DNA from: a virus
Direction: 5' to 3' (one strand)
Length of the DNA: 64,000 bases
Virus record (IMG/VR): IMGVR_UViG_3300035438_001811
Location: 1 to 64,000 of that record
Shown here: positions 1 to 64,000 of the stretch, piece after piece
Numbering within the stretch: the stretch's first letter is position 1
How the letters are laid out: every line of letters begins with the position of its first letter
The notes under the pieces: model-generated
What the model saw: only the letters and a program-made list of their open reading frames with translations
Database searches by the model: none
What the model was told of the DNA's origin: nothing
Translations under genes and position numbers: made by a program

Positions 1-24
1 AAAGGGATTGAGTGAGTTTCTACT

Positions 25-866
25 TTGAATGTAATCGCAAATATAGAGGGTCTTGAAGTAGGGGCGATCGCGCCTAATAGTATCGTCAATGCCGACTGTC
101 TGGAGGCTATGCAGCTTATTCCAGATAAAAGTATCGACTGTATTATTTGTGATCTCCCCTACGGTTGAGCATCACTGTTTGTCATTGGGATTCTGTTATT
201 CCCTTTGATCTGTTGTGGGAGCAGTACAAGCGAATCATTAAACCTAATGGCGCTATTGCCCTGTTTGGTTCGCAACCCTTTACCAGTGCGCTTGTGATGA
301 GTAATCCTAAGTGGTTTAAGTATGAGTGGATTTGGGAGAAGGATGCCATGAGTAATCCTGCATTAGCTAAAGTCCAGCCGTTAAAATACCATGAGAATAT
401 TTCGGTATTTTGCGAAGGAAGGACAACGTATAACCCTGAAATGTGGGACGCTGGTTTTGTTTCCAATACACAAGGGAAAAATTCTGTTTTAGGGACATCT
501 GGCAGTAGATTCGTAAAAAGCTCAAGTCAAAACCTAACAACATTCAGGTATCCCAAAACGATTGTTAAGTTCAATAAGCCAAAACATAATAGCGGATTAA
601 CCCATCCCACACAGAAACCTACCCAACTTATCGAATACCTAATCAAAACCTACACCCAAGAAGGCGAACTAATCTTAGACAACACCGCAGGCAGTGGCAC
701 ATTAGCGATCGCCGCCATCAACACAAACAGAAATTACATTTGCATTGAAAAGGATGAACATTATTTCGAGGTAATGCGTAATAGGATTGAGAATCACGAC
801 CCCAACGCACCTGTAAAAACCAAAAAGCCAAAACCCGCGCCAAAAGGGCAGCTAACATTATTTTGA
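25..866 (+). pseudogene. frame-broken N6-adenine/N4-cytosine DNA methyltransferase
   Basis: A beta-class methyltransferase of the N6_N4_Mtase type, in two frames. The first frame opens at TTG 25, carries the catalytic motif IV as DLPYG and stops at TGA 166-168, directly after that motif. The homologous protein resumes in the next frame at about 165-180 (CHWDSVIPF) and continues to 866, with the SAM-binding motif I (DNTAGSGTL) near the C-terminus. The two halves fit together if about five bases near 166-173 are extra. No slippery heptamer is visible, so a real frameshift mutation or a sequencing error is more likely than recoding. It is the only plus-strand gene beside the minus-strand head operon, and a moron-like insertion is plausible. 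Confidence 0.75.
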
Positions 867-906
867 GCCAAACAAAAAAGGAGCGTAACAGCTCCTTTTT
901 TGTTGA

Positions 907-1671
907 TTATCTTAAATTCATTCGTCTTGCCTCTTCGGCTCGTTGTGTTGGACTCATTTTGCCAAGTGCTTCAATATCTAGACCGCCGCCACGCTTACCA
1001 CGTCTACCGCTTAAGCCATCACCAGTCCCGACACGCGCAACAAACATATCAGGATATTTCTTGGCGATCTCAGTCTCAATCCAAAGGTCAATGGGTAGAT
1101 ACTTATTGCGATCATCTGGATGATAGCGAGGATCGCCAGACTTATCGACAACATAGATCCCGTCGTTATCTACACCATCGGCGGCTTTGGTCATATAGGC
1201 TAGCTGACCACGAAACTCCTGATCCTTGGATAGTAAGCCAGTGTACTGAGGTTTGATACCAGTGTTAGCCAAGTTAAGAGCGATCGCTGCATCGATACGT
1301 GTTTCAGTTAACTCTTGCCTTGCTGCTAGTTTCTCCTTTTCAGCTTGCTCTTTTTCGGCTTGCAAACGTTTCTTCTCAGCAGCCGCTTGTTCTCTTTCAA
1401 GTTTGCGGGCTTCTTCTGTATTGGCTTTAGCTTCAGCTTCACGGATCGCCGCCTCTTGCTGGAATTTGAGAGCCTCCTCAACTTTGGCTAGGTCGATACC
1501 CTCAAATCTTTTATTTTTCTCACGCTCTTCCGCAAGTTGTTTTTCGAGTTCACGCGCTTTCTGTTTGGTTGCTTCTAAAGCTTTTTCTCCCTTTGGGCCC
1601 AATGGATTATCAGCACCCCCGCCTGTGTTTTCGGGTTCATCATTCTGGTATGAGTAAAAATTGAAACGCAT
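907..1671 (-). CDS. putative capsid scaffolding protein
   Basis: 254 residues. A very charged, Ala/Glu/Lys-rich coiled coil spans about residues 30-125, and a less repetitive region ends in EEARRMNLR. This layout (long helical N-terminal half, basic C-terminal end) and its place downstream of the portal gene match phage scaffold proteins of the GP20/DUF4355 kind, which guide procapsid assembly and then leave or are cleaved. The family call rests on composition and position, not on a motif. The capsid gene expected next on this strand is not in the window. Confidence 0.6.
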   Translation of the reverse strand: MRFNFYSYQNDEPENTGGGADNPLGPKGEKALEATKQKARELEKQLAEEREKNKRFEGIDLAKVEEALKFQQEAAIREAEAKANTEEARKLEREQAAAEKKRLQAEKEQAEKEKLAARQELTETRIDAAIALNLANTGIKPQYTGLLSKDQEFRGQLAYMTKAADGVDNDGIYVVDKSGDPRYHPDDRNKYLPIDLWIETEIAKKYPDMFVARVGTGDGLSGRRGKRGGGLDIEALGKMSPTQRAEEARRMNLR

Positions 1672-1676
1672 AAATT

Positions 1677-2048
1677 CTAAGCTCTAATAATTCTAGTTGT
1701 GTTAATTCTGGCAACGTCTTGCAATCTAAGCTCGTTGCTTATCGTTTGCTTGAGGCTGTCATAAGCATTACGATAGCCGCTTACCTCAGTGCCATCCTTG
1801 CGAGTGATTGAGTAAAAGGATGGGACTGATTGACTCGTAACTCCAAAGTCTGCACTTTGCTCTATTCCTGCGATGGCTGCTTTCAGGGCGATCGCCTCAT
1901 TGATTTTGGCTTGAATGTCATCAATCGCAGTTGCACCATATTGATTTTCAAAATCTGTAAGAGCTTCTTCAATTCTCCGCACATATTTATATTCAAGGTT
2001 GAATATTGTTTTGATGTTGGTTACGTCGGTTGCTGTCCATGTACTCAT
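1677..2048 (-). CDS. small head-region protein, function unknown
   Basis: 123 residues, mostly helical by composition, with no motif I recognise. Its ATG overlaps the end of the portal gene by four bases, so it is translationally coupled to it, and it ends five bases before the scaffold gene. The position between portal and scaffold suggests a role in head assembly or the portal vertex. Confidence 0.6.
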   Translation of the reverse strand: MSTWTATDVTNIKTIFNLEYKYVRRIEEALTDFENQYGATAIDDIQAKINEAIALKAAIAGIEQSADFGVTSQSVPSFYSITRKDGTEVSGYRNAYDSLKQTISNELRLQDVARINTTRIIRA

Positions 2049-3607
2049 GATTGCACCTCATCATCATTATCATCTTCTGAATCGTCAACCTTATTAATCA
2101 TCACTTTATTAGTTTGAGGAATACTTTGCGGCAGCGCGATCGCACTAAGCTTCAGCCCTTCAGGCAACCATCGCAACTGATTTAGTTTAGCCGATCCCGT
2201 GTCAGCGTCCATAGTACCAGTGGCTACAGCATCAAGTACCACTTGCACTTCTTGAGGAGTGACTGGCTTATCAAGTACATTGATATCCACGTCAATACTC
2301 GCATCAGTAGGTTCTACTCCTGTCCACCTATCCCAGAAACTAAATACCGTTTGCCATAAGCTCTTTTGCCTTAAAGCAAACTTGCGTAACGATGCTTTGC
2401 CCTGCGCCATCTTGAGAGCAATTTCGTCATCAGTTTGCTGCACCGATCCTTGTCCCAAGAAGGATAAAGCCTCCGCTTTGATTTCTGCACGTAAATCTGA
2501 AAGCATTTGGCGCATAGGTTCTACTGCGGACGGGTCAATCTGCAAAACGCCAACATCAGAGCCGTTAGAGCATTCGATTGCTAAGCTCCCACCAATCACC
2601 AGTGAGGGCGGATTATCTGGGATAAAGTCAGCCCATTTGCGTTTATAGGTTGGCTGTAACTTATAGATTGTGCGTTGGTAGCTAGAGTAATTCTGGTAAT
2701 GGCACTTAACTTTTTCTAGTAAATCTAATAGAGGCGGTGCTGAGCAGATAGCATCGCGATCGCTTACTGAGTAAATCACAATCGGAATCTCGGTCAATGG
2801 CTGCTGATTTGCATCGCGTAAGATCAGGGGCGGATCGTAGCTAATCCAAAGTTCTAACTCTTGAGTCTTTTTACCACGACTAGGCTTTGATTTCTCAATG
2901 CTTTTGTAATACTTCTCAGTAGTTACAAAGCCGTTTTCATCAAGAGAATAAACCCAACGTATCTCAATTTCTTCACTTGCAAACTGATTAATCTTTTCGG
3001 TTTCTTCACGCTTAATAACAGCTAGCGTCATCTTTTCAGCGCCGCTTTCGTCATAGGTGAAATCCCAATTAATCAGGTCATCACGTTCAATTAAGTTTAA
3101 GTATGGTCTAGGATTAGCGATCGCATTCTCTGGATAGCTGACGACTATTACCGCAAAGCCATCACGTAATGCCCACGTATCTGCATCAGTTTTGAAGCTG
3201 ATTAAGTCAGATCCCTTAAGGTCAATATTGCTTTGATTGATAAGTATTGATTCACTTACATTGTCTGTAAGGTCAAATTTGCTTATCAATGCAGCAAACA
3301 TGTCAACCGATGGACGGAAAAAGTTATGAAACAGAGTTTGCCGCGCCCGATCAAAATACTCTTCGGTTTCTTCAGCAGGGTTCTTAGGTAGATATTCCTG
3401 TAGCTTAATTGTGTCAAAATTGCTGTAATAACGTCCTGATATCCACGCTCTACGCCCCTCATAGAAGTCTTCGCAACGCTCTACATCATATTGATATTCA
3501 ATATAATCAGGGTGTTTATAGTTTGGGCTAGCTTTATTATTCTCACCTAATTTATTGGAGCGCCATGTAAACGCTTCATTAGGTTGAATGATTTCAATAT
3601 CTGACAT
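2045..3607 (-). CDS. phage portal protein (DUF4055-like)
   Basis: 520 residues. Portal proteins form the dodecameric ring at one capsid vertex through which DNA is packaged. The N-terminal half has the YxYDVERCEDFYEGRRAW and FFRPSVDMFAALISKFD blocks typical of DUF4055 portals, followed by a middle region rich in aromatic strands and a C-terminal helical part (ALSFLGQGSVQQTDDEIAL). It lies directly downstream of the terminase genes in the canonical terS-terL-portal order. Size is normal for the family. Confidence 0.75.
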   Translation of the reverse strand: MSDIEIIQPNEAFTWRSNKLGENNKASPNYKHPDYIEYQYDVERCEDFYEGRRAWISGRYYSNFDTIKLQEYLPKNPAEETEEYFDRARQTLFHNFFRPSVDMFAALISKFDLTDNVSESILINQSNIDLKGSDLISFKTDADTWALRDGFAVIVVSYPENAIANPRPYLNLIERDDLINWDFTYDESGAEKMTLAVIKREETEKINQFASEEIEIRWVYSLDENGFVTTEKYYKSIEKSKPSRGKKTQELELWISYDPPLILRDANQQPLTEIPIVIYSVSDRDAICSAPPLLDLLEKVKCHYQNYSSYQRTIYKLQPTYKRKWADFIPDNPPSLVIGGSLAIECSNGSDVGVLQIDPSAVEPMRQMLSDLRAEIKAEALSFLGQGSVQQTDDEIALKMAQGKASLRKFALRQKSLWQTVFSFWDRWTGVEPTDASIDVDINVLDKPVTPQEVQVVLDAVATGTMDADTGSAKLNQLRWLPEGLKLSAIALPQSIPQTNKVMINKVDDSEDDNDDEVQS

Positions 3608-3637
3608 AATCTATAAGTATTGATTTGTTTTGATTAT

Positions 3638-3844
3638 ATGTCACCGAAAAAACATTTAGCAATTATTTCACATGCTAATAGTGGCAAAGTAGCTGAGATT
3701 AGAGCTAATCTTAAGAAGTTAGGCGTTGTTGTCCCCAAAGATTCGCGATCGCGTGTTGCGCTTGAGTCGATTACGATTAGTAGAGATACGGTGACTAAAG
3801 CAACAGATACACTACCCACGCGCCCGACTAGTACCGAATCCTGA
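3638..3844 (+). CDS. possible small basic protein, low confidence
   Basis: A 68-residue plus-strand frame opening MSPKKHLAIISHANSGKV. It fills the roughly 200-base gap between the portal start and the terminase stop and runs 33 bases into the terminase gene on the other strand. Composition looks protein-like, but it is antisense to the surrounding operon and no ribosome binding site stands out. Confidence 0.22.
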   Translation: MSPKKHLAIISHANSGKVAEIRANLKKLGVVVPKDSRSRVALESITISRDTVTKATDTLPTRPTSTES

Positions 3845-5242
3845 TCCTGCTCTAATTGGTAATAATCTATAAGCAGCATAACCCGCCGCCTCTGGTAAGT
3901 GATCAAGATCGTTTTTCTTTTCTGGCTTGCCATCATCGCCTAAAGGTTGTTGCTCCAAACATCTTGTAAGGTTAGGGCATCGCTTTACATTTACAAATAA
4001 ATGCGACTCCCCTAACCCATTTAAAAAACCTGTATTCATGGCATTAACACGATCCTTGATTGCAGGATTTGTCGTGCCTCTAACAATCTGATAACCAGCC
4101 TGTCCAAATAAGCTTAAATCTGTTTGTGATGCTGATGTATGGCGCTGATTGCCTGATACGTCAGGATATAAATATTTACTGTGATTTTGATATTTATTAT
4201 TAATTGTCTCAATCGTGTGTGATGTATCATGCATCCCCCAAAGTTCATCGACAGCGTGATAGTTTTGTCCCCTTTGGACATATACCACGCTTGCCATTTT
4301 GCCTACGTTAAAATCTTGACCTATATGCAATCTCTCGTTAGGCTGTACCGTTTCATTTGAGTTATTGCGATGGCGATTAAACGAGTGATAAGCAGTTTTA
4401 GCTGTGAGATTTACAAATAGACCCAACACATAAGCATCAATTAATTCGGCTGGATAATTCTCATACAAAGATCGGATATAGTCATCAGTCGTAAATGGAT
4501 TTTCTAATGTACTGAGATTTATTAATACGCGATCGCTTTTATTAATTGATTCTGGCGAACCAAAAAAATCGTAGGCAAAGTTAAAGCCCTCAGGAGTAGT
4601 AGTGCAAAATATTTGATTGCAATGACCAACGCGAACCCGCCCGACAAGTTTCTTCCAACTGAGATCTAATATTTTGCGCTGCACAGTATCAATCTCATCA
4701 ACACCCGCAAAGCAATAGTTACCGCCTACAATACGTCGCCAATTCTCGAAGCTGTTGAGATAAATTACCGCCCGACCATGTGGGAAGTCGATCGTATATT
4801 TGCGGGGTGCTGACGCTCTAAGCGTATATTTAAGCCCTGATGCATCAAGAATCTCGTCTAGCTCTGGTACTAAGAGCTTCTCGATCATCTCATCTACAGG
4901 CTCGTACAATGCCAATGCACAGCCCTTTTTAGTGGGGATTGCATTGATATATGCATGAAGCAAACCTTTTCTCGCAAGTAGGTAGGTTTTGCCGCCCCCG
5001 TAACCACTAACAACACCAACATAAGGAACGTCAAGAGTCTTGAACGCGATCGCTTGTTTTGGCAGCAAGGATATCTTCAAGATTTCGGGTGGCGGTAGGA
5101 ATAATGGTTGGTTTGATTTCTGCAACTCCTGCCATGACGGAATCAAATGGGATTGCGTCTCCTTTTTCCCTTCCCTCGCTATCGTTATCTTCGATTGTTG
5201 ACGCAAGTTCGGGTATTGGCACTGCAACGTATCCTCTGTCAT
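3812..5242 (-). CDS. terL: terminase large subunit
   Basis: 476 residues. This is the ATPase-nuclease motor that cuts and packages phage DNA. The adenine-binding PKQAIAF is followed by a Walker A loop SGYGGGKT (about 79-86) and a Walker B-like GVDEID. The nuclease half has acidic motifs in GQDFNVGK, YPDVSGNQ and NDLDHLPEA. The only ATG before the ATPase core gives a 212-base overlap with the small-subunit gene in another frame, so the true start may be an internal TTG or GTG closer to the PKQ motif. Confidence 0.88.
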   Translation of the reverse strand: MTEDTLQCQYPNLRQQSKITIAREGKKETQSHLIPSWQELQKSNQPLFLPPPEILKISLLPKQAIAFKTLDVPYVGVVSGYGGGKTYLLARKGLLHAYINAIPTKKGCALALYEPVDEMIEKLLVPELDEILDASGLKYTLRASAPRKYTIDFPHGRAVIYLNSFENWRRIVGGNYCFAGVDEIDTVQRKILDLSWKKLVGRVRVGHCNQIFCTTTPEGFNFAYDFFGSPESINKSDRVLINLSTLENPFTTDDYIRSLYENYPAELIDAYVLGLFVNLTAKTAYHSFNRHRNNSNETVQPNERLHIGQDFNVGKMASVVYVQRGQNYHAVDELWGMHDTSHTIETINNKYQNHSKYLYPDVSGNQRHTSASQTDLSLFGQAGYQIVRGTTNPAIKDRVNAMNTGFLNGLGESHLFVNVKRCPNLTRCLEQQPLGDDGKPEKKNDLDHLPEAAGYAAYRLLPIRAGSGFGTSRARG

Positions 5243-5645
5243 ACAACCATTTCTCTATACGCTCTTGACTGTACTCAAGTTTAATTTTTTGCATCCTATC
5301 CAACGACGCGATCGCCTCACCTGTTGTTTTAAAGTTGTCAGGATTTTCAATGATTGCGCTGTAAGTAAGGCTGATTACATTGTTAATCATATCCAAATCA
5401 GAAAGCGCTTTTTCAACCCGTTTACTAACAATATTGTCCCTAACTTTTTTGGACACCTCATTAGACACTTCTTTGGACACCCTTTGGACACCATCGCGCC
5501 ATGATTCTTTACTAGAGCGTCTTGCGACTGTCTTTAGGCTTACCCCTAATCTATTAGCTAATTGCTGTAAAGTAACGCCCCCCGCTTCATATTCGGCTCG
5601 TATAGCTACCCAATTTATTGGCTTTGGTTTTGTTGGTTTAGGCAC
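5031..5645 (-). CDS. terS: terminase small subunit
   Basis: 204 residues. The N-terminus (about 10-50) is a helix-turn-helix of the terminase type: WVAIRAEYEAGG, then LQQLANRLGVSLKTVARR and ESWRDGV. TerS binds the packaging site and recruits TerL. A Lys/Glu-rich helical middle follows, then an acidic C-terminal region. It is the first gene of the minus-strand packaging operon and is divergent from the Bro-N gene at 5807. Confidence 0.8.
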   Translation of the reverse strand: MPKPTKPKPINWVAIRAEYEAGGVTLQQLANRLGVSLKTVARRSSKESWRDGVQRVSKEVSNEVSKKVRDNIVSKRVEKALSDLDMINNVISLTYSAIIENPDNFKTTGEAIASLDRMQKIKLEYSQERIEKWLYDRGYVAVPIPELASTIEDNDSEGREKGDAIPFDSVMAGVAEIKPTIIPTATRNLEDILAAKTSDRVQDS

Positions 5646-5806
5646 ATATTCTATATAAACGAATTTACAGCGATTCTAGCATCAACGCGCCCCTTGATGG
5701 CGATATCGCTAGATTACTGATATTAAAAAGTGATAAAATATTAATGGCGATCGCGTATTCCACTACCGACCGCCGATCAACCTTATACTTAACAACGCAG
5801 GTCAAT

Positions 5807-6634
5807 ATGACAAGTTTAACTCAATTTGCATTCAATTCTCAACAGGTTCGCATCGTTTCAATTAATAACGAGCCTTGGTTTGTAGCTACAGATGTATGTG
5901 AGATTTTAGATATAAGGAATGTTAGCAAAGCTTGCAACCCTCTCAAAGATCGCGAAAAGCAAGTTTTGAACTTGTACGAGATGGGTATAACTTCAAGTGA
6001 TGATCCAGACACCACAAGGCTTTTAGCAGTTTCCGAATCTGGCTTGTATCGCTTGACCATGAAGTCTCGTAAACCTCAAGCCGAACCTTTTCAGGATTGG
6101 GTATGTGAAGAGATTTTGCCCACAATCCGCAAGACTGGCAAATATGAAATTGCTCCTACTCAACCCGCAATCCCTCAAACCTTATCAGAGGCTTTGCGGT
6201 TCGCCGCCGATCTTGAGGATCAGAAACAAAAGCTCTTAGAAGCTAACCAAACATTGCAAGATGAGATCCAAGTTTTGGAGCCGAAAGCGATCATCTATGA
6301 CACCGTGATGGATTCTGACACATGGCTCGATATTCGAGAGCTTCACAAGTGCCTTGCAATTCCCAAATATAGAGAGAAGGATTTCCGCGCTTTCCTATGT
6401 CACAAAGATGTCAAGATTTTGAGTAAGGAAACCAGTCAACCTTATAGCACTTGGATTCATGGCGGATTGGCTAAACTAACGCCTGTGACTCTACCGACTG
6501 GCAACATTTACCATAAACCCGTATTTAGCTGGAAGGGATGCGAGAAAATAATCAATGCTTTGCGAGGTCATGGCGTGATCATGAGTAATCACCAAATCGA
6601 TCTGAATCTTGGGTTTAAGGTTGTTAAGAGTTAA
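5807..6634 (+). CDS. Bro-N/KilAC antirepressor
   Basis: 275 residues. Residues about 5-100 form a Bro-N domain (QQVRIVSINNEPWFVATDV, then SGLYRLTMKSRK and FQDWVCEEILPTIRKTG). A short coiled coil follows, then a C-terminal KilAC/ANT domain (WLDIRELHKCLAIPKYREKD to the end). Such proteins displace lysogeny repressors or regulate phage genes. I chose ATG 5807 over the upstream in-frame start because GCAGGT precedes it and Bro-N proteins start here. The KilAC half is about 80 percent identical by eye to that of the gene at 34817-35614. Confidence 0.85.
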   Translation: MTSLTQFAFNSQQVRIVSINNEPWFVATDVCEILDIRNVSKACNPLKDREKQVLNLYEMGITSSDDPDTTRLLAVSESGLYRLTMKSRKPQAEPFQDWVCEEILPTIRKTGKYEIAPTQPAIPQTLSEALRFAADLEDQKQKLLEANQTLQDEIQVLEPKAIIYDTVMDSDTWLDIRELHKCLAIPKYREKDFRAFLCHKDVKILSKETSQPYSTWIHGGLAKLTPVTLPTGNIYHKPVFSWKGCEKIINALRGHGVIMSNHQIDLNLGFKVVKS

Positions 6635-6959
6635 GCCCAAAAATGGATGTGGTTAAGCTGATTATCCACATCCATTTAATTTTATTTGACCACCAAGCCG
6701 CAGACAATTTACCCTTAGCGATATTCTTAGCGTGACGGGTTTTAAAGTCTTTGCGTTGCTGAGTAACCGATTCGGGTTCGCCTTTTTTATATTTACCTGC
6801 TGTATCCGCACCTTGTTCACCAAATCTGATCAACTTAACTTTGTCGCCTTCTTTTGCAACAACTACATGGGACTTAGTAGGATGCTTAGGAGTGCGCTTT
6901 GGTTTGTTATAGCCTTCTACTCCAGCTTTAGCAAGGCGAGGATCTTTCTTAGCTGCCAT
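6624..6959 (-). CDS. conserved small basic phage protein
   Basis: 111 residues, strongly basic. It begins MAAKKDPRLAKAGVEGYNKP and contains RFGEQGADTAG and FKTRHAKNIAKGKLSAAWW, a combination I associate with a small protein found in many unrelated marine and cyanobacterial phages. Its role is unknown; nucleic-acid binding is plausible from the charge. Its end overlaps the convergent Bro-N/KilAC gene by 11 bases. Confidence 0.65.
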   Translation of the reverse strand: MAAKKDPRLAKAGVEGYNKPKRTPKHPTKSHVVVAKEGDKVKLIRFGEQGADTAGKYKKGEPESVTQQRKDFKTRHAKNIAKGKLSAAWWSNKIKWMWIISLTTSIFGLNS

Positions 6960-7008
6960 AATTTTGTGAGTGTAATTTTGCTAATAGTTTACCAAAAGTG
7001 AAATACTT

Positions 7009-7719
7009 TTACTCCACCCATTCCCATTTCATTCCAGCACTTTTACCGCCTCTAGCGATCGCTTGAGATATACAACGATGTGCAACAAAATTAGCCCTAG
7101 CAGCTTCCTTTACGCCAGAATAAACTCTAATACCATCAGGGGCGTAACAACGCACAGCACGGCGAAAACCTCTAGTTGATGGCTCTGAGTTTTTGACTTG
7201 CTGTACTAAGTTTTCATCTTCTAGAAGCCAGAACAAGTTATCACGATCGCAGTTAGCAAAATGCGAGGGATTATTCAGGACTAAGGCGATCGCGTCTTTA
7301 CGTTTAACTGCGTTCTGATTGTGGGCAATTTTGCGGAATTGTAATTTGCCGCTGCGAACAAATAAGCGTATTCTGTCCAATGGTACGCCTAACCCTCTCG
7401 AAAGTTCGTACACAGTAAAATTATCTTCAGTGCATTTGCGGCTTAAGGGGGAATTAGATGTCATGCGATGGATTTGAACTTCTATCGCAGTATCTGTCCG
7501 TTCTGGGTAGCCTTGTTTTTTAGACCATTTCTTAAAGGATTTAACCAATACAGGAAAAGGTAAAACACCAAGATTATTTTCAAGATATTCGATCTCTTCT
7601 TGTTTCCATGCTGATCCGCCTTTTTTCTCCGTAGAAAACTTTGCTGCACATGATCTAGTACAGCAAAGCCGTTTTGTTTTGGCTTCAAATTCTTTCTTGC
7701 AAAATATACAATTTTTCAT
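7009..7719 (-). CDS. zinc-ribbon and NUMOD-like DNA-binding protein
   Basis: 236 residues. The N-terminus has a Cys cluster (CIFCKKEF, then CCTRSCAAKF) typical of a zinc ribbon. A helix-turn-helix-like middle (YELSRGLGVPLDRIRLFVR) follows, and the C-terminus (VYSGVKEAARANFVAHRCIS) resembles the NUMOD1 DNA-binding repeat found in homing endonucleases. No GIY-YIG or HNH catalytic core is visible, so it may be the DNA-binding remnant of a homing endonuclease or a free regulator. Confidence 0.5.
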   Translation of the reverse strand: MKNCIFCKKEFEAKTKRLCCTRSCAAKFSTEKKGGSAWKQEEIEYLENNLGVLPFPVLVKSFKKWSKKQGYPERTDTAIEVQIHRMTSNSPLSRKCTEDNFTVYELSRGLGVPLDRIRLFVRSGKLQFRKIAHNQNAVKRKDAIALVLNNPSHFANCDRDNLFWLLEDENLVQQVKNSEPSTRGFRRAVRCYAPDGIRVYSGVKEAARANFVAHRCISQAIARGGKSAGMKWEWVE

Positions 7720-7793
7720 AGTTACTGTCTGCCATATCTTACTCTGATACTTTTACAACATAGCTAACCAAATCTAGCAAGCGATTACCACGC

Positions 7794-7874
7794 TTAGCAG
7801 CTTACGCTCTTGATTTGATTAGGAGATACCTTTAAGAAAGTTGCGATTTGTGCAGTGGTGTTTGCGGTAGTCAT
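7794..7874 (-). CDS. 26-residue peptide of unknown function
   Basis: A short frame opening MTTANTTAQIATFLKVSPNQ and ending at TAA 7794. It follows a clear promoter-like element (TAGACA, 17 bases, TATATT in the minus-strand sense at about 7905-7940) and a leader that ends GGCAAGCAA before ATG, similar to the leader of the gene at 22378. Short reading frames arise by chance; the promoter and leader are the support. Confidence 0.35.
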   Translation of the reverse strand: MTTANTTAQIATFLKVSPNQIKSVSC

Positions 7875-8070
7875 TTGCTTGCCTTCGTTTGCTTTACCTC
7901 TTAAATATAGCAGTATAGTACTAGAGTGTCTAGTGGTTTGTAATATTTGTTTACAATTATAGATAAGCAGCAAAAAAAGCGATCGCCATCCATCTGAAAC
8001 TCAGGACAGCGATCGCATTCAAGACAAATAAGTAAAGGAGTAAACACGACCAAGCGGATCTACCCTGTGA

Positions 8071-8304
8071 TTATCGCATATTTCGCAATCTCTCAATCAA
8101 AATCAAATTACGAGCATTCTCAAAATTCACACGCCGCCTATTATCTCGCACTTCACGCGATTCCGTTTGTTTCTCCACAGGCTTTTGCTCTTGCACTGCG
8201 ATGATTTGCTGAACACCTGTACCAGCTAAGTGATTGAGATTGTAGACAACGCCGCGCCATTCGATAAAGTTAGCTGGATAGTTAATCGGCTCGTTTGCGA
8301 TCAC
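8071..8304 (-). CDS. hypothetical protein
   Basis: 77 residues: a hydrophilic N-terminal half with FIEWRGVVYNLNHLAGTG, a Lys/Glu-rich linker and an Arg-rich C-terminal helix. I do not recognise a family. It stands alone between the HIP1-rich gap at 7900-8070 and the tRNA-like sequence at 8411. Confidence 0.5.
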   Translation of the reverse strand: MIANEPINYPANFIEWRGVVYNLNHLAGTGVQQIIAVQEQKPVEKQTESREVRDNRRRVNFENARNLILIERLRNMR

Positions 8305-8410
8305 GGGGGGGATGGGATGGCAAAAAGTAGTAGGGGGAGTAGTAGGTATTTTTTCATGGGTTTATGATAAATTAATTAAGCAATGTTTTTTTAGATATTG
8401 CATACAATTA

Positions 8411-8508
8411 TCGAGAGTAGCGAAGTGGTATCGCAGCCGTACTGTAGGGTAAAACCGACCAGTGTACATATTAGGCGGATGACGTAGGTTCGATTCCTAC
8501 CTCTTGAA
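8411..8508 (+). tRNA. tRNA-like sequence, non-canonical anticodon region
   Basis: The acceptor strands TCGAGAG (8411-8417) and CTCTTGA (8501-8507) pair over seven positions. A D-arm GCGA-loop-TCGC follows at 8420-8434, and a perfect T-arm GTAGG-TTCGATT-CCTAC lies at 8484-8500. The 48 bases between the D- and T-arms do not fold into a normal anticodon arm, even allowing a long variable arm, and hold the near-inverted pair TACTG/CAGTGTA. It could be a decayed tRNA, one carrying a short insertion, or a mimic. No amino acid is assigned. Confidence 0.4.
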
Positions 8509-8919
8509 TTATGCATTCACTCCTTTGAAAGCTCCGATTACAAATTGAAAATTACTAGGCACAAACGGATGCGCCATCGGTACAGCGCGCAAAAGTCCAA
8601 CACGCTTACCGCCCAAATCTAACTCACAGCGCACATTATTAAACGACGCGAAATTAGCGGGTAAACATTTGGGAGCTTGAATCCAGATTTTGATCGGTGT
8701 TTCCTCTACACTAGCGCCGATCGTTTCAAGTAGTTGAGGATTGCTTTCACGCACTGCCCAGCCCTCTATCATCGTTGTATCGCTGTCAATAATCGGATTG
8801 CCTAGCGCGTTAACCGTGCCTGTATCTACGCTATTCCGTACCCAAAACGTGCAGTTAAATTGGTAACTACCATCGGTGTTTTTGGGCGCAAATGGGGGGA
8901 TGAGGTTAGGGAGTGGCAT
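8509..8919 (-). CDS. putative head-closure/head-tail joining protein
   Basis: 136 residues, beta-rich by composition. It starts MPLPNLIPPFAPKNTDG and has IKIWIQAPKCLP and VPMAHPFVPSNFQ. It precedes the tail-completion gene in the same transcription unit, and size and position fit a head-tail stopper, but no diagnostic motif is visible. Its last codon abuts the tRNA-like sequence on the other strand. Confidence 0.4.
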   Translation of the reverse strand: MPLPNLIPPFAPKNTDGSYQFNCTFWVRNSVDTGTVNALGNPIIDSDTTMIEGWAVRESNPQLLETIGASVEETPIKIWIQAPKCLPANFASFNNVRCELDLGGKRVGLLRAVPMAHPFVPSNFQFVIGAFKGVNA

Positions 8920-9100
8920 GATATCTCTCTTTCTTAAATCTTGGAGGCTCGTAGCTTTCGCACAAATTCCGATACCGTTCAGCAGGTGTTGTTAGGTGCG
9001 CTAATTCTGGAAAAGTTGAGGGATGACGACTCATAAATTTAGACTGAGTGTCTCGCAAATGATTGTAAAACTCTAACTGATCAGGTGTCATTTTACCCAT
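8906..9100 (-). CDS. hypothetical protein in the head-completion operon
   Basis: 64 residues, charged and helical (MTPDQLEFYNHLRDTQSKF). It sits three bases after the tail-completion gene and overlaps the next gene by 14 bases, so it is probably coupled to both. No recognised domain. Confidence 0.55.
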   Translation of the reverse strand: MGKMTPDQLEFYNHLRDTQSKFMSRHPSTFPELAHLTTPAERYRNLCESYEPPRFKKERYHATP

Positions 9101-9103
9101 ATG

Positions 9104-9520
9104 TTACTTACCCTTCAAATGCTTGCTTAACTCAATTTTAGCACGTTCTTTCGTCTCTGGACTCATCCCCAAAAACCGCCTAGCCTCATTCGCGTATGCA
9201 AAGTACTTTTTAGCGTCTCCCACAACGCTGATCCGATAGCTCCGACCATCGCTCGATATTACGCTGATACCCTTACGCATCGCATCAGTACGACGCAAAA
9301 TCGTAAGGAATGCCCCGATCATCTTCTTATGGGCAATGTACTTACTAGAGAGTGTTTTCCATGCCGCGCCCGTATCAGGATCGCCACCCTCACGGATGAT
9401 GTTGTCCTGTAGTGCAACCACATGATCCGCGCTGACAGTCTTTATCACAGGCTCTATGTTTTGCAGCTTGGATAGGAGCTTAGCGGCGATCGGTGTGTTG
9501 GGTTGGGTGAATTTGAGCAT
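9104..9520 (-). CDS. phage virion morphogenesis (tail completion, gpG/gp10-like) protein
   Basis: 138 residues. The pattern DPDTGAAWKTLSSKYIAHKK, then ILRRTDAMRKGISV, YRISVVGDAKKYFAYANE and RRFLGMS is that of the phage virion morphogenesis family, which finishes the tail end before head joining. Length is normal. It is the first gene of a three-gene minus-strand set downstream of the hairpin at 9531. Confidence 0.7.
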   Translation of the reverse strand: MLKFTQPNTPIAAKLLSKLQNIEPVIKTVSADHVVALQDNIIREGGDPDTGAAWKTLSSKYIAHKKMIGAFLTILRRTDAMRKGISVISSDGRSYRISVVGDAKKYFAYANEARRFLGMSPETKERAKIELSKHLKGK

Positions 9521-9530
9521 GATGGCAACA

Positions 9531-9565
9531 AAAAAGCGCTTACGGGTATTGTAAGCGCTTTTTGC
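9531..9565. terminator. bidirectional terminator hairpin
   Basis: AAAAAGCGCTTAC and GTAAGCGCTTTTT form a perfect stem around a short loop. There are A and T tracts on both sides, so it can act on both strands. It lies between the tail-completion gene and the small gene at 9572. Confidence 0.75.
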
Positions 9566-9571
9566 TTTGGG

Positions 9572-9754
9572 CTACAGGACTTGTACGAGCAGCCCTGTTT
9601 TTATATGCTTAATAATATTCGATTCCATCAGATTTCCATCCCAGTCAAAAACGTTCCATCCGTCGCCAGTCAGCTCTTTAAGCTGGTTGTTTAATGGGTT
9701 AGCTGTCGTTGCTATTACGGTAATCATTTTAGGTGCAGAGTTTGCGGTTTCCAT
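9572..9754 (-). CDS. hypothetical small protein
   Basis: 60 residues (METANSAPKMITVIATTANP). The middle has GDGWNVFDWDGN, and a hydrophobic stretch closes the protein. It is preceded by an AAAGTAACACG leader. No family recognised. Confidence 0.45.
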   Translation of the reverse strand: METANSAPKMITVIATTANPLNNQLKELTGDGWNVFDWDGNLMESNIIKHIKTGLLVQVL

Positions 9755-9825
9755 CGTGTTACTTTCTTTTGTTTACTAAATCCATGAGAGGGGCGCTACT
9801 CCCTCTCGTTTGCGCGGGGTGGTGG

Positions 9826-10029
9826 TTATCTGTTGGACTTTTTTGCTTCTAGCTCGTTTTGTTTAGCAATCAATGGAGTTTGAAACTGGCAAGATTTCAT
9901 GAAATAAGTTTTATTCCCCATCTTGCCTCTTAGTTCCCATTCTTTTTTACTTTCGTTGTAGCAAACAATATAGTTGGCGGTTTCAGTTGACTCGGTAAGT
10001 TTTTTTAGTCTTTCTTGTGTAGTAGTCAT
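9826..10029 (-). CDS. hypothetical small protein
   Basis: 67 residues, charged, opening MTTTQERLKKLTEST. I prefer ATG 10029 because GGCAAGGCG precedes it and because the promoter at 10067-10096 would leave a normal leader. Function unknown. Confidence 0.55.
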   Translation of the reverse strand: MTTTQERLKKLTESTETANYIVCYNESKKEWELRGKMGNKTYFMKSCQFQTPLIAKQNELEAKKSNR

Positions 10030-10066
10030 CGCCTTGCCGTTCCGTTGCTTTATTTGGTATATATGT

Positions 10067-10096
10067 AATATAGCACCACTACAAAACATCTGTCAA
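10067..10096 (-). promoter_or_regulatory. sigma70-type promoter
   Basis: In minus-strand sense, TTGACA (10096-10091), 18 bases, then TATATT (10072-10067), upstream of the gene starting at 10029. Confidence 0.6.
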
Positions 10097-10101
10097 TACA
10101 T

Positions 10102-10383
10102 TCACTTAACTTTTTTCTTCCTACTCTTCTTGGGCTTATTCCTTTGCGTTTCGCGGTACTTTTCAGGATTATTCTCACGATACCGCTTGTCAATTTCGGC
10201 TCTAGTCATAGCGCGATCGCCAATCGCAGGACGACCAACGGGGCGATCGCTGTCATTGCAGACGTAGTTGGGTTTATGCCGTCTGCACCTGTACTCACGT
10301 GCCCCTGACGGCAGGGTTTGGTTAAACGTGGTAAATGCTCCGCACGTTTCACAGATTGGATTTAGTGGATTAGGTACTGGCAT
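10102..10383 (-). CDS. zinc-ribbon, GRP-box small DNA-binding protein
   Basis: 93 residues. An N-terminal ribbon ICETCGAF, then SGAREYRCRRH, is followed by a basic SDRPVGRPAIGDRAM segment and a Lys-rich tail (KPKKSRKKKVK). The same arrangement occurs in the proteins at 11053-11322 and 36456-36764. The ribbon resembles the N-terminal domain of some transposases. Probably a DNA-binding regulator; the role is inferred. Confidence 0.55.
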   Translation of the reverse strand: MPVPNPLNPICETCGAFTTFNQTLPSGAREYRCRRHKPNYVCNDSDRPVGRPAIGDRAMTRAEIDKRYRENNPEKYRETQRNKPKKSRKKKVK

Positions 10384-10385
10384 AG

Positions 10386-10658
10386 CTAAAGCGACTCCGC
10401 AAACTCTCTAATGGCGATTGCATTGCTTTTGATAAATTCTTTTAATAATGCAATTTCGGATATTGATGAAATCGAATGCCGACCAGTCGCCACATTAACT
10501 GGAAACGATGGCATCCATACGCACTCAAACCAGCAGACAGTGCCATCAATCATCCCTAGCCCAACGTTAGCAATAAATTTACTGTTTTCCTTATAGGCGC
10601 TTTGGATTGCTACTTTTACTTTAGGATCGTCGCCAATCATCGATTCATTATTCTTCAT
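10386..10658 (-). CDS. hypothetical protein
   Basis: 90 residues with a central WFECVWMPSFPVNVATGRHS segment. It lies two to three bases from its neighbours on both sides, so it belongs to a minus-strand operon driven by the promoter at 10991. Family not recognised. Confidence 0.55.
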   Translation of the reverse strand: MKNNESMIGDDPKVKVAIQSAYKENSKFIANVGLGMIDGTVCWFECVWMPSFPVNVATGRHSISSISEIALLKEFIKSNAIAIREFAESL

Positions 10659-10660
10659 TT

Positions 10661-10957
10661 TTATCTACCTCTCACTCTACGAGCCGTTGTCATTTCGCCA
10701 CCTGTGATAAGTGGCTTAGCATTCTGCACTTCATCAAAATAGCTAATGCAGTCACCATCTTCAAAGTCTACAGTCACGGTCACAATCTCTGTGAAGTAGA
10801 ACTCAAAGCCATCTGCTTGGCTGCCTGAGTACTCAAAACTTTTGACATTGGGAGATAAGCTTCTAGCCAGTGCGATCGCCGCTTTCTTGTCAGCTAGATC
10901 GGGGTGAGTTTCTGAGTCCCATGCGTGGTTAAAGTAGCAGTTAATTTGTGTTTGCAT
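10661..10957 (-). CDS. hypothetical protein
   Basis: 98 residues, first gene after the promoter at 10991, with an AAAGGAG Shine-Dalgarno just before ATG. It has aromatic/acidic strands (FEYSGSQADGFEFYFTEI, VDFEDGDCISYFDEV). Function unknown. Confidence 0.6.
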   Translation of the reverse strand: MQTQINCYFNHAWDSETHPDLADKKAAIALARSLSPNVKSFEYSGSQADGFEFYFTEIVTVTVDFEDGDCISYFDEVQNAKPLITGGEMTTARRVRGR

Positions 10958-10990
10958 TGTCGTTTACTCCTTTGTTTTGTCTATATGAGT

Positions 10991-11020
10991 AATATACCAT
11001 CACTAGACGAAAGGTGTCAA
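10991..11020 (-). promoter_or_regulatory. sigma70-type promoter with conserved spacer
   Basis: In minus-strand sense, TTGACA, 18 bases, TATATT. The spacer reads CCTTTCGTCTAGTGATGG and is nearly the same as that of the promoter at 12020-12049, which points to a shared operator between the -35 and -10 boxes. Confidence 0.7.
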
Positions 11021-11052
11021 GATATTCGTAATATTTGTTTACAATTAGCTAT

Positions 11053-11322
11053 TTATCCTTTAGTTTTTGGCTTATACCCATGCACTTCCTTATATTTTTC
11101 AGGATGTGCCAAGCGATACCGCAAATCATACTCAGCTTGGCTCATAGGCTCAGTACCTATCGTTTGACCGCCACGTTTGCGATCGCTGTCAGTCATGGTT
11201 ACGGTTTTCCCTTCAGGTGTGAGACAACCACGCCTACAGCGATATTGTCGCGCCCCTGATGGTTTTTCACCGTTAAAGCACATCGGTTTATGGCAGTAGG
11301 GGCAGTCTGGACGGTTACTCAT
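11053..11322 (-). CDS. zinc-ribbon small DNA-binding protein (paralogue)
   Basis: 89 residues. CPYCHKPMCFNG and GARQYRCRRGC form the ribbon, followed by MTDSDRKRGGQTIG and RYRLAHPEKYKE. It is a paralogue of the protein at 10102-10383, with the same RYRxxxPEKY element. Start ATG 11322 overlaps the end of the gene at 11315 by eight bases. Confidence 0.55.
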   Translation of the reverse strand: MSNRPDCPYCHKPMCFNGEKPSGARQYRCRRGCLTPEGKTVTMTDSDRKRGGQTIGTEPMSQAEYDLRYRLAHPEKYKEVHGYKPKTKG

Positions 11323-11542
11323 GGTTTAGTAATTCCTTTAACTCGCTTACTGTTTCCAATGCGTGCCAAATACCTTCAGACTGCCATGAGTACTCGTACC
11401 CCTGATCAGTCATGCGTACAGATAAAATGTCGTCTTCCCACAAATCAAAAATGTACTCTTCGCCGATCTTGCCATCAACCTTATCAGGGTATAGCTCGGC
11501 ATAGCGTTGTAGGAACGCTTGGATCATGAATAATTTTTGCAT
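11315..11542 (-). CDS. hypothetical acidic protein
   Basis: 75 residues (MQKLFMIQAFLQRYAELYPD), with DLWEDDILSVRMTDQGYEY and WHALETVSELKELL. Acidic, helix-rich. Coupled to the zinc-ribbon gene that follows. No family recognised. Confidence 0.5.
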   Translation of the reverse strand: MQKLFMIQAFLQRYAELYPDKVDGKIGEEYIFDLWEDDILSVRMTDQGYEYSWQSEGIWHALETVSELKELLNHE

Positions 11543-11607
11543 CGTCGTTACCTTTGTGAATGTTGATTGAGAGAGGGGCGGTTAAGCCCCTATGATGTGT
11601 GTGGTGT

Positions 11608-11982
11608 TTAAGAAACTTTTGAAGCCATTCTCGCTCTAGTCTGCGCCGCTGCGATTTTATTCCTTGCTTTTCTCGCTTTTTCGCCTCTTGATTTTTCGAT
11701 CTGCTTTTCCATTTTTTCTCTACCAATCATTCGCAGGGACTCACGAACCATTGGGCATTGTGTTTTTGCCCATGTCGTCTCTTTGACTCTCAAAGGTTCT
11801 ACACCTGACGCATACTCATCATAAGAGTTGTATTCTCTAATTTCAGTAATTCTTCGGCGATATCCATCTCTTGCAGAATCGCGGTTATCCTCTTCAGCCA
11901 TAATCCACATTTTGAAAAATTCAAAATTATCAGAACCAAGGAATACTGATCCGTTGTTTAACATTGCTACTGTGTAAGTCAT
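11608..11982 (-). CDS. hypothetical protein with basic helical tail
   Basis: 124 residues. The N-terminal half (MTYTVAMLNNGSVFLGSDN, FFKMWIMAEEDNR) could be a small alpha/beta fold, and the C-terminal 50 residues are a Lys/Arg-rich helix. It is driven by the promoter at 12020-12049 and has AAGGAG before its ATG. Confidence 0.55.
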   Translation of the reverse strand: MTYTVAMLNNGSVFLGSDNFEFFKMWIMAEEDNRDSARDGYRRRITEIREYNSYDEYASGVEPLRVKETTWAKTQCPMVRESLRMIGREKMEKQIEKSRGEKARKARNKIAAAQTRARMASKVS

Positions 11983-12019
11983 TGCCTTGTCGCTCCTTTG
12001 TTGCTTGCTTTCTGTACTA

Positions 12020-12049
12020 AAGATATCATCACTAAACGAAAGATGTCAA
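12020..12049 (-). promoter_or_regulatory. sigma70-type promoter with conserved spacer
   Basis: In minus-strand sense, TTGACA, spacer TCTTTCGTTTAGTGATGA, TATCTT. The spacer matches that of 10991-11020 at 15 of 18 positions. Confidence 0.7.
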
Positions 12050-12083
12050 CAGGGTAAGCAAACTATTTACATTTCGTTACAAA

Positions 12084-12596
12084 CTACAAATAACCCGCAT
12101 AATCAAACTCAAAAATAATGCTATCCAGTAGCGGCGCTTGTTCTGGCTTTGTCGATGGCGGTGGTAATTGCTTGTATAGACTCAATAGCTTGGATACTTT
12201 CGCCGCTGCTAGTGACAAACCCTCTGATAGATTTTCTTCAGTAATCGCAGTCAAACCAGCAACCGATCTAAAAGCATTGATTTGCGCCAAAGTAAAATTG
12301 TCGATATTGCCATGATCCTTAAGCAATACCCATGACTTAGCCCGAAAATCTACTTCTGAGTTAAGCATAGGTGCGAAGCTATCAAGTACCCTATGTCGAT
12401 AAATCACGATCTCAACGCCTTGATACAGTACTGGACTGCCGTTAATTATTGAGGGGAATGAAAGTCCAGCGTCTTCCAGTGCGGGATCTGGCAGCATTAA
12501 AATACTTGGCTGCACTGTCGCCCCGAAATAGCGAATACCAAGCAGATCGGGAATAGCAGCGAGTATGGCTGTTCTGATTTCAAGCGGTGTTTTCAC
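12084..12596 (-). CDS. putative tail terminator / minor tail protein
   Basis: 170 residues. The start TPLEIRTAILAAIPDLLG, then YQGVEIVIYRHRVLDS and an RAKSWVLLKDHG strand, resembles phage tail-terminator (gpU-like) or head-tail adaptor proteins. The C-terminal LDSIIFEFDYAGYL is a beta strand. It is an isolated structural-type gene among small accessory genes, so the call is tentative. Confidence 0.4.
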   Translation of the reverse strand: MKTPLEIRTAILAAIPDLLGIRYFGATVQPSILMLPDPALEDAGLSFPSIINGSPVLYQGVEIVIYRHRVLDSFAPMLNSEVDFRAKSWVLLKDHGNIDNFTLAQINAFRSVAGLTAITEENLSEGLSLAAAKVSKLLSLYKQLPPPSTKPEQAPLLDSIIFEFDYAGYL

Positions 12597-12707
12597 GATG
12601 GCAACCGATAAAGCTTTGTGCTAATATTGTAAACGCGATCGCTCCTAAGCCTGAGATTTACGCACCGTGTAGATTGTTGATGGCAGTGGATAAAGCGATC
12701 GCATTAA

Positions 12708-12777
12708 CCGAGAGTAGCAAAGTGGTAATGCACCCAGAGTTGATCTGGGGAGTCAGTAGGTTCAACCATGCTCTGTC
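12708..12777 (+). tRNA. degenerate tRNA-Gln-like sequence
   Basis: A D-arm-like GCAAAGTGGTAATGC, then a perfect anticodon stem CCCAG/CTGGG around AGTTGAT. In register the triplet at the anticodon positions is TTG, but position 33 is G instead of the invariant T. The T-loop reads TTCAACC, yet the T-stem pairs poorly (GTAGG against CATGC), and only part of the acceptor stem pairs. It is probably a decayed tRNA-Gln copy. Confidence 0.3.
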
Positions 12778-12778
12778 T

Positions 12779-12850
12779 TGTTTACTCCTACTTTTAATCT
12801 TCATCAGCTTCAAATACTCCCTACCATCAGGATATGCTCGTTGATCTGGG
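12779..12850 (-). pseudogene. remnant of a zinc-ribbon gene (C-terminal end)
   Basis: In the minus-strand sense this encodes PDGREYLKLMKIKSRSKQ, nearly the same as the C-terminal DGREYLRLKKIESRSK of the intact protein at 14463-14678 and its relative at 35682-35897. The cysteine-bearing N-terminal part is absent and the frame runs into the tRNA-like sequence at 12708, so this is a truncated duplicate. Confidence 0.55.
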
Positions 12851-12865
12851 ATGACTTTTTTGTAT

Positions 12866-13126
12866 TCATTTGATTTGCCTCTTTTTGTATTCAATACAAT
12901 CACTAAGCCAAGCTTTTGATGATGACAACAACGCCTTTTTTAATTTTATTGTTGGTTCAACCCCTTGTTCTTTTAATTGTTGAATAGCATTTTTAACAAT
13001 AGAATATTTATGGCTAGACGTTAACCCGTTTATCGAGGCTTGGCTTTCAGCAAGTTTAATCAACTTGTTTATTTCCCTCTTCTTTAAAGCTTTTTTAACT
13101 TCAACCTTCTTTAAGCAACTAAACAT
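12866..13126 (-). CDS. hypothetical basic helical protein
   Basis: 86 residues, Lys-rich and helical (MFSCLKKVEVKKALKKRE, KYSIVKNAIQQLKEQGVE). It might bind nucleic acid, but no motif proves this. It lies between two duplicated gene fragments. Confidence 0.45.
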   Translation of the reverse strand: MFSCLKKVEVKKALKKREINKLIKLAESQASINGLTSSHKYSIVKNAIQQLKEQGVEPTIKLKKALLSSSKAWLSDCIEYKKRQIK

Positions 13127-13175
13127 GATTATCGAAATACCTTCTTTTAAGCACTACGGAATTATTTATCGTTAT

Positions 13176-13270
13176 ACTGTACCTTTACCAAGTATCGCGT
13201 TACATTCACAGCATTCATAATCTTTGCGCCCTTTAACCATCCGCATGGTTTTGCATCTGCAAGCGCCTTT
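13176..13270 (-). pseudogene. truncated copy of the 16880 gene
   Basis: This stretch is about 93 percent identical to 17169-17262, the 5' part of the cysteine-rich gene at 16880-17281 (GACRCKTMRMVKGRKDYECC region). The copy lacks the start codon because the homology breaks where the tRNA at 13272 begins, and the downstream part is also gone. Confidence 0.75.
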
Positions 13271-13271
13271 T

Positions 13272-13343
13272 AGCGGTGTGGAGAAGTGGCATCTCGTGGG
13301 TCTCATAATCCCAAGAACACTGGTTCGATTCCAGTCACCGCCA
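13272..13343 (+). tRNA. tRNA-Met-like (CAT anticodon)
   Basis: D-arm GAGA-AGTGGCA-TCTC, anticodon arm TGGGT-CTCATAA-TCCCA (CAT, one T-T mismatch at the stem base) and a perfect T-arm ACTGG-TTCGATT-CCAGT. The acceptor AGCGGTG/CACCGCC pairs at six of seven positions, with an A-C mismatch at the end. CAT could mean Met or, if modified, Ile. It lies three bases from the convergent rusA-like gene. Confidence 0.6.
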
Positions 13344-13345
13344 TA

Positions 13346-13939
13346 TTAAGCCACACAATGCGCGATCGCTTTCTGAGTCTTGGCTAACTCCTTCTTAAGC
13401 TTATCCACTTTCTTAGTCCCAGCCTTTGACCACTTAAGCTCGGCAACAATATCAGCAATCCTAGCGGCGCGATGTTCGCCAAGTGTGGCGATGAGTGAGG
13501 CTTTGTCGATTAAGTATGGTTCATAACCCCATCGCATTACGACGCTGCTATATAGCGATGATTGAGCCATTAAATCAATCGTAATCACAATAGTATCCGC
13601 AAAAACAGGTTCAGGCGCTTTGCATTGCGAGTAAACAAAATGAAATAAATCCTGATTGCCGTCATCAAATTTTTGTCCAAAGTACTGAGATAAGCTATCA
13701 ATCAAGCCATCTCTCACAGGCTTAAATGCGATCGCTAAGCCGTCATCATCCATTGGTCTATTAGCAGCCGCAAAGCGATGGAAGTGAATGCGTAACTGTG
13801 ATTTAGTATCCCAATCAAAAGCAGACTCAATCGCGCCGCCTTGCTTAAGTGATTGCTTTTCTTTAAGGTGTAGTATCCAGTTGCCACGCCCGTTACTTGT
13901 GTTTTTGGGCGGTTCATCAATGATGTATTGGATTAGCAT
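13346..13939 (-). CDS. RusA-like Holliday junction resolvase
   Basis: 197 residues. RusA resolves four-way junctions in phage recombination and replication intermediates. The active-site pattern is visible: MDDDG at 63-67, AFKPVRDGLIDSL at 71-83, then the DD pair at 92-93, corresponding to the metal-binding aspartates of RusA, followed by a terminal strand (ADTIVITIDL). A C-terminal extension of about 75 residues with Lys-rich helices is longer than E. coli RusA (about 120). Confidence 0.75.
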   Translation of the reverse strand: MLIQYIIDEPPKNTSNGRGNWILHLKEKQSLKQGGAIESAFDWDTKSQLRIHFHRFAAANRPMDDDGLAIAFKPVRDGLIDSLSQYFGQKFDDGNQDLFHFVYSQCKAPEPVFADTIVITIDLMAQSSLYSSVVMRWGYEPYLIDKASLIATLGEHRAARIADIVAELKWSKAGTKKVDKLKKELAKTQKAIAHCVA

Positions 13940-13986
13940 TCAAGTATCCTGCGTATTCAGTTACAGTCATTGCATTAGTCATAGTC

Positions 13987-14277
13987 TTAAAACTCGCAAT
14001 CATCATATTTGGGGCGGCGCAAATCTTGAATCTTTTGCTTTACCTCATAGAACCAAATCAGTAAGCGTTGCCAGATAGTAAGGTCAGGGTCAGGTGCTTT
14101 AACCTTTACGCAATCATCAGCATTGACATAATTACCGCCCTCTAGTTCATCCAAGAACAAGAGCGTTTTGCCATAGCCATAAAAGCAATCAGCGCCATAC
14201 AGTTCGGCTTCTGTCGTGCATTCAGAGCAGTGGTATACATTGCCCTTGTATAGGTAATATTCGTTAGTGTTATTCAT
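13987..14277 (-). CDS. hypothetical protein with CxxC
   Basis: 96 residues. It opens MNNTNEYYLYKGNVYHCSEC and later has LTIWQRLLIWFYEVKQKI, an amphipathic or membrane-proximal helix. Its start overlaps the upstream gene by eight bases. No known family. Confidence 0.5.
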   Translation of the reverse strand: MNNTNEYYLYKGNVYHCSECTTEAELYGADCFYGYGKTLLFLDELEGGNYVNADDCVKVKAPDPDLTIWQRLLIWFYEVKQKIQDLRRPKYDDCEF

Positions 14278-14479
14278 TGTATGAACTCGCTTTGTCTAAA
14301 AACTTTTTTAAATCGTTTAGCGCGGATTCTGGAGTAGTTCCGTTGTCTCGCCAATTTAGTAATACTTTGATTGGGGCGCGTGTCACTTGACTTATTGTCA
14401 AAAGACTTAGCCCCCATTCATCGGCTAAGTCCCAAAACTCTTCATGTACTTCTGTCAACTTGTTAGTGTCGTTGCTCAT
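14270..14479 (-). CDS. small HTH-like protein
   Basis: 69 residues from ATG 14479 (MSNDTNKLTEVHEEF). The stretch SLLTISQVTRAPIKVLLNWR looks like a helix-turn-helix. It could be a small repressor or accessory factor. It overlaps both neighbours, so the three genes are coupled. Confidence 0.45.
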   Translation of the reverse strand: MSNDTNKLTEVHEEFWDLADEWGLSLLTISQVTRAPIKVLLNWRDNGTTPESALNDLKKFLDKASSYNE

Positions 14480-14678
14480 GATTTCTCTTACTCCTACTTT
14501 CAATCTTCTTCAATCTCAAATACTCCCTACCGTCATCAGTCTTAAGCCAGCAAGCTTGACATATATCTCGCTGCTTGGAATAGACTCGTTTACCGCATAG
14601 AGGGCAAATACGCCGCTCTATGTGTGCTGTGCGTTTGGCGTAGTATTTGCGATCATATTCATTGCTGTTTTTAGTCAT
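14463..14678 (-). CDS. zinc-ribbon protein of the DDGREYLRLK family
   Basis: 71 residues. ICPLCGKRVYSKQ and ICQACWLKTDDGREYL form a four-cysteine ribbon, followed by a basic KKIESRSKRNHEQ tail. A paralogue lies at 35682-35897 and a truncated one at 12779-12850. It probably binds DNA or RNA. It ends inside the start of the next gene and its ATG abuts the stop of the gene at 14678. Confidence 0.6.
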   Translation of the reverse strand: MTKNSNEYDRKYYAKRTAHIERRICPLCGKRVYSKQRDICQACWLKTDDGREYLRLKKIESRSKRNHEQRH

Positions 14679-15037
14679 TAAGCAACCTTAGAAAAATTGT
14701 CGTCATAGCCAAGATTTCTCATAATCGCTATGGTAAGTCCCATAGATCCTTTAGCTGTAGTTCTATTGTTAATCCAGAACAAAGCGTCATTGCCAAAAGA
14801 ACTGAAGATAGTTGCGAGTTCTTCATCAGTCAAGCGTCTTGTTTCATATTTTAGAAAACCAGTAGCTAATTTGTTAGCCCATTCAATTTGTGCTGGTGTT
14901 CCTTCAGTGATTGATAAAAATTTTAATCTTGGAAACTTAGCTGCTAATTTATCGCTTTTCATTGCTTTTGCCTTTGTTTTACTTGTCTTGATCCAAGTAT
15001 ATAGATCATTAGCTACCTTGTCAACTACTTTATACAA
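14678..15037 (-). CDS. hypothetical protein
   Basis: 119 residues. It contains EGTPAQIEWANKLATGFLKY and ALFWINNRTTAKG, an arrangement I have seen in uncharacterised phage and plasmid proteins but cannot name. It is preceded by a short gap after the zinc-ribbon gene at 15054. Confidence 0.55.
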   Translation of the reverse strand: MYKVVDKVANDLYTWIKTSKTKAKAMKSDKLAAKFPRLKFLSITEGTPAQIEWANKLATGFLKYETRRLTDEELATIFSSFGNDALFWINNRTTAKGSMGLTIAIMRNLGYDDNFSKVA

Positions 15038-15053
15038 GATTATTTAATCAAGT

Positions 15054-15212
15054 TCAACCTTTTTCAGTCTCTACGCTTTCAACCGTATTAAGATGTTGGC
15101 AACGAGGGCAATACACTTTAGTACCTATAGGCGTTTTAATGTCAGCGCAAGTCCACCACTTCCTACAACGATTGCAGCAGAAATGATATAGATACTCAAG
15201 TGATACTTTCAT
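15054..15212 (-). CDS. 52-residue zinc-ribbon protein
   Basis: A short frame, MKVSLEYLYHFCCNRCRKWW, followed later by VYCPRCQHLN. Two CxxC pairs make a classical zinc ribbon. Its ATG overlaps the stop of the upstream gene (ATGA), which supports real translation. Confidence 0.6.
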   Translation of the reverse strand: MKVSLEYLYHFCCNRCRKWWTCADIKTPIGTKVYCPRCQHLNTVESVETEKG

Positions 15213-15379
15213 ATTGCTCCTACAAGGTTTTTTATTTGCACATTTTGATTAGGTACGATTTTATCTAATCTGCGGATAGTTGCAACGTCTCCTACTAATT
15301 CTTCTATAATCCATACACCGCCTTTAAGTGCGGGAGTAACTACAGTATGTAGCCATACAACGCGATCACCTATTTTCAT
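15209..15379 (-). CDS. 56-residue hypothetical protein
   Basis: It opens MKIGDRVVWLHTVVTP and has GGVWIIEELVGDVATIRRL, a small SH3-like beta pattern (GDRV, GGVWxI, ATIRRL). It is coupled by an ATGA overlap to the zinc-ribbon gene that follows. Function unknown. Confidence 0.55.
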   Translation of the reverse strand: MKIGDRVVWLHTVVTPALKGGVWIIEELVGDVATIRRLDKIVPNQNVQIKNLVGAI

Positions 15380-15405
15380 GTAAACCTTATTTGACGGTAA
15401 TAAAT

Positions 15406-15678
15406 ATGAGTAATCAAACTACGGTAAAAATGTCTGATGAAATTGACTTTTATTTTAGGGAGGAATTAGAAAGGCTTGGCTTTACTATGGATGGTAATGA
15501 TGAAAATCAATTTTTTGCTTTGTGCCTAAATTACTGCATTTATGCCCAAATAAAAGATGATCATGTCTCTTTGTCTTTGAAATATAAAAAGCCCTTAGCT
15601 TGGTTTCGGTTGACTAGGTGGGAACAACTCACGCCTGCGGTTAAGTCCATGTTAGAAATGGTGATAAATAGTATTTAA
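15406..15678 (+). CDS. hypothetical protein
   Basis: 90 residues from ATG 15406 (MSNQTTVKMSDEIDFYFREE). It is acidic, then has IKDDHVSLSLKYKKPLAWFR. It is the only plus-strand gene in this part and is divergent from the gene at 15209. Family unknown. Confidence 0.5.
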   Translation: MSNQTTVKMSDEIDFYFREELERLGFTMDGNDENQFFALCLNYCIYAQIKDDHVSLSLKYKKPLAWFRLTRWEQLTPAVKSMLEMVINSI

Positions 15679-15748
15679 ACCATAAACACAGCAAAGCGAT
15701 CGCCTATGACAGCGATCTGATGAGTGAGGGATGAAAAGTAATCTCTAC

Positions 15749-16750
15749 TTAAGCTTGCAATACCGCAGGGGCGCAATGCTGAGATTTTCGGGTAGCCTTG
15801 CTAATACGTCGTCTCAATCCAGTGCATCCTAGTAGCTGCTTAGCGTCTTCTTCAAGGTTATAGATATTAGTGTGGACTTGGTACAATTCGCGATCGCCTT
15901 TAAAACGCAAATAATGCTTTTCGCCTAAATTATGTTCTAGCCAAAATTCAGGAGTTCTTATTGCATCGTTGCTTGGGTAGCAAATTTGTACACACTCAAT
16001 AGATGGTAAGTCCTTAATTGCCTTAAGGTGCTTTCTAATCGTTTGAGGTGTCCGATTAACTAAATTAGCTATAGTCTCTTGAGAAACGCCATAAGGCACG
16101 AATTGACGGTTAACCAGTAAAAACCTAGTTCCAAGTACCTTTCTAAAAGCCTTGATGCCTGATGCTTTCTCTACCTTTTCTTTAGGGAGATTGCGATCGC
16201 TTAGAATTGACACGTTTTTAAAAATCTTGGATGGTTTAACTACCCGTCTGGTTATTTTCTTTCCTTGGTTTAATTCATTCTCCTCCTTGGTTTTGCGTAA
16301 AGCTCCTTGCTGTGCATTGCGTTGCTTTTGAGCAGCAGTGGCTCTAATGTTATGCGTCCGAATATTATCAAGCTCAGTAGCTTTCTCTTCGTGTATAGCG
16401 CCTAAATTAGATATACCAAGCTCAGAGCAAAGCTTAGTTAAAGCAGAATAGACAAGCCTCACACAATTACCTTTAATCTCAAGCATCCAGAAAACACCTA
16501 ACTTTAGAGCTAAGCGTAAATTCTTTTTAATTGTGGATTCTTTGCGCTTTAAGGTAGTTGCGATCGTCGGGATGTCTAAAACTACAATGCCAGCACCTTT
16601 CCCTTTTTCTCCAGACTTGCCACGCTTTACAAATGACTGCCTATCATAAGAGCGCACAAACAAATACAGCAATTTAACCAAGTGAGGTAATTTATCACTT
16701 TGGCTAAATGCTGTGTATATTGTCGTGTAGTTATGGTAAGATTGTGTCAT
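15749..16750 (-). CDS. winged-helix DNA-binding protein, possible replication initiator
   Basis: 333 residues. An N-terminal winged-helix-like domain (LPHLVKLLYLFVRSYD, IATTLKRKESTIKKNLRLAL) is followed by a long basic linker. A second HTH (SQETIANLVNRTPQTIRKHL) lies at about 225-245, and the Arg/Lys-rich C-terminus ends in CAPAVLQA. A duplicated winged helix is common in plasmid and phage replication initiators, but no Rep catalytic motif is visible, so a transcription regulator is equally possible. Confidence 0.5.
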   Translation of the reverse strand: MTQSYHNYTTIYTAFSQSDKLPHLVKLLYLFVRSYDRQSFVKRGKSGEKGKGAGIVVLDIPTIATTLKRKESTIKKNLRLALKLGVFWMLEIKGNCVRLVYSALTKLCSELGISNLGAIHEEKATELDNIRTHNIRATAAQKQRNAQQGALRKTKEENELNQGKKITRRVVKPSKIFKNVSILSDRNLPKEKVEKASGIKAFRKVLGTRFLLVNRQFVPYGVSQETIANLVNRTPQTIRKHLKAIKDLPSIECVQICYPSNDAIRTPEFWLEHNLGEKHYLRFKGDRELYQVHTNIYNLEEDAKQLLGCTGLRRRISKATRKSQHCAPAVLQA

Positions 16751-16844
16751 TCGACTGCGGTAACAGTTGGATATCCTGCGCTTTTACAAGTAAGTTACTT
16801 AATGCCTGAGAACATTAAATAACCAGCAGTGAAGTTATATTAAC

Positions 16845-16877
16845 ATAAAAAAGCCCGATCAAATGATCGGGCTTTTT
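16845..16877. terminator. rho-independent terminator
   Basis: AAAAAAGCCCGATCA and TGATCGGGCTTTTTT form a perfect stem with a short loop, directly 3' of the gene ending at 16880 on the minus strand. The flanking A and T tracts allow action in both directions. Confidence 0.85.
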
Positions 16878-16879
16878 TA

Positions 16880-17281
16880 TTAAGCAGCTACCAGCTCAGC
16901 TTTTATCTGTTGCAATGATTGCTTAAATTCTCCGTAGGCATACGGCTCAAAGTTTTTGATCGCAGCGCTGACTAGATCTAAATCACCAATTTTAAAAGCT
17001 TGCTGCAATTCGTTGTATGCGATCGCCTCATTGAGATCGCCATGGTTGAATGGGGTTAAATTAAAATCTGGGTAATCAGCTATTAATTGTTCCCATCGGT
17101 TTAAGCAATCTTCACAGGTGCGAAATTCTAAACTTGAGTTACCCCAAATTCCTTGTACGAATTGATGCACTGTACCTTTGCTAAGTATCGCGTTACATTC
17201 ACAGCATTCATAATCTTTGCGCCCTTTGACCATCCGCATAGTTTTACATCTGCAAGCGCCTGTTAGTGGTTGTTTTCTCAT
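16880..17281 (-). CDS. cysteine-rich hypothetical protein
   Basis: 133 residues. The N-terminal half has four CxxC or CxC elements (CRCKTM, CCECNA, CEDC) that probably bind zinc. The rest is helical and acidic (FNHGDLNEAIAYNELQQAF). A truncated copy of its 5' end lies at 13176-13270. Function unknown. Confidence 0.6.
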   Translation of the reverse strand: MRKQPLTGACRCKTMRMVKGRKDYECCECNAILSKGTVHQFVQGIWGNSSLEFRTCEDCLNRWEQLIADYPDFNLTPFNHGDLNEAIAYNELQQAFKIGDLDLVSAAIKNFEPYAYGEFKQSLQQIKAELVAA

Positions 17282-17351
17282 TGTTTAACTCCTTTGCTTG
17301 TATGAGATTTTACCACTCAGGAAAAGATGAAAACAATCTGTCGCAAGTATT

Positions 17352-17918
17352 TTATAAAGAAGCTTTTAACTCCTTAAGTTCTTTCCTTAGCCTAGCGTTT
17401 TCAGCTTTAAGCCCGTTGCGCTCAGCTTTGCGATTGCCATTACGTTCTTGTCTAATTGCAGTCTTAGCGGCTTTCTTGGCTATCAAGTGAAAAGTATTAT
17501 CCTTGGTTTTCTTGTCTACCATCTTTTTTAAATCTGAAGCATCCGCAACGATCGCAACGATTTGAGGTTTCTTGATTTCACGAATATTCAGCGCCGCCCG
17601 AACTTTGGTAATGAGTAGATCTGGATGCTTAACCTGTGCATTGGTGAATCGCAAAACGATAAAGCCATAGCTCTCTAAATTCTTGGTGCGCTTTGCGTCT
17701 TTGGTTTTTTGGTTGCGAGATGAATGGTAACCGCCATCAATTTCAATTAGTACCTTTGTGCCAGCAATCCTAAGATCGGGATAGTAACCATATAAGCATT
17801 GGTTATGAATTACTGAAAAGCCGTGATCTTCCAGAATCTTCTTAGCTTTAAATTCTGATGAAGTTTTGGGCGGTTCCCATTTAGGATCGTATGATTCCCG
17901 TGGTTTAGTTCGTGTCAT
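17352..17918 (-). CDS. DUF559/Vsr-like PD-(D/E)XK nuclease
   Basis: 188 residues. SSEFKAKKILEDHGF, then YYPDLRI (D48) and LIEIDGGYH (E59, D61, H65), with LESYGFIVLRFTN, is the very-short-patch-repair-like nuclease core of DUF559. A Lys-rich coiled coil (about 130-188) follows. It may nick or process DNA in recombination or mismatch repair. It is a stand-alone gene with a strong terminator upstream at 18025. Confidence 0.7.
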   Translation of the reverse strand: MTRTKPRESYDPKWEPPKTSSEFKAKKILEDHGFSVIHNQCLYGYYPDLRIAGTKVLIEIDGGYHSSRNQKTKDAKRTKNLESYGFIVLRFTNAQVKHPDLLITKVRAALNIREIKKPQIVAIVADASDLKKMVDKKTKDNTFHLIAKKAAKTAIRQERNGNRKAERNGLKAENARLRKELKELKASL

Positions 17919-18024
17919 AATTAAATTGTTGCCTAGTAATAGTAGGTAGCAGTGCTTAGGGTGATTTGTCGTGATTTCACTTTAAGCACACTAATATTTT
18001 ATCAGTTTTTAGCCCCTCAAGATT

Positions 18025-18073
18025 AAAAAGTAAAGCCCCCTCTACTGATTTCGGTAGAGGGGGCTTTACTTTT
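18025..18073. terminator. strong bidirectional terminator
   Basis: AAAGTAAAGCCCCCTCTAC and GTAGAGGGGGCTTTACTTTT form a long perfect stem around TGATTTCG. It separates the DUF559 gene from the micropeptide unit. Confidence 0.9.
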
Positions 18074-18227
18074 ATGCTTTATTTCATTAATCCGTAAGTA
18101 CAGATATCCTTTCGAGATAGCCTCTCACAGGACAGTAGCGAACTGTCAAAGCTTGATTTATTTTATTATCAATCTATTTTGCATATACTGCAATAATAAA
18201 AGTGCAAAACCACATAGAACCACTGCC

Positions 18228-18284
18228 ATGAAGATGAAACCGCCCAAGCCAAAAGGTAAGCCTAAGCCTAAGCCTTATAAGTAA
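18228..18284 (+). CDS. 18-residue Lys/Pro micropeptide
   Basis: MKMKPPKPKGKPKPKPYK, with alternating Lys and Pro. A strong terminator lies directly downstream (18287-18325) and another just upstream (18025-18073), so this looks like its own transcript. GCATATACTGCAATAAT at 18181-18197 could hold a -10 box. The regular composition and isolation favour a real product, but no Shine-Dalgarno is evident. Confidence 0.45.
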   Translation: MKMKPPKPKGKPKPKPYK

Positions 18285-18286
18285 GC

Positions 18287-18325
18287 AAAAGAGAGAGCGA
18301 TCAATGCGATCGCTCTCTCTTTTTT
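18287..18325 (+). terminator. rho-independent terminator
   Basis: GAGAGAGCGATC and GATCGCTCTCTC pair perfectly around AATGC, followed by a T tract. It ends the micropeptide transcript. Confidence 0.9.
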
Positions 18326-18342
18326 GTTTGTTGGATGTTTAC

Positions 18343-18528
18343 TTAATCAATCGCGATAGATTGCGGTACGATTTCTACCCCCCATTTACCGCCTACTGGA
18401 TAAATCCTAGCTCCTTTGTTTTTAGCGAAAGCTAATTTTAAAGCTTGATCTTGAGTTGGTGCGTTGACAGACTCACGCCATCCGTATACGTCATTAACGG
18501 TGTATTCCCAATATTTTGTTTGTGTCAT
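18343..18528 (-). CDS. hypothetical small protein
   Basis: 61 residues (MTQTKYWEYTVNDVYGWRES). APTQDQALKLAFAKNKGARI followed by WGVEIVPQ suggests a small beta-alpha-beta fold. It is the last gene of a three-gene unit controlled from 19.0 kb. Confidence 0.5.
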   Translation of the reverse strand: MTQTKYWEYTVNDVYGWRESVNAPTQDQALKLAFAKNKGARIYPVGGKWGVEIVPQSIAID

Positions 18529-18534
18529 GATTGC

Positions 18535-18762
18535 TTACCTGATTGAGTTATACAAATCGATTGCAGCGTGAAAATCATAAAGCACATTAGAGCCGCTTTT
18601 GACTTCTAGTAAATCGCCACGATTGCGATCGCAAACCACAAAATACACATCCTTGGTAATTGGATTGGCGACCATCCATAAACGCTTTGTGCTAGCACTT
18701 GCCAGCATTGTCGCTGCTTGAAATTCTTGGAAATCTTGTACTGAGATTTGATGTGATGTCAT
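18535..18762 (-). CDS. hypothetical small protein
   Basis: 75 residues. The centre WMVANPITKDVYFVVCDRNR is beta-like. It shares the leader style AxGATTGCTTAC with its neighbour at 18343, so the two were probably duplicated or co-mobilised. No family recognised. Confidence 0.5.
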   Translation of the reverse strand: MTSHQISVQDFQEFQAATMLASASTKRLWMVANPITKDVYFVVCDRNRGDLLEVKSGSNVLYDFHAAIDLYNSIR

Positions 18763-18820
18763 GATTGCTTACTCTCGTAATATTTAATAAATAGGCAATG
18801 CGTCTTTAGCTGCTTAGTGG

Positions 18821-18982
18821 TTAATCTTCGGAAACATAAAGACGACCGTAGCCATTCTTCCTGTAGTTAGCAGCTACAAAATCAGTAGCAGCTTCGTAGG
18901 TTTTGAAAATAGTAACCACTTCGCTTTTATGTGCGGGGTTGACGTTTGATTCTTGTTCACGGACTGAGTATGTAGCGGTCAT
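18821..18982 (-). CDS. hypothetical small protein, first gene left of the switch
   Basis: 53 residues from ATG 18982 (MTATYSVREQESNVNPAHK), preceded by AAAGGAG. FKTYEAATDFVAANYRKNG resembles a small stress-type fold. Its promoter overlaps the TGATTAGT operators, so it is probably controlled by the XRE protein at 19150. Confidence 0.55.
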   Translation of the reverse strand: MTATYSVREQESNVNPAHKSEVVTIFKTYEAATDFVAANYRKNGYGRLYVSED

Positions 18983-19029
18983 TTGTTTAGCTCCTTTGCT
19001 TATCTGTATATACATTACTACTCATTAAA

Positions 19030-19135
19030 TGATTAGTCAATATACCAATGATTAGTATTATCAGTACTTTTAGTCATTTTATATAAGTAAAAGCTAGTCA
19101 ATAAATGACTAGTAGGTAGTATGATAATGATTAGT
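19030..19135. promoter_or_regulatory. divergent operator-promoter region
   Basis: TGATTAGT occurs at 19030-19037, 19049-19056 and 19128-19135. A perfect inverted pair CTAGTCA/TGACTAG lies at 19094-19112 and a half-site TAGTCA at 19071. A minus-strand -35 TTGACT overlaps the first site. This is the layout of a lambda-type or P22-type repressor switch between divergent genes. Confidence 0.75.
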
Positions 19136-19149
19136 TACTCAAGAGGGTT

Positions 19150-19350
19150 ATGAAATTAGATCTTAAAAGTTTACGCAGGAAGCAATCGTTAACTCAAAAA
19201 CAGCTAGCAGAGCTTTGCAATACTTCGACTCAGAAGATATCAAGGCTTGAGCAAGATCGGTTTGAGTATTTAGAGCGTGATTTGATTGACGCTCTATGTG
19301 CAGTGCTTTACTGCAAGGTTGGTGATTTGATTAAGGTGGAAAGAATATGA
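19150..19350 (+). CDS. XRE-family repressor
   Basis: 66 residues, a single Cro/CI-type helix-turn-helix (LRRKQSLTQKQLAELCNTST, then QKISRLEQDRFEYLERD). It lacks a C-terminal oligomerisation or cleavage domain, so it resembles Cro or a small plasmid repressor. AAGAGGG precedes its start. It probably binds the TGATTAGT sites just upstream and controls both arms. Confidence 0.8.
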   Translation: MKLDLKSLRRKQSLTQKQLAELCNTSTQKISRLEQDRFEYLERDLIDALCAVLYCKVGDLIKVERI

Positions 19351-19874
19351 CGCTAGTTGATTGGGAAATTGAAAAGCTTTGCAGTCGTGGCGTTATTGTG
19401 CCTTTTGACAAAGCAATGCTTAACCCACAATCCCTCGATGTGCGGATAGGCTACACGCTCAAAACTGAAAATAACTGGCTTAAGCGATGGTTGACAGGTC
19501 AAGAGTTTACGACTCATGACTTGACCAAATACTCAGAATCAAACCCGTTTTGGGTATCGCCACTAAGCTTTATACTGACCTGCACTTATGAGACGTTTAA
19601 CATGCCGCCTAATTACTCAGCGGAATTTAGGCTTAAGTCAAGTAGAGGGCGATCAGGATGGGGTCATGTACTTGCTGTTTGGATTGATGGTGGATTTAAT
19701 AATTCAAAGCTGACTTTGGAGTTGCTTAATCATCGTCTTTGGGCTTGGCAACCTATCTATCCACTTATGAGGATCGGACAGATTGTTTTTGCTGAGACGG
19801 CTTGTCCTAGGCATGATTACTCAAAGACTGGACGGTATAACGGTGATTTAGATACAACGGAGAGTAAAGGATAA
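19347..19874 (+). CDS. dcd: dCTP deaminase / dUTPase-family protein
   Basis: 175 residues. It shows LNPQSLDVRIG (25-35), LKSSRGRSG (96-104), LTLELLNH with E125, and RIGQIVF (142-148), followed by a GRYNGD end. These match the trimeric dCTP deaminase/dUTPase fold, which lowers dCTP or dUTP and feeds dTTP synthesis. It overlaps the repressor stop by four bases, so repressor and enzyme share one message. Confidence 0.8.
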   Translation: MTLVDWEIEKLCSRGVIVPFDKAMLNPQSLDVRIGYTLKTENNWLKRWLTGQEFTTHDLTKYSESNPFWVSPLSFILTCTYETFNMPPNYSAEFRLKSSRGRSGWGHVLAVWIDGGFNNSKLTLELLNHRLWAWQPIYPLMRIGQIVFAETACPRHDYSKTGRYNGDLDTTESKG

Positions 19875-20059
19875 TGACTAAAAACATTAACGATTACAAC
19901 TCAATTCCGCCTACTGAATACCGCAAATTCCTAGATGAGATTGCGAGGCAGATTAAATATGCTAATAGTTTGCGTTGTCCAGACAGTGAGCGCCTCCCAA
20001 TTTTGCGGGGTGCTTTGAAGATTTTGCTAAGTAATGCTGGTGAAACTAATGAACTTTGA
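19874..20059 (+). CDS. hypothetical small protein
   Basis: 61 residues (MTKNINDYNSIPPTEYRKFL), helical, with ILRGALKILLSNAGETNEL. It overlaps the dcd stop by one base and the next start by 11, so translation is coupled. No family recognised. Confidence 0.55.
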   Translation: MTKNINDYNSIPPTEYRKFLDEIARQIKYANSLRCPDSERLPILRGALKILLSNAGETNEL

Positions 20060-20300
20060 GCAAAAACTAGATGCTGTACTAGATTCAATTCGCAAAATGT
20101 TGCTTGATAAAAACCGCAAATATGGCAACTCAGCACTAAGCCCAATTCGTGTATTTAGCAAAGCTGAACCATTGGAGCAAATCGCGGTAAGGATGGATGA
20201 CAAGCTTTCTCGCATCAAGAGCGCTCAAGGTGACGATCTAGAAGATGCAAAACTTGATTTAATTGGATATTTAATATTAGAGGCGATCGCAAAATTATGA
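20049..20300 (+). CDS. Nmad1 (DUF1599) nucleotide-modification-associated protein
   Basis: 83 residues from ATG 20049. DKNRKYGNSALSPIRVFSK, then VRMDDKLSRIKSAQ and AKLDLIGYLILEAIAKL, are the conserved blocks of DUF1599/Nmad1, a family found in phages near nucleotide-metabolism genes. Its place two genes after a dCTP deaminase fits a role in nucleotide pools or modified bases. Confidence 0.7.
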   Translation: MNFEQKLDAVLDSIRKMLLDKNRKYGNSALSPIRVFSKAEPLEQIAVRMDDKLSRIKSAQGDDLEDAKLDLIGYLILEAIAKL

Positions 20301-20584
20301 CTAATGAAGAAATTAACCTCGCAGTTGCAGCAATCGCGGGATGCACAGATATTGAAATTCCAAATTATGCCGAGAGCTTGGATGCGATTGTCAAGGTGTT
20401 TGATCGTTTGGATTTAGATTGGAATATAGGTAAGGATTGTGATGCTTACAGCCTTGTTAACGAAGGGTACGATCATCGTAATGCATTTGGGGAAACACCC
20501 GCACTCGCGCTTTGTAATCTGCTATTAAAAATAAACCCCACTCCGATCGCGCCGCCTCAGGTTGCGATTATTGATGATGATTGA
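20297..20584 (+). CDS. phage ABA-sandwich domain protein
   Basis: 95 residues. NYAESLDAIVKVFDRLDLDW, then DAYSLVNEG and GETPALALCNLLLKI, is the signature of the small phage ABA-sandwich (DUF2591-like) domain. Its role is unknown. It overlaps the Nmad1 stop by four bases. Confidence 0.6.
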   Translation: MTNEEINLAVAAIAGCTDIEIPNYAESLDAIVKVFDRLDLDWNIGKDCDAYSLVNEGYDHRNAFGETPALALCNLLLKINPTPIAPPQVAIIDDD

Positions 20585-20595
20585 GAGCATGATTA

Positions 20596-21075
20596 ATGCA
20601 AGAAATTGAACGAGCCAAACTCATCGGCTTTTTCGATGCCCATCGCGGCTCTTACTCCCTCCGCTACATCGAAATATGTACTCAAATCAATACGAGCGCA
20701 TTGCGCTTACTCCTTCAAAGCCAACAGATGATCATGGGTAACTGGCTACTTCAAACAGGCGCAACTTTGTATTCCTATTGGAGCGCAAACGTAACCAGAA
20801 TCGAAGAAGGATTTATTGCTGATGCTTTACTCAAGTTTGCTGAATCGCCATACCTAGGCGGTCAATCTGGGACAGGGTGCGGACTATGCTCTATGCAATT
20901 CTGGTTTGAGACTGCGGACGGCGATCGCGGTGAGTTTATGCAGATTACTCCACACGCTCAAAAGTTAAGCGATCGCGCCTCTGAATCTCATGCAAGATAT
21001 AAGCAATATCTTGAAGATTACAAAGGCTTTCTCGCGGATTCTAAGAGCGATATTAGGAGTTTGCTAAATGGATAA
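20596..21075 (+). CDS. Cas7/Csf2-like RAMP protein, short
   Basis: 159 residues. NVTRIEEGFIADALLKFAES is followed by PYLGGQSGTGCGLCS (85-99), the glycine-rich loop typical of the C-terminal half of Cas7-family RAMP proteins such as type IV Csf2. The expected N-terminal half is missing, so it is about half the usual length. If the reading is right, it is a fragment or a reduced RNA-binding backbone protein. A Cas5/Csf3-like gene lies two genes downstream. Confidence 0.45.
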   Translation: MQEIERAKLIGFFDAHRGSYSLRYIEICTQINTSALRLLLQSQQMIMGNWLLQTGATLYSYWSANVTRIEEGFIADALLKFAESPYLGGQSGTGCGLCSMQFWFETADGDRGEFMQITPHAQKLSDRASESHARYKQYLEDYKGFLADSKSDIRSLLNG

Positions 21076-21898
21076 TATTGGCTTAGCGTATCAAATCGAA
21101 AATTTGATTGGTGACAGTTTTAGCAACATTGTTTATTTTATTAAAGTAGATGAATGGCTTGTGAAAATTGGCAGCGCTTCAAATTTTGCTAATTTTGAGA
21201 AGAGGTTTGAAGAGTGTTCAAGATGGGTTGCTAAACCTGAATTGATAGGGTTTGTTTACTGTGATCGCAAAGCAGAAAAATTGATTCACAACCTTTTAAC
21301 TTCTTTTCGGGTTCAATCAAAAGGAAGGGAAATTTTTACGTTAGAGCATGACGTAAAAAGATATATATCCAAATGGTGTGACAATCAATTTAGCGTAAGT
21401 AGCTGGTGTACTTACAATAGTTCTTGGTCTTTTCAAAAACATCTGGAGTATTTAGATGAATTAATGAAAGATGCTCAAAACGAAAATCAGAAAAACTTTT
21501 TGAATGCTACCAAAGAGAATGCAAATAAAAAGGCATTAGAGCAAATTGGATTGCATGAGTTCCTAGACTTTGTTTTATCTGGCAACACATGGCACATTGT
21601 TGAAGAGAATGGCGCTATTAATGGCACGCCCGAAGTGATCACTTTTGCTCAGAAACTCAAAGATTTGCGAAAAGGCGGCGAATTGACAGAGCTTGGTATT
21701 CATTTAACCTGTGGGTATGAGTCAAACTTAACTTCATACATTGGAGCCATGCTGACATGGCTTGGCTTAGCTAGAACATCTAAGCAAAAAACCATCAATA
21801 AAAAACGGGTGCGAATATATCAACTGCATCAGCAAGAAGAACAAGAAGAATACGGCAATGAAGACGCTTTTAACTGGGATGTATTAACACCATGCTAA
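21068..21898 (+). CDS. T5orf172/MUG113 (GIY-YIG-like) domain protein
   Basis: 276 residues. The N-terminal 100 (IVYFIKVDEWLVKIGSASNF, KRFEECSRWV, KAEKLIHNLLTSFRV, GREIFTL) matches the T5orf172 branch of the GIY-YIG superfamily. The C-terminal part (about 165-260) contains a possible DNA-binding region (LRKGGELTELGIHLTCG, then MLTWLGLAR). It may be a nuclease or DNA-binding accessory. It overlaps both neighbours by seven to eight bases. Confidence 0.6.
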   Translation: MDNIGLAYQIENLIGDSFSNIVYFIKVDEWLVKIGSASNFANFEKRFEECSRWVAKPELIGFVYCDRKAEKLIHNLLTSFRVQSKGREIFTLEHDVKRYISKWCDNQFSVSSWCTYNSSWSFQKHLEYLDELMKDAQNENQKNFLNATKENANKKALEQIGLHEFLDFVLSGNTWHIVEENGAINGTPEVITFAQKLKDLRKGGELTELGIHLTCGYESNLTSYIGAMLTWLGLARTSKQKTINKKRVRIYQLHQQEEQEEYGNEDAFNWDVLTPC

Positions 21899-22350
21899 CC
21901 AATCTCCAAATAATTGCACACATGGCAACGCCGCTTGTTGCCTATGATGATTGGTCGCCTAGCTTTGATGCTCTGATTGAGTATCAGTTGCTAGATCGAT
22001 TAGGGTTAATCACGCCTAACCCAACGGCGGCTGACGCTGAAAAGAATTTACCCTTGATCTTTGGTGAGATGCCGATCGCCCGAAAGATGCTAAATGGTGA
22101 ATGGTATTGGGCGGTAAGCTCTCCTCATTACATTGAAAATCATCAGCAAATTTCGCAATATGTAAAGCGCTGGGATAAGCAAGAATTACACCTTGATTTA
22201 AAAGGGAAACGTGGCAAGTTTAGTGGTAGTGAAGGGCATTTTAAAGCCTATAAATTGCCTAAATACAACCGTGAAATGCAGTCTATACACTTAAATTGTA
22301 AAGAAATATTACAAAGTACTAGGCAGTATAGTACTAGCCTGTTATATTAG
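21892..22350 (+). CDS. Cas5/Csf3-like RAMP protein, C-terminally truncated
   Basis: 152 residues. LQIIAHMATPLVAYDDW and SFDALIEYQLLDRLG form the first RAMP strand-helix unit. GEWYWAVSSPHY, YVKRWDKQ and GHFKAYKLPKYNR follow, in the order seen in type IV Csf3/Cas5 proteins. The usual C-terminal half, with the late GKK and Gly-rich loop, is absent: the frame ends soon after the PKYNR block. A degraded or minimal protein is possible. Confidence 0.5.
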   Translation: MLTNLQIIAHMATPLVAYDDWSPSFDALIEYQLLDRLGLITPNPTAADAEKNLPLIFGEMPIARKMLNGEWYWAVSSPHYIENHQQISQYVKRWDKQELHLDLKGKRGKFSGSEGHFKAYKLPKYNREMQSIHLNCKEILQSTRQYSTSLLY

Positions 22351-22360
22351 GTACATACCA
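22312..22360 (+). promoter_or_regulatory. putative promoter with repeated GTACTAG
   Basis: AGTACTAG occurs at 22316 and 22331, before TGTTATATT, which looks like an extended -10 box. It overlaps the end of the Cas5-like gene and would drive the gene at 22378. Confidence 0.5.
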
Positions 22361-22377
22361 AACAAGAGGACAAGCAA

Positions 22378-22680
22378 ATGACTACCGCAACAGCAATCAA
22401 CCCAAGAACCGCGCTAAAAAACGAAATCTGCTTTACTTTTCAATCGCAGTTTCAAATCAAGCGCGAAACCTTACCCGCCGTGCTTGAAGCGATTAAAAAA
22501 ATTTCTAACTCAGCAGATATGTGGATTTGCGCTGGTAAGTATTTTTCGACCAGCGAAATGAAAAAAGCCGCTTGCGGTTTTGCTCGTCAGTTCAAAGATC
22601 TTGAATCCCCCAAAAAAGCTAAAAAGATTGACGAAGCAAAGATTGCTTTGGATACTTGGTTTGGCACAGATTTGTATTAA
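22378..22680 (+). CDS. hypothetical protein
   Basis: 100 residues. KRETLPAVLEAIKKISNSAD is followed by a basic helical tail (ESPKKAKKIDEAKIALD). Its leader (AAGAGGACAAGCAA before ATG) resembles those of several other small genes here. Family unknown. Confidence 0.55.
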   Translation: MTTATAINPRTALKNEICFTFQSQFQIKRETLPAVLEAIKKISNSADMWICAGKYFSTSEMKKAACGFARQFKDLESPKKAKKIDEAKIALDTWFGTDLY

Positions 22681-22738
22681 TCTAATCTCAATTAATCCCT
22701 AATAGGGATTCTCGCTAAATTTATCAAGCTCTTGCGAG

Positions 22739-23056
22739 ATGAGCGCTACCGAAAAGAAAGTTATGAAATGGGTTGCAAATTTTAACGGGCGTTTTAATGA
22801 AGGTGTAAAAGCCGTAGATTTTACTGAGTCAGAAATTCAATCCGCTATGGATTTTGCACAGGAAAAAGATCTTGAGCCAACTTACCAAGATTGTGAGCAT
22901 TTTTTAAAATCTATCTCTTGCCACATTATTGAAAAAGAAATGTCTTTTGAAGCTTTCCTTGCATGGATTTTAAAATATGATGATTTAGATCGAATTGAAG
23001 GTTGTTTTTCAAGGTATCAAGCGCGTCATTTTGATGGCGATTTAATTAAATGCTAA
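22739..23056 (+). CDS. hypothetical protein
   Basis: 105 residues, opening MSATEKKVMKWVANFNGRF. KAVDFTESEIQSAMDFAQEK suggests helices. It overlaps the next gene by seven bases. No family recognised. Confidence 0.5.
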   Translation: MSATEKKVMKWVANFNGRFNEGVKAVDFTESEIQSAMDFAQEKDLEPTYQDCEHFLKSISCHIIEKEMSFEAFLAWILKYDDLDRIEGCFSRYQARHFDGDLIKC

Positions 23057-23337
23057 ATCAATACGAACATTACACTCGCTTTGGCGCTGAGTTTACTTCT
23101 AATGGCTACAAAGCCCCAAGGCGATCGCTAACAAGTGGTGAGCGTCATGTACTCGCTATTTACAAATTACTCAAAGATGGTAAATGGCATACAGCCTCAG
23201 AGGTGATGCAAGTTACAGGCTCTAAATCTAAGCAGCATACCCGTAATTTTCTACGATCGCTAATGACTCCTTTAGGGCTTGCCAGTGGACAGCAAGGATA
23301 CTGCATGGTAAATCAAAACTCGATATTAGTTGTATAA
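23050..23337 (+). CDS. winged-helix-like protein
   Basis: 95 residues. SGERHVLAIYKLLKDGKWHT, then ASEVMQVTGSKSKQHTRNFL and a wing-like GLASGQQGYCMV, follow a winged-helix pattern. It probably binds DNA as a small regulator. It is the last gene of the plus-strand operon before the terminator at 23364. Confidence 0.55.
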   Translation: MLNQYEHYTRFGAEFTSNGYKAPRRSLTSGERHVLAIYKLLKDGKWHTASEVMQVTGSKSKQHTRNFLRSLMTPLGLASGQQGYCMVNQNSILVV

Positions 23338-23363
23338 TTTGCCTACTTTTTTGTAATAGCCAC

Positions 23364-23395
23364 AAAAAAGCCGATCATTTGATCGGCTTTTTTAT
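23364..23395. terminator. rho-independent terminator
   Basis: AAAAAAGCCGATCA and TGATCGGCTTTTTT form a perfect stem around TT. It closes the operon that begins at 19150 and can also act on the opposite strand. Confidence 0.9.
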
Positions 23396-23449
23396 TACAT
23401 ATCGATAATTAGGGAGCTAGCCCATATCTCATAGGTATAAGTTAGCCAT

Positions 23450-23662
23450 TTAGTTTCTCCTTAAATAATCTCGATTACTATGATTCGGGCGCGGCTCTTG
23501 CTGTGATTTGGTTAGAGTTGCCCTCATGCCTTCATCGATAAACCAATAGATCACCCTTGTTCTTTCGCCTCTACCCTTTGCGTGATCTGGCATAAGCTTA
23601 ATTAGCTCTGCAAGCTTGCTAGGGGTGATGACAATTTTTATCTCTATTGATTTATCATCCAT
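23450..23662 (-). CDS. small hypothetical protein, possible RHH
   Basis: 70 residues. EIKIVITPSKLAELIKLM begins like a ribbon strand, and RTRVIYWFIDEGMRAT could be the second helix of a ribbon-helix-helix. It lies two bases after the gene at 23665. Confidence 0.4.
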   Translation of the reverse strand: MDDKSIEIKIVITPSKLAELIKLMPDHAKGRGERTRVIYWFIDEGMRATLTKSQQEPRPNHSNRDYLRRN

Positions 23663-23664
23663 GC

Positions 23665-24195
23665 TTATTCACCAATTAGACGGGCGATCACTTTGTTGGC
23701 AACGCGAAGATCGCTTTTAAGTTTGGTCACTTCTTCAAGTAAACAATCAAATTCTTTTTTAGGATTATGTATCAGCTCTCTAATCTTGAATAACGCATCG
23801 TTATAGCTCATATCTTTGTCGCCAAACAAGACTTGTATTTTCTGCCAAAACATATCTAACGTTTGATGCTCGGTTGTGTATACATAGTTTTGGCTTTGCT
23901 GCAAACGCTCAATCTCTGAGATCGCATCATCAGGATTGCCAAGCGCCGCCATAACTTGATCTCGAAATGTCATAGCGCCAGTCGCTTTATCCACCAAAGT
24001 ATTTAGGCGATTATCTTCATGGATTTGCAATGAGTCTAAAACGTATCGCAACGACTTGATCGCCAGTTCATCTGGCACTGTTGCGACATCTACTCCAGTG
24101 TTTTCATAAAGTAAATTCTTTACTTGATCGCGAAACAAAAAAGCTTGCTGCACATCGTCTTTTACTTTATAAAAACTTGTCTTATTTTCACTCAT
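23665..24195 (-). CDS. coiled-coil hypothetical protein
   Basis: 176 residues, two internal FRDQV elements (FLFRDQVKNLLYENTGVD and MTFRDQVMAALGNPDD) that look like an ancient duplication, and a Leu-rich coiled coil at the end. It has the AGTCCGT iterons in its promoter. Function unknown. Confidence 0.5.
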   Translation of the reverse strand: MSENKTSFYKVKDDVQQAFLFRDQVKNLLYENTGVDVATVPDELAIKSLRYVLDSLQIHEDNRLNTLVDKATGAMTFRDQVMAALGNPDDAISEIERLQQSQNYVYTTEHQTLDMFWQKIQVLFGDKDMSYNDALFKIRELIHNPKKEFDCLLEEVTKLKSDLRVANKVIARLIGE

Positions 24196-24203
24196 AAAAC
24201 TTA

Positions 24204-24232
24204 AGTCCGTAGTTAGTCCGTGTTCAGTCCGT
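24204..24232. promoter_or_regulatory. three 11-base-spaced AGTCCGT iterons
   Basis: AGTCCGT occurs at 24204, 24215 and 24226, exactly one helical turn apart, between the divergent genes at 23665 (-) and 24297 (+). It is likely to be an operator for a protein that binds one DNA face. Confidence 0.6.
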
Positions 24233-24296
24233 ACTCAATATTATAGCCATTTATTGATGCGATTCTAGGGGATAAAGTATCTAGGATTAAATCATC

Positions 24297-25076
24297 ATGG
24301 GTGAGAAACTCACGACATTTGAGACGGGTAACGGCGCTAAGGTTGAGATCGTGCCTTTAGGTAAAGGCGATACCGATTACCCTAAGCGCATTACGATTAC
24401 CGTTACCACGGCTGCTATTAAGAATGCCACTTCTGTCGCAGTATCTTATAGCGTTGCAACTTCTGGACAAACAATTAAAATCCCTGCTGGAACTTGCCTA
24501 CCATTTACCGATCCTCTGACTGGAAACGTAGTTAGCGCAACGGTTACAACTGCTGTTAGTACGGCGCTTTCAACAGGAAGCGGTCCATATACAGCGACTG
24601 GCTCGATTTCATTAGATGCGAATCATCTAGCAATCCCAATCAACAGCACTAGCTCTAACTTTATTCCCCTTGGAGCAAGAAGCACTGCTACTGGTACAGT
24701 AACGCTTTCTGATGAGCAGTTACGTACCTTTGATAGTACCCTGTTCGATCAAGGTCAAATCGTTAGCGGCGCGGGTGAATTTAGCTGCGATGGGGCTTTT
24801 AGTTCTATCGATGCTGGACTAACTACTGTTGCGAACTTAACGATCGGCGCTACTGCGATCGATGGAACAACTGTAATATCGACTCCAGGGAGTTACATGT
24901 GGGTCGTTGTCACTACTCCTCCCCCTGCTACTGGCTACACTTCAGGACTGGTTCGCCGTGGTATCTGCTATTGCACAGACCAGACTATTGACGTACAGGC
25001 TGGCGCAATTTCCAAGCAAAGCCTACCTTTCAAGGTTAATGGCACTGTATACACAGATCCCGCTGTTGTCACCTAA
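24297..25076 (+). CDS. major tail tube protein
   Basis: 259 residues, Ser/Thr/Gly/Val-rich and nearly all beta strand, as in tail tube subunits. An inserted Ig-like or jelly-roll region (about 30-130) precedes QLRTFDSTLFDQGQIVSGAG. It is followed by two small genes and the frameshifted chaperone pair before the tape measure, the standard tail order. The stop TAA overlaps the next ATG (TAATG). Confidence 0.7.
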   Translation: MGEKLTTFETGNGAKVEIVPLGKGDTDYPKRITITVTTAAIKNATSVAVSYSVATSGQTIKIPAGTCLPFTDPLTGNVVSATVTTAVSTALSTGSGPYTATGSISLDANHLAIPINSTSSNFIPLGARSTATGTVTLSDEQLRTFDSTLFDQGQIVSGAGEFSCDGAFSSIDAGLTTVANLTIGATAIDGTTVISTPGSYMWVVVTTPPPATGYTSGLVRRGICYCTDQTIDVQAGAISKQSLPFKVNGTVYTDPAVVT

Positions 25077-25288
25077 TGCATGAATATCTAATCTCTCCTA
25101 AAGCCTACGCAATAAGCTGCACCATAAACGGCAAGCAGCTTATTGCCGAAATGCTTTATCTGAAAGAAGAGTTTATGCAAGATACGAGAGTGGATCTATA
25201 CAGTGGCGATCGCGTTTTGGTTGCCACTGTATTAATCCCTAAAATAGACATTAATACACATCAAAATATCACTTTGCAAATATGCTAA
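25076..25288 (+). CDS. small tail-region protein
   Basis: 70 residues (MHEYLISPKAYAISCTINGK), beta-like, with VDLYSGDRVLVATVLIPK. It sits between tube and chaperone genes, coupled to both by overlapping start and stop codons. Its role is inferred from position only. Confidence 0.55.
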   Translation: MHEYLISPKAYAISCTINGKQLIAEMLYLKEEFMQDTRVDLYSGDRVLVATVLIPKIDINTHQNITLQIC

Positions 25289-25737
25289 TTTTTGAGATTG
25301 AGCAAAAGCCTACCTTTAAATCTAAAACCGTTTTTGGTGTTGAAATCCCATTGCTAGGGGAACTAACTGTTAATGAAACGATCGCAGTCGATAAGGCGAT
25401 CGCTACCGACCTTAGCTCAACCAGTGCCAATACTGAATGGAAAATCGTTCAGGTATCTGCATGGTTATCAGTGCGATTATCTGTAAGCCGTGAAGAAATT
25501 ACAGCGCAACTCAAAAAATCAATGCCTTTGATCGAGGCGCTATGGTTAACTTTTGTCTCAGAACGTGAGGGCATTACAGAAAGCTATGAACTCGATGAAC
25601 CAGTGACGGAGGGAAAGGAAGACGATCCAACCGTACCGTTAAAGACATCGAAGAAGAGTGGAATCAAATCTACCTCAAACTCACATCAAGTTGCTTTGCT
25701 CCAAAATTCAGAGATGGATTTGGACAGCAACGAATAA
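25282..25737 (+). CDS. tail assembly chaperone G (zero-frame product)
   Basis: 151 residues. Such proteins coat the tape measure during tail growth. It lies directly upstream of the tape measure gene, and a lambda-like GGGAAAG site at 25611 allows -1 slippage into a downstream frame. Acidic C-terminal tail; Ala/Leu-rich N-terminal half. Confidence 0.7.
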   Translation: MLIFEIEQKPTFKSKTVFGVEIPLLGELTVNETIAVDKAIATDLSSTSANTEWKIVQVSAWLSVRLSVSREEITAQLKKSMPLIEALWLTFVSEREGITESYELDEPVTEGKEDDPTVPLKTSKKSGIKSTSNSHQVALLQNSEMDLDSNE

Positions 25738-26030
25738 GCGTAATCAGATCGCATCTTGCTTATATCAATGAGCAAGAGTTACAGCGATCGGCTGAGCTAG
25801 AGGTTATTGCGGCGCGAAATACGTTGGCTACTGGTGATTTTAAAGACCGTGAGAAAGCTTTCCGATCTTTGACACCATCATTGCAGGCATTGCGGAGAAT
25901 GCAAGCCAAAAAGCAGATGAGCGTTAGGTTTGCTAAGAAATTTGCGAAGCTATTTAAGGAAGGCAAAATACCGAATTGGGTAGTTGAAATTTGCGATTAC
26001 GAGACGATTGAATTATTAGCGGGTGATTGA
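25282..26030 (+). CDS. tail assembly chaperone GT (-1 frameshift fusion)
   Basis: Predicted fusion of the G protein through the slippery site to a second frame ending at 26030. Past the site, the -1 frame reads GRRSNRTVKDIEEEWNQIYL and continues without stops through FRDGFGQQRISVIRSHLAYI to the end LLAGD. The T part is protein-like, though its own first possible start (TTG 25824) is far inside the domain. This matches the G/GT arrangement of lambda. About 249 residues. Confidence 0.75.
25611..25617 (+). promoter_or_regulatory. -1 ribosomal frameshift site GGGAAAG
   Basis: In the G frame it reads G GGA AAG, the same heptamer used by lambda G/GT. The slip would pair GGG AAA and continue in the T frame. 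Confidence 0.8.
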
Positions 26031-26031
26031 T

Positions 26032-29000
26032 ATGGCTGATGAGAATTATGCAATTAGAGTTAGTTTTGATGGCATCGACAAGGCGATCGGTGACATCAAA
26101 TTACTGCAATCTGCGATCGGCAATATCAAATTACCTGCACTTAATATCGATTTAAGTAAATTTACTGGCATTGAAAAAACTCAGATTGCATCCGTCGCAA
26201 GAGTAGAAGCTGCTCAAATTGCGTCACAAGCTAAAGTTGACGCAGCTAGATTAACAGGAGCTTCAAAAGTCTCAGCGTTAGAAGTTGGCGCGATCGCTAA
26301 ATTAGAGTCGGCTCAAATAGCAGCTAACGCTAAAGTTTTAGCTGCTAAAGATGGCAATGCTACCAAAGTCGTTAACGCTGAAATAGCAGCGCAATCTAGA
26401 TTAGAAGCTGCGAGAATAGCATCTGCTACAAAAATCAGTAATGCAGAAATATCAACGATCGCCAAATTAGAAGCCGCTAGGATTGCATCTGCCACTAAGG
26501 TTAGTGCTGTAGAAGCCTCAACAATTGCAAAGCTAGAAGCGGCTCAAATAGCTTCCAATGCCAAGATTGAAGCATTGCGATTAAATTTGTCAGCAAAAGC
26601 GATCGCTAATGAAGTGGCAGCAGTTACTAAGATTGAATCAATAAAGATTGCTAGCGATGCAAAATTAGCTGCAAATAAAGACTCTAATGCTGTTAAATTG
26701 CGTACTGCGGAACTAAGTAATGAAAGTAAAATCGAAGCTGCTAAACTTGCCACAACTGCCAAAATAACGGCTGCTGACAGTGCGGCAATCGCAAAATTAG
26801 AAGCGGCGGAATTAGCTTCTAATGCCAAGATTGAAGCTGCTAAAATTGCATCTGCTACTAAACTGGAAATAGCAGAAAAAGCAAGATTAGATAGGCAAAG
26901 AAAAGAGTCAGAAGCGCTAGCAAGAACAGAGTCAGCAAGAGCAGCTAAAGCGATCTCTGACGCTGAAAAATCATCAACAAAACCACAATCAAAAAGCAAT
27001 TCTGATGCAGTAATTGCTCAACTAGAAAAACAAAAAGCTGCTAGCACTGTACGAGTATCTGATGGCGCTGACAAAGAATCCGCCCGAATTGCACAAGAAA
27101 CACTTAGATATAAGCAGCAAATTGCCGCGATTGACGCAAAGATTTTCAACCCTGCGGATATTGCTAACGCTAAAGCTCTAGCGAGTGAAATTAATAAACT
27201 CAATCTTGACAAAATCAAGAAAGGATTTGACGATGCGAGTCCTGTAACTTTTAATCAGTTCATTGGCGCTACTACTGAGAAAGCGCGAGATTTAGCTGAG
27301 CAACTACAAAATACATCACAGACATTAGAACGGATTGGAACTACTTTTAACCAAGTTTCTAGCGCTGCGAATCAGGCATTTTTAGGCTTTGATACTGCCA
27401 AAACTAAAGTAGCGACATTATCTACTCAATCCAACGCTTTTGCTAATACAGCTATCAAGCTATCAAAGGATTTAAACAATCAAGTAACCAGCACCGAAAT
27501 ATTAACAGCACAATATGAAATTCTATCTAGTGGATTTATTAATGCTGCTGATGCATCAGAGATTGCCAGAGTATCGGTATTAGGTGCTAAAGCTGGTTTT
27601 ACTGACACAGCTACGGTAGCTGATGCAACTACCTCAATTTTGAATGCCTATGGTTTAGCTGCTAGCGATGCTGCTAATGTGGTAGACCAATTAGCAGTTG
27701 TGCAGGATAAAGGTAAAACAACGATCGGGCTATTTGCTGGTCAGCTTGGTAAAGTTGCGCCAATTGCTGCAAGTGCGGGCGTAACACTAAACGAGTTAAA
27801 CGCTGCCATAGCAAGCGTTACGATTAAAGGCGTTAAAACCGAGACTGCGGTTAGTGGTATTAGACAGGCGATTGTCAACTTGGTCAAGCCCACGCAATCC
27901 GCACAAAAAGTGTTGGAGGCTATTGGGATCACTAACGCTGCTACAACGCTTAAAACTGAAGGATTAACAGGTGTACTCAATCGATTAAAAGCGGCTGGCT
28001 TAAACACCAGTAGTCAGCTATCTAAAATCTTTACAGATATTGATGGTTTAACTGCTGTTGTCCCTTTACTTAACGACGACCTTAAGAACTTTAATGCAAA
28101 TCTAGTAGCTGTTGGCAATGCATCAGGAAAAGCACAGCAAGGCTTTGATATTGTCGCTAAATCTGCTGAAGGTCAAATTACAGCAGCAATCAACAAAATC
28201 AATGAAGCTTTAGTCAATTTAGGGCGCGGCGCACAGGTAGCTTTTGCGCCATTAGTAGCGGCTGTAGGCGCGGCTGTTGACGTATTCAACCAATTACCCG
28301 CACCATTGCAAACAGTTATAGGCGGCGTTATTGGATTAGTTGGAGGTGTCGCCACATTGGGCGCGGCTCTCACTGCGATCGGCGCGGCTGCCCCTGCTTT
28401 TATTGGTGGACTAAAATTATTTGGCATTCAGGCGGCGGCTTCTACCGTGGCGACTACAGGGCTAGCCACTGCTAACACCGTAACCGCCACATCGTTTGTA
28501 GGCTTAGGAGTAGCAACCAAAGCGGCGGCGGCTGGGTTTGTGACGTTCGCAACTACAGCTACTACCACAGTGACAGGCGCTTTGGTATCTGTTGGAGCAT
28601 TGTTAGCTAAAGGCACGATTCTGGCTGGTACTTTTGCTGTGGTTGCTGTTAAAGCTATTGCGTCTATAGTTGTGGCTATGGCTCCATTAGTGGCAACTTT
28701 AGGGGTTGTCTATTTAGCCTTTGAATCTGTCCGAAATACAGCTAACTTATTTGGCGAAATTAACAGCAATAAAGCTGAGGATGCATTCGACAAAATTCTA
28801 AACAAAAGTACGGCTGTAGATGCGAAATTAAAACAAGCGACTGCTACTTCACAATCGTTTACCGATAAGCTAGCAGGTGGATTTGATAAGGTAGAGAATC
28901 CAATACAAGGGGCGGCGCTTGCAATCACCAATTTAAGCAATGCTTTAATCGGTGCTGAGTCAGGGGCTTCTAAATTTGGTTCGCAATTTGGCTTTATTAC

Positions 29001-30948
29001 TCAACAACAATTAGAGGCGCAAAAGACTGCGATCGCTTATAGTAACGCGATTACAACACTTAGCTCTGGTTTTCAGCCAGCCGTCAATCTTATCGGTAAA
29101 TATGGCACTGGCATTGACTTTGAACGTCGCGCAACTCAGTTGTCAATTAAAGAAAACAAGGAATACCAAAAACAACTAGCTGCTACCAGCGAACGATTAA
29201 AGCAAGAAGTATCCGATCTAGAGGCTATCGGTAAGCAGAAAGGAGTAGACCAAGCTGCTAACAAATTAGAGATTGATTCTCGGAAAACATTGATCGCCCA
29301 ATCGGATCAAAAAATTGCTGTACTCAAAAAGGAAGAGGAAGCGGTTAAGGCTGTATCTGATGCTGAAAGGGATAGAGCTAAACAGCTACGAGAAAACCAA
29401 AACCAAGACGCAGAAAAATCAATCAAGCGCTCCTTTGACGATGGCAAAACCAAGCGCGATCGCGAAAATGCTGATGCTATCAAGGCTATCGAAGAGAAAA
29501 ACGCACTCGCAAAAGGTGAGCTAGATCGCAGACAAGCGCTAGAAACTGAAGCGCTGAAGGAAAAGCAAACCCTAGCTCTACAAGACAAGCAAAGGGCATT
29601 TGATGATACTCAGAACGCCAAAAAGCTACAACTTGAAGATGCTCTTGATGCTAAGAAGCGGGCGAATGAGGAGAAACTCAACGCACTCAAACAGGCATTT
29701 GACGATAAGCAAAACGCGCTTAAAGAACAGAGAGCAGAGAAACAACGTAAGGACGATGAGGCATTTGCAGCGCAACGCGCTCAACGTGACAAACAAGCAA
29801 GTGAGGCTCTATCAGGTGCTAAGCAGCTAATCAGTAATGAGGGTGCGATCGCCACTGCTAAACCAGAAGATCGCGCCAAGATTGCGGCGCAAATCGAAGA
29901 AGAAGAACGCATTAGAGCACAAGCTGCTACTCAAGGCGTAGCTGGTGGTACTGAATCCCAAGAACAATTAGTAGCTAAGGCTAAGCAAATCGCCCAAATA
30001 TCTGCGATTGCCAACGGTGAGGAACAGAAAAAAGTAGAGTTTGCTATTGCTGAACTTGATAAAGCGAACAAAGCTAAGCAAGCTGAAATTGATAAGGCTG
30101 AAGTTGCAAAGCGCACTGAAGAAAAACAAGCTAGTGACAAAGTTTTTGAAGCTGAACAAAATGCTGCTAAGCTTGCCTTTGATGCTGAGCAAAACACTGC
30201 CAAGCTTAACTTTGAAAACACTGTTCTCAAACCTGAAAAGCAAAAGATCGAAGCTGAATTACAAGCGAGTAAATTAGCCTTTGAGCGTGGCGAACTTGCA
30301 GCGCTGAAAACACAACAAGCAGCCGATGAGAGGGCTTTAAAACTTCAGCAAACTAACGAGGACTTAGCAGCTAAGAAAGCTGCTGATGCTGAGTTAGAGA
30401 CGATTAAGCTCGCTCAAAAAGAGAAAGAACTAGCACTTGATCGCGCCTTTGAGGATCAGAAAATTGAACGTGAGAGAGCATTTAAGGAATCTCAGAGAGC
30501 CTTAGATAAAGCATCTGCCATAGAGATTCAACAAATCCTTGGTAAGTCTGCACAGCAAATTATCAGCGCTCTCACGTTAGCTAAAGGTGATTCTAAGTTT
30601 GGGGCTGTAGCTGGTATTGGCACTAGTCCTAAAGGAGATGCTAAAGCTCTAAATAATCAGGATGAAGTAAATAGGGCGGCGTTAGGAGCTAGCACTTTAC
30701 CTAAGTTTGCGCGTGGCGTTACAAACTTTGTCGGGGGTGCGGCATTGGTTGGGGAAAAAGGTGCTGAGCTGGTGACATTGCCTAGAGGCTCTAACGTGCT
30801 ACCAGCAAACCAAACCAAGAACGTGCTTAATAATTCGGGCGGCAATAAAACCTATAACGTAAATGTAACCACTGGCAGTGGTAATGCTACAGAGATCGCT
30901 TTACAGATACAGAGAGAGATGGCACGATCGGCGGCGCTGAGTATGTAG
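26032..30948 (+). CDS. tape measure protein
   Basis: About 1639 residues. The N-terminal 270 residues are Ala/Lys/Ile-rich tandem coiled-coil repeats (KLEAARIASATKIS-like). The core is a phage minor tail domain (STQSNAFANTAIKLSKDL, GLFAGQLGKVAPIAASAGVT, VSGIRQAIVNLVKP), followed by several hydrophobic helices (about 755-900) and a long Lys/Glu coiled coil. FARGVTNFVGGAALVGEKGA and a Gly/Asn tail end the protein. At roughly 0.15 nm per residue the tail would be about 250 nm long. Start ATG 32 is preferred over two in-frame upstream codons. Confidence 0.9.
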   Translation: MADENYAIRVSFDGIDKAIGDIKLLQSAIGNIKLPALNIDLSKFTGIEKTQIASVARVEAAQIASQAKVDAARLTGASKVSALEVGAIAKLESAQIAANAKVLAAKDGNATKVVNAEIAAQSRLEAARIASATKISNAEISTIAKLEAARIASATKVSAVEASTIAKLEAAQIASNAKIEALRLNLSAKAIANEVAAVTKIESIKIASDAKLAANKDSNAVKLRTAELSNESKIEAAKLATTAKITAADSAAIAKLEAAELASNAKIEAAKIASATKLEIAEKARLDRQRKESEALARTESARAAKAISDAEKSSTKPQSKSNSDAVIAQLEKQKAASTVRVSDGADKESARIAQETLRYKQQIAAIDAKIFNPADIANAKALASEINKLNLDKIKKGFDDASPVTFNQFIGATTEKARDLAEQLQNTSQTLERIGTTFNQVSSAANQAFLGFDTAKTKVATLSTQSNAFANTAIKLSKDLNNQVTSTEILTAQYEILSSGFINAADASEIARVSVLGAKAGFTDTATVADATTSILNAYGLAASDAANVVDQLAVVQDKGKTTIGLFAGQLGKVAPIAASAGVTLNELNAAIASVTIKGVKTETAVSGIRQAIVNLVKPTQSAQKVLEAIGITNAATTLKTEGLTGVLNRLKAAGLNTSSQLSKIFTDIDGLTAVVPLLNDDLKNFNANLVAVGNASGKAQQGFDIVAKSAEGQITAAINKINEALVNLGRGAQVAFAPLVAAVGAAVDVFNQLPAPLQTVIGGVIGLVGGVATLGAALTAIGAAAPAFIGGLKLFGIQAAASTVATTGLATANTVTATSFVGLGVATKAAAAGFVTFATTATTTVTGALVSVGALLAKGTILAGTFAVVAVKAIASIVVAMAPLVATLGVVYLAFESVRNTANLFGEINSNKAEDAFDKILNKSTAVDAKLKQATATSQSFTDKLAGGFDKVENPIQGAALAITNLSNALIGAESGASKFGSQFGFITQQQLEAQKTAIAYSNAITTLSSGFQPAVNLIGKYGTGIDFERRATQLSIKENKEYQKQLAATSERLKQEVSDLEAIGKQKGVDQAANKLEIDSRKTLIAQSDQKIAVLKKEEEAVKAVSDAERDRAKQLRENQNQDAEKSIKRSFDDGKTKRDRENADAIKAIEEKNALAKGELDRRQALETEALKEKQTLALQDKQRAFDDTQNAKKLQLEDALDAKKRANEEKLNALKQAFDDKQNALKEQRAEKQRKDDEAFAAQRAQRDKQASEALSGAKQLISNEGAIATAKPEDRAKIAAQIEEEERIRAQAATQGVAGGTESQEQLVAKAKQIAQISAIANGEEQKKVEFAIAELDKANKAKQAEIDKAEVAKRTEEKQASDKVFEAEQNAAKLAFDAEQNTAKLNFENTVLKPEKQKIEAELQASKLAFERGELAALKTQQAADERALKLQQTNEDLAAKKAADAELETIKLAQKEKELALDRAFEDQKIERERAFKESQRALDKASAIEIQQILGKSAQQIISALTLAKGDSKFGAVAGIGTSPKGDAKALNNQDEVNRAALGASTLPKFARGVTNFVGGAALVGEKGAELVTLPRGSNVLPANQTKNVLNNSGGNKTYNVNVTTGSGNATEIALQIQREMARSAALSM

Positions 30949-30977
30949 AATAACTAAAAGTTTGGATTAAGCGATCG

Positions 30978-31187
30978 TTATTCATTCTCTACCCAAACAA
31001 TAATTTTAGATGGCTGAATCTTGTAGGCATCGCAGATTTTAGCGATTGAGCCTGTAGATGGTATATGCCAAGGGTTACGCGCTAACTCATAGCCAGTTGT
31101 ACCGCTTATCCCCGTTTCTTTGACGAACTGATAAGCGGTTATTTTTCTTTCTTCCAGAAATTCTTTAACTATATTTCTTAAAGCCAT
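30978..31187 (-). CDS. XRE-family regulator next to the effector
   Basis: 69 residues. FLEERKITAYQFVKETGIS followed by GTTGYELARNPWHIPSTG is a Cro/CI-type helix-turn-helix, and IAKICDAYKIQPSKIIVWVE is its dimer strand. It is transcribed away from the TnpB/Cas12-like gene at 31252 across a 64-base region with palindromes, so it probably regulates itself and the effector. Confidence 0.75.
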   Translation of the reverse strand: MALRNIVKEFLEERKITAYQFVKETGISGTTGYELARNPWHIPSTGSIAKICDAYKIQPSKIIVWVENE

Positions 31188-31195
31188 ATCACAAT

Positions 31196-31251
31196 TAAAA
31201 GCTTGTATTAAAAGCTTGTCAATAGTATCAATACTATGATACTATCAGTAT
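31196..31251. promoter_or_regulatory. divergent promoter-operator of the effector
   Basis: Plus strand: TTGTCA at 31216-31221, 18 bases, TACTAT at 31240-31245. The -10 ends six bases before the effector ATG, which predicts a leaderless message. AAAAGCTTGT is repeated (about 31197 and 31210). AGTATCAATACT and the inverted pair GTATCA/TGATAC overlap the spacer. Confidence 0.6.
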
Positions 31252-32928
31252 ATGACTAGCAATGAAGCCACTACTAAAAAGATAGCTGAATTTAAGTTGT
31301 CTCCCACGATTGAGCAAAGCGCACAAATTGATATGTGGCTTACTCAACTTAAATGGGTATGGAATGTTGGTTTAAGTCTGCTTGAGGAAGATCAGCAACG
31401 TTATTGGAGGGCAAAACAAGAATGGGCAGAGTATAGTCCTGAAGTATGGCAATGGCGAAAATCATGCAAAATCGACGGGATTGAGTATGTAAATCCTGAT
31501 AATCAATACGGGCTTTGCTGTGCTTACTATCCTGATAAATGCGACATCCGCAAACATCGGGATATTGAAGAGCCATTTAAGCACGTTAAAAATTATCGCT
31601 TTATCGCTAATATGCGATGTCCTGATTTTTTGCACCCTATCGATAGCGAATCACGGCGATCTGTTGTGGATAACCTAATTGATGCATGGACTCAGTACCG
31701 CAAGGGGAAAAAAGGCAGACCACGTTACAAAAAGAAAGCTGATAAATTAGAAAGCTTTTCTAACGGCAATGGTCGGATATACGTTAATATTTCGCCCTTG
31801 GGTAATGACAATGCATTAATTGACTATCCAAAGCTAGGGTCAATCAAATGCAAGGGATTCTACCGTCGCTATGCTGGTAATCATACAATTGTACGCATCG
31901 TCAAAAAGGCTGACGGCTATTATGTGCAATTCACTAGCACGGTAGACGTAAAGCCCGTTAAACCAGCAAAAAAGCAAGAAGTAGGCTTAGATTTTGGTGT
32001 AGTCGCTCCTATTGCTGATAGTGATGGAAGATTGCATAAATCAAAACGCTATGCCAAATTGCAAGCTAAGAAATTAGCTCGTATTCAGCGCTCTATCTCA
32101 CGCTCAAAAGATGGCTCTAACCGTCTAAAAGCTAAACGCTCTAAACTAGCTAAAGTGCATCTTAAAATCGCTAGGCAACGCGATCGCTTTATTCATAAGC
32201 TCACATCCAAGTATGTGAGTGAATATCAAAGCATTGCCATTGAGGATACCAAGGTTAAAAATATGGTACGCGCACCAAAGGCGAAAGCTGGTGAAAATGG
32301 CGCGTTTCTACCTAATGGCGCGGCTGCAAAAGCTGGCTTAAATAAAGCGCTTCTTGATGTGGCGATCGGCAAAACAAAAACGATGCTAGAGACTAAATCT
32401 AAAGCATCAGAAAGAATATTTGTGAAAGTACCCGCACCGCACACTTCTCAAGGTTGCTCTCAGTGTGGCTACTATTCCGAAGAGTTTCGACCATCTCAAG
32501 CTGTTTTTAAATGCTTGAATTGTGGTCATGGTGACAACGCAGATAGCAACGCCTCAACCGTTATCCGTAATGTTGCTTTTAAAGGCTTGGTTTTGAAACC
32601 ATACCCCGCTTCATCGGGGGAATTTAAGGGCGTGGATCATGCAACGCATGGGAAGAAGCGCCAACCGAGTAAGACTCGCAAGAGTAAGAAAGGATCGGTA
32701 GGAGAAACATCTACCGCAATCAACCGCGAAAGCGGGGCTGTAAATAGTCTAACCACTCGCGCAAACCCTGAAAACCAATCACCACAAGACTTTGAGCTAT
32801 GGCAAGATTTAAAATCACTATCTAAAGCCAACTCTAAATTGCAATCTCGTAAGCGATCCGCGCAAATCGATCCTAATATTGGCGCTCAGCTTGGTTTTTG
32901 GGATCTGTCTGGTGAAGCTTCTGGTTAA
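31252..32928 (+). CDS. TnpB/Cas12-family RNA-guided nuclease-like effector
   Basis: 558 residues, longer than typical TnpB (about 400). RuvC-I is GLDFGVVAPIADSDG with D247, RuvC-II is IAIEDTKV with E331 and RuvC-III is DNADSNAS with D431, so the catalytic triad is complete. A four-cysteine zinc finger lies between (C402, C405, C421, C424). An N-terminal extension of about 90 residues precedes the wedge/REC-like part, and a basic, Ser-rich C-terminal extension follows residue 445. No tnpA or transposon ends are visible. It ends inside the first repeat of the CRISPR array, so it is best read as a compact type V-U-like effector; a domesticated TnpB is the alternative. Confidence 0.82.
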   Translation: MTSNEATTKKIAEFKLSPTIEQSAQIDMWLTQLKWVWNVGLSLLEEDQQRYWRAKQEWAEYSPEVWQWRKSCKIDGIEYVNPDNQYGLCCAYYPDKCDIRKHRDIEEPFKHVKNYRFIANMRCPDFLHPIDSESRRSVVDNLIDAWTQYRKGKKGRPRYKKKADKLESFSNGNGRIYVNISPLGNDNALIDYPKLGSIKCKGFYRRYAGNHTIVRIVKKADGYYVQFTSTVDVKPVKPAKKQEVGLDFGVVAPIADSDGRLHKSKRYAKLQAKKLARIQRSISRSKDGSNRLKAKRSKLAKVHLKIARQRDRFIHKLTSKYVSEYQSIAIEDTKVKNMVRAPKAKAGENGAFLPNGAAAKAGLNKALLDVAIGKTKTMLETKSKASERIFVKVPAPHTSQGCSQCGYYSEEFRPSQAVFKCLNCGHGDNADSNASTVIRNVAFKGLVLKPYPASSGEFKGVDHATHGKKRQPSKTRKSKKGSVGETSTAINRESGAVNSLTTRANPENQSPQDFELWQDLKSLSKANSKLQSRKRSAQIDPNIGAQLGFWDLSGEASG

Positions 32929-33382
32929 GCGATCGGCTGATTGGAAGCGCAAAGCGCCCGCAAAGCTTTTTAAATGGCTAACCAGTGGGTGAAGCTTCTG
33001 GTTAAGCGATCGGCTGATTGGAAGGGATATCAGAGTCAGAGAGAGAGGCATTAGTCCAAGGTGAAGCTTCTGGTTAAGCGATCGGCTGATTGGAAGTTTG
33101 ATGGTATCCCGATCCCTGATGTGAATAGCAGGTGAAGCTTCTGGTTAAGCGATCGGCTGATTGGAAGAGACCGACATCGACAATATACTATTGAGAGAAT
33201 TAGGTGAAGCTTCTGGTTAAGCGATCGGCTGATTGGAAGGCAGAAAGCATCATAGAGCCATTGCCAATCATTGAGGTGAAGCTTCTGGTTAAGCGATCGG
33301 CTGATTGGAAGTGAATATTCATAAAATCCATTGGAGCTTTTAGACGGTGAAACTAGTGGTTAAGCGATCGGCTGATTGGAAG
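32911..33382 (+). CRISPR. CRISPR array, 7 repeats and 6 spacers
   Basis: Repeats of 37 bases, GGTGAAGCTTCTGGTTAAGC continuing GATCGGCTGATTGGAAG, start at 32911, 32988, 33060, 33131, 33203, 33275 and 33346. Repeats 1-6 are identical; the last has GAAACTAGTGG for GAAGCTTCTGG. Spacers are 40, 35, 34, 35, 35 and 34 bases and all differ. The first repeat overlaps the 3' end of the effector gene, including its TAA. There are no cas1 or cas2 genes nearby. The degenerate last repeat is normal for the distal (trailer) end, so transcription from the effector side fits. Confidence 0.9.
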
Positions 33383-33469
33383 ACCAAATGCGGCGCAAAG
33401 ACAAGATGATTGATGCATTGCTAGAGGCGATCGCAAAGATGAAGTGATATCTAAACGATTGATTAAACG

Positions 33470-33517
33470 CAACAAAAAGACCATTTTCCTGTCATCGGGA
33501 AAATGGTCTTTTTGTTG
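33470..33517. terminator. strong terminator ending the effector-CRISPR unit
   Basis: CAACAAAAAGACCATTTTCC and GGGAAAATGGTCTTTTTGTTG form a near-perfect 20-base stem around TGTCATC. It lies 88 bases past the last repeat. The stretch between holds a short frame (ATGCGGCGCAAAGACAAG to TGA 33446) that I do not trust. Confidence 0.9.
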
Positions 33518-33572
33518 CAAGGGGTGACTCACCGCTAAGGAATAGGGTTTAACCTTGCATGGCTATTTTAGC

Positions 33573-33728
33573 TTAATCCCCATTCAACCGATGTTCCAAC
33601 TCAGGATAATATTCCCGAATCAAGCGCTTGGTTAATGCGCTCGTATCGATGGGGAACGGGTTGTGTACTTTGGGCTTTGGGCTTGCCCTTGGTAGCACCT
33701 TGGTGATATCGAATTGCTCATTTTCCAT
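33573..33728 (-). CDS. 51-residue hypothetical protein
   Basis: MENEQFDITKVLPRASPKPK and later SALTKRLIREYYPELEHRL. Its ATG overlaps the stop of the J-domain gene by 11 bases, so it is coupled to it. Nothing in the sequence names a function. It may be a partner or regulator of the J-protein. Confidence 0.55.
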   Translation of the reverse strand: MENEQFDITKVLPRASPKPKVHNPFPIDTSALTKRLIREYYPELEHRLNGD

Positions 33729-34164
33729 ATGCTCTTCTCAATTCAGGCAACAAATTGATCGCAGTTTCGTAAGCCATTTGCACCTCACGAAATTTGTTAG
33801 GATCGCCGCCCGTATCAGGGTGATGTAATTTCGCCTGTTTGCGGTAAGCAGATTTAATTTCCCTCTCACTATTTGGGAACTTATCCAAGCCCAAAACAGC
33901 AAGAACAGAATCAATCCCTTTATCCCAGAAAGTCTCAACGCTACCCGTCATATTTTCAACTGGCAACGCCTCGACGAATTGCCAAATTGTGAATGTTGCA
34001 CCATGCAAACCGTAGCCTCTGATTTTCCAAGCTCGGTAAGTCACATAGAACTTTGTACCACCCTCAGACGGGCATACGTTATCAATATCCATAGGCGAAA
34101 CATCGAGCATTTTAGCGGCGCGGCGGCGCAATTCGTCGAATGAGAATTTGATTTTGATAGACAT
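33718..34164 (-). CDS. J-domain (DnaJ-like) co-chaperone
   Basis: 148 residues from ATG 34164 (MSIKIKFSFDELRRRAAK). A C-terminal J domain (about 88-140) has KSAYRKQAKLHHPDTGGD with the HPD motif at 115-117, needed to stimulate DnaK/Hsp70. There is no Gly/Phe or zinc-finger region. The N-terminal 85 residues are unique and could bind a phage client protein. Confidence 0.8.
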   Translation of the reverse strand: MSIKIKFSFDELRRRAAKMLDVSPMDIDNVCPSEGGTKFYVTYRAWKIRGYGLHGATFTIWQFVEALPVENMTGSVETFWDKGIDSVLAVLGLDKFPNSEREIKSAYRKQAKLHHPDTGGDPNKFREVQMAYETAINLLPELRRAYGK

Positions 34165-34168
34165 TGGT

Positions 34169-34804
34169 TTACCCGTTAATTTTGCAAGCTTTAGCTGAAG
34201 AAAACCAAACTGAATCAGAATATTTTGCAGCTTCTGAGACTGAAGCAATAAAAACAGATGCATGGTAATCACCATAGCCAAGATTTATTGTGGTTTCAAG
34301 ATCGTCTGCTGTAACAATTTCAGCCCAATCACAAAAATCCGCAAAGTGCCTGACATACCCGATAGTTGTTTCGATGTCAAATTGTGCATGGGACTTGTCC
34401 TCATGACTAAAGCTCAAATAGGTAAGCTCATCAACAGCACTAAGGAATGCGTCAACTACAGCGTCTTTAGCCAGTTTCAGGACTTGGTAATCATCCTTAG
34501 TTAGCTCTAATTGGCAGACAGGGATAGGGAATCTATAGAGCTTGTCACCAATAATACAAACTTTAATTTCAAGCCCAGAGATGTTATTTGTGAGTTGATA
34601 TTCCTGAACTTGATCCCGAAACTCATGATAACAGCCAACCTCAAATAATCTTTGCGCTCCCAAAATAGAGCCTAGTGGTGTTTGCTTTGCGATTTCTTCG
34701 GCATTATCAGGCATAGGGAATGTGCGCTCACCATTGACGCAAGCCATTCTCTCTATTTCTAGAATTTTAGTTAGCTCTTCAGTTGTATAAACTTTGTCAA
34801 ACAT
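34169..34804 (-). CDS. hypothetical protein
   Basis: 211 residues, with CQLELTKDDYQVLKLAKDA and FDIETTIGYVRHFADFCDW. Mixed alpha/beta, acidic. It lies four bases upstream of the J-protein start, so the two are probably co-translated and the product may be its client. No family recognised. Confidence 0.55.
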   Translation of the reverse strand: MFDKVYTTEELTKILEIERMACVNGERTFPMPDNAEEIAKQTPLGSILGAQRLFEVGCYHEFRDQVQEYQLTNNISGLEIKVCIIGDKLYRFPIPVCQLELTKDDYQVLKLAKDAVVDAFLSAVDELTYLSFSHEDKSHAQFDIETTIGYVRHFADFCDWAEIVTADDLETTINLGYGDYHASVFIASVSEAAKYSDSVWFSSAKACKING

Positions 34805-34816
34805 CTTTTTTTTCTC

Positions 34817-35614
34817 CTACACCTTCACAACTTTATAGCCAAGATTGAGATCGATCTGATGACCATCCATGATCACACCATGACCTCGCAATGCCTTGAT
34901 AATGCGTTCGCAACCTTTCCAACTAAACACGGGCTTCTGATATACCGCGCCATTAGGCAATGTCACAGGCGTTAGTTTTGCAAAGCCACGTTGCACAAAA
35001 TCCGCATAGGGTTGATTAGTATCCTTGCTAAGAATCTTGACATCTTGACTGCAAAGAAACTTTCTAAAATCCTTCTCTTTATATTTGGGAATTGCGAGAC
35101 ATTTAAACAACTCACGCACATCTAGCCAAGTCTCGGAGTCCATGACGGTATCATACACATCGGCTTTAGGTTGCAAGACTTTGATCTCTTCTTTGAGCGC
35201 TTCCTTAGCTTCTATCTCAGAAGCCAAAAGCCTCAATGCCTCAGAAAATGTTTGAGGTAGTGCGGGTTGCGATGGAACTAACTCGACTTTACCAGTCGTC
35301 ATGAGTTCATCAGTCCAAATATCTACTTGTACCGCAAACTCATCACTACACCATTGAGCAAAACGGATCGCTACTTTAGGGTGTCCCCATGTGCCTTGAT
35401 TTTGTGAGTCGCCACCTTGAATGACTTGCACCAAGTCCGTTATCTTGATCTGGATAACGCTTTCAAGAGCTTTTAAATAAGACTTTGTGGACTTGAGGTT
35501 ATTCCAATGACCAAACAATTTACCACTGGCTTGCGCCATATCGGTTAACGAAACATAGCGATCGCTGCGAATACGGATAGCGCGATCATTCCAATTCTTG
35601 ATAAGATTAGACAT
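34817..35614 (-). CDS. KilA-N/KilAC antirepressor
   Basis: 265 residues. The N-terminus is KilA-N (IRSDRYVSLTDMAQASGKLF, LESVIQIKITDLVQVIQGGD, GTWGHPKVAIRFAQWCSDEF). The C-terminus is KilAC (WLDVRELFKCLAIPKYKEKD, then KPVFSWKGCERIIKALRGHG). The KilAC part is nearly the same as that of the Bro-N gene at 5807-6634. Such proteins modulate repressors or replication. Confidence 0.85.
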   Translation of the reverse strand: MSNLIKNWNDRAIRIRSDRYVSLTDMAQASGKLFGHWNNLKSTKSYLKALESVIQIKITDLVQVIQGGDSQNQGTWGHPKVAIRFAQWCSDEFAVQVDIWTDELMTTGKVELVPSQPALPQTFSEALRLLASEIEAKEALKEEIKVLQPKADVYDTVMDSETWLDVRELFKCLAIPKYKEKDFRKFLCSQDVKILSKDTNQPYADFVQRGFAKLTPVTLPNGAVYQKPVFSWKGCERIIKALRGHGVIMDGHQIDLNLGYKVVKV

Positions 35615-35681
35615 TGCTGTTGCACTGGTGTTTAGTGGATAGGGGCTTGGATGCTGTCAACATCGCGAAGCCACAAATATT

Positions 35682-35897
35682 TTAGCATTTTTCAGCTTTT
35701 AACTTAGCTCTTGACTCCGCTTGCTTCAGTCGCATGTATAGCTTGCCATCATCCGTTTTAAGCCAACATGCGCGGCAAATAGTGAGAGGTGAATCTGATC
35801 TGAGTTGGCGATCGCATTGCGTACAGTAGTAGCGTGGCTTGTCTGCTGTACGCTTTAGATATGCGGCGCGATCTATGTCTGCGCGGGTTTTAGTCAT
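35682..35897 (-). CDS. zinc-ribbon protein of the DDGREYLRLK family
   Basis: 71 residues from ATG 35897 (MTKTRADIDRAAYLKRTADK). YCTQCDRQLR and ICRACWLKTDDGKLYMRL are a four-cysteine ribbon. Paralogue of 14463-14678. It overlaps the gene at 35890 by eight bases. Confidence 0.6.
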   Translation of the reverse strand: MTKTRADIDRAAYLKRTADKPRYYCTQCDRQLRSDSPLTICRACWLKTDDGKLYMRLKQAESRAKLKAEKC

Positions 35898-36108
35898 TTT
35901 TACTTTGCCCATGCAAAAGTTTTTGATTGATTTCTACATATTCCAACTCAGAAATAAATTCTGGGTTGTCGGTTTTATACTCAGGAATTAATTTGGTTAA
36001 TTCCGTAATAGCATCACACCAATGCTGATCGCTAGAACAAGGGGCGCAATCTGCTTTTATTCTCATTAAAAGCAGATTGTTTAAAACTTTAAGCAGAGAT
36101 TTGTGCAT
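35890..36108 (-). CDS. hypothetical protein
   Basis: 72 residues (MHKSLLKVLNNLLLMRIKAD), with CAPCSSDQHW and acidic helices. Start ATG 36108 lies inside the end of the gene at 36089. Function unknown. Confidence 0.5.
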   Translation of the reverse strand: MHKSLLKVLNNLLLMRIKADCAPCSSDQHWCDAITELTKLIPEYKTDNPEFISELEYVEINQKLLHGQSKND

Positions 36109-36379
36109 ATTTAGCGCTCTTTGCGATTTCAGTAATTAGTAAATTAGCTGCGGGGCTGCAATCAGTAATTTTTAGTAGTCTTTTCAAAGCTCTATAAGTT
36201 CTAGCTACAACCTTGCCAGACTCATCGCGAAAACTTCTACCTACTCCAATGAGCTTGCTGTCTGGGGTGAAAGAGAATGCTGTTAATGTTTCGTCATGCT
36301 CTTGAGGTGTAGCACCAGTAGATACATAAATGAAATGACCGTTTTTTTGGAAGCGATATTCAACCTGTAATGTTTTCAT
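36089..36379 (-). CDS. hypothetical protein
   Basis: 96 residues. MKTLQVEYRFQKNGHFIYVS and FSFTPDSKLIGVGRSFRDES are beta-like, then a helical C-terminal half follows. It is preceded by GGCAAAAGACA and a TTGACA box at about 36440. Confidence 0.55.
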   Translation of the reverse strand: MKTLQVEYRFQKNGHFIYVSTGATPQEHDETLTAFSFTPDSKLIGVGRSFRDESGKVVARTYRALKRLLKITDCSPAANLLITEIAKSAKYAQISA

Positions 36380-36455
36380 TGTCTTTTGCCTTGCTTGTTT
36401 AACTCAATGATCTATTATTGATCGAATATCCCTAGTTGTCAACTACTATTTACAA

Positions 36456-36764
36456 CTAATTTAAATTAGCTTTCAACTTAGCTCTATACCTACGACTGCG
36501 CTCAAATTGCGTCAAAGGTTCATCACCCAATAGGGGACGATGCGCGGGGCGATCGCCATCGGTACAAGTAAAGCCACATTTACAGCGATATTGCACTGCT
36601 CCTGATTTGGCTTGTTTACCATTGCGTCTTAAATACAAGAGGTTAGCTAAAACCCGGATTGCGTATTTAAGGTTTACAGGCATCAGCATCACAGCGATCG
36701 CCCAACACTTGATACAGAAATGGCGATCGCTATGATAGGGATTTGCGGGGTTAGGTTTAGGCAT
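36456..36764 (-). CDS. zinc-ribbon, GRP-box-like protein (paralogue)
   Basis: 102 residues from ATG 36764 (MPKPNPANPYHSDRHFCIKC). SGAVQYRCKCGFTCTDGDRP and RRYRAKLKANLN match the family of 10102-10383 and 11053-11322, but this member has a longer insert between the two cysteine pairs. It shares the MPxPNPxNP start with 10102. Confidence 0.55.
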   Translation of the reverse strand: MPKPNPANPYHSDRHFCIKCWAIAVMLMPVNLKYAIRVLANLLYLRRNGKQAKSGAVQYRCKCGFTCTDGDRPAHRPLLGDEPLTQFERSRRYRAKLKANLN

Positions 36765-36770
36765 AAAATT

Positions 36771-36992
36771 ATGACAATTATTCAAATCAAGACTATGACT
36801 CAAACAGAACAATTAAACGAGCTAATAAATCAAATAAAAAAGCCAATTCATTATGACTGGCAAGCTAAATATATACCGCGCAAAGGATGGTATATATTTC
36901 CTGATACTCCGCGCTCTTACGATGAAAACGGTGAATATATGGGGTATACACTCACCGAAGCGAAAAAGAGTATTCAGGATTTTTTAAAATAA
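36771..36992 (+). CDS. hypothetical small protein
   Basis: 73 residues (MTIIQIKTMTQTEQLNELIN). A second start at 36795 is possible. DWQAKYIPRKGWYIFPDTPR, then YTLTEAKKSIQDFLK, is a small alpha/beta protein. It closes the inserted cassette before the distal tail gene. Confidence 0.5.
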   Translation: MTIIQIKTMTQTEQLNELINQIKKPIHYDWQAKYIPRKGWYIFPDTPRSYDENGEYMGYTLTEAKKSIQDFLK

Positions 36993-37188
36993 AGTGAAAA
37001 ATAATTTTACCCAACAAAAAAGACGACCTCGCGATCGCCTTGTAATTCTCAAAAAATCATTACAAATCCACAAATCAAAACAATCGGCTTTTCGGTTCTC
37101 CTTGGAATCTAGGTCAGTCGAAATTTAACGCAATCAAAATGTAGCATAGATTGATGTGCGATAATTAAGCAAAATCCCTTGACTTACA

Positions 37189-37920
37189 ATGGCGATCGGC
37201 GATCTCACACTCGTATATTTTGGGCGCTCCTATACCTTCACTTTTTCAGGTAGCGCCATAACTCCATCAACTCAAGTTTTTGCAGTTGATGATATCGTGC
37301 GCTTTACTACCACAGGCACGTTGCCAACTGGACTAGCACTAAATACTAGCTATTATGTGGTCGGTGTAGGCGCAACGATTACCGTGTCAGCTACACAGGG
37401 GGGGAGCGCAATAAGCTTAAGCGGGGGCAGTGGTACGCACTCGATCCGCGTTGTGATGTCTGTTGTATTTCGCAGGTTCATCGAAGACAGACCGCCACGG
37501 GAAAGCTCTCGACTTTCAGGTAATGGGAGTTTTAGCGTAAATGGTGCTTTCCAGATTTCAGGTATTAGCTTTGAAGATCCACAAACGTACAATATTCAAA
37601 GCAAAGTATCGATTGCTGATCATCTCAAGCTGAAAGCGATGTGGTCAACTGCTGACAAGATGCGTCGCGAATTGCAGACAGTAACAGGATCGCCATATAT
37701 GGAACTTACTGATGAGATTACTCTGTACTTTGAAGAGGGCAAAACATCAGCGACTAAAACCAGATCATCCGTAGGTACTGTTACTCAACAAAACGGCGGT
37801 GTTAATTACTATCCAAAACTTCAAGTCTATATGCCTACAGAGCCTACTTTTGGAGTCGATACGGGTGTAGGTAACGTTACCGCGATTGTTGAGTTGCAGG
37901 AAACGGGGGTTAAAATATGA
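37189..37920 (+). CDS. distal tail protein-like, with inserted domain
   Basis: 243 residues. It starts MAIGDLTLVYFGRSYTFTFS and the second half (VVFRRFIEDRPPRESSRLSG, YNIQSKVSIADHLKLKAMWS) is a tail-type fold. Residues about 18-88 form a separate Ser/Thr/Gly-rich beta domain. Its stop overlaps the next start (ATGA). Distal tail identity is inferred from position after the tape measure. Confidence 0.5.
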   Translation: MAIGDLTLVYFGRSYTFTFSGSAITPSTQVFAVDDIVRFTTTGTLPTGLALNTSYYVVGVGATITVSATQGGSAISLSGGSGTHSIRVVMSVVFRRFIEDRPPRESSRLSGNGSFSVNGAFQISGISFEDPQTYNIQSKVSIADHLKLKAMWSTADKMRRELQTVTGSPYMELTDEITLYFEEGKTSATKTRSSVGTVTQQNGGVNYYPKLQVYMPTEPTFGVDTGVGNVTAIVELQETGVKI

Positions 37921-39965
37921 CCGTCAATCTAAGCTCTAGACCATTTTCTCTCACGATTAACGGCATTGACCGTACAGGTAATGTCAAGGGGACTGGAATT
38001 TCATTAACTCAAAATGAATTAGGCTCTGAGGGTGTATTTGTCACGGGTGAGATTGAGCTACAAGCCAACTACAACGAGGTAACACAATTTACTTATCTCG
38101 CATCACCTTCTATTGGGGCTAATTGGGCGCGTGGTGCATCAGTAATTTATCAAATCGCCAACGATTCAGGCACATTAGTTAATCATCCTTTTTCTGGAGG
38201 GGCGCTCTATATCCTCAAAGAACCAGCGCCGCCCGATGCAAATTTTAGAATTAAGATTCAGGTTGGGGATCAAGCAGTTTTAAGAAATTACCGCACAGCA
38301 GACACAGACCCAAGTGCAGTAGTAGCAGGGGTTAGCACAGCTAGAAATACTGTGATTGAGCGATATTTAGCTGCTAGCGGCGCATCATATAGTATTAGCT
38401 CTATTCCCTATCCTTTCTCTTTCCCACAGCCAAAAACTGAAGGAAATAGCCTTATCAGTGTAGCGGCGCAAATGGCGCGATCGGCTGGGCATATTTTATA
38501 CACTAATGCCGCTGGAACAATAATCAACAAGGCGATTAACCTGGCTGCTACTGCGATCGCTACTTACAGAATCAGTGAAGATGAGCAGCTTTTCGATCAA
38601 GTAGATAGCAGTGGTGTTGAAACACCTGTGGATCAACTGGTAATCGCTGGAATATCTACAACAATCGATACAAGTTCTTACCCTAAAACCAATGTAGCAA
38701 CAAGTTTTAGTAATGTTTTAAATGTTGAAGGTGCGCTAGGTTTAGTAAATTATCGATTTATTTCAAAGCGAACTACGATCACTGATTACGGATGGGATGG
38801 CTCTCAAGAAAGAATCGTTTCTTATGTTGAAGCGACTACTCTTTATACAAGCCATCTCAGTTTATTAAAAAATAATCAATCTGCTTTTTTATTGCCGTCG
38901 ATTGAGACTGAAACGATTAAACGTTATGACTCAAAAAATCGATTGATTTATGAGAAAGAAGAAACAGACTCATTTCTAACAATCAGCCAACTCTTTACGA
39001 TTACCAGCGGCGCTTTTGGCGTTAACTTTAGAGTAAACCCGAAGCCTGAATTTACAACTACAAGACTAAATGCACAGGATATTATAACCACTTATTCTTA
39101 TGACGATATCACTGATATTTTAGTCAGCAAAAGAACTGAAACACAGAATTATATTGTTTCGGGTAATCAGGATTTTGTATATACGAGATTGGCAAAAGTT
39201 GAATCTTGGAATAATGGTTTTTATAATGTTGAAAATTTCTTTCAGCAAAATAGTATCGTCCTTAATTTTGGCTCTTTAGCTACCAGACAAGCCAGATTTG
39301 ATCTTACTGAGGGGGAATGGGTTAGCAGTGGCGGATCAAGCACTTACAGCACAGATGGCAGTACAAAAGCACCCGCTACAACTTACCGCAAACCTTTTGA
39401 GCCAATAGAGACACAAATCACAGCGACATTAAAGGCGACACCATTCGCAGGGCAAAGCTTTTACTCGCGATCGCGCCCTGTTGACGTGCCATACCTTGAG
39501 AGCCAATTACAAGCCACTGAATACGGTAACACCTATCTTGCTTTACTCTATGGCAGAAAACAAGGCTTTGTATTTGGAACTGCAATTAGCAATACCCTGA
39601 TTGCATCGCTTACACCATTATCAAGAATCGATATCTTGTGGCGCGGTGTGCGGTATCGATGCCTTACCGATGGCGCATCTTGGTCACACGATCAGACTCA
39701 ATGCGCGATCGGTATGAGGTTAATCGTAATTAGCACTGCTCTTGAATCCGATCCGCCCGAAACGGTTTATCCTGTGGTAGTTGCTAGCCCATTGATAGAG
39801 GCTCTATTTGAGCAAATATCAGAGCTAGAATGCACGATTATTCAGGATCAGTATATTGGTTCTGTGATTGAGCAAGCTTCTGCCGTCGATTGCTTTATTG
39901 TTTCGGGGATCTTAATCGAATCCTTGATAGAGCAAGAATCTGAAGTCGAATGTACTATTACCTAA
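37917..39965 (+). CDS. tail hub/baseplate-like protein
   Basis: 682 residues. The size and position fit a phage hub (gp27/Dit-associated). FSLTINGIDRTGNVKGTGIS and GNSLISVAAQMARSAGHIL begin it. The C-terminal 75 residues hold three repeats (LIEALFEQISELECTI, YIGSVIEQASAVDCFIV, LIESLIEQESEVECTI). No enzymatic motif is visible. Confidence 0.5.
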   Translation: MTVNLSSRPFSLTINGIDRTGNVKGTGISLTQNELGSEGVFVTGEIELQANYNEVTQFTYLASPSIGANWARGASVIYQIANDSGTLVNHPFSGGALYILKEPAPPDANFRIKIQVGDQAVLRNYRTADTDPSAVVAGVSTARNTVIERYLAASGASYSISSIPYPFSFPQPKTEGNSLISVAAQMARSAGHILYTNAAGTIINKAINLAATAIATYRISEDEQLFDQVDSSGVETPVDQLVIAGISTTIDTSSYPKTNVATSFSNVLNVEGALGLVNYRFISKRTTITDYGWDGSQERIVSYVEATTLYTSHLSLLKNNQSAFLLPSIETETIKRYDSKNRLIYEKEETDSFLTISQLFTITSGAFGVNFRVNPKPEFTTTRLNAQDIITTYSYDDITDILVSKRTETQNYIVSGNQDFVYTRLAKVESWNNGFYNVENFFQQNSIVLNFGSLATRQARFDLTEGEWVSSGGSSTYSTDGSTKAPATTYRKPFEPIETQITATLKATPFAGQSFYSRSRPVDVPYLESQLQATEYGNTYLALLYGRKQGFVFGTAISNTLIASLTPLSRIDILWRGVRYRCLTDGASWSHDQTQCAIGMRLIVISTALESDPPETVYPVVVASPLIEALFEQISELECTIIQDQYIGSVIEQASAVDCFIVSGILIESLIEQESEVECTIT

Positions 39966-39975
39966 AACAGAAAAA

Positions 39976-40356
39976 ATGGCATTATCAACTTATAGAAGAG
40001 ATCTAACTCTTAACGATATTAAATCAGCTAACAAATATATCGCTTTTTACTCTAGTGATCCTGGTCGGGCTGGGACAAGTGGAACAGATATCACGACATC
40101 TGTCACCTCAGCCCGAAAACTGATCGCCCCTTCAGATTGGGGATCTGTCACGTCATCAGGTGACGCTAGGCAAATTGCTAACTCAGCATCTCTATCTTTA
40201 GGTAATGCCCCAAGTACGATCACGGTAACCCATATTGCTATATGGACAGCATCATCAGGTGGCAACTGTGAAGCAACTGGCGTTTGTTCCTTTACTACTA
40301 CATCGGGCGTAGCGTCAACGATTGGAATCGGGCTAATTATAATTAGGATGTTGTAA
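39976..40356 (+). CDS. tail fibre-associated protein
   Basis: 126 residues. Beta-rich, with SGDARQIANSASLSLG and THIAIWTASSGGNCEATG, the latter typical of phage fibre or tail-tip accessory proteins. It is followed three bases later by a Cys/Gly/Pro-rich gene. Moderate confidence. Confidence 0.5.
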   Translation: MALSTYRRDLTLNDIKSANKYIAFYSSDPGRAGTSGTDITTSVTSARKLIAPSDWGSVTSSGDARQIANSASLSLGNAPSTITVTHIAIWTASSGGNCEATGVCSFTTTSGVASTIGIGLIIIRML

Positions 40357-40358
40357 TT

Positions 40359-41300
40359 ATGAGTGTCAACGATCGCTTAAACGATTTGCTAAATGCCAAT
40401 CAAAATAAACGATTGGCTGAGGAAAAAGCGCGGGAAAATCGGCGCGATAATCCTAAAATTTTGCGCCACACCACTTACCAAGGCGATCGCAAAATCCAGC
40501 AATTAGGCGACGATATTATCGAGAACGGTGTTGTACTCAACAATCAAGCTGTTGAGATTGGTGATGTGATGCTACCTCTAGCCAAAGGCAATGTATTGCG
40601 GCGTGTGGATAATACGAACGGCGGTGCTTTGCTTGGCAGTGCTTACCGCAAAGCGAAAGAAGAAGATCTTGATGTCAATGGTAATCAATTCAGCGGATCT
40701 GGTGTTCCTAAAATCCCTACTGGAAGCAGTGGCGTGGGCAATGGTGGAGGCGGGGGGAAAGTACCAACTAAAAGCCCTGCCCCTTCTGGTTGTGTACAGC
40801 CACCTCCTTCCTGCGTTTGGAGTGCAGATCCTACGCCGCCTAGCGGATGGCAGAGTTACGGTAGTGTTACCCTTGAAAGTGGCACTACTTTAAATTTATA
40901 TTGCTTAGCTGGAACCTCAGTCCCTGATAATTTAGGCTGTGATTTTTTGAATGCCGAAAAATGGCGATGTGCGGGAACTTCGTGCGCCCCTGATCCTAAT
41001 GGTACTTATAGCTCACAAGCTGCTTGCGAAGCCGCAAGAGTAAGACTTTATACTGTTTCCCGATCTGGTACAGGGGCAGCAGATTGCGCGGGTGAAGGGA
41101 TCGATATCCCAGAAGATCGGATACCCCAAGATGCGCCTTCGCCATGGACACCGCCTTACAGTTCTTCGATCAAGGCTGGATCTACAGTACCGTGTGGCAC
41201 ATCTCAATGGGATGTTTTTGATGCTAACGGATTAATTTTTACGACAAGCGGTCGATATACTTTTTACAATATTATTGACGCAGGTTTTAGATGCCCTTAG
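40359..41300 (+). CDS. cysteine- and glycine-rich structural protein
   Basis: 313 residues. The N-terminus is charged (LLNANQNKRLAEEKARENRR), the middle is a Gly-rich linker (about 120-140), and the C-terminal half has about 15 cysteines with Pro/Ser-rich strands. That part may be a disulfide-stabilised receptor-binding module. It overlaps the next gene by 10 bases. The fibre-tip role is inferred. Confidence 0.45.
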   Translation: MSVNDRLNDLLNANQNKRLAEEKARENRRDNPKILRHTTYQGDRKIQQLGDDIIENGVVLNNQAVEIGDVMLPLAKGNVLRRVDNTNGGALLGSAYRKAKEEDLDVNGNQFSGSGVPKIPTGSSGVGNGGGGGKVPTKSPAPSGCVQPPPSCVWSADPTPPSGWQSYGSVTLESGTTLNLYCLAGTSVPDNLGCDFLNAEKWRCAGTSCAPDPNGTYSSQAACEAARVRLYTVSRSGTGAADCAGEGIDIPEDRIPQDAPSPWTPPYSSSIKAGSTVPCGTSQWDVFDANGLIFTTSGRYTFYNIIDAGFRCP

Positions 41301-41554
41301 ATACTTTGAGACTGCAATTAGAAACAAATGCAACCCGTCGCTTATCCCTAGAAAAGCAGCAGGATAACAGCGTTGTTGTCTGCGAGGTGACTGGATACGA
41401 TATCAAAACAGCCTCATACACAGCTAAAGCCCCTGATGGCTCGTTAAGGTATTTTAGATTTATTGGTAATGCAACACTGCCAATCGGATCGCAAGTATCG
41501 GTAGTGCTACCAGATAAAGGGCTTATTGGATGGGTTGATACTAAGGCAAGATAA
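41291..41554 (+). CDS. small tail-module protein
   Basis: 87 residues, beta-rich (DNSVVVCEVTGYDIKTAS, RYFRFIGNATLPIGSQVSVV). It resembles a small OB or Ig fold. It is the last gene of the plus-strand tail module before the terminator. Confidence 0.5.
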   Translation: MPLDTLRLQLETNATRRLSLEKQQDNSVVVCEVTGYDIKTASYTAKAPDGSLRYFRFIGNATLPIGSQVSVVLPDKGLIGWVDTKAR

Positions 41555-41584
41555 CAAAAAAGCGGCAATTAGCGCCGCTTTTTT
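41553..41584. terminator. rho-independent terminator
   Basis: AACAAAAAAGCGGC and GCCGCTTTTTTGC pair perfectly around AATTAGC. It ends the tail operon and blocks read-through from the opposite strand. Confidence 0.9.
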
Positions 41585-41589
41585 GCTGA

Positions 41590-41745
41590 TTATTTTTTCT
41601 CAACCCCTTTACCCAAAATACCCATCCCCATAATGCTTAGTCCAAAAGCGACAGACGCATATTCAGGATAGATATTCTTTGAGATCGCTAGCTCGGATGC
41701 ACCAGCGACAACACCCAAAACAGTTAGCCATTGTGTGTTATTCAT
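41590..41745 (-). CDS. 51-residue small membrane protein
   Basis: MNNTQWLTVLGVVAGASELA, then YASVAFGLSIMGMGILGKGV: two hydrophobic stretches and a charged tail, the shape of a small holin. It is an isolated minus-strand gene next to the tail module. Holin is a guess from topology. Confidence 0.5.
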   Translation of the reverse strand: MNNTQWLTVLGVVAGASELAISKNIYPEYASVAFGLSIMGMGILGKGVEKK

Positions 41746-41823
41746 AATCTTTAGATTCAGTAATTACGCCTCTATTTTAGTTAATAATGCGATAATCAGC
41801 GTGATGCTTTCCCTAACGTCGCA

Positions 41824-42513
41824 ATGTCAAGATTTTATATCGCTGTAGCCCCTGCTACACAGTCGCAATCTACGCCAAATAGCGGAGCTAACTCTAATAG
41901 TAATGACGTTCCTATTGTTGGCTTAGGTGGTGCAGGTGTGGTTATTTCCCTTGTAAGTATTTTGATAGGGAAATGGATGCCTTGGGGAGAGATTGCCAAG
42001 CAGTTTGCAGAGGTAAGAACTAGCAAAGTATTGCAAGCTGAAAACCGCAAAGGACAAGAATTAGAAGCGGAAATTGATATTAATCAAGGGTTAGCCGATA
42101 CGGTTTCCCAGATTGCAAAGCACAGCGCAGATTCCTCAGAATTTGTAATCAAAGACTTATTGCATTTAGTAGGCGATGCAATCCAATCCTCAACAGCAAA
42201 TGCTCACTCTACACAGGCATTATCACGGGCAAGCGAATCGCAGGTACAGGCGACGGAAGATTTAATTAAAGCCACAGCCCATAATAGCGAAGCTTTAAAA
42301 GCTTTGAAGGAAGCGATCGCCAGTATCCCGAAAGAGACAGCTTCAGTGATTGAAGTTTACGCTGCTGAATTTCGAGTGGCGTTGGACTTATTGGATGATC
42401 GCCTTGATAGGATTGAGAAAAATCAAAAGCTCTTCTCAACTCAGGTCAAAGAAGAATTTGCATCTGCTTTTTTGGAGTTGAGAAGAGCTTTAAAAGCTAA
42501 AGAGACTGGCTAG
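41824..42513 (+). CDS. membrane-anchored coiled-coil protein
   Basis: 229 residues. A hydrophobic segment (VPIVGLGGAGVVISLVSILI) at about 29-48 is followed by an amphipathic coiled coil (about 70-229) ending LRRALKAKETG. It may be a holin-associated or tail/envelope protein. It converges with the minus-strand membrane module. Confidence 0.5.
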   Translation: MSRFYIAVAPATQSQSTPNSGANSNSNDVPIVGLGGAGVVISLVSILIGKWMPWGEIAKQFAEVRTSKVLQAENRKGQELEAEIDINQGLADTVSQIAKHSADSSEFVIKDLLHLVGDAIQSSTANAHSTQALSRASESQVQATEDLIKATAHNSEALKALKEAIASIPKETASVIEVYAAEFRVALDLLDDRLDRIEKNQKLFSTQVKEEFASAFLELRRALKAKETG

Positions 42514-42739
42514 GATCGAGCCTACAAATCTGCTCATAAATTACGCGCTTAATCAAATAAATAGCGCCGTTTCGCTTATCCTGCGGCGTTTCCTCTAACG
42601 CTTGTTGCGTCATTTTATTTTGCTGCAATTTTATAAACTTTAGAATTACTGATAGGATTGTAAATCCCGCAGGAAACCAGAGCCGCGTCTCTCCCTTCAA
42701 TCTGGACTTTGGAGTAAATGATTCGATCTCTGTCTCCAT
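42497..42739 (-). CDS. small membrane protein, last gene of the module
   Basis: 80 residues from ATG 42739. A hydrophobic stretch (LWFPAGFTILSVILKFIKL) near the N-terminus is followed by a charged C-terminal half. An alternative start lies at 42748. It overlaps the gene at 42697, so the two are coupled. Confidence 0.45.
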   Translation of the reverse strand: METEIESFTPKSRLKGETRLWFPAGFTILSVILKFIKLQQNKMTQQALEETPQDKRNGAIYLIKRVIYEQICRLDPSQSL

Positions 42740-43149
42740 GACCTGCATGATACCTGCATGATCCGCTCTTGTTCTTTGAGCTTGGCTTGTCGCCTAGCAC
42801 AAGCCTCATTTACTCCATCCAACATGGATTTATAGCTGTCGCACTCATTCAAAGCTTGAGTGAGGCTGTTTTGCAAAGCGTCACGCTCAAAAACGGGATC
42901 AAGGATCGGCAATATAAACTCGGCTTGTTTATATGTTGCCCATGCAAAAAAGTCAGATTGCCAATTAAGATTTTCCTGTAAAACACCATCAATACAAAGA
43001 CCGTCATCGGAATAGTGAATCAAATGGAACGTCGTGAGATCGTCACTATTAGTTAGCCATACAGCAAGCTTTTGCCCAAATCGCATTAACTTATCGGCTA
43101 GTACTGCGTCATCATTTCTTTGGAAATATTTATCCACTATATTTATCAT
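42697..43149 (-). CDS. hypothetical protein of the membrane module
   Basis: 150 residues. RFGQKLAVWLTNSDDLTTFH and LIHYSDDGLCIDGVLQ suggest an alpha/beta fold. The C-terminus is helical (DSYKSMLDGVNEACARRQA). It overlaps its neighbours by 20-40 bases. Confidence 0.5.
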   Translation of the reverse strand: MINIVDKYFQRNDDAVLADKLMRFGQKLAVWLTNSDDLTTFHLIHYSDDGLCIDGVLQENLNWQSDFFAWATYKQAEFILPILDPVFERDALQNSLTQALNECDSYKSMLDGVNEACARRQAKLKEQERIMQVSCRSWRQRSNHLLQSPD

Positions 43150-43342
43150 CCATAATCTGTTTGTATCTGATTCGGTCTAGATCTTCCTTGTCCACCGCAT
43201 AGCATCGATCTAGCCACGCGATCTTAACCTCTCTCAATCTGCGATCGCGGTATTCGATCTGCGAGTCCACAAATCTCGCATACCAGCGGAATAAGAATGC
43301 AAAGACGATTAGGGCGATCGAGATTAGGATTAAATCTGTCAT
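43130..43342 (-). CDS. small single-span membrane protein
   Basis: 70 residues. MTDLILISIALIVFAFLFRW is a transmembrane helix followed by a charged cytoplasmic or periplasmic helix. An i-spanin-like role is possible but no second component was found. Confidence 0.5.
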   Translation of the reverse strand: MTDLILISIALIVFAFLFRWYARFVDSQIEYRDRRLREVKIAWLDRCYAVDKEDLDRIRYKQIMDDKYSG

Positions 43343-43490
43343 AGCAGCTCCAAATAGTATCGGTCAGTCTTTTTGTCGTAGTAATAATGGCTAGTTTTTG
43401 GCGTTATTACTATGTTTTGCGGGTTTGGTATTTCCTGTAAGCGGAGATAAAGCTTTAATGCTAGTGCGGGTGTTATTGGGGTTTCTGTCG

Positions 43491-43985
43491 TCATCTTCTG
43501 CACATTGTTCTTTTTCTAAATTGCCAAGGCATTTCCGCATACTGCGAGGGATGCCCCCATCTGCCAAGCCTATGAGCTTTTGCCCTGTTTTGAGCCTTGG
43601 TGTACTGCTCTTGTATATCAGCAGTCAAGTATCGCGGGTCAATCACTGCATAGCCAGCTTTTAGCATTGCTAGATTGATGTTTTTAAAGTTGTGGTATAC
43701 AGTGCCAATCATGTCGCGATCGTAGCTTTTATGCTTGGATGTGGGAACGATGGCAACCCTAGAACCTGTCGGCAAAATTCTATTTAGATATTGAGTCGCT
43801 TCTTTCCCTCCAGCTTGTCTAGATTCGTTGGCATCAATTACAGCATATCTAACTTTGAATTTCTTACCGATGAGTGGCTTCACCCATGAGGTGTCACCAT
43901 CGCAATGTTTGATTATTTTGTATGGCGATCGCCAGTAGTAGAAGTAGCAATATATGAGGATTGAGATCAAGATTAGATAGATCAT
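43491..43985 (-). CDS. membrane-anchored SNase-family nuclease
   Basis: 164 residues. An N-terminal transmembrane helix (MIYLILISILIYCYFYYW) precedes a thermonuclease domain: CDGDTSW, VRYAVIDANESRQAGGKEA, SYDRDMIGTV and AQNRAKAHRLGRWGHPSQYA. The calcium and catalytic elements of SNase are recognisable. It would act on DNA or RNA at the membrane, outside or inside. It overlaps the hydrolase gene by four bases. Confidence 0.75.
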   Translation of the reverse strand: MIYLILISILIYCYFYYWRSPYKIIKHCDGDTSWVKPLIGKKFKVRYAVIDANESRQAGGKEATQYLNRILPTGSRVAIVPTSKHKSYDRDMIGTVYHNFKNINLAMLKAGYAVIDPRYLTADIQEQYTKAQNRAKAHRLGRWGHPSQYAEMPWQFRKRTMCRR

Positions 43986-45172
43986 TGCTTTTTAAATCTC
44001 CCTAAAACCGTTTGTGTATATTCTTTGATCGAAGGATAATCACCGTCCCCATACTTTTGAGGAGTAGGATTATCGTACAAAGTAGGATCGCCGCTATACC
44101 ACATAGACGCTACTTTGCGGATTTGCTGATCCGTATTTGACGCTGTTTTTGCTGTGATTTCCAAATACTCAGTCAGCTTGCAATCAATAATTTTGACTTG
44201 CTTGTCTTTGGACTCAATAAATTCCTTTTCGGTTAGCGGTTTACCTAAACACTGAGTAGACCACTCTTTTATATTTTCAGGCATCACTTGACCATATCCA
44301 AGGGCATTACTGTGCGGATTAATAGCGCTTGGATTGTGGTTTGATTCTTGCCCTGCGATCGCGTTGCGTAAGCGCTCTACGATTGGTTTATTATTAGTGC
44401 TAGTTTCATACCATTTACCCTGTAGAGTGCTAATTACAAAGCCTCTAGGAGGATCTATCCATTGACCATTTTGCTTTATACCAAAATGTAAATGAGGGGC
44501 AGTACTAGCGCCCGTATTACCAGTTTTTGCGATCATTGCACCGATAGGATGGCGACCTGAATAGCAAGCCTCCAAGTGGAATAGGGCTATTTCGTATTCT
44601 GGCAATAATGGCGAAGTTACCCAAGCTGCAATCCCTTCGGGTGGATTGCCGATATTTAAGGGGCAAGCTACATCGACGTATCCTTCGCTAAAGGCAAGAT
44701 TAGGACTAGGCTTACCGATTGCATATAGGGGCGTTCCTACAGGTGTATTTAAGTCCACGCCTTTATGATCGGTAGAACATTCGGCGCATGGCTTATCACG
44801 TAATCCGAAAGCAGATGTAACTTCCCATTGCAATACCTTTTCACCAACTTTTAAAGGGGCATTAAAGTCTTTATCAGTTGCATCGATTTTGAGATTGGTT
44901 TCGAGCGATGACTTATCAAATACTGGTAAATTTAAAGCTCTCCATCCCCATTCTGCAAAGCTGTTAAATGGCTGGATAACTACAAAAGAAAGTAAAACAC
45001 CTGAAACTATAAGCCTTGCAGCGTTATTTATTTGTAGTTGTCTTTCCGCCTGTGATAAGACTTGGTGCTGATACTCTGGTAGGCATATCTCGATCAGCGA
45101 TTCCATCTGTTTCTTTGGATGTGCGCTTTTTAGTGTTGGTGAGCGATTGTGGTGCTGATTGGCTAAAGTCAT
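43982..45172 (-). CDS. M23 peptidase plus lytic transglycosylase hydrolase
   Basis: 396 residues. After a hydrophobic segment (ARLIVSGVLLSFVVIQPF, about 52-70), an M23 domain shows TDHKGVDLNTPVG (HxxxD) and APHLHFG (HxH). It is followed by an SLT-like domain (AIAGQESNHNPSAINPHSNA with catalytic Glu, LGYGQVMPE). Two peptidoglycan activities in one protein suit a channel, conjugation or lysis role. The start (45172 or 45106) lies inside the upstream gene; both overlap it. Confidence 0.8.
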   Translation of the reverse strand: MTLANQHHNRSPTLKSAHPKKQMESLIEICLPEYQHQVLSQAERQLQINNAARLIVSGVLLSFVVIQPFNSFAEWGWRALNLPVFDKSSLETNLKIDATDKDFNAPLKVGEKVLQWEVTSAFGLRDKPCAECSTDHKGVDLNTPVGTPLYAIGKPSPNLAFSEGYVDVACPLNIGNPPEGIAAWVTSPLLPEYEIALFHLEACYSGRHPIGAMIAKTGNTGASTAPHLHFGIKQNGQWIDPPRGFVISTLQGKWYETSTNNKPIVERLRNAIAGQESNHNPSAINPHSNALGYGQVMPENIKEWSTQCLGKPLTEKEFIESKDKQVKIIDCKLTEYLEITAKTASNTDQQIRKVASMWYSGDPTLYDNPTPQKYGDGDYPSIKEYTQTVLGRFKKQ

Positions 45173-45536
45173 AATCTAAAGTCTTATTAAATTTAAGGTT
45201 TAATTCTTTTCCTGATTCAGTAACCCATTTAAACCCTGTGGCGGTTTGACAGTAAGAGTTACCTAGCAATGCGGCGATCGCATCAGGATCGGTTAGTTGT
45301 CTTAAAGTTCTAATCTGATTAAGGGTAACTGGCTTTGTCTGCGAGGGTTTTGTGAGACAGCCTTTGTCGTTACCTTTTAATATCTCTGCAAATTGTGGCG
45401 GCGTGATATTTGGGAGTGCGTTTCTAATGTCGCTGGTATCGGCTAACGTCATGTAGCCTTGCTTCGATAAGTCAGCAATGATCGCCACAACGGATAGGGA
45501 TAATATTAATGTTGTGGCGATCGCTGATTTACGCAT
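45024..45536 (-). CDS. exported or membrane-anchored protein of the module
   Basis: 170 residues. An N-terminal hydrophobic segment (TTLILSLSVVAIIADLS) is a signal or anchor. NITPPQFAEILKGNDKGCLT and a second Cys follow. The C-terminus overlaps the hydrolase N-terminus by about 150 bases. No family recognised. Confidence 0.5.
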   Translation of the reverse strand: MRKSAIATTLILSLSVVAIIADLSKQGYMTLADTSDIRNALPNITPPQFAEILKGNDKGCLTKPSQTKPVTLNQIRTLRQLTDPDAIAALLGNSYCQTATGFKWVTESGKELNLKFNKTLDYDFSQSAPQSLTNTKKRTSKETDGIADRDMPTRVSAPSLITGGKTTTNK

Positions 45537-45541
45537 GAGGT

Positions 45542-46009
45542 TTAGTTATCCACAAATACGACTTTAGCCTTGGGAACTAGATCGGGGCGGCGCTCGGCAT
45601 TCTCAGTATTCGCTTTGATTTGGCGCTCTTGAACCGCTTCTAAGGAAGTTCCAGCAAAGCCGCGAACTCCTACGACGGTATTGTTGATTAGAGCGTTAAA
45701 CTCTCCGCCAGCTTCTTTTTCTGTCAAGATTTTAGGGTTATTTCTAAACGCTGCAACAGGTGTCACAAACACCAATGGACGGAATATAAACCAAACCACA
45801 ATACAAAAAAGAGAGAAGCTGAAAGGATAAAACCATAGCAGCTTAAAGCCAGATTTAAACCAAACCCAAATACCAGATCGAGTATTGCAATTGACTGCAT
45901 ACACAGGGCGATCGCTGGTAGTTCCTACTTCTAGTTTTCCGTCCATATCAGGATCGAGATCGCGCATGTTTGTAGCGCGATTTTCGTAACGTGTCATTTG
46001 TCCTTTCAT
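45542..46009 (-). CDS. membrane protein of the module
   Basis: 155 residues, with a hydrophobic segment (LLWFYPFSFSLFCIVVWFIF, about 60-80) and a C-terminal basic domain. TAATG overlap with the ATPase stop shows coupling. Unknown family; possible scaffold for the ATPase. Confidence 0.5.
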   Translation of the reverse strand: MKGQMTRYENRATNMRDLDPDMDGKLEVGTTSDRPVYAVNCNTRSGIWVWFKSGFKLLWFYPFSFSLFCIVVWFIFRPLVFVTPVAAFRNNPKILTEKEAGGEFNALINNTVVGVRGFAGTSLEAVQERQIKANTENAERRPDLVPKAKVVFVDN

Positions 46010-47169
46010 TATGCAGATCTCCTTAATGGGATAACGTTGTCTAGGATTGGCTCATCAATTGGAGCCTGATTAGGTTTAGTGATTTGCGGAATAATTTCAA
46101 GTCTTGCGCCTTTACCGTGTTCTTGAACTAAAGCAAAGCGACAGCCTGATTTATAAAGTTGATCGGCTTCTGCGTGAAGCTCTGCACGATCGCTAAACGG
46201 ATAATGCTTCTCATTGCTAAGTACCTTTAAAGCAGCTTTACCAACAGAAACCCGAACGAGTTGATCGAAGTCTGTAGGAGATAAGCCGACTTCACCAGAT
46301 ACAGGCGATTGACCTAATAGAATCACATAGCATCGAAGCTCAGCGCCAACCTTAATCAGCTTGCGAAGCAATGAAAGAGCTTTATTTTTATACTCCTCAT
46401 AAATCCAATCCCACTCATCAATAATGAAAAAGATTGGGGATGCTTCACTTGGTACAAAATTGGGGTCTTGCTGCCTTGAAATCATTTCTTTGCAGAATAA
46501 TTCAAGCGCTTGCAAGGCTTTATCAATGGATGAGCAGAAAGGGATGATCGACCAGCTTGGTTGTGCTACTAAGTACTTAGGATCTATCAAAAGATACTCA
46601 GCATCGGTAACACCTAACGAATCAATAATTTGACCCATTACATACTCAGCTAAAGTCGTTTTACCCGATTGCGTAACTCCATCAAACTTATAATGTTGAC
46701 GTTTTAAAATATTTGAGCTATCAACAATCATTTCGTTTATCCAATTGCCTGTTAAATCTCGCATAGGGCGATCGTCAACAGATCGAGGGGCTTTAGCTTG
46801 TGTTTGTGGATTAGCACGGTTAACAGCTACATTTTTAATACTGTTGTTAATTACTACAGGTTGAGATTGCACTTGTTGAGGCTGTTGAAATACTGCTTGC
46901 TGTGCAGGCATCTCTATCAAAGGCTTATCGCTAAGTTCTTTGACCATGAATCCAAACGATACAAGCGCTGCAAGCCCTGTCACTCCCATCAAAGCAGGAT
47001 TGTTATAGCTGCGAGAGTTAAGCTCTAGCGCCTGTTTGTTGATTGCATACTGTTCTAAAACCTGACCTAATTCAGCACGGTTTTGCACTACATAAGGCAT
47101 AGGATTAGCCAGAATCGCAGTAGCAATGCAGCTAGAAAAGAAGCTCAGACCATAAGCTAGGGCTTTCAT
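46009..47169 (-). CDS. FtsK/HerA-like membrane ATPase
   Basis: 386 residues. Two hydrophobic segments near the N-terminus (about 1-22 and 61-76), then Walker A GVTQSGKT (164-171) and Walker B FFIIDEWDW with D251 and E252. PSEASPIFFII and LLGQSPVSGE belong to the same P-loop ATPase core seen in DNA-pumping FtsK/HerA/TraD proteins. It probably forms a ring at the membrane. It overlaps the next start by one base and the previous stop by four (ATGA). Confidence 0.75.
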   Translation of the reverse strand: MKALAYGLSFFSSCIATAILANPMPYVVQNRAELGQVLEQYAINKQALELNSRSYNNPALMGVTGLAALVSFGFMVKELSDKPLIEMPAQQAVFQQPQQVQSQPVVINNSIKNVAVNRANPQTQAKAPRSVDDRPMRDLTGNWINEMIVDSSNILKRQHYKFDGVTQSGKTTLAEYVMGQIIDSLGVTDAEYLLIDPKYLVAQPSWSIIPFCSSIDKALQALELFCKEMISRQQDPNFVPSEASPIFFIIDEWDWIYEEYKNKALSLLRKLIKVGAELRCYVILLGQSPVSGEVGLSPTDFDQLVRVSVGKAALKVLSNEKHYPFSDRAELHAEADQLYKSGCRFALVQEHGKGARLEIIPQITKPNQAPIDEPILDNVIPLRRSA

Positions 47170-47876
47170 TTGGCTTTACCTCCGTACATTTCAGAGGCGA
47201 TCGCATTGTCGCTTTGCTGTAAAATACTCACTCGCAATTCCATCTCTTTAATAATCGCGGCGCTCGTAACATTTGGAGTAAATGGCACTGGTTGAGAGCC
47301 ATCTAAGGCTATACGAGCTGCCTTAATCTCAAATAAAGCATGATTAGCTTTAGTCCAATCACGGGAAAGCGCCGCCATTTCATACCGCTTTTGCTGTTCT
47401 GGGATAAACACAGAAATAAAACAAGCTTGCTGATATGGGGATCTAAAGCAAGCGCTATTTTTGTCAGCAATTTGGCGATTAGCTTCGATCAAAATTGCTT
47501 GGCTGCGCTCGTTTAGCATTGCCTGAGTAACTTCATCTATCTTTAGATCGGTTGCGATCTTGATATCCGAGAGACTGGCTTTGCTGTTTTCCAAGATAAC
47601 TTGATTAACTTGCTGTGAGCTTGGCGCTACGTTTTGCAATGGCGCGATTTTGATCGGTGCATCGGTATTAATAGCAGTGCTACGCATAGCTAATGCACCG
47701 ATGACCAACAAGGCGATCGCGCCCAATCCACCAAAAATAACGCGAGGATTTACCAACTGATACTGATTACCTTGCCCTTGGTATTGGTAAGGATTGACAG
47801 CAACAAGAGGAGCCTCAGTATTTGATTGTGCTGTGAATTGTTGCTGTTGAATCGTATCAGTGTGGTAATAGTCCAT
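47166..47876 (-). CDS. single-span membrane protein of the module
   Basis: 236 residues. A Gln-rich N-terminus, then a transmembrane helix (IFGGLGAIALLVIGALAM, about 49-66) and an extracytoplasmic helical region. It resembles ATPase-associated membrane subunits by layout only. Confidence 0.5.
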   Translation of the reverse strand: MDYYHTDTIQQQQFTAQSNTEAPLVAVNPYQYQGQGNQYQLVNPRVIFGGLGAIALLVIGALAMRSTAINTDAPIKIAPLQNVAPSSQQVNQVILENSKASLSDIKIATDLKIDEVTQAMLNERSQAILIEANRQIADKNSACFRSPYQQACFISVFIPEQQKRYEMAALSRDWTKANHALFEIKAARIALDGSQPVPFTPNVTSAAIIKEMELRVSILQQSDNAIASEMYGGKAK

Positions 47877-47881
47877 GGTGT

Positions 47882-48238
47882 TTACGCCGCCTTGAGTGCT
47901 AGCTGTGCTGATTGGGGTAATTGGTTCATCGTCAAATCGAAAGCCAGCGTTTCTGGCTCGAAGGAACCGAAAAAATCTTCTAACCCTGCGTTAGCATCTG
48001 CCAAAATATCGGGCATTGATTGCACTGTTTCCAGCATGATTTTTTGTGATGCGGTCTTTTTGATTGCTGCCATCATCGGGTTAGAAACAGAGGTAGACAA
48101 AGCGCCGATCTGATCTGACGTTTGCTGCTTTAGTTCATCAGCAGTTAGAGCGACACTTTGTTTGTTGCTTGGCTTGCGAGTCTTTTTAGGCTCGGTTGAT
48201 TGCCCTTGCTTCATCGCTTCTTTTTCTTGCTCAGTCAT
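47882..48238 (-). CDS. hypothetical protein
   Basis: 118 residues, soluble, with a Lys-rich N-terminus (GQSTEPKKTRKPSNKQSV) and an acidic, helical C-terminal half. It overlaps the upstream gene by eight bases. Function unknown. Confidence 0.5.
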   Translation of the reverse strand: MTEQEKEAMKQGQSTEPKKTRKPSNKQSVALTADELKQQTSDQIGALSTSVSNPMMAAIKKTASQKIMLETVQSMPDILADANAGLEDFFGSFEPETLAFDLTMNQLPQSAQLALKAA

Positions 48239-48500
48239 TAGATAATTTCTCCATAATATTTGTGTAATTTCTTTTCCCTGCTGAAGCTGTAAAACCTCTA
48301 GCTCTTAATGCTTTACCAGCAGCATAAGCGGCTACTAGTCTTGCTTTTGATTCGGTAAACGGGGCTTTAATACCATGCTGATAAGCACGGTTTTTAAAAG
48401 TGCCAAAGGGAATCCCGAAATAATCCGCCCAACACCTTAAAGACTGCTCTATTTCAATTGTTTTACCTCCTTTTAAGTAAGTGTCTGATGGGATGTCCAT
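48231..48500 (-). CDS. small HTH-like protein, first gene of the module
   Basis: 89 residues. QSLRCWADYFGIPFGTFKNR, then AYQHGIKAPFTESKARLVAA, looks like a helix-turn-helix. It is transcribed divergently from the RHH gene at 48590 over a palindromic operator. Confidence 0.5.
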   Translation of the reverse strand: MDIPSDTYLKGGKTIEIEQSLRCWADYFGIPFGTFKNRAYQHGIKAPFTESKARLVAAYAAGKALRARGFTASAGKRNYTNIMEKLSND

Positions 48501-48527
48501 TGGATGTCTGATGAGACATTAACAAAA

Positions 48528-48545
48528 TACTACAGTGCTGTAGTA
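48528..48545. promoter_or_regulatory. palindromic operator
   Basis: TACTACAG-TG-CTGTAGTA is a perfect 8-base inverted repeat in the divergent intergenic region. GGATGTC occurs twice just upstream on the same strand. Confidence 0.55.
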
Positions 48546-48589
48546 AATACTGTCAAGTGTTAATATTAAATTTGTTTCTGAGGAACTAT

Positions 48590-48802
48590 ATGAGTGTGCC
48601 GCGATCGTTTAGATTTGATGACGATGTTTATTTAGCATTGTCTTTTAGCCTTATAGAAAAAAAGAAGGCTGGAGAAAAAATAGATTTTACTCAGCTAGTA
48701 AACGAAATCATTAGATCGGCTATGCCCATTAGTCTGTGGGATGATTTAGCCAAAAGGGTTGAAAACCTAGAAGAAAAAGTACTCAAATTAGAAGAGAAAT
48801 AA
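48590..48802 (+). CDS. RHH-type DNA-binding protein
   Basis: 70 residues from ATG 48590, preceded by GAGGAAC. SVPRSFRFDDDVYLALSF, then KIDFTQLVNEIIRSAM, is a ribbon-helix-helix with a coiled-coil tail. It resembles plasmid copy-control or relaxosome regulators and may bind the palindrome at 48528. Confidence 0.55.
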   Translation: MSVPRSFRFDDDVYLALSFSLIEKKKAGEKIDFTQLVNEIIRSAMPISLWDDLAKRVENLEEKVLKLEEK

Positions 48803-49009
48803 ATGCCCCTAGCCTACGAATTAACCGAATACCAAGTGCAGCAAACATATCCCGAATTGCTGGCAAATACTCATGATGTGCGATCGCTAAAAGGTTGCCA
48901 CAATTGCAGATTTAATAATTGGCGGTTATGCACCAAAGTGCCGCCACGGGATAGCGCTAGTTTCTACACTGCTAATGATTGCCACGATTGGCAAAACAAA
49001 AGTGCTTAA
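48803..49009 (+). CDS. cysteine-rich small protein
   Basis: 68 residues (MPLAYELTEYQVQQTYPELL). GCHNCRFNNWRLCTKVPPRD and NDCHDW give five cysteines, probably metal binding. It starts directly after the RHH stop and ends before the terminator at 49012. Confidence 0.5.
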   Translation: MPLAYELTEYQVQQTYPELLANTHDVRSLKGCHNCRFNNWRLCTKVPPRDSASFYTANDCHDWQNKSA

Positions 49010-49011
49010 AA

Positions 49012-49047
49012 TAAAAAAAGCTAGTAGATATTCTCTACCAGCTTTTT
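49012..49047. terminator. bidirectional terminator
   Basis: AAAAAAAGCTAGTAGA and TCTACCAGCTTTTTTT form a stem around TATTC, with one mismatch. It is placed between convergent genes. Confidence 0.8.
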
Positions 49048-49548
49048 TTATTTCTGCTTAAACGGTCTACCACGTTTTACAGTACCGTCACCGCTTCGGC
49101 TTTTCTTACAATGCTTGCAAATCCATTGCTGGATGCCTTTGCGTTTGCCGTTGCGTAGCCAATGATGATCGCACTCAGTAAACTCAAAGAACTCAATCTT
49201 AAAATTAAGCTTTTGACTGTAAGGCGCGATTACACGATCATCATCACACTTAAATAGATCGTTACTTGCCGATGGCGCTATCCCATCGCGGTAACTAACC
49301 GTTATATGCGGGTTAGTCTTATGAGGGATATTGTCAGGCATCAGTACAGCGATCGCTTGGATATCTTTGTTCCAGAGATTTGCGATCGCTGTTGCTTCAA
49401 ACTCAGTATTGATCAGGTGCTGATACTGAGTTTTGTCCACATCATAAAACAGGGTTATATGGTGTGGAGTGCCGTTCGGGAATATTGGCAGTACTGCGAT
49501 CGGCTGTTGCAGTACTGCCCAGAGGATCCCGCGCATTACCAGCGCCAT
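49048..49548 (-). CDS. 2H-phosphoesterase fused to a zinc ribbon
   Basis: 166 residues. Two HxT motifs (HIT at 30-32 and 81-83) in the contexts HHITLFY and NPHITVSY are the signature of the 2H phosphoesterase superfamily, whose members hydrolyse cyclic nucleotides, 2'-5' bonds or RNA ends. A C-terminal ribbon (ECDHHW, WICKHCKK) and KRGRPFKQK follow. Some phage members of this superfamily counter cyclic-oligonucleotide defences; whether this one does is unknown. Confidence 0.6.
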   Translation of the reverse strand: MALVMRGILWAVLQQPIAVLPIFPNGTPHHITLFYDVDKTQYQHLINTEFEATAIANLWNKDIQAIAVLMPDNIPHKTNPHITVSYRDGIAPSASNDLFKCDDDRVIAPYSQKLNFKIEFFEFTECDHHWLRNGKRKGIQQWICKHCKKSRSGDGTVKRGRPFKQK

Positions 49549-50129
49549 CCGTCAGTGCCGTTTGGCTTACTGCACAAACGGTACTGAATAGCGGATTGTT
49601 TTTGCTTTTGAAGTATTTCCCATTCTTCAAAAGAATGAAGCGAAAGCAACTCCTCTAGAGTTATTTCAGTGTATCGATACACTTTATACGCATTCCACCA
49701 TTCAGGGGTAATCCTCAAAGACAAATCTCTTCTCTCAGGATCTTTTTCCATTCCGCAATCCCATGATTGCCACAAGAAGAAGCCTTTTGGAGCTTCTTCT
49801 GGTTTTACATAAAGGTCGTTAGCTGGTTTCACGATCGCATGAGAAAGCCCTTGACCATGAAAATTATCACCCTTGAGCAAAGGGTGGACTCCTGATTGAG
49901 TCGCTTCAGACTCCTGGTGTTTCTTGCCGTATCGGTCAGAACGAATCCATTCCAACGGAACAATTGTTCCGTTTTCCAAGGTTACAGACAAGTTTTTGTA
50001 ACTTGTCTCTTTTTGATCAAAAGTAACTTCGGTTACAATGTAGCCGTCAACCTGAAGGTTGTTATTATTTGTGGGAACAGTTTGAATCCCTACAACTATT
50101 TTTTTCTTGAGAATGGGTTTAGTAGTCAT
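49536..50129 (-). CDS. hypothetical protein
   Basis: 197 residues. It is acidic, beta-rich and has DRYGKKHQESEATQSG and a C-terminal WEILQKQKQSAIQY. The first 45 residues read MTTKPILKKKIVVGIQTVPT. It overlaps the 2H gene by 13 bases. Family unknown. Confidence 0.5.
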   Translation of the reverse strand: MTTKPILKKKIVVGIQTVPTNNNNLQVDGYIVTEVTFDQKETSYKNLSVTLENGTIVPLEWIRSDRYGKKHQESEATQSGVHPLLKGDNFHGQGLSHAIVKPANDLYVKPEEAPKGFFLWQSWDCGMEKDPERRDLSLRITPEWWNAYKVYRYTEITLEELLSLHSFEEWEILQKQKQSAIQYRLCSKPNGTDGWRW

Positions 50130-50174
50130 TGTCTTTACGCCTCCCAGCGCTTTGTTAACTTCCTTATGTAAATC

Positions 50175-50222
50175 ACTATATCAAGCATTTAATTATTTTG
50201 TCAAGCATTTAATTAAAATAGT
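50175..50222 (-). promoter_or_regulatory. promoter with duplicated AATTAAATGCTTGA, copy 1
   Basis: Minus-strand sense: TTGACA, 18 bases, TATAGT. AATTAAATGCTTGA occurs twice, overlapping -35 and spacer. An almost identical copy lies at 50901-50946. Confidence 0.7.
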
Positions 50223-50235
50223 TTTCGCTCAATAA

Positions 50236-50273
50236 AAAAGGCGATCGCTGTGGAGTGTGCGATCGCCTTTAAG
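50236..50273. terminator. HIP1-based terminator hairpin
   Basis: AAAAGGCGATCGC and GCGATCGCCTTT pair around TGTGGAGTGT. It separates the two promoter-copy units. Confidence 0.8.
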
Positions 50274-50280
50274 GATTGAG

Positions 50281-50415
50281 TTAAATGCGTTGAGGTTTCC
50301 ATGCTCCCTCAGACTTTTGAAAAAACTGTTGCGCTTCTTCAAAAGTCTTGAACTCTTCGCGAGTATAGGACTCTTCGCCGAGTTCATAGGACTCAACCAT
50401 TACATACCATTCCAT
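50281..50415 (-). CDS. 44-residue hypothetical protein
   Basis: MEWYVMVESYELGEESYTRE, then FKTFEEAQQFFQKSEG. AAAGGAG precedes ATG 50415. It is a compact alpha/beta peptide of unknown function. Confidence 0.5.
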   Translation of the reverse strand: MEWYVMVESYELGEESYTREEFKTFEEAQQFFQKSEGAWKPQRI

Positions 50416-50507
50416 AATGCTCCTTTCTTGCTGCCACACCCAGCGATAAAGATGTGTGGAATGCGATCGCCCAGACTTGCACATGGGCGTAAGCGTTGCC
50501 AAGGGGC

Positions 50508-50867
50508 TTACTTAGCGATCGCGATAGAAACATTTTGTATCGACTTTTGATAACTCGATATGGTTGCCTCTTGATCCCAGAGGAGTTTCTCCTCACCTTC
50601 ATACTCGAAGGTGTAGGATGCAACCACTTCCACGGGGGGGAGTGAAAACACTGTGTATCGACTCCATGACGGTAAAGGGATTTCTATCGCCCCTTCGGGT
50701 AGGGTGACTGCCACAGAGTGGCGTTCTTTCTCTTTCAAGAAACGGGCTTCCCCTACAAAGGTTGCCATCTTTGGCAACCCTTCGGCGATCGCCTCTGGAG
50801 TAGGATCGACAAAATTAAAGTCCAACAAATCTTCCAACGTTTCAAAAGATGCGAATACTGTAGTCAT
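50508..50867 (-). CDS. hypothetical protein
   Basis: 119 residues. MTTVFASFETLEDLLDFNFV followed by beta-rich LPSWSRYTVFSLPPVEVVAS. Its promoter is the second copy of the duplicated element. Function unknown. Confidence 0.5.
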   Translation of the reverse strand: MTTVFASFETLEDLLDFNFVDPTPEAIAEGLPKMATFVGEARFLKEKERHSVAVTLPEGAIEIPLPSWSRYTVFSLPPVEVVASYTFEYEGEEKLLWDQEATISSYQKSIQNVSIAIAK

Positions 50868-50900
50868 TTGTTTTGCGCCTCCAAGCGCTTTTGTTATTTC

Positions 50901-50946
50901 CTTATATCAAGCATTTAATTATTTTGTCAAGCATTTAATTAAAATA
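50901..50946 (-). promoter_or_regulatory. promoter with duplicated AATTAAATGCTTGA, copy 2
   Basis: Minus-strand sense: TTGACA, 18 bases, TATAAG. It shares more than 40 bases of near-identical sequence with 50175-50222, including both 14-base repeats, so the two genes downstream are likely co-regulated. Confidence 0.7.
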
Positions 50947-50987
50947 GTTTTGCTCGTCTAACGACTCGCTTCGCGCCACGCATAAAA

Positions 50988-51047
50988 ACAAAAATCGCAA
51001 CGCCTGAAACCATTGATTTCTCGTTGCGATTTTTGTTGTGTTTTGCT
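50988..51047. terminator. long hairpin, possible terminator
   Basis: ACAAAAATCGCAACG and CGTTGCGATTTTTGT form a perfect 15-base stem separated by about 30 bases. A and T tracts sit in the stem. Confidence 0.55.
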
Positions 51048-51075
51048 GGTTTGTTGGTTGGCGCGATGCGCTGCT

Positions 51076-51225
51076 TTATTTCAAATACTCTCTATGCATA
51101 GTTGGATATTTATCCGCTGGTACAAGCTCCATCACGAACTCCTTCCACGGGCGCGATCGGTATCGCTCAATGATCGGCGTTGGTGCGATCACTAACTCTT
51201 GCTTTGGTGCTGATTTTCTAGCCAT
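51076..51225 (-). CDS. 49-residue basic protein
   Basis: MARKSAPKQELVIAPTPIIE, then RYRSRPWKEFVMELVPAD. Basic N-terminus, small. It lies two bases after the HigA-like gene. Function unknown. Confidence 0.5.
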   Translation of the reverse strand: MARKSAPKQELVIAPTPIIERYRSRPWKEFVMELVPADKYPTMHREYLK

Positions 51226-51227
51226 TG

Positions 51228-51479
51228 TTACCACCTAAAAATAAAAGCTTGTACACGATAGATCATCCGATCAAACCACGAAGACTCCATCGGATAAGCC
51301 TTGTCTTCAAAATGCTCTGAGAGTAGAAGCAGCAAGTCGAATATCTTCTCCTCTTCTGGTGTGCGATTCTCAATATTCCACAGCCTCTCAATGTGCGCTA
51401 GGTTTACGTCATTTTGCTCATCGTTGGTGATGACTTGAGGCTGTATTTCTGCTAGCAATTCGCTGTAGGTTTTAGTCAT
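51228..51479 (-). CDS. HigA-like N-terminal domain protein without HTH
   Basis: 83 residues from ATG 51479, preceded by GGAGG. YSELLAEIQPQVITNDEQND, then LAHIERLWNIENRTPEEEKI, matches the N-terminal region common in HigA-type antitoxins and their relatives. The helix-turn-helix that follows there is missing, and no toxin gene is adjacent. It could be an orphan antitoxin-like decoy. Confidence 0.55.
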   Translation of the reverse strand: MTKTYSELLAEIQPQVITNDEQNDVNLAHIERLWNIENRTPEEEKIFDLLLLLSEHFEDKAYPMESSWFDRMIYRVQAFIFRW

Positions 51480-51481
51480 AA

Positions 51482-51919
51482 TCACACCTCCAACAATTCT
51501 TTACTTTCTGGCAATGCGATCGCGCTATCAGGTGCGCTGATATGAAACCATTCACCATATCGTGAGTGGTGCGCTTTCCCGTCGCGTTGTAGCTTAGGTT
51601 TGTTGATGTTGAATTTACCGCCCTTGTTAAAATCTGGGTACAACTTTGTAATTCCATAGGGCATAGTTTGCGAAATGCAAATCACTTCCATCGCGGTGGT
51701 TTTGACCACTACGCACGGCTCATAGAAGATTCGTGAGTATTGGCAATCTGGAACGGGTTGACGGTTCAGAGAAGCAAGAAACTGATTAACAAACTCCTTG
51801 TCAAATGAGTCTAGATCGCCAAACAGTGCAAGTGTTTCCGCAACGGTGCGATCTAGATCGGGCGTGTGCCAGAAATAACGGGCGCGATACAAGTGAGTGA
51901 GGTTTTCTACTTGGTGCAT
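51482..51919 (-). CDS. hypothetical protein
   Basis: 145 residues. LYRARYFWHTPDLDRTVAET, then PYGITKLYPDFNKGGKFNIN. Mixed composition. It sits between the HigA-like and antirepressor genes. Unknown. Confidence 0.5.
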   Translation of the reverse strand: MHQVENLTHLYRARYFWHTPDLDRTVAETLALFGDLDSFDKEFVNQFLASLNRQPVPDCQYSRIFYEPCVVVKTTAMEVICISQTMPYGITKLYPDFNKGGKFNINKPKLQRDGKAHHSRYGEWFHISAPDSAIALPESKELLEV

Positions 51920-51923
51920 GTGG

Positions 51924-52763
51924 TTAAGCCCTCTTCATCGGTACAATTTTAGATGAGTCAAAGTTGAATCTATACTGTTTATTCTTGGGAATAACTTGAT
52001 GCTCTCTCAAGATATCGAGAATGCGATCTAAACCCTTCCAAGAAAACACGGGAGAAAATCGCATCACACCGTCAAAGCATTGACCATCACGAAGCTTTGC
52101 TAGTCCCTCATTAACCCAAGGCGCGTAAGGGCAATTAGTGCCATCATTAGGACGCTTAAACAATACTTTCTCTTGACGCAAAATGTCATAGAGCTTACGC
52201 ACTGAAAACTTAGGAATTGCAAGCTGTTTAACAATTTGCTCACCTGTTAGCCATCCATCGGAGTCCATCACAAGATCGTAACGTTCGGCTTTTGGTTCCA
52301 AGATTTCTACTTCAGTTTGTAGGACTTGATTAGCACCTAGAAGAAGTTGGTTCTCTTTTTCTTTCTCTGCAAGTTTCTCTTCCAAATCAGCAGCAAGACG
52401 TAAAGCCTCTGCTCTTGTTTGTGGAATTGCGAATTGTTTGATAACTTCCTTGGCTTTAGAGAAAGACTCAACAAGATCTAGTTTGCAATCAATTACAGTT
52501 TCAGTATTTTTACTGAATGTCATAATCGTACTTGCTTGATCTTCAGTTAGGTATGCATGAGATACTTCTTCGCGAGTGCCGCCTTTAGGCATTTGGACGT
52601 TAGAGATTTCAAATCTTATACATCCAAACCTTTGCTCTACCTTGGTTTGATATTTGCGAATCGTTTTAATAAAACTCTTGTGATCAATATCAAGACGATC
52701 AGCAATCAAACGAGAATCTACAACAAAAACTCCATCAACTTCTATTACAGTCAGCTTACTCAT
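51924..52763 (-). CDS. Rha/KilAC antirepressor
   Basis: 279 residues. The N-terminus (VFVVDSRLIADRLDIDHKSF, HAYLTEDQASTIMTFSKNTE) is the phage Rha (pRha) domain, which interferes with lysogeny or host growth. The C-terminus is KilAC (WLTGEQIVKQLAIPKFSVRK, PVFSWKGLDRILDILREHQV). Third KilAC protein in this window, but the most divergent one. Confidence 0.85.
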   Translation of the reverse strand: MSKLTVIEVDGVFVVDSRLIADRLDIDHKSFIKTIRKYQTKVEQRFGCIRFEISNVQMPKGGTREEVSHAYLTEDQASTIMTFSKNTETVIDCKLDLVESFSKAKEVIKQFAIPQTRAEALRLAADLEEKLAEKEKENQLLLGANQVLQTEVEILEPKAERYDLVMDSDGWLTGEQIVKQLAIPKFSVRKLYDILRQEKVLFKRPNDGTNCPYAPWVNEGLAKLRDGQCFDGVMRFSPVFSWKGLDRILDILREHQVIPKNKQYRFNFDSSKIVPMKRA

Positions 52764-52947
52764 TAGTTGCAGCCTCGCCAGATTTTAAAATTGCGTCATA
52801 CATTTCAGCGTTATCTACAATGCGATGGAAAGTCACAGCAAGACTTTCTTTGCCCCGCTTCAACCTCTTCAATGTTTCCAAATCTTCTAACTGTATAGAC
52901 AATGTTTTACGAGCGCCACGAATAATTTGTTTAGTTTCAATAGCCAT
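52756..52947 (-). CDS. small RHH-like regulator
   Basis: 63 residues. ARKTLSIQLEDLETLKRLKR followed by SLAVTFHRIVDNAEMYD is a ribbon-helix-helix pattern. It starts 8 bases inside the Rha/KilAC upstream end and may repress this unit. Confidence 0.5.
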   Translation of the reverse strand: MAIETKQIIRGARKTLSIQLEDLETLKRLKRGKESLAVTFHRIVDNAEMYDAILKSGEAATNE

Positions 52948-53084
52948 GTATGCCTTACTAATCAGTACATTTATAAGGTATCATACTTTGAGTAAAAAAG
53001 AATATTTATTTTAATGTTTTATTTTGAGTTATTCGTGCTATTGTATTTACAGTTAAGAAAACACAAGCAACAAGGCAACGCATC

Positions 53085-53540
53085 ATGATTTCTCAAAAAG
53101 TAATCGCAACCGCACAGCAGCACGGGTTTAAGTTTTTCGTTAATGGGTTTGGTCATCGCAAGCTAGCCGAAATCACCGATCTAAGCGGCAAGCACATTAG
53201 CTGGACTAGCAACACTAGCAAAGCGGCGTTAACTGCCATCAACGCTCTAATCGCACAGCGCAAACTAGACGCTAAAAGCGATGAAGCGATCGCCGATGAA
53301 GCGATCGAAGTTATTGCCGATCTGCTGCCCCCTGTCGCAGATATCGATCCGACAGTAGCTGAGCAAGCTTATCTAGAGTTGCTACCCGTTGACCAATGGG
53401 AGCTAGATCGTAAAGAGCGTATCGCAGCTCAAGGTGCATACACAGCCGATGATTTTCAATCCACCTATTCGCCACGCGATAACTTTGGTGATGACGCTTT
53501 TGTGTTTAGCGCTCGTTACGGTTGCGGCGCTCTCATTTAA
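53085..53540 (+). CDS. hypothetical protein
   Basis: 151 residues (MISQKVIATAQQHGFKFFVN), Ala/Asp-rich in the middle (EAIADEAIEVIADLLPPVAD). It is the first gene of the plus-strand right arm, with AAGGCAACGCATC before ATG. Family unknown. Confidence 0.5.
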   Translation: MISQKVIATAQQHGFKFFVNGFGHRKLAEITDLSGKHISWTSNTSKAALTAINALIAQRKLDAKSDEAIADEAIEVIADLLPPVADIDPTVAEQAYLELLPVDQWELDRKERIAAQGAYTADDFQSTYSPRDNFGDDAFVFSARYGCGALI

Positions 53541-53616
53541 CCGATGCCCTGAGCATGGCGAAAACTGCTCGACTCGCAAAAAAAAAGAAGAAGAGCTTAC
53601 GGAGATAGAAACATGA
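53491..53616 (+). CDS. 41-residue small membrane protein
   Basis: MTLLCLALVTVAALSFNRCP then a Lys/Glu-rich tail (KKKEEELTEIE). One hydrophobic segment and a charged end. It overlaps the end of the gene at 53085 and couples to the next gene by ATGA. Confidence 0.5.
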   Translation: MTLLCLALVTVAALSFNRCPEHGENCSTRKKKEEELTEIET

Positions 53617-53717
53617 GTCCATACGACCATTTACACCAACAGCTAATCTACATGCTGTGTATTGCATTCTTGTCACCCATTGCGGCGGCGATCATTATTA
53701 ACTCTAGTCACAGGTAA
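53613..53717 (+). CDS. 34-residue membrane peptide
   Basis: MSPYDHLHQQLIYMLCIAFL, then SPIAAAIIINSSHR. A single transmembrane helix. It is coupled to the gene at 53491 (ATGA). A degraded paralogue follows at 54009-54075. Confidence 0.5.
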   Translation: MSPYDHLHQQLIYMLCIAFLSPIAAAIIINSSHR

Positions 53718-53721
53718 AATC

Positions 53722-53976
53722 ATGACCGAACATCAGAAAACACAGCTTCGAGAATTACTCTTAGATGCAATTGATGCACATAAGAAATTGCAAGAAGCAA
53801 AGCAGAATTTAGAACAAGCAAGAGCGCGATTTGGCTATGCAAAAATGTATTGCGATGAGCCTAGACTGATTAATGTAGATGGTGAAGTTTGGAGTGTGAC
53901 AGTTCCATTCCCTTACTTTGATCATGACGATGAGCAAGGTGTTATTACTGTTGAATCTTTAGGCGCATGCCTTTAA
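53722..53976 (+). CDS. hypothetical coiled-coil protein
   Basis: 84 residues from ATG 53722 (MTEHQKTQLRELLLDAIDAH). A helical N-terminal half (KLQEAKQNLEQARARFG), then VDGEVWSVTVPFPYFDHDDE. Unknown family. Confidence 0.55.
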   Translation: MTEHQKTQLRELLLDAIDAHKKLQEAKQNLEQARARFGYAKMYCDEPRLINVDGEVWSVTVPFPYFDHDDEQGVITVESLGACL

Positions 53977-53983
53977 CCGTCAC

Positions 53984-54007
53984 CGCCCCTACAGCGCTTT
54001 GTAGACT
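53984..54007. repeat. intergenic hairpin repeat, copy 1
   Basis: CACCGCCCCTACAGCGCTTTG then TAG; CTACA and TGTAG pair around GCGCTT. The same 22 bases recur at 54247-54270. Confidence 0.55.
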
Positions 54008-54008
54008 G

Positions 54009-54075
54009 GCTGTCCGTCGCATTCTTATCGCCTATCCTTTTGGCGATCGCTATTAATATTAATCCGCATAGGTGA
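54009..54075 (+). pseudogene. decayed copy of the 34-residue membrane peptide gene
   Basis: In one frame it reads LSVAFLSPILLAIAININPH then R and stop TGA, matching the C-terminal end of 53613-53717 (LCIAFLSPIAAAIIINSSHR). No start codon or binding site remains in that frame. Confidence 0.45.
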
Positions 54076-54080
54076 AACAA

Positions 54081-54239
54081 ATGAAAAAACTAGAACTAAT
54101 CAGTAAGCTTAAAGCTTTATCAGATACTAATATAGATCCCGAAATCGCACATACTGAAGCTGATAAATTGCTGATTGAATTTATTGCTGATCCTGAAATC
54201 CAAGAAGCATTTGACGGTATCACTAAGTATTACAGTTAA
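54081..54239 (+). CDS. 52-residue hypothetical protein
   Basis: MKKLELISKLKALSDTNIDP, then AEKLLIEFIADPEI-like helices ending KYYS. Acidic and helical. AGGTGAAACAA precedes ATG. Unknown function. Confidence 0.5.
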   Translation: MKKLELISKLKALSDTNIDPEIAHTEADKLLIEFIADPEIQEAFDGITKYYS

Positions 54240-54246
54240 ACACCAT

Positions 54247-54270
54247 CCGCCCCTACAGCGCTTTGTAGGT
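54247..54270. repeat. intergenic hairpin repeat, copy 2
   Basis: Same CCGCCCCTACAGCGCTTTG then TAG block as at 53984. It lies just before the SSB-like gene. Confidence 0.55.
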
Positions 54271-54345
54271 TTTGCACCGTAGCGAGCTGCGAGTAAAAAA
54301 CAGCTAAATCAAACGAAATAAAAGACAGAAACAAAACATTACATT

Positions 54346-55380
54346 ATGGCTATTCAATTTTCACTAAAAACAATGCCCTTTGCTGCCAATCTTCTTACCC
54401 AAGATGAGTGGACACAGGTAGGCTATGCAGAGCTATCAGCATGTGCTGAAATTACCGCTGGAGATTATTCCGAGATCTTCTATGCTATTCTCGCAATCCT
54501 TTGCGGTGCTAACAACAATAAGTACTCAATGAATGAGCTTTTTTCTGAGATTTTCTCAGTTCGCAGCTCGGCAACTGACACCGATCGCCGCTTGGTTGAA
54601 GACATCTATGGTGGGCGAATCAAGAAAAAAGATGATGAGTTGCTTTTAATCTTTGGTAATCGTCAATTCCCAATCGTTCAAGATGGTGAAAACTTGATTT
54701 GCGGTAATATTACAGGTCGCCTTACTTCCACTCCCAAGAAAGACGTAAACGACAGACAGTATTACGTCCTAGAATGGTCGCCCAAAGCCACTTACGAAGA
54801 CAAATCTTTTCGATACATTATCCCTGTAGCGATCGCTAAGGTTGACGACAAGTTCCCATCAATGGATTTAGATCGACTTGACGACATTGCCGAGAAAAAT
54901 AATCTCATTGATTGGGTTGAAGCCGTTGGAGCTGGTGGAAGTTTCTTCAAGGCTTACCAGCTTTTCGAGGGGACTGGTATTCAATCTTTTAAGGTTGTAG
55001 ATGTATCTGTCACACCTAGCAATAAAGAGGGCTTTAAGGATAATGTGCTGTTTACTCTTGAAGATGGGCGCAAGGTCAACGCAAACAGCAATGCTCAAAC
55101 CTATTTTATTGAATTGAGCGAAGCCGATCGTAAAGCCGCGATCCCTTGCATGTGGACTATCAATAAATATGAAGACAAAAAATGCTCTTCATCTATTGAG
55201 TCTTTAGGTAAGAAGATCGGTTCTACCAAGATTCCTTCTTTTGCTAATTTGATTGGCGGCTCTACTGCTGATTTTGAAAAGTTGGAAGCAGCACAAACTA
55301 GAGTAGCTGTAGCACCAGTTGCAGTGATCGAACCTAGTAAGAGTGCTAATACTGTTACCGATCAAGACATCCCTTTTTAG
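54346..55380 (+). CDS. single-stranded DNA-binding protein-like (zero-frame product)
   Basis: 344 residues. The last residues are DQDIPF, the hallmark tail by which SSB proteins recruit replication partners. The body (NRQFPIVQDGENLICGNITG, TYEDKSFRYIIPVAIAKVDD) is beta-rich and could be an OB-type fold. Its place at the head of the replication operon fits phage SSB. The fold is inferred; the tail is seen. Confidence 0.6.
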   Translation: MAIQFSLKTMPFAANLLTQDEWTQVGYAELSACAEITAGDYSEIFYAILAILCGANNNKYSMNELFSEIFSVRSSATDTDRRLVEDIYGGRIKKKDDELLLIFGNRQFPIVQDGENLICGNITGRLTSTPKKDVNDRQYYVLEWSPKATYEDKSFRYIIPVAIAKVDDKFPSMDLDRLDDIAEKNNLIDWVEAVGAGGSFFKAYQLFEGTGIQSFKVVDVSVTPSNKEGFKDNVLFTLEDGRKVNANSNAQTYFIELSEADRKAAIPCMWTINKYEDKKCSSSIESLGKKIGSTKIPSFANLIGGSTADFEKLEAAQTRVAVAPVAVIEPSKSANTVTDQDIPF

Positions 55381-55493
55381 CCCGTCAATTGTCGCAAAGT
55401 AGCGGCGCGATTGACATTAATCAAGCCATCTCACGCGATGAAAATCTGCATTTTGATGGCTTAAACGACGAAGAATTTGACATTCCCTTCTAG
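54346..55493 (+). CDS. frameshift-extended SSB-like isoform
   Basis: Predicted product if ribosomes slip -1 at CCCTTTT (55371-55377). Reading continues LARQLSQSSGAIDINQAISR for 38 residues and ends in DEEFDIPF, a second SSB-type tail, at TAG 55491-55493. The extension is protein-like and unrelated to the shorter form's end. Confidence 0.65.
55371..55415 (+). promoter_or_regulatory. -1 frameshift signal with stem-loop
   Basis: Slippery heptamer C CCT TTT in the zero frame at 55371-55377, a 6-base spacer TAGCCC, then a stem-loop: GTCAAT and TGTCGC (55384-55395), loop AAAGTA, GCGGCG and ATTGAC (55402-55415) with a two-base bulge. The stop codon lies inside the spacer. Confidence 0.75.
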
Positions 55494-55511
55494 CTACTAA
55501 CCCACACTCAC

Positions 55512-55531
55512 AGGCGGCGCAATGCCGCCTT
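55512..55531 (+). terminator. weak hairpin after the SSB unit
   Basis: GGCGGC and GCCGCC pair around GCAAT. There is no long T tract, so it may slow rather than end transcription. Confidence 0.4.
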
Positions 55532-55594
55532 GATATTACAAAAACATGAAAGCATTATCATGCAACGATTAAACGGTATTGAGAGGGTGTAGAC

Positions 55595-55885
55595 ATGGAA
55601 GAAAAACCAAAAAAGCAATTCAAGCTCATCCGCACCATCCGCAAGGTAGAAGACGTAACCAAGCTGACAGCACGACTTGACGTACTACGTCTCATGATGG
55701 AACGCCATCAAAACAGCAATCCCGATTACGATTATGCGATCGTAGACGAACAAGGCAACCCCGCAGAACTAGCCGATTTCCTGCAATCGGAGCTAGCTCA
55801 TCCTGTGGCTAAGGCTAAGCGGGCGAAAGTGGAGAAAGCAGAACAGTACAAAAAGGAAGTAGTTAAGAGGTTGAGGCAATGTTGA
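55595..55885 (+). CDS. hypothetical basic protein
   Basis: 96 residues (MEEKPKKQFKLIRTIRKVED), with HPVAKAKRAKVEKAEQYKKE. Basic and helical. It overlaps the next gene by seven bases. Unknown. Confidence 0.5.
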   Translation: MEEKPKKQFKLIRTIRKVEDVTKLTARLDVLRLMMERHQNSNPDYDYAIVDEQGNPAELADFLQSELAHPVAKAKRAKVEKAEQYKKEVVKRLRQC

Positions 55886-56154
55886 TAAAAGTATCCGTTA
55901 CCGCCGCACACATCGCCGCCGCAAAGTACCCTAGTAAGTCACCATTAGCTCTTGCCCTGCGAGAGATGGGGTATACCGATACCCACGTCACTCAACATTT
56001 TGCATATATCGGCAACAAAGTTTATGCATTGCCAGAATCAGCGATCGCATCAGAGCGTTGTTTTGATTTCCTTACTAAAGGCGGATCATCGCAGGGTAAG
56101 ATTGCTGAAAATATTTTTGCTTATGAATGCGAGTTGGTGGAGTTGGTTCAGTGA
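55879..56154 (+). CDS. hypothetical protein
   Basis: 91 residues (MLIKVSVTAAHIAAAKYPSK), helical, with GYTDTHVTQHFAYIGNKVYA. Its stop overlaps a possible GTG start of the next gene. Confidence 0.5.
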   Translation: MLIKVSVTAAHIAAAKYPSKSPLALALREMGYTDTHVTQHFAYIGNKVYALPESAIASERCFDFLTKGGSSQGKIAENIFAYECELVELVQ

Positions 56155-56537
56155 GTAAAAAAACATTTAGAGCTAGCTTTGCGGGTTCGCTACCCGCTTT
56201 AATTATGACTAAATCACGCAACATCGGACGAGGCGGCGCTCGTAAAGGAGCGGGGCGTAAGCCCAAATATACGGACTTACAAAAGTTTGTAGCGCTGTAC
56301 AAATCATTTGGGATTGAGTGCATCGTGAATAAAGAAAAAGACAATAATTCTTTTATTGCCTTTGTAGGAGCAAATCCTAATCAAGACAATTGCTTTGATA
56401 CAGTAAGCAGTAAATTTCGATCGGATACAATCCGCGATCCAAGCATGGAAGATCTTGCAGAAAGTCTTCCAGCTTATAGCCAAATACATTTTGATGCCGA
56501 CGGCAAATTTATCCTTCAAGAGTTTCTAATTCCATAA
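56151..56537 (+). CDS. AT-hook-like phage protein
   Basis: 128 residues from GTG 56151, which overlaps the previous stop (GTGA); ATG 56205 is an alternative. NIGRGGARKGAGRKPKYTD is an AT-hook-like segment. The C-terminal half is acidic. Likely DNA binding. Confidence 0.5.
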   Translation: MSKKTFRASFAGSLPALIMTKSRNIGRGGARKGAGRKPKYTDLQKFVALYKSFGIECIVNKEKDNNSFIAFVGANPNQDNCFDTVSSKFRSDTIRDPSMEDLAESLPAYSQIHFDADGKFILQEFLIP

Positions 56538-56603
56538 AAATCAGCACCGCCCCATGACAAGCGATCGCTGACAACCCGAAAACTGCATTACCAACATTAA
56601 ATC

Positions 56604-56912
56604 ATGAAAAACATTATCATCGCATTCGCATTGTTCGCTATCCAATCCCCTGCAATCGCTGCAACAATTCTCACACCACCAGTAACGAGCGAACCATGCA
56701 CGACTATTCAGCTACCCAGTGGCGGTACTATGTGCGCTCCTAAGCTTTCACAACGCCGTAATGCAGCGCCCAAAATGGTAAAACTTGGTGACACAATCAG
56801 AACTCAGTATGAGACCGACGCAAAACGCCTATGCCACTCATGGGGCGGCACTCATCTGATCGCACTGCCAGACGAAGAAAAAGCATGGGATTGTTTCAAG
56901 GAGGCAAAATGA
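56604..56912 (+). CDS. exported small protein
   Basis: 102 residues. MKNIIIAFALFAIQSPAIA is a classical signal peptide with a cut after AIA. The mature part has four cysteines (CTTI, CAPK, CHSWGG, WDCF), possibly forming disulfides in the periplasm. Confidence 0.65.
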   Translation: MKNIIIAFALFAIQSPAIAATILTPPVTSEPCTTIQLPSGGTMCAPKLSQRRNAAPKMVKLGDTIRTQYETDAKRLCHSWGGTHLIALPDEEKAWDCFKEAK

Positions 56913-57073
56913 TTGACCACACCCGCCTATACGCCCTAACCGATGAAATGGGCTTTGATGCTAACAACCCAGCGTTAGACGCAAAAGCTCTTAGAGCTAG
57001 ATTGAGGCATTATCGAAGCAGGATCAACCGTGAACTGGCGGCGATCGTTGTTGCTAATACTAGGATTGAGTAA
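56909..57073 (+). CDS. 54-residue hypothetical protein
   Basis: MIDHTRLYALTDEMGFDANN, then ALRARLRHYRSRINREL, a basic helix. It is coupled to the secreted protein gene by ATGA. Unknown. Confidence 0.5.
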   Translation: MIDHTRLYALTDEMGFDANNPALDAKALRARLRHYRSRINRELAAIVVANTRIE

Positions 57074-57097
57074 AATAAAATCAACTTCACATTTCCC

Positions 57098-57125
57098 AGC
57101 CGTCGCACCCGTGACGGCTTTTTTG
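57098..57125 (+). terminator. rho-independent terminator
   Basis: AGCCGTC and GACGGCT pair around GCACCCGT, then TTTTTT. It separates the small-gene cluster from the replication genes. Confidence 0.9.
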
Positions 57126-57266
57126 TGCGGATTATCCGCAGCTAATTGCTGATTATCCACATCACACATAGAGAATTATCTATGCTTTGCGGAGTTGGGA
57201 TTATGGATTTGATGTTATTTTGTGGTTTATATATCCTATAATCATATAAAGCTATAAAGGATTAAC

Positions 57267-57422
57267 ATGAAAAACGAAACTGAATGGCAGCAATTTAATG
57301 CTCGCATCCCCAAAGATTTGCATACTAACGCCAAGATTGCCTCTGCACTTTTAGGTAAGTCAATGGCTGATATGTTGGTTGAAGCTCTTGAGAAAGCGAT
57401 CGCTGATGCAGGAGTTAAATAA
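57267..57422 (+). CDS. 51-residue RHH/Arc-like protein
   Basis: NETEWQQFNARIPKDLHTN, then AKIASALLGKSMADMLVEAL. This is a ribbon-helix-helix pattern (strand, then two helices). CTATAAAGGATTAAC precedes ATG, and TATAAT at about 57235 is a strong -10. It directly precedes the initiator gene. Confidence 0.65.
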   Translation: MKNETEWQQFNARIPKDLHTNAKIASALLGKSMADMLVEALEKAIADAGVK

Positions 57423-58412
57423 ATGAGTAAGATGACTTGGTTTAAATTTCACTCTGAGTTTAGGAATGATCCTAAAATTAAACGACTCCCAATCACCGAG
57501 CGCTATGCATTTATTGTTTTGCTATGCCTTGCAAGTGAATCCGAAACACGAGGGATTATTACAGGGCTTGACGATGACGATATTGCATTTGAACTTGAGA
57601 TGCAAGTTGAAGACTGGAAAACCCTCAAAGCAAAATTCAGGGTTAAAGGATTTCTGGATTTCACGCAAGAAGAAATTTTAATCCGAAATTGGGACAAAAG
57701 ACAGTACGACAAACCGAGCGATCATCCTGAAGCAACAAAACAGCGCAAACGCTTACAGCGACAGCGTGAGAAGCTATCAAAGACTCAAGATGTCACGCCA
57801 ATGTCACGCGATGTCACGCCAATGTCACGCGCTAGAGTAGATCAGAGTAGATCAGATCAGAGTAGATCAGATCAAGAAAAAGATGATTTTTTTTCGCATG
57901 ATGATTCAGGTGAAGATTTAGAGGATTCAGAAAATTCATCCCCTGAACAAAAACCAGATCCCCTCTCGGATTTAAGTAAACCTGAAGATCCTAAGACCCC
58001 CCCCATAGCCCCCCCCGCGCCGCGAAATTATGCTCAAGAGATGACCGATCGCTTTAGTAACAAAACAAATCGGTTTGCCCCAAAGGGTTTAGACTTGCAA
58101 GGTTTTGCTAATTGGCATTTAGGCGGTAAGCGTAATAACTGGCATTTAGATTTGATTGCTGTTGCCAAAGTCCACCTTAAGAAACACGAAAAGCCCTTTG
58201 GTGATGGTGACGCAATTAATTTTATTAACGCAATTTGCTTTAAAGAAGACTGGGCAAAATTTGAACTTTTTGCGGATCAAGCTACAGTCCGTCACCAAAA
58301 AGAACAATCCCAACAACATCGATCGCAACAGCAGCCTGCCCCGATCGCAGTGCAAGAACTAACCGCAACAGCCCCCCCCGCACACATTAGAGAGAGATTT
58401 AAGACAGCATGA
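57423..58412 (+). CDS. DnaD-like phage replisome organiser
   Basis: 329 residues. The N-terminus (TWFKFHSEFRNDPKIKRLPI, RYAFIVLLCLASESETRGII, LDDDDIAFELEM) is a phage replisome-organiser-type winged helix. The central linker holds tandem repeats (DVTPMSR twice, SDQSR twice). It is adjacent to the DnaB gene, so it probably loads or guides the helicase. It starts immediately after the RHH stop. Confidence 0.65.
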   Translation: MSKMTWFKFHSEFRNDPKIKRLPITERYAFIVLLCLASESETRGIITGLDDDDIAFELEMQVEDWKTLKAKFRVKGFLDFTQEEILIRNWDKRQYDKPSDHPEATKQRKRLQRQREKLSKTQDVTPMSRDVTPMSRARVDQSRSDQSRSDQEKDDFFSHDDSGEDLEDSENSSPEQKPDPLSDLSKPEDPKTPPIAPPAPRNYAQEMTDRFSNKTNRFAPKGLDLQGFANWHLGGKRNNWHLDLIAVAKVHLKKHEKPFGDGDAINFINAICFKEDWAKFELFADQATVRHQKEQSQQHRSQQQPAPIAVQELTATAPPAHIRERFKTA

Positions 58413-59764
58413 ACGATTTAAGTACGCCCGATCTGCTATGTTCTAACGTTTCAGAAATCAACGTAATCGCTACTTTTTTGCAGGGTGAAGGCTGGTTACC
58501 CCCCCTCTCTGCTGTACTCATACCTGAGATGTTTTTCAACCACCTTCACGGCGCTATTTTTGGCATGGCTTTAAAATTGCATCAACAAGGTTGTCAAATA
58601 ACACCCGAAATCGTCGCTCAAGAGCTAGAAACTAAAAGCCAAATGAGTGGCGCTGCTATTTTTGATTATCGTGGCAAAATTTACGAGATCATGGAGAGCA
58701 CATTGCCAACACCTAGTTGTTTGGAGTATGCCTATCTAATCCGAGATAAATATAAATCTCGCAAGTATCGCGACTTCTGCAAACAAGCGGCTGGACTATT
58801 TCAAGAATTGCCAATCGATGAAGCTAAAGAAAAGTTTGAATCAGGACTTGTAGAGCTATCCAAGATTAACTCTAGCGATCATACAGTCCCTCTCTCTAAA
58901 CCGATGGCTGATGTGTTTACTGATTTAATGGAAGTCTACGATCGTAAGCAAGCGGGATTAATGCATGAGGTGCTTTTACCTACTGGCATACGAGACTTTG
59001 ATGCTTTGATCGGCGGTGGTTTTGGTGAAGAGCAATTCATTACAATTCTTGCTGACACAGGGATCGGCAAAACTACCGTACTCAGAAAAATCATCAAAAC
59101 GGCTGCTTCTTTGGGAGTTCCTACCCTTGAGTTTAGTATTGAAATGAGCGCAGAAAGTATGTCCCAAAAGATTTACTCAGACTTGGCTCAAATCCCTACA
59201 ACCGCTTTGCGAAATGGCGCGATCCGTGATGACCAATGGGAAAAACTAGCACAGGCTAGAGAATCTTATATTGATCTCCCTTCGCTGATTAACGACCAAG
59301 TTCGCAACATTGAAGATATTATTTCTATCTCAAGAAATTACTATGCAAAGTATGGAAAAATTGGCATTATTGCGATCGATTATTTGCAGTTAATCGAATC
59401 GACTAGGAAGGAGTTACAGTACGACGATCGCCGCCGATTTGTCTATGCTTGCAATGAATTGAACGCACTCAAGAAAGAGTTGAAAACTCGCATTATTTTA
59501 CTATCGCAGATTGGGCGCAACGTAAAGGATAGAGCAGATAAGCGCCCAACTCTTCATGATGCTGCTGAATCTGGAAGGATTGAGCAAACGAGCGATATTT
59601 TGATATCAGCTTTTAGGGATGAACACTACAATTCTGACAGTACAGACAAAGGGATTATGGAGCTATCAATACTAAAGGGGCGATCAGTCCCTAGAGGCAC
59701 GGTTAAGGTTTTGTTTGATGGTCAATACTCAACTATTCAGGATCTAAAATATGGATCTTTCTAA
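58409..59764 (+). CDS. dnaB: replicative DNA helicase
   Basis: 451 residues. An N-terminal helical domain (about 1-150), then the RecA-like core with Walker A ADTGIGKT (215-222), Walker B IIAIDYLQL (D324) and LLSQIGRNVKD. This is a hexameric 5'-3' DnaB helicase that unwinds DNA at the fork. ATGA overlap with the initiator gene. Confidence 0.9.
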   Translation: MNDLSTPDLLCSNVSEINVIATFLQGEGWLPPLSAVLIPEMFFNHLHGAIFGMALKLHQQGCQITPEIVAQELETKSQMSGAAIFDYRGKIYEIMESTLPTPSCLEYAYLIRDKYKSRKYRDFCKQAAGLFQELPIDEAKEKFESGLVELSKINSSDHTVPLSKPMADVFTDLMEVYDRKQAGLMHEVLLPTGIRDFDALIGGGFGEEQFITILADTGIGKTTVLRKIIKTAASLGVPTLEFSIEMSAESMSQKIYSDLAQIPTTALRNGAIRDDQWEKLAQARESYIDLPSLINDQVRNIEDIISISRNYYAKYGKIGIIAIDYLQLIESTRKELQYDDRRRFVYACNELNALKKELKTRIILLSQIGRNVKDRADKRPTLHDAAESGRIEQTSDILISAFRDEHYNSDSTDKGIMELSILKGRSVPRGTVKVLFDGQYSTIQDLKYGSF

Positions 59765-60194
59765 ATTTGATACAGATTACACTCAATACATCACATCAGT
59801 AAAAACAGAATTGGAAGCGATCGCCGCTTACATTGGCAAGGATGAAGCCCAAAAAATCTTGACAATAGCACTGCAAGAAATAGGCGAAATATCCCCGCCT
59901 GTAGTGACTACAACTGCCATGATTAAAGATCCTTACGACTATATTTTATTAGCTGGAAAGCTGGTAGAAAAGCGTAAAACCCTAGTAAATCAGCGCAAAG
60001 ATTTAGACAACGAACTCAAAGAAAATCTAACTTTACTTGAAGCAAAACTAGGGGAAATACCAGTAAGAGAACGCCTTGCAGCTTGGCTTTCTAAATACAG
60101 GTTGAGAACTGGCTCTGAGGTTGAAACTGTTTCTCAAATTGCAGATATCTCAACCATTGAAAAATTAATTAGCTCTTTGAAATCTTTACTATGA
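59751..60194 (+). CDS. hypothetical helicase-linked protein
   Basis: 147 residues, helical, with KLVEKRKTLVNQRKDLDNEL as a coiled coil. It overlaps the helicase stop by 14 bases, so it may be a replication accessory. No family recognised. Confidence 0.5.
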   Translation: MDLSKFDTDYTQYITSVKTELEAIAAYIGKDEAQKILTIALQEIGEISPPVVTTTAMIKDPYDYILLAGKLVEKRKTLVNQRKDLDNELKENLTLLEAKLGEIPVRERLAAWLSKYRLRTGSEVETVSQIADISTIEKLISSLKSLL

Positions 60195-61351
60195 ATAAAT
60201 TACCCATTTGCATCCCCTCAATCCCCTCCCCCGACACCAGCCCTGAAATATGGCGACAAGTTGCGCCAATCTTAAGTGCGATCGCAGCGCATGAGCAAAG
60301 ACGCAAGCTCAAAGACGATCGCGCTATTGCCACTAATGCTCTGTTTGTTGCTCAGTATTTAGCGCTCAGAAATCAATGGTCGAGCCTCTGGAAGTCGTTA
60401 TTAGATCGCAAAGTTTTACATATTGGAGATGCGCCAAAACTACAACCGCCAAAAGCTAGACCTGAACCAGAGTTAGAGGTAATTGCAGCTCCACCGCCAA
60501 AACCAAAAAGCGATTGCCCAACTAAGCCACCTAAGAATGTTGTAGCGAAAGCACCAAAAAAGAAAAAGCCCCGTAAACGAGTACGAGGTCAAAGATTAAC
60601 CGATCGTAAATCACCAACGTATCTGTATACTTTTGCGTGCCTAAAGCCTTGCTTAAGTGGTTTGCTATCAGTAATCACCCTATACAGCTTTTTTGCCTAC
60701 ATCGCGCCGCTATGCCCTCGCGTAAAGATACCAATCGCGGATCGCCCTGATGGACAAAGGATTAAAGCTTTGCTGGCATATAAAACTAGGGGCGGTGAAT
60801 ATTCCAGCTTAAAAGTGTATTTGCCATCGCTCAAAAAGCGGTACAGAATGCACCCTGATGTGCAAAAGCTTCTACTGGATTGGAGTAATCCAAAGCGAAC
60901 CCGCACCAGAAAAAAAATCGAATCAGATAAAAAGAAGGGAGTCGCTAAACGGATTATCTCAAAGGAGCAAATTAACTCAGTGCTTACCGATAAATGGCAA
61001 GATGCGGTAACGATTGCCTACAAATTGAACGAGCTGCTAGGTGAAAACATTGAGCTAAGGAGATTATCTAAACTGCTCTACAATCGTTCCGTATCAGGTG
61101 AAATCTATCGCTACAATCGCGATCATCATGAGATTTCTTTCTTCTCAAAGGTACAGGCTACTGAATTTGAGAACGAATGGATGACGCTAGAGATGGCTTA
61201 TCAGATTGCGATATCGCGAGGATGTCCATTTGCTAGGAATACATTTAGGAAGACGCATAAATTCGATTACAGCGCTTATGGGTTAGAGTTTCGCAAAGCC
61301 GCCCCTGATAACGAGTGCAGTCTACTGCGGTATCGCGATATCCAGCTATAG
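60191..61351 (+). CDS. hypothetical basic protein
   Basis: 386 residues. A Pro/Lys-rich linker (about 90-135) separates two regions. A hydrophobic stretch (CLSGLLSVITLYSFFAYIAP) lies near 152-172. The C-terminal half has HTH-like WQDAVTIAYKLNELLGEN and LRRLSKLLYNRS. Possibly DNA binding; the role is unknown. Confidence 0.45.
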   Translation: MNKLPICIPSIPSPDTSPEIWRQVAPILSAIAAHEQRRKLKDDRAIATNALFVAQYLALRNQWSSLWKSLLDRKVLHIGDAPKLQPPKARPEPELEVIAAPPPKPKSDCPTKPPKNVVAKAPKKKKPRKRVRGQRLTDRKSPTYLYTFACLKPCLSGLLSVITLYSFFAYIAPLCPRVKIPIADRPDGQRIKALLAYKTRGGEYSSLKVYLPSLKKRYRMHPDVQKLLLDWSNPKRTRTRKKIESDKKKGVAKRIISKEQINSVLTDKWQDAVTIAYKLNELLGENIELRRLSKLLYNRSVSGEIYRYNRDHHEISFFSKVQATEFENEWMTLEMAYQIAISRGCPFARNTFRKTHKFDYSAYGLEFRKAAPDNECSLLRYRDIQL

Positions 61352-61410
61352 ATTTTAGTCTATGTTTTGTGCGGATGTTGTGGTGAATGATTATGATTAG
61401 GGTATTGTAT

Positions 61411-61440
61411 TTAGTGTGAAACGTGTATATACTGTATTAA
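61411..61440 (+). promoter_or_regulatory. putative promoter
   Basis: TTGTAT, 17 bases, TATACT, followed by a GGAGAGG ribosome binding site before ATG 61456. Confidence 0.55.
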
Positions 61441-61455
61441 ATTATTTGGAGAGGT

Positions 61456-61677
61456 ATGAGTAATTTATTTTTTTATGAGTATGAACTGCAACAAAAAAAC
61501 AGCCCAACGAGCAGCAGCATAATCGTGAGTGGACTAGTCAATCCCCCGATTATGAATCCTGGTGACGCGGAATACATACTACTACTACTAGCGATTGGGA
61601 GCGATATTGTCAACAGAAAAGGATATTCGCTAGACGAGTTTAATCAAGGTCGTTTGCTAAGTATTGTGAAGGTGTAA
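61456..61677 (+). CDS. hypothetical protein
   Basis: 73 residues (MSNLFFYEYELQQKNSPTSS), with YILLLLAIGSDIVNRKGYSL. It is immediately followed by the Phd-like gene. Unknown. Confidence 0.5.
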   Translation: MSNLFFYEYELQQKNSPTSSSIIVSGLVNPPIMNPGDAEYILLLLAIGSDIVNRKGYSLDEFNQGRLLSIVKV

Positions 61678-61959
61678 ATGATTGCAGAATACAAACCCCT
61701 AACCAAGTTTCGTGCTTCTCTAACCTCGCTATGCCGTGCTGTACAAGCTGGTAAAAAAGAAGTGATCGTAACATTTCATCAGCAGCCTGTTTTTAAGGTC
61801 GTAAAGCTTAAAAATGATGAGATTGAGCCATCAATACCAGAGAGAAGTTTTGTCCAAATCGTTAGAAACCAATCTGAATTTCTAGACGCAATTGAACTGC
61901 ATGACGTGGTTATTCTGACTGCGAGAAATAAACGATTAGTAAGGTGTGAAAAGATATGA
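61678..61959 (+). CDS. Phd/YefM-like antitoxin fold protein
   Basis: 93 residues. RASLTSLCRAVQAGKKEVIV, then TFHQQPVFKVVKL, is the Phd/YefM pattern (a helix, then a strand reading like VxITxxGxPV). No toxin gene is adjacent. It overlaps the next start by four bases. Confidence 0.5.
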   Translation: MIAEYKPLTKFRASLTSLCRAVQAGKKEVIVTFHQQPVFKVVKLKNDEIEPSIPERSFVQIVRNQSEFLDAIELHDVVILTARNKRLVRCEKI

Positions 61960-62144
61960 ACGCGCAAATCAGGCAAGATGCGATCGCAGGTACAGAGCAA
62001 GCCATTGATAAGCTTGTAGAGTCTATAGGCGATCGCATGGCGGTTCACGCAATTAGTAAAGCTGTTGTAAATCGCCAAATTAATCAGGATTTGGCGGCTT
62101 TCAGAATGTTAAAGGATGAATGGAAGGAGTTGAAGGGATTATGA
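61956..62144 (+). CDS. hypothetical small protein
   Basis: 62 residues, helical (EQAIDKLVESIGDRMAVHAI). Coupled to both neighbours by overlapping codons. Unknown. Confidence 0.5.
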   Translation: MNAQIRQDAIAGTEQAIDKLVESIGDRMAVHAISKAVVNRQINQDLAAFRMLKDEWKELKGL

Positions 62145-62338
62145 TTCAATTTGGCGACTCTAAAAACGATGAACTTAAGGGCGTAAACCTTTTACGCATT
62201 GAGATCGGTAGATTAACTTTAGCTATTTGGAGAGTTCCAGTTTATTCAAAGTTTGAGTTTTACAACGGTAAATACTGCTTCTCAATTCACTGGAGATATT
62301 TTTATTTTGGAGTTGACAAACAATATGGTGATGAATGA
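62141..62338 (+). CDS. hypothetical small protein
   Basis: 65 residues from ATG 62141, coupled by ATGA. Beta-rich with FEFYNGKYCFSIHWRYFYFG. Unknown. Confidence 0.5.
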   Translation: MIQFGDSKNDELKGVNLLRIEIGRLTLAIWRVPVYSKFEFYNGKYCFSIHWRYFYFGVDKQYGDE

Positions 62339-62543
62339 ACTATTTGACCGATTCTACTACCCCTACACCGATGAAGGAGACAGCGAGAGCAATCGCAGGG
62401 CGCTACAGTCTGCTTTTGAGGAAACAAACCTAGCTGGAACTTGGCAATTTATCTTGTATTTAGGGTTAGGTATTGAGTCCACAGTCTCTCAAGTATGGCT
62501 AACTGAAATAATGTTTTTGAATAATCCTGATATACCGCTATGA
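62325..62543 (+). CDS. hypothetical small protein
   Basis: 72 residues from ATG 62325 (ATG 62331 is possible). TWQFILYLGLGIESTVSQVW is amphipathic. Unknown. Confidence 0.45.
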   Translation: MVMNELFDRFYYPYTDEGDSESNRRALQSAFEETNLAGTWQFILYLGLGIESTVSQVWLTEIMFLNNPDIPL

Positions 62544-62737
62544 GTGACTTACCAATTGAAAAGCAGCTAACGCATCACCAATTCTGCGAACAGATTGCAG
62601 ATATACGCGATCGCAATGTGCTGATTGAGATGCTGAAGCAATTGCATGTCAAGTACTTGGCAGATCAGGCGGCTTTTGTGCGGATGGCTAAAGGTGAGTT
62701 TATAGGAGTAACAAATGACAACGCAAACAAAGATTAA
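62540..62737 (+). CDS. small protein, possible NblA-like
   Basis: 65 residues. EQIADIRDRNVLIEMLKQLH then VKYLADQAAFVRMAK resembles the helix and LxxxxxQLxVK pattern of NblA, the adaptor for phycobilisome breakdown, which is known in some cyanophages. The match is partial, so this is only a candidate. Confidence 0.3.
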   Translation: MSDLPIEKQLTHHQFCEQIADIRDRNVLIEMLKQLHVKYLADQAAFVRMAKGEFIGVTNDNANKD

Positions 62738-63551
62738 ACCATTGCAACCGTTCTTGAAGTGGTGTGGCGGCAAGCGTGAATTAGCTGCTTTGCTAGCAGA
62801 AATGTACGAGCCATTCCGTAGTACTCACACATGGGTAGAGCCATTTTGTGGAGCATTGGGCGCTACGCTTGGGGTAATGCCTGAATATGCTTTACTGAAT
62901 GATGTTAATCCGTATTTAATTAACTTGTATCGACAAGTTAAAGGTAATTTCAATGGATTTGGAATCGATACAAATCTGCAATATGCCACATCCGAAAGCA
63001 GCTATTACAAATTAAGAGAACGATTTAATAATTTGCGATCGATGACTCTTTACGCAGAAGTTCAGGCAGAGCTAGCCGAATTATTTTATTATCTCAACCG
63101 TGTAGGCTATCGGGGACTGTGCCGAACAAATAGCAGTGGTGGATTTAATGTACCTTTTGGGCATTACAAAAAGCCGATTCTTGATCATGATTTTACTGAG
63201 TACCAGAAAGCTTTTGGAACGTGGCAATTTTCAAGTTTTAGCTATACCGATTTTATCAAGGGCTTTCTTGAAGAGCTAATACCATATTGTTTCTTTTACG
63301 CCGATCCCCCCTACGATGACGGGTTTGTAGATTATTCAGGCTCATTTACATGGGACGATCAAGTGGATTTAGCTAGCTCCTTAGCCGCGCTAAATTGCCC
63401 TGTAGTAGCAAGTAACAAGGCGACTGACAGGATTATTGATTTGTATCAAGGTTTAGGCTTTGATGTGCAATTTATTGATATGCGCCGCCGTATTAGCTGC
63501 AATGGAGATCGCACTGATGCAAAAGAGATTTTAGCTACGAGGAATATATGA
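62715..63551 (+). CDS. Dam-type DNA adenine methyltransferase
   Basis: 278 residues. KWCGGKRELAALLAEMY, EPFCGALGA (SAM motif I, about 42-50) and YADPPYDDG with DPPY at 197-200 are D12-class N6-adenine methyltransferase motifs. GATC is the likely target, but specificity cannot be read from sequence. It begins inside the end of the NblA-like gene, which overlaps it by 23 bases. Confidence 0.85.
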   Translation: MTTQTKIKPLQPFLKWCGGKRELAALLAEMYEPFRSTHTWVEPFCGALGATLGVMPEYALLNDVNPYLINLYRQVKGNFNGFGIDTNLQYATSESSYYKLRERFNNLRSMTLYAEVQAELAELFYYLNRVGYRGLCRTNSSGGFNVPFGHYKKPILDHDFTEYQKAFGTWQFSSFSYTDFIKGFLEELIPYCFFYADPPYDDGFVDYSGSFTWDDQVDLASSLAALNCPVVASNKATDRIIDLYQGLGFDVQFIDMRRRISCNGDRTDAKEILATRNI

Positions 63552-64000
63552 AAACTCCCTGTTCTTATTATGGGGGCAAAAGTCGTATTGCCACCCAGAT
63601 CGTCCCTCACATCATAGCGATACCTCACACCGTTTACGTTGAGCCTTTCTTTGGTGGCGGCGCTGTGTTATATGCCAAAGGCAAAATAGATCGCGGTAAT
63701 AGTAACTATTACCGCGAAGCAATCAATGATCTAAATAAGCAATTAATCACGTTTTGGCGCGTGGCAAGAGAGCAGCCTGAAGAACTAGCGCGATGGATTG
63801 AACTTACGCCATACAGCCAAGAAGAGTATCGTGAGGCGCGAAAAATCTATAACAATCCATCTGAGTACAGCGATCTAAAAGTTGCTTGGGCTACTTATAT
63901 TCAATGCAATATGAGTTTCAGTAGAAAGATTGAGGCGGGGTGGGCGGCAAGTGTAATCGGTAGAAATGAATCAGCAACATGGGTAAACCGCACTGCTAGG
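63548..64000 (+). CDS. second D12-class adenine methyltransferase, cut by window end
   Basis: The first 151 residues, MKTPCSYYGGKSRIATQIVP, then VYVEPFFGGGAVLYAKG, are the start of a D12-class methyltransferase. It overlaps the Dam stop by ATGA. The catalytic DPPY motif would lie beyond the window edge. Confidence 0.75.
   Translation, partial: MKTPCSYYGGKSRIATQIVPHIIAIPHTVYVEPFFGGGAVLYAKGKIDRGNSNYYREAINDLNKQLITFWRVAREQPEELARWIELTPYSQEEYREARKIYNNPSEYSDLKVAWATYIQCNMSFSRKIEAGWAASVIGRNESATWVNRTAR

What the first reader, a model, noticed from the sequence alone, without database searches (positions are those of the whole stretch)
31252..33517. Phage-borne compact type V-like effector with its own CRISPR array
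A TnpB/Cas12-type protein with an intact RuvC triad (D247, E331, D431) and zinc finger is immediately followed by 7 repeats and 6 unique spacers, then a strong terminator, in a tail-gene operon of a cyanophage. There is no tnpA, cas1 or cas2. Type V-U variants and phage-borne arrays are known in cyanobacterial settings, but this unit has a distinctive compact layout and appears self-contained.
Basis: partly seen in the sequence, partly recalled or inferred. Interest (0 to 1): 0.95.

Follow-up and report, generated by a model that had tools for sequence, protein, structure and literature searches.

The report
Cyanophage CRISPR system aimed at plasmids
A virus of freshwater cyanobacteria carries its own very small CRISPR system, apparently aimed at plasmid-like elements and a defence locus of its hosts, and the RNA that helps the enzyme find its targets seems to be encoded inside the end of the enzyme's own gene.

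Summary
ORF 31252-32928 is a type V-U2/C2c8-like effector with an intact RuvC triad, followed by seven 37-nt repeats and six spacers (32911-33382) and a terminator-like hairpin, in a tailed cyanophage. A precedent exists (cyanophage CL131, 2018), and 27 of 47 viral relatives found here carry an array at the same place.

New here: four of six spacers match Pseudanabaenaceae DNA. Three hit plasmid-like elements, one in a plasmid replication gene. One hits the toxin gene of a HepT/MntA pair inside a type I-D cas locus. Six of eight protospacers share a 5'-RTY flank. A ninth, from another phage system and matching Planktothrix plasmids, also fits.

The 3' end of the gene evolves partly like RNA. 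It holds a hairpin whose stem covaries across V-U2 loci, and a short candidate anti-repeat. As a group, V-U2 loci pair better with their own repeats than with swapped ones, so the tracrRNA is probably carved out of the effector gene.

No Cas1 was found, yet two sister arrays differ only at the gene-proximal end, which suggests acquisition in trans. RNA processing, cutting and benefit are untested.

The parts
31252..32928 (+). V-U2/C2c8-like effector, 558 aa, RuvC triad D247/E331/D431, zinc finger
32587..32928 (+). 3' end of the gene (about the last 118 codons) that probably also encodes the scaffold (tracr-like) RNA; limits approximate
   Evidence: low synonymous divergence and raised dN/dS; low-confidence model from residue 455 on
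32602..32628 (+). Conserved hairpin motif TAC-N4-CTTNNN-N4-GRA inside the gene
32775..32781 (+). Candidate anti-repeat CCAATCA, pairs with TGATTGG of the repeat
   Evidence: coupling significant for the group, not for the window alone
32911..33382 (+). CRISPR array: 7 repeats of 37 nt, 6 spacers (32948-32987, 33025-33059, 33097-33130, 33168-33202, 33240-33274, 33312-33345)
33469..33518 (+). Perfect 21-bp inverted repeat, 8-nt loop, T-rich arm: likely terminator
   Evidence: not in the list of the consensus terminator scan
30978..31187 (-). Divergent Cro/C1-type HTH gene (HTH_26), possible regulator
   Evidence: also upstream of the sister locus L003 and absent from the upstream stretch of L006 printed
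31194..31245 (.). Possible operator: 13-nt tandem repeat 31194-31219 and palindrome 31222-31245 between the HTH gene and the effector
   Evidence: same letters upstream of L003

Best explanation
A phage-borne type V-U2 CRISPR system. One transcript (inferred) carries the effector gene, then a scaffold (tracr-like) RNA that overlaps its 3' coding end, then the array, and stops at the hairpin. The scaffold pairs with the repeats of the crRNAs, the effector uses the pair to find DNA beside a 5'-RTY motif, and its RuvC site cuts it. Targets are plasmid-like elements of the hosts and, through spacer 4, a toxin gene inside a host type I-D cas locus. The phage would gain by removing competing elements and by damaging a defence locus. 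Spacers are acquired with someone else's Cas1-Cas2. Shown by computation: parts, family, differing arrays, target matches, flanking motif, RNA-level signals. Inferred: transcription, RNA pairing, cutting, benefit, acquisition in trans.
For: V-U2 profile match and tree; intact triad, invariant over 19 relatives; same array place in 27 of 47 viral relatives; different spacers in sister phages; 4 of 6 spacers matched (33/34, 32/35, 34/40, 30/34) with annotated targets; sister phage 2 of 3 full spacers; RTY flank in 6 of 8, fitting ninth; Planktothrix plasmids hit by another phage array; falling synonymous divergence; hairpin covariation; own-versus-swapped anti-repeat test.
Against: No RNA or activity data. 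C2c8 score is under the curated cut-off. The window's anti-repeat is 7 bases and not significant alone. The region is not unusually stable (z -0.82). Synonymous divergence already falls from codon 331. 35 of 52 V-U2 3' regions lack the hairpin pattern. Some V-U2 phages have the anti-repeat upstream of the gene. Matches have 1 to 6 mismatches; spacer 5 has none and spacer 2 only a weak one. Two of eight flanks do not fit RTY. L161 and L162 share proximal and differ in distal spacers, against simple proximal addition.
Confidence: 0.68

Rival explanations
1. The array serves a host system (type I-D Cascade) as a phage mini-array, and the adjacent TnpB-like gene does something else.
For: The flank resembles the I-D PAM (GTN or GTH; PMC10212523); no Cas1 in the phage; a I-D locus exists in a genome that carries a target.
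Against: Among 38 Pseudanabaenaceae genomes the only long run of repeat-like hits was the V-U2 array of G001 itself. The repeat is next to the effector in many phages. Own repeats pair best with the effector-end region.
Confidence: 0.12
2. The system works by binding without cutting and represses genes, as Cas12m does.
For: The CL131 authors proposed a regulatory role for their V-U2 locus (PMC6293099, passages); a RuvC-dead C2c8 group exists (L130-L133, alignment).
Against: The triad is intact here and in the 19 aligned relatives; spacer 3 and 4 targets lie deep inside coding regions.
Confidence: 0.14
3. An ordinary IS605-type TnpB that landed beside an array.
For: Pfam OrfB_IS605 and TNB domains; NCBIfam guided_TnpB 192 bits, over its cut-off of 100.
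Against: Outside the TnpB rows in the tree; the gene-array junction recurs in phages and cyanobacteria; shared hairpin. Transposon ends were not searched.
Confidence: 0.03

Closest known systems
Type V-U2 system of Aphanizomenon phage vB_AphaS-CL131 (PMC6293099)
   Same: Cyanophage, TnpB-like effector of V-U2, array just downstream, no other cas gene reported; about 36% identical protein
   Different: Here: anti-repeat and hairpin candidates (also seen by me in CL131), scaffold inside the open reading frame, better matched spacers, a flank motif
Chromosomal V-U2 locus of Pseudanabaena sp. FACHB-1998 (L006)
   Same: Same gene (77-80% identical), related repeat overlapping the stop codon, no Cas1 found in the genome
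   Different: 33 repeats; its two clear target matches are an IS200 TnpB and a weakly recombinase-like gene; no HTH gene in the stretch upstream that was printed
TnpB with omega-RNA (IS200/IS605)
   Same: Related nuclease; guide scaffold overlapping the 3' end of the gene (recalled)
   Different: No array in TnpB elements; separate branch in the tree
Type IV-A and V-M systems on plasmids; ICP1 CRISPR on a Vibrio phage (PMC11656645, passages)
   Same: Mobile element using CRISPR against host defence or rival elements; type IV-A borrows the host's acquisition machinery
   Different: Other effector types; here a phage against plasmid-like elements and a I-D-associated toxin gene

Membership tests
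Type V-U2 / C2c8 | Profile match to the family | tested here: inconclusive
   PADLOC Cas12u2 6.7e-107 (357 bits) and a near-equal Cas12f-named profile, 353 bits; NCBIfam C2c8 303 bits, under its cut-off of 350
Type V-U2 / C2c8 | Compact RuvC effector with zinc finger | tested here: met
   558 aa, D247/E331/D431, CxxC at 402 and 421
Type V-U2 / C2c8 | CRISPR array next to the effector | tested here: met
Type V-U2 / C2c8 | No adaptation genes at the locus | tested here: met
   No Cas1 in the record; Cas2 not searched
Type V-U2 / C2c8 | RNA-guided interference | not testable with these tools
   needs expression
IS605 TnpB element | Falls among TnpB proteins | tested here: not met
   24 TnpB rows on one side of a branch, support 99; the window outside (quick tree, unrooted)
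IS605 TnpB element | Transposon ends or tnpA | tested here: inconclusive
   Three neighbouring ORFs scanned, no transposase; ends not searched
TnpB-CRISPR intermediates with split RNA (TranC; recalled, no paper read) | Omega-RNA split into tracrRNA and crRNA | tested here: inconclusive
   Group-level anti-repeat signal and hairpin; no RNA data
Type V-M (Cas12m) | Altered RuvC triad, no cutting | tested here: not met
   Canonical triad present; PADLOC Cas12u1, which I recall as the V-M line, only 2.9e-8

The most novel reading that the evidence does not exclude
In this lineage the tracrRNA is still written inside the effector's coding sequence, a live intermediate between TnpB's omega-RNA and a free tracrRNA. 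Cyanophages use these dual-coding V-U2 units, loaded in trans by host Cas1-Cas2, to clear plasmid-like elements and to hit a toxin-guarded type I-D locus during infection.
Probability: 0.38. Interest if true: 0.82.

Novelty: new variant of a known kind. Interest (0 to 1): 0.66.

Why it matters
To my recollection V-U2 systems have had no shown function since they were first listed. The one V-U2 phage paper seen here (PMC6293099, abstract and passages) reported no tracrRNA and one partial target. This locus supplies a candidate scaffold RNA, a target-side motif and concrete targets, so activity can be tested directly. It also offers a place to study how a TnpB guide RNA becomes a tracrRNA, and suggests that phages use CRISPR against plasmids.

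Tried and rejected
Self-targeting: within the window the six spacers matched only the array itself at the threshold used. Phage targets: the window array gave one weak unrelated hit among 50,697 phage records. Core patterns of spacers 3, 4, 5 and 6 in IMG/VR found only the phage's own array (L193), plus one further contig, L194, for the degenerate spacer 6 pattern, not followed up; spacers 1 and 2 were not scanned there. Plasmid collection with the window array: three weak hits in unrelated bacteria. The Pseudanabaena array: only weak phage hits, E 8, and no plasmid hit. Arrays L165, L151, L155: their strongest phage hits were repeats of PaV-LD; L155 also had weak hits. L147: none. L155 in plasmids: two weak hits in unrelated bacteria. 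Rfam: three sub-threshold matches around the terminator, none in the scaffold. Scaffold stability: no signal. Duplex energy: not significant per locus (p for window 0.90) and p 0.03-0.10 across 10 loci, so a helix score with swapped repeats was used; several region and repeat ranges were tried, all. The pair counts use rows picked for pairing, so, which did not require pairing, is the fair test. The AlphaFold model is poor (mean pLDDT 57, pTM 0.39) and few rows of its alignment cover the tail, so its disorder is weak evidence; no fold search was run. Spacer 2 (25/35) was not counted. For the flank one protospacer per spacer was used (best match); spacer 6 reads GCT in L082 and GTT in L083, L003 spacer a reads ATG, and L006 spacer 8 reads ATC or GTC in different genomes. 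Weaker matches of the L006 array were not followed up. Rows dropped: L036 (stop codon) and L044 from the structure alignment; L132 (3 of 4 pairs) and same-sequence rows from the pair counts.

Full report
What is there. The ORF at 31252-32928 (558 aa) and seven 37-nt repeats with six spacers at 32911-33382 are real. The stop codon lies inside repeat 1. A perfect 21-bp inverted repeat follows at 33469-33518. The record is a 69,632-base virus record with portal, large terminase and DnaB-like helicase matches and a tape-measure match, so a tailed phage. The locus follows the tape-measure gene.

What the protein is. PADLOC Cas12u2 gives E 6.7e-107, NCBIfam C2c8 303 bits, under its cut-off of 350. 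The triad and zinc-finger cysteines are present and invariant over 19 aligned relatives. In a quick, unrooted tree of 44 proteins the 24 TnpB rows separate with support 99; window, L003 and L006 form one group (100) that joins the C2c8 members L136 and L057 with support 88; the C2c8 rows as a whole are not one branch. I call it V-U2-like, not an IS605 TnpB.

Relatives. L002 is the same phage from another sample (98.3-100% over the pieces compared). L003/L004 are a sister phage: neighbouring pieces 75-91% identical in DNA, the HTH-effector cassette 95.3%, nearly the same repeats, other spacers. L006 is a Pseudanabaena chromosome with 33 repeats; among 38 genomes of its family only this one had a match at E 1e-40. 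C2c8 is uncommon: 4 of 386 cyanobacterial genomes at E 1e-75, 2 over the cut-off; 21 of 388 in the order of G147 at 1e-60, 16 over it. Of 20 such cellular loci, 7 showed an array downstream (one, L135, overlapping the stop codon), L137 a possible one, and 3 an array upstream (about 1.5 kb each side seen). Of 47 viral loci found with an alignment, 27 have an array that starts -26 to +147 from the stop codon; one of these (L145) is the window's own phage.

Arrays change. In 14 viral contigs of one repeat family there are 46 distinct spacers; some contigs have identical arrays. L152 and L158 share their five distal spacers and differ next to the gene, the pattern of gene-proximal addition; L161 and L162 instead share two proximal spacers and differ distally. 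Six members compared with L152 have effectors 98.9-99.6% identical. No Cas1 in 0 of 14 further viral records (many are fragments), nor in G000, G002, G003, nor in G001, G406, G409; G147 and G215 have it. Acquisition in trans is the simplest reading.

Targets. The array was compared with 38 Pseudanabaenaceae genomes and matches were read base by base. Spacer 3: 33/34, inside a CyRepA1 plasmid replication gene (246 bits, cut-off 200) on a contig with a MobA-like relaxase. Spacer 4: 32/35, inside hepT of a HepT/MntA pair between cas3' and cas10d of a type I-D locus. Spacers 1 (34/40) and 6 (30/34) hit one element 2.5 kb apart in L082, and again, at 29/40 and 28/34, a like element in L083. The spacer 1 target, a 90-124-aa ORF, recurs in all eight loci L082, L083 and L086-L091; that these are plasmids is likely, not shown. 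Spacer 2 is too weak to count, spacer 5 has none. Sister phage L003: two of three full spacers match, 35/36 (in no ORF of 70 aa or more, 0.3 kb from a CyRepA1-like ORF of 139 bits, under its cut-off) and 33/34 (in an ORF without a Pfam family on the contig of L087). Host array L006, 32 spacers: two clear matches, an IS200 TnpB gene in several genomes (36/37) and a weakly recombinase-like ORF (35/35); weaker ones were left. Another phage system, L154, has a spacer whose five hits in 72,556 plasmid records are all Planktothrix agardhii plasmids (E 1e-3 to 0.7); 32/36 in the two inspected, 1.2 kb from a DUF3987 gene.

Flank. At positions -3 to -1 of eight protospacers six read RTY (ATC, GTT, GTC, GTT, ATC, GTC) and two do not (GCT, ATG). 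Background 0.076; 0 of 5000 random sets had six; the information at these positions was reached by some window of a 12-nt flank in 8 of 5000. The motif was seen before it was tested, so these numbers are generous; but the ninth protospacer (L154, GTT) was found afterwards and fits. The 3' side shows no comparable signal. Type I-D uses GTN in Synechocystis and GTH in Microcystis (PMC10212523, passages), so the motif may come from I-D acquisition.

RNA inside the gene. Between window and L006 synonymous divergence is 0.967 over codons 1-440 and 0.354 over 441-558, while dN/dS rises from 0.117 to 0.65; it is already down to 0.497 in codons 331-440. Between window and L003 the ratio goes from 0.102 to 1.2, on few changes, and synonymous divergence is also low (0.057) in codons 1-130 there. 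An RNA-level constraint with a relaxed protein tail would do this. A hairpin pattern, TAC-N4-CTTNNN-N4-GRA, was searched without asking for pairing in 52 V-U2 3' regions (several near-identical): 17 hits, 16 with all four pairs; 35 regions had no hit; in the other loci 7 hits, none with four pairs. A scan of every locus that did ask for pairing gave 41 hits in 2.98 million bases, all at V-U2 3' ends save one. Among 14 distinct rows four of five pairs change on both sides (rows preselected for pairing). In L056 the hairpin lies after the stop codon, in the window inside the gene. Anti-repeats: L147 has 22 paired bases, L049 and L148 split ones, the window only CCAATCA at 32775. Across 18 loci own repeats pair better than swapped ones (p 5e-5 to 1.1e-3; control region 0.47-0.68), also in 15 loci without L147 and near copies (p 0.0006-0.02; control 0.29-0.57). 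In PaV-LD-like contigs the best candidate is upstream of the gene instead. Against: the window alone is not significant and the region is not unusually stable.

Known work. CL131 (PMC6293099; abstract and passages) is a phage with a V-U2 effector and ten spacers; its authors found no tracrRNA and one partial target. Phage CRISPR against host defence and plasmid CRISPR against plasmids are reviewed in PMC11656645 (passages). Virally encoded type V relatives near arrays, TnpB included, are in PMC12607003 (passages). The 2025 classification counts about 50 inferred associations of TnpB with arrays or adaptation modules (PMC12669027, passages). The listings showed no title or abstract start that I recognised as describing a V-U2 tracrRNA inside the gene or V-U2 phage spacers against plasmids; most subscription papers are not held, and Altae-Tran 2023 and Tordoff 2025 could not be opened. 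The TranC work is recalled, not read.

Verdict. A real, probably working phage CRISPR unit of a known but little characterised kind, with a scaffold RNA that appears to be dual-coded, and with targets that make its function testable.

Noticed in passing
L130, L131, L132, L133: A C2c8 group over the family cut-off with the RuvC D and E replaced (GIDxG to G[IV]SLG, ED lost), no array in about 1.1 kb downstream, but keeping the scaffold hairpin motif (L132 with 3 of 4 pairs): a possible nuclease-dead, array-less V-U2 line.
   Followed up: partly
L192 (Planktothrix phage PaV-LD, HQ683709.1) 3468-3680: Two decayed V-U2-type repeats and, upstream, a stretch that looks like an anti-repeat, but no effector between them: an orphan tracr plus mini-array in an isolated phage.
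   Followed up: partly
L085 228-9827: A HepT/MntA toxin-antitoxin pair sits between cas3' and cas10d of a type I-D locus, possibly guarding it; window spacer 4 matches hepT.
   Followed up: partly
L082 7941-16085, L083, L086-L091: A family of plasmid-like elements of Pseudanabaenaceae that share a small conserved protein (KKAPAxLF) hit by spacer 1; in part also FtsK-like, recombinase-like and replication genes.
   Followed up: partly
window 5744-6634 and 34817-35614: Two anti-repressor-type genes; part of them is 73% identical in DNA (6237-6628 with 34823-35214).
   Followed up: no
window 33718-34281: A DnaJ-domain protein gene on the opposite strand just after the array.
   Followed up: no
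L003 7982-7993: A 12-nt 'spacer' between the last two repeats of the sister phage's array, probably a deletion.
   Followed up: no
L157 versus L152: Effectors 78% identical carry unrelated repeats, so repeat and effector can part company within a phage group.
   Followed up: partly
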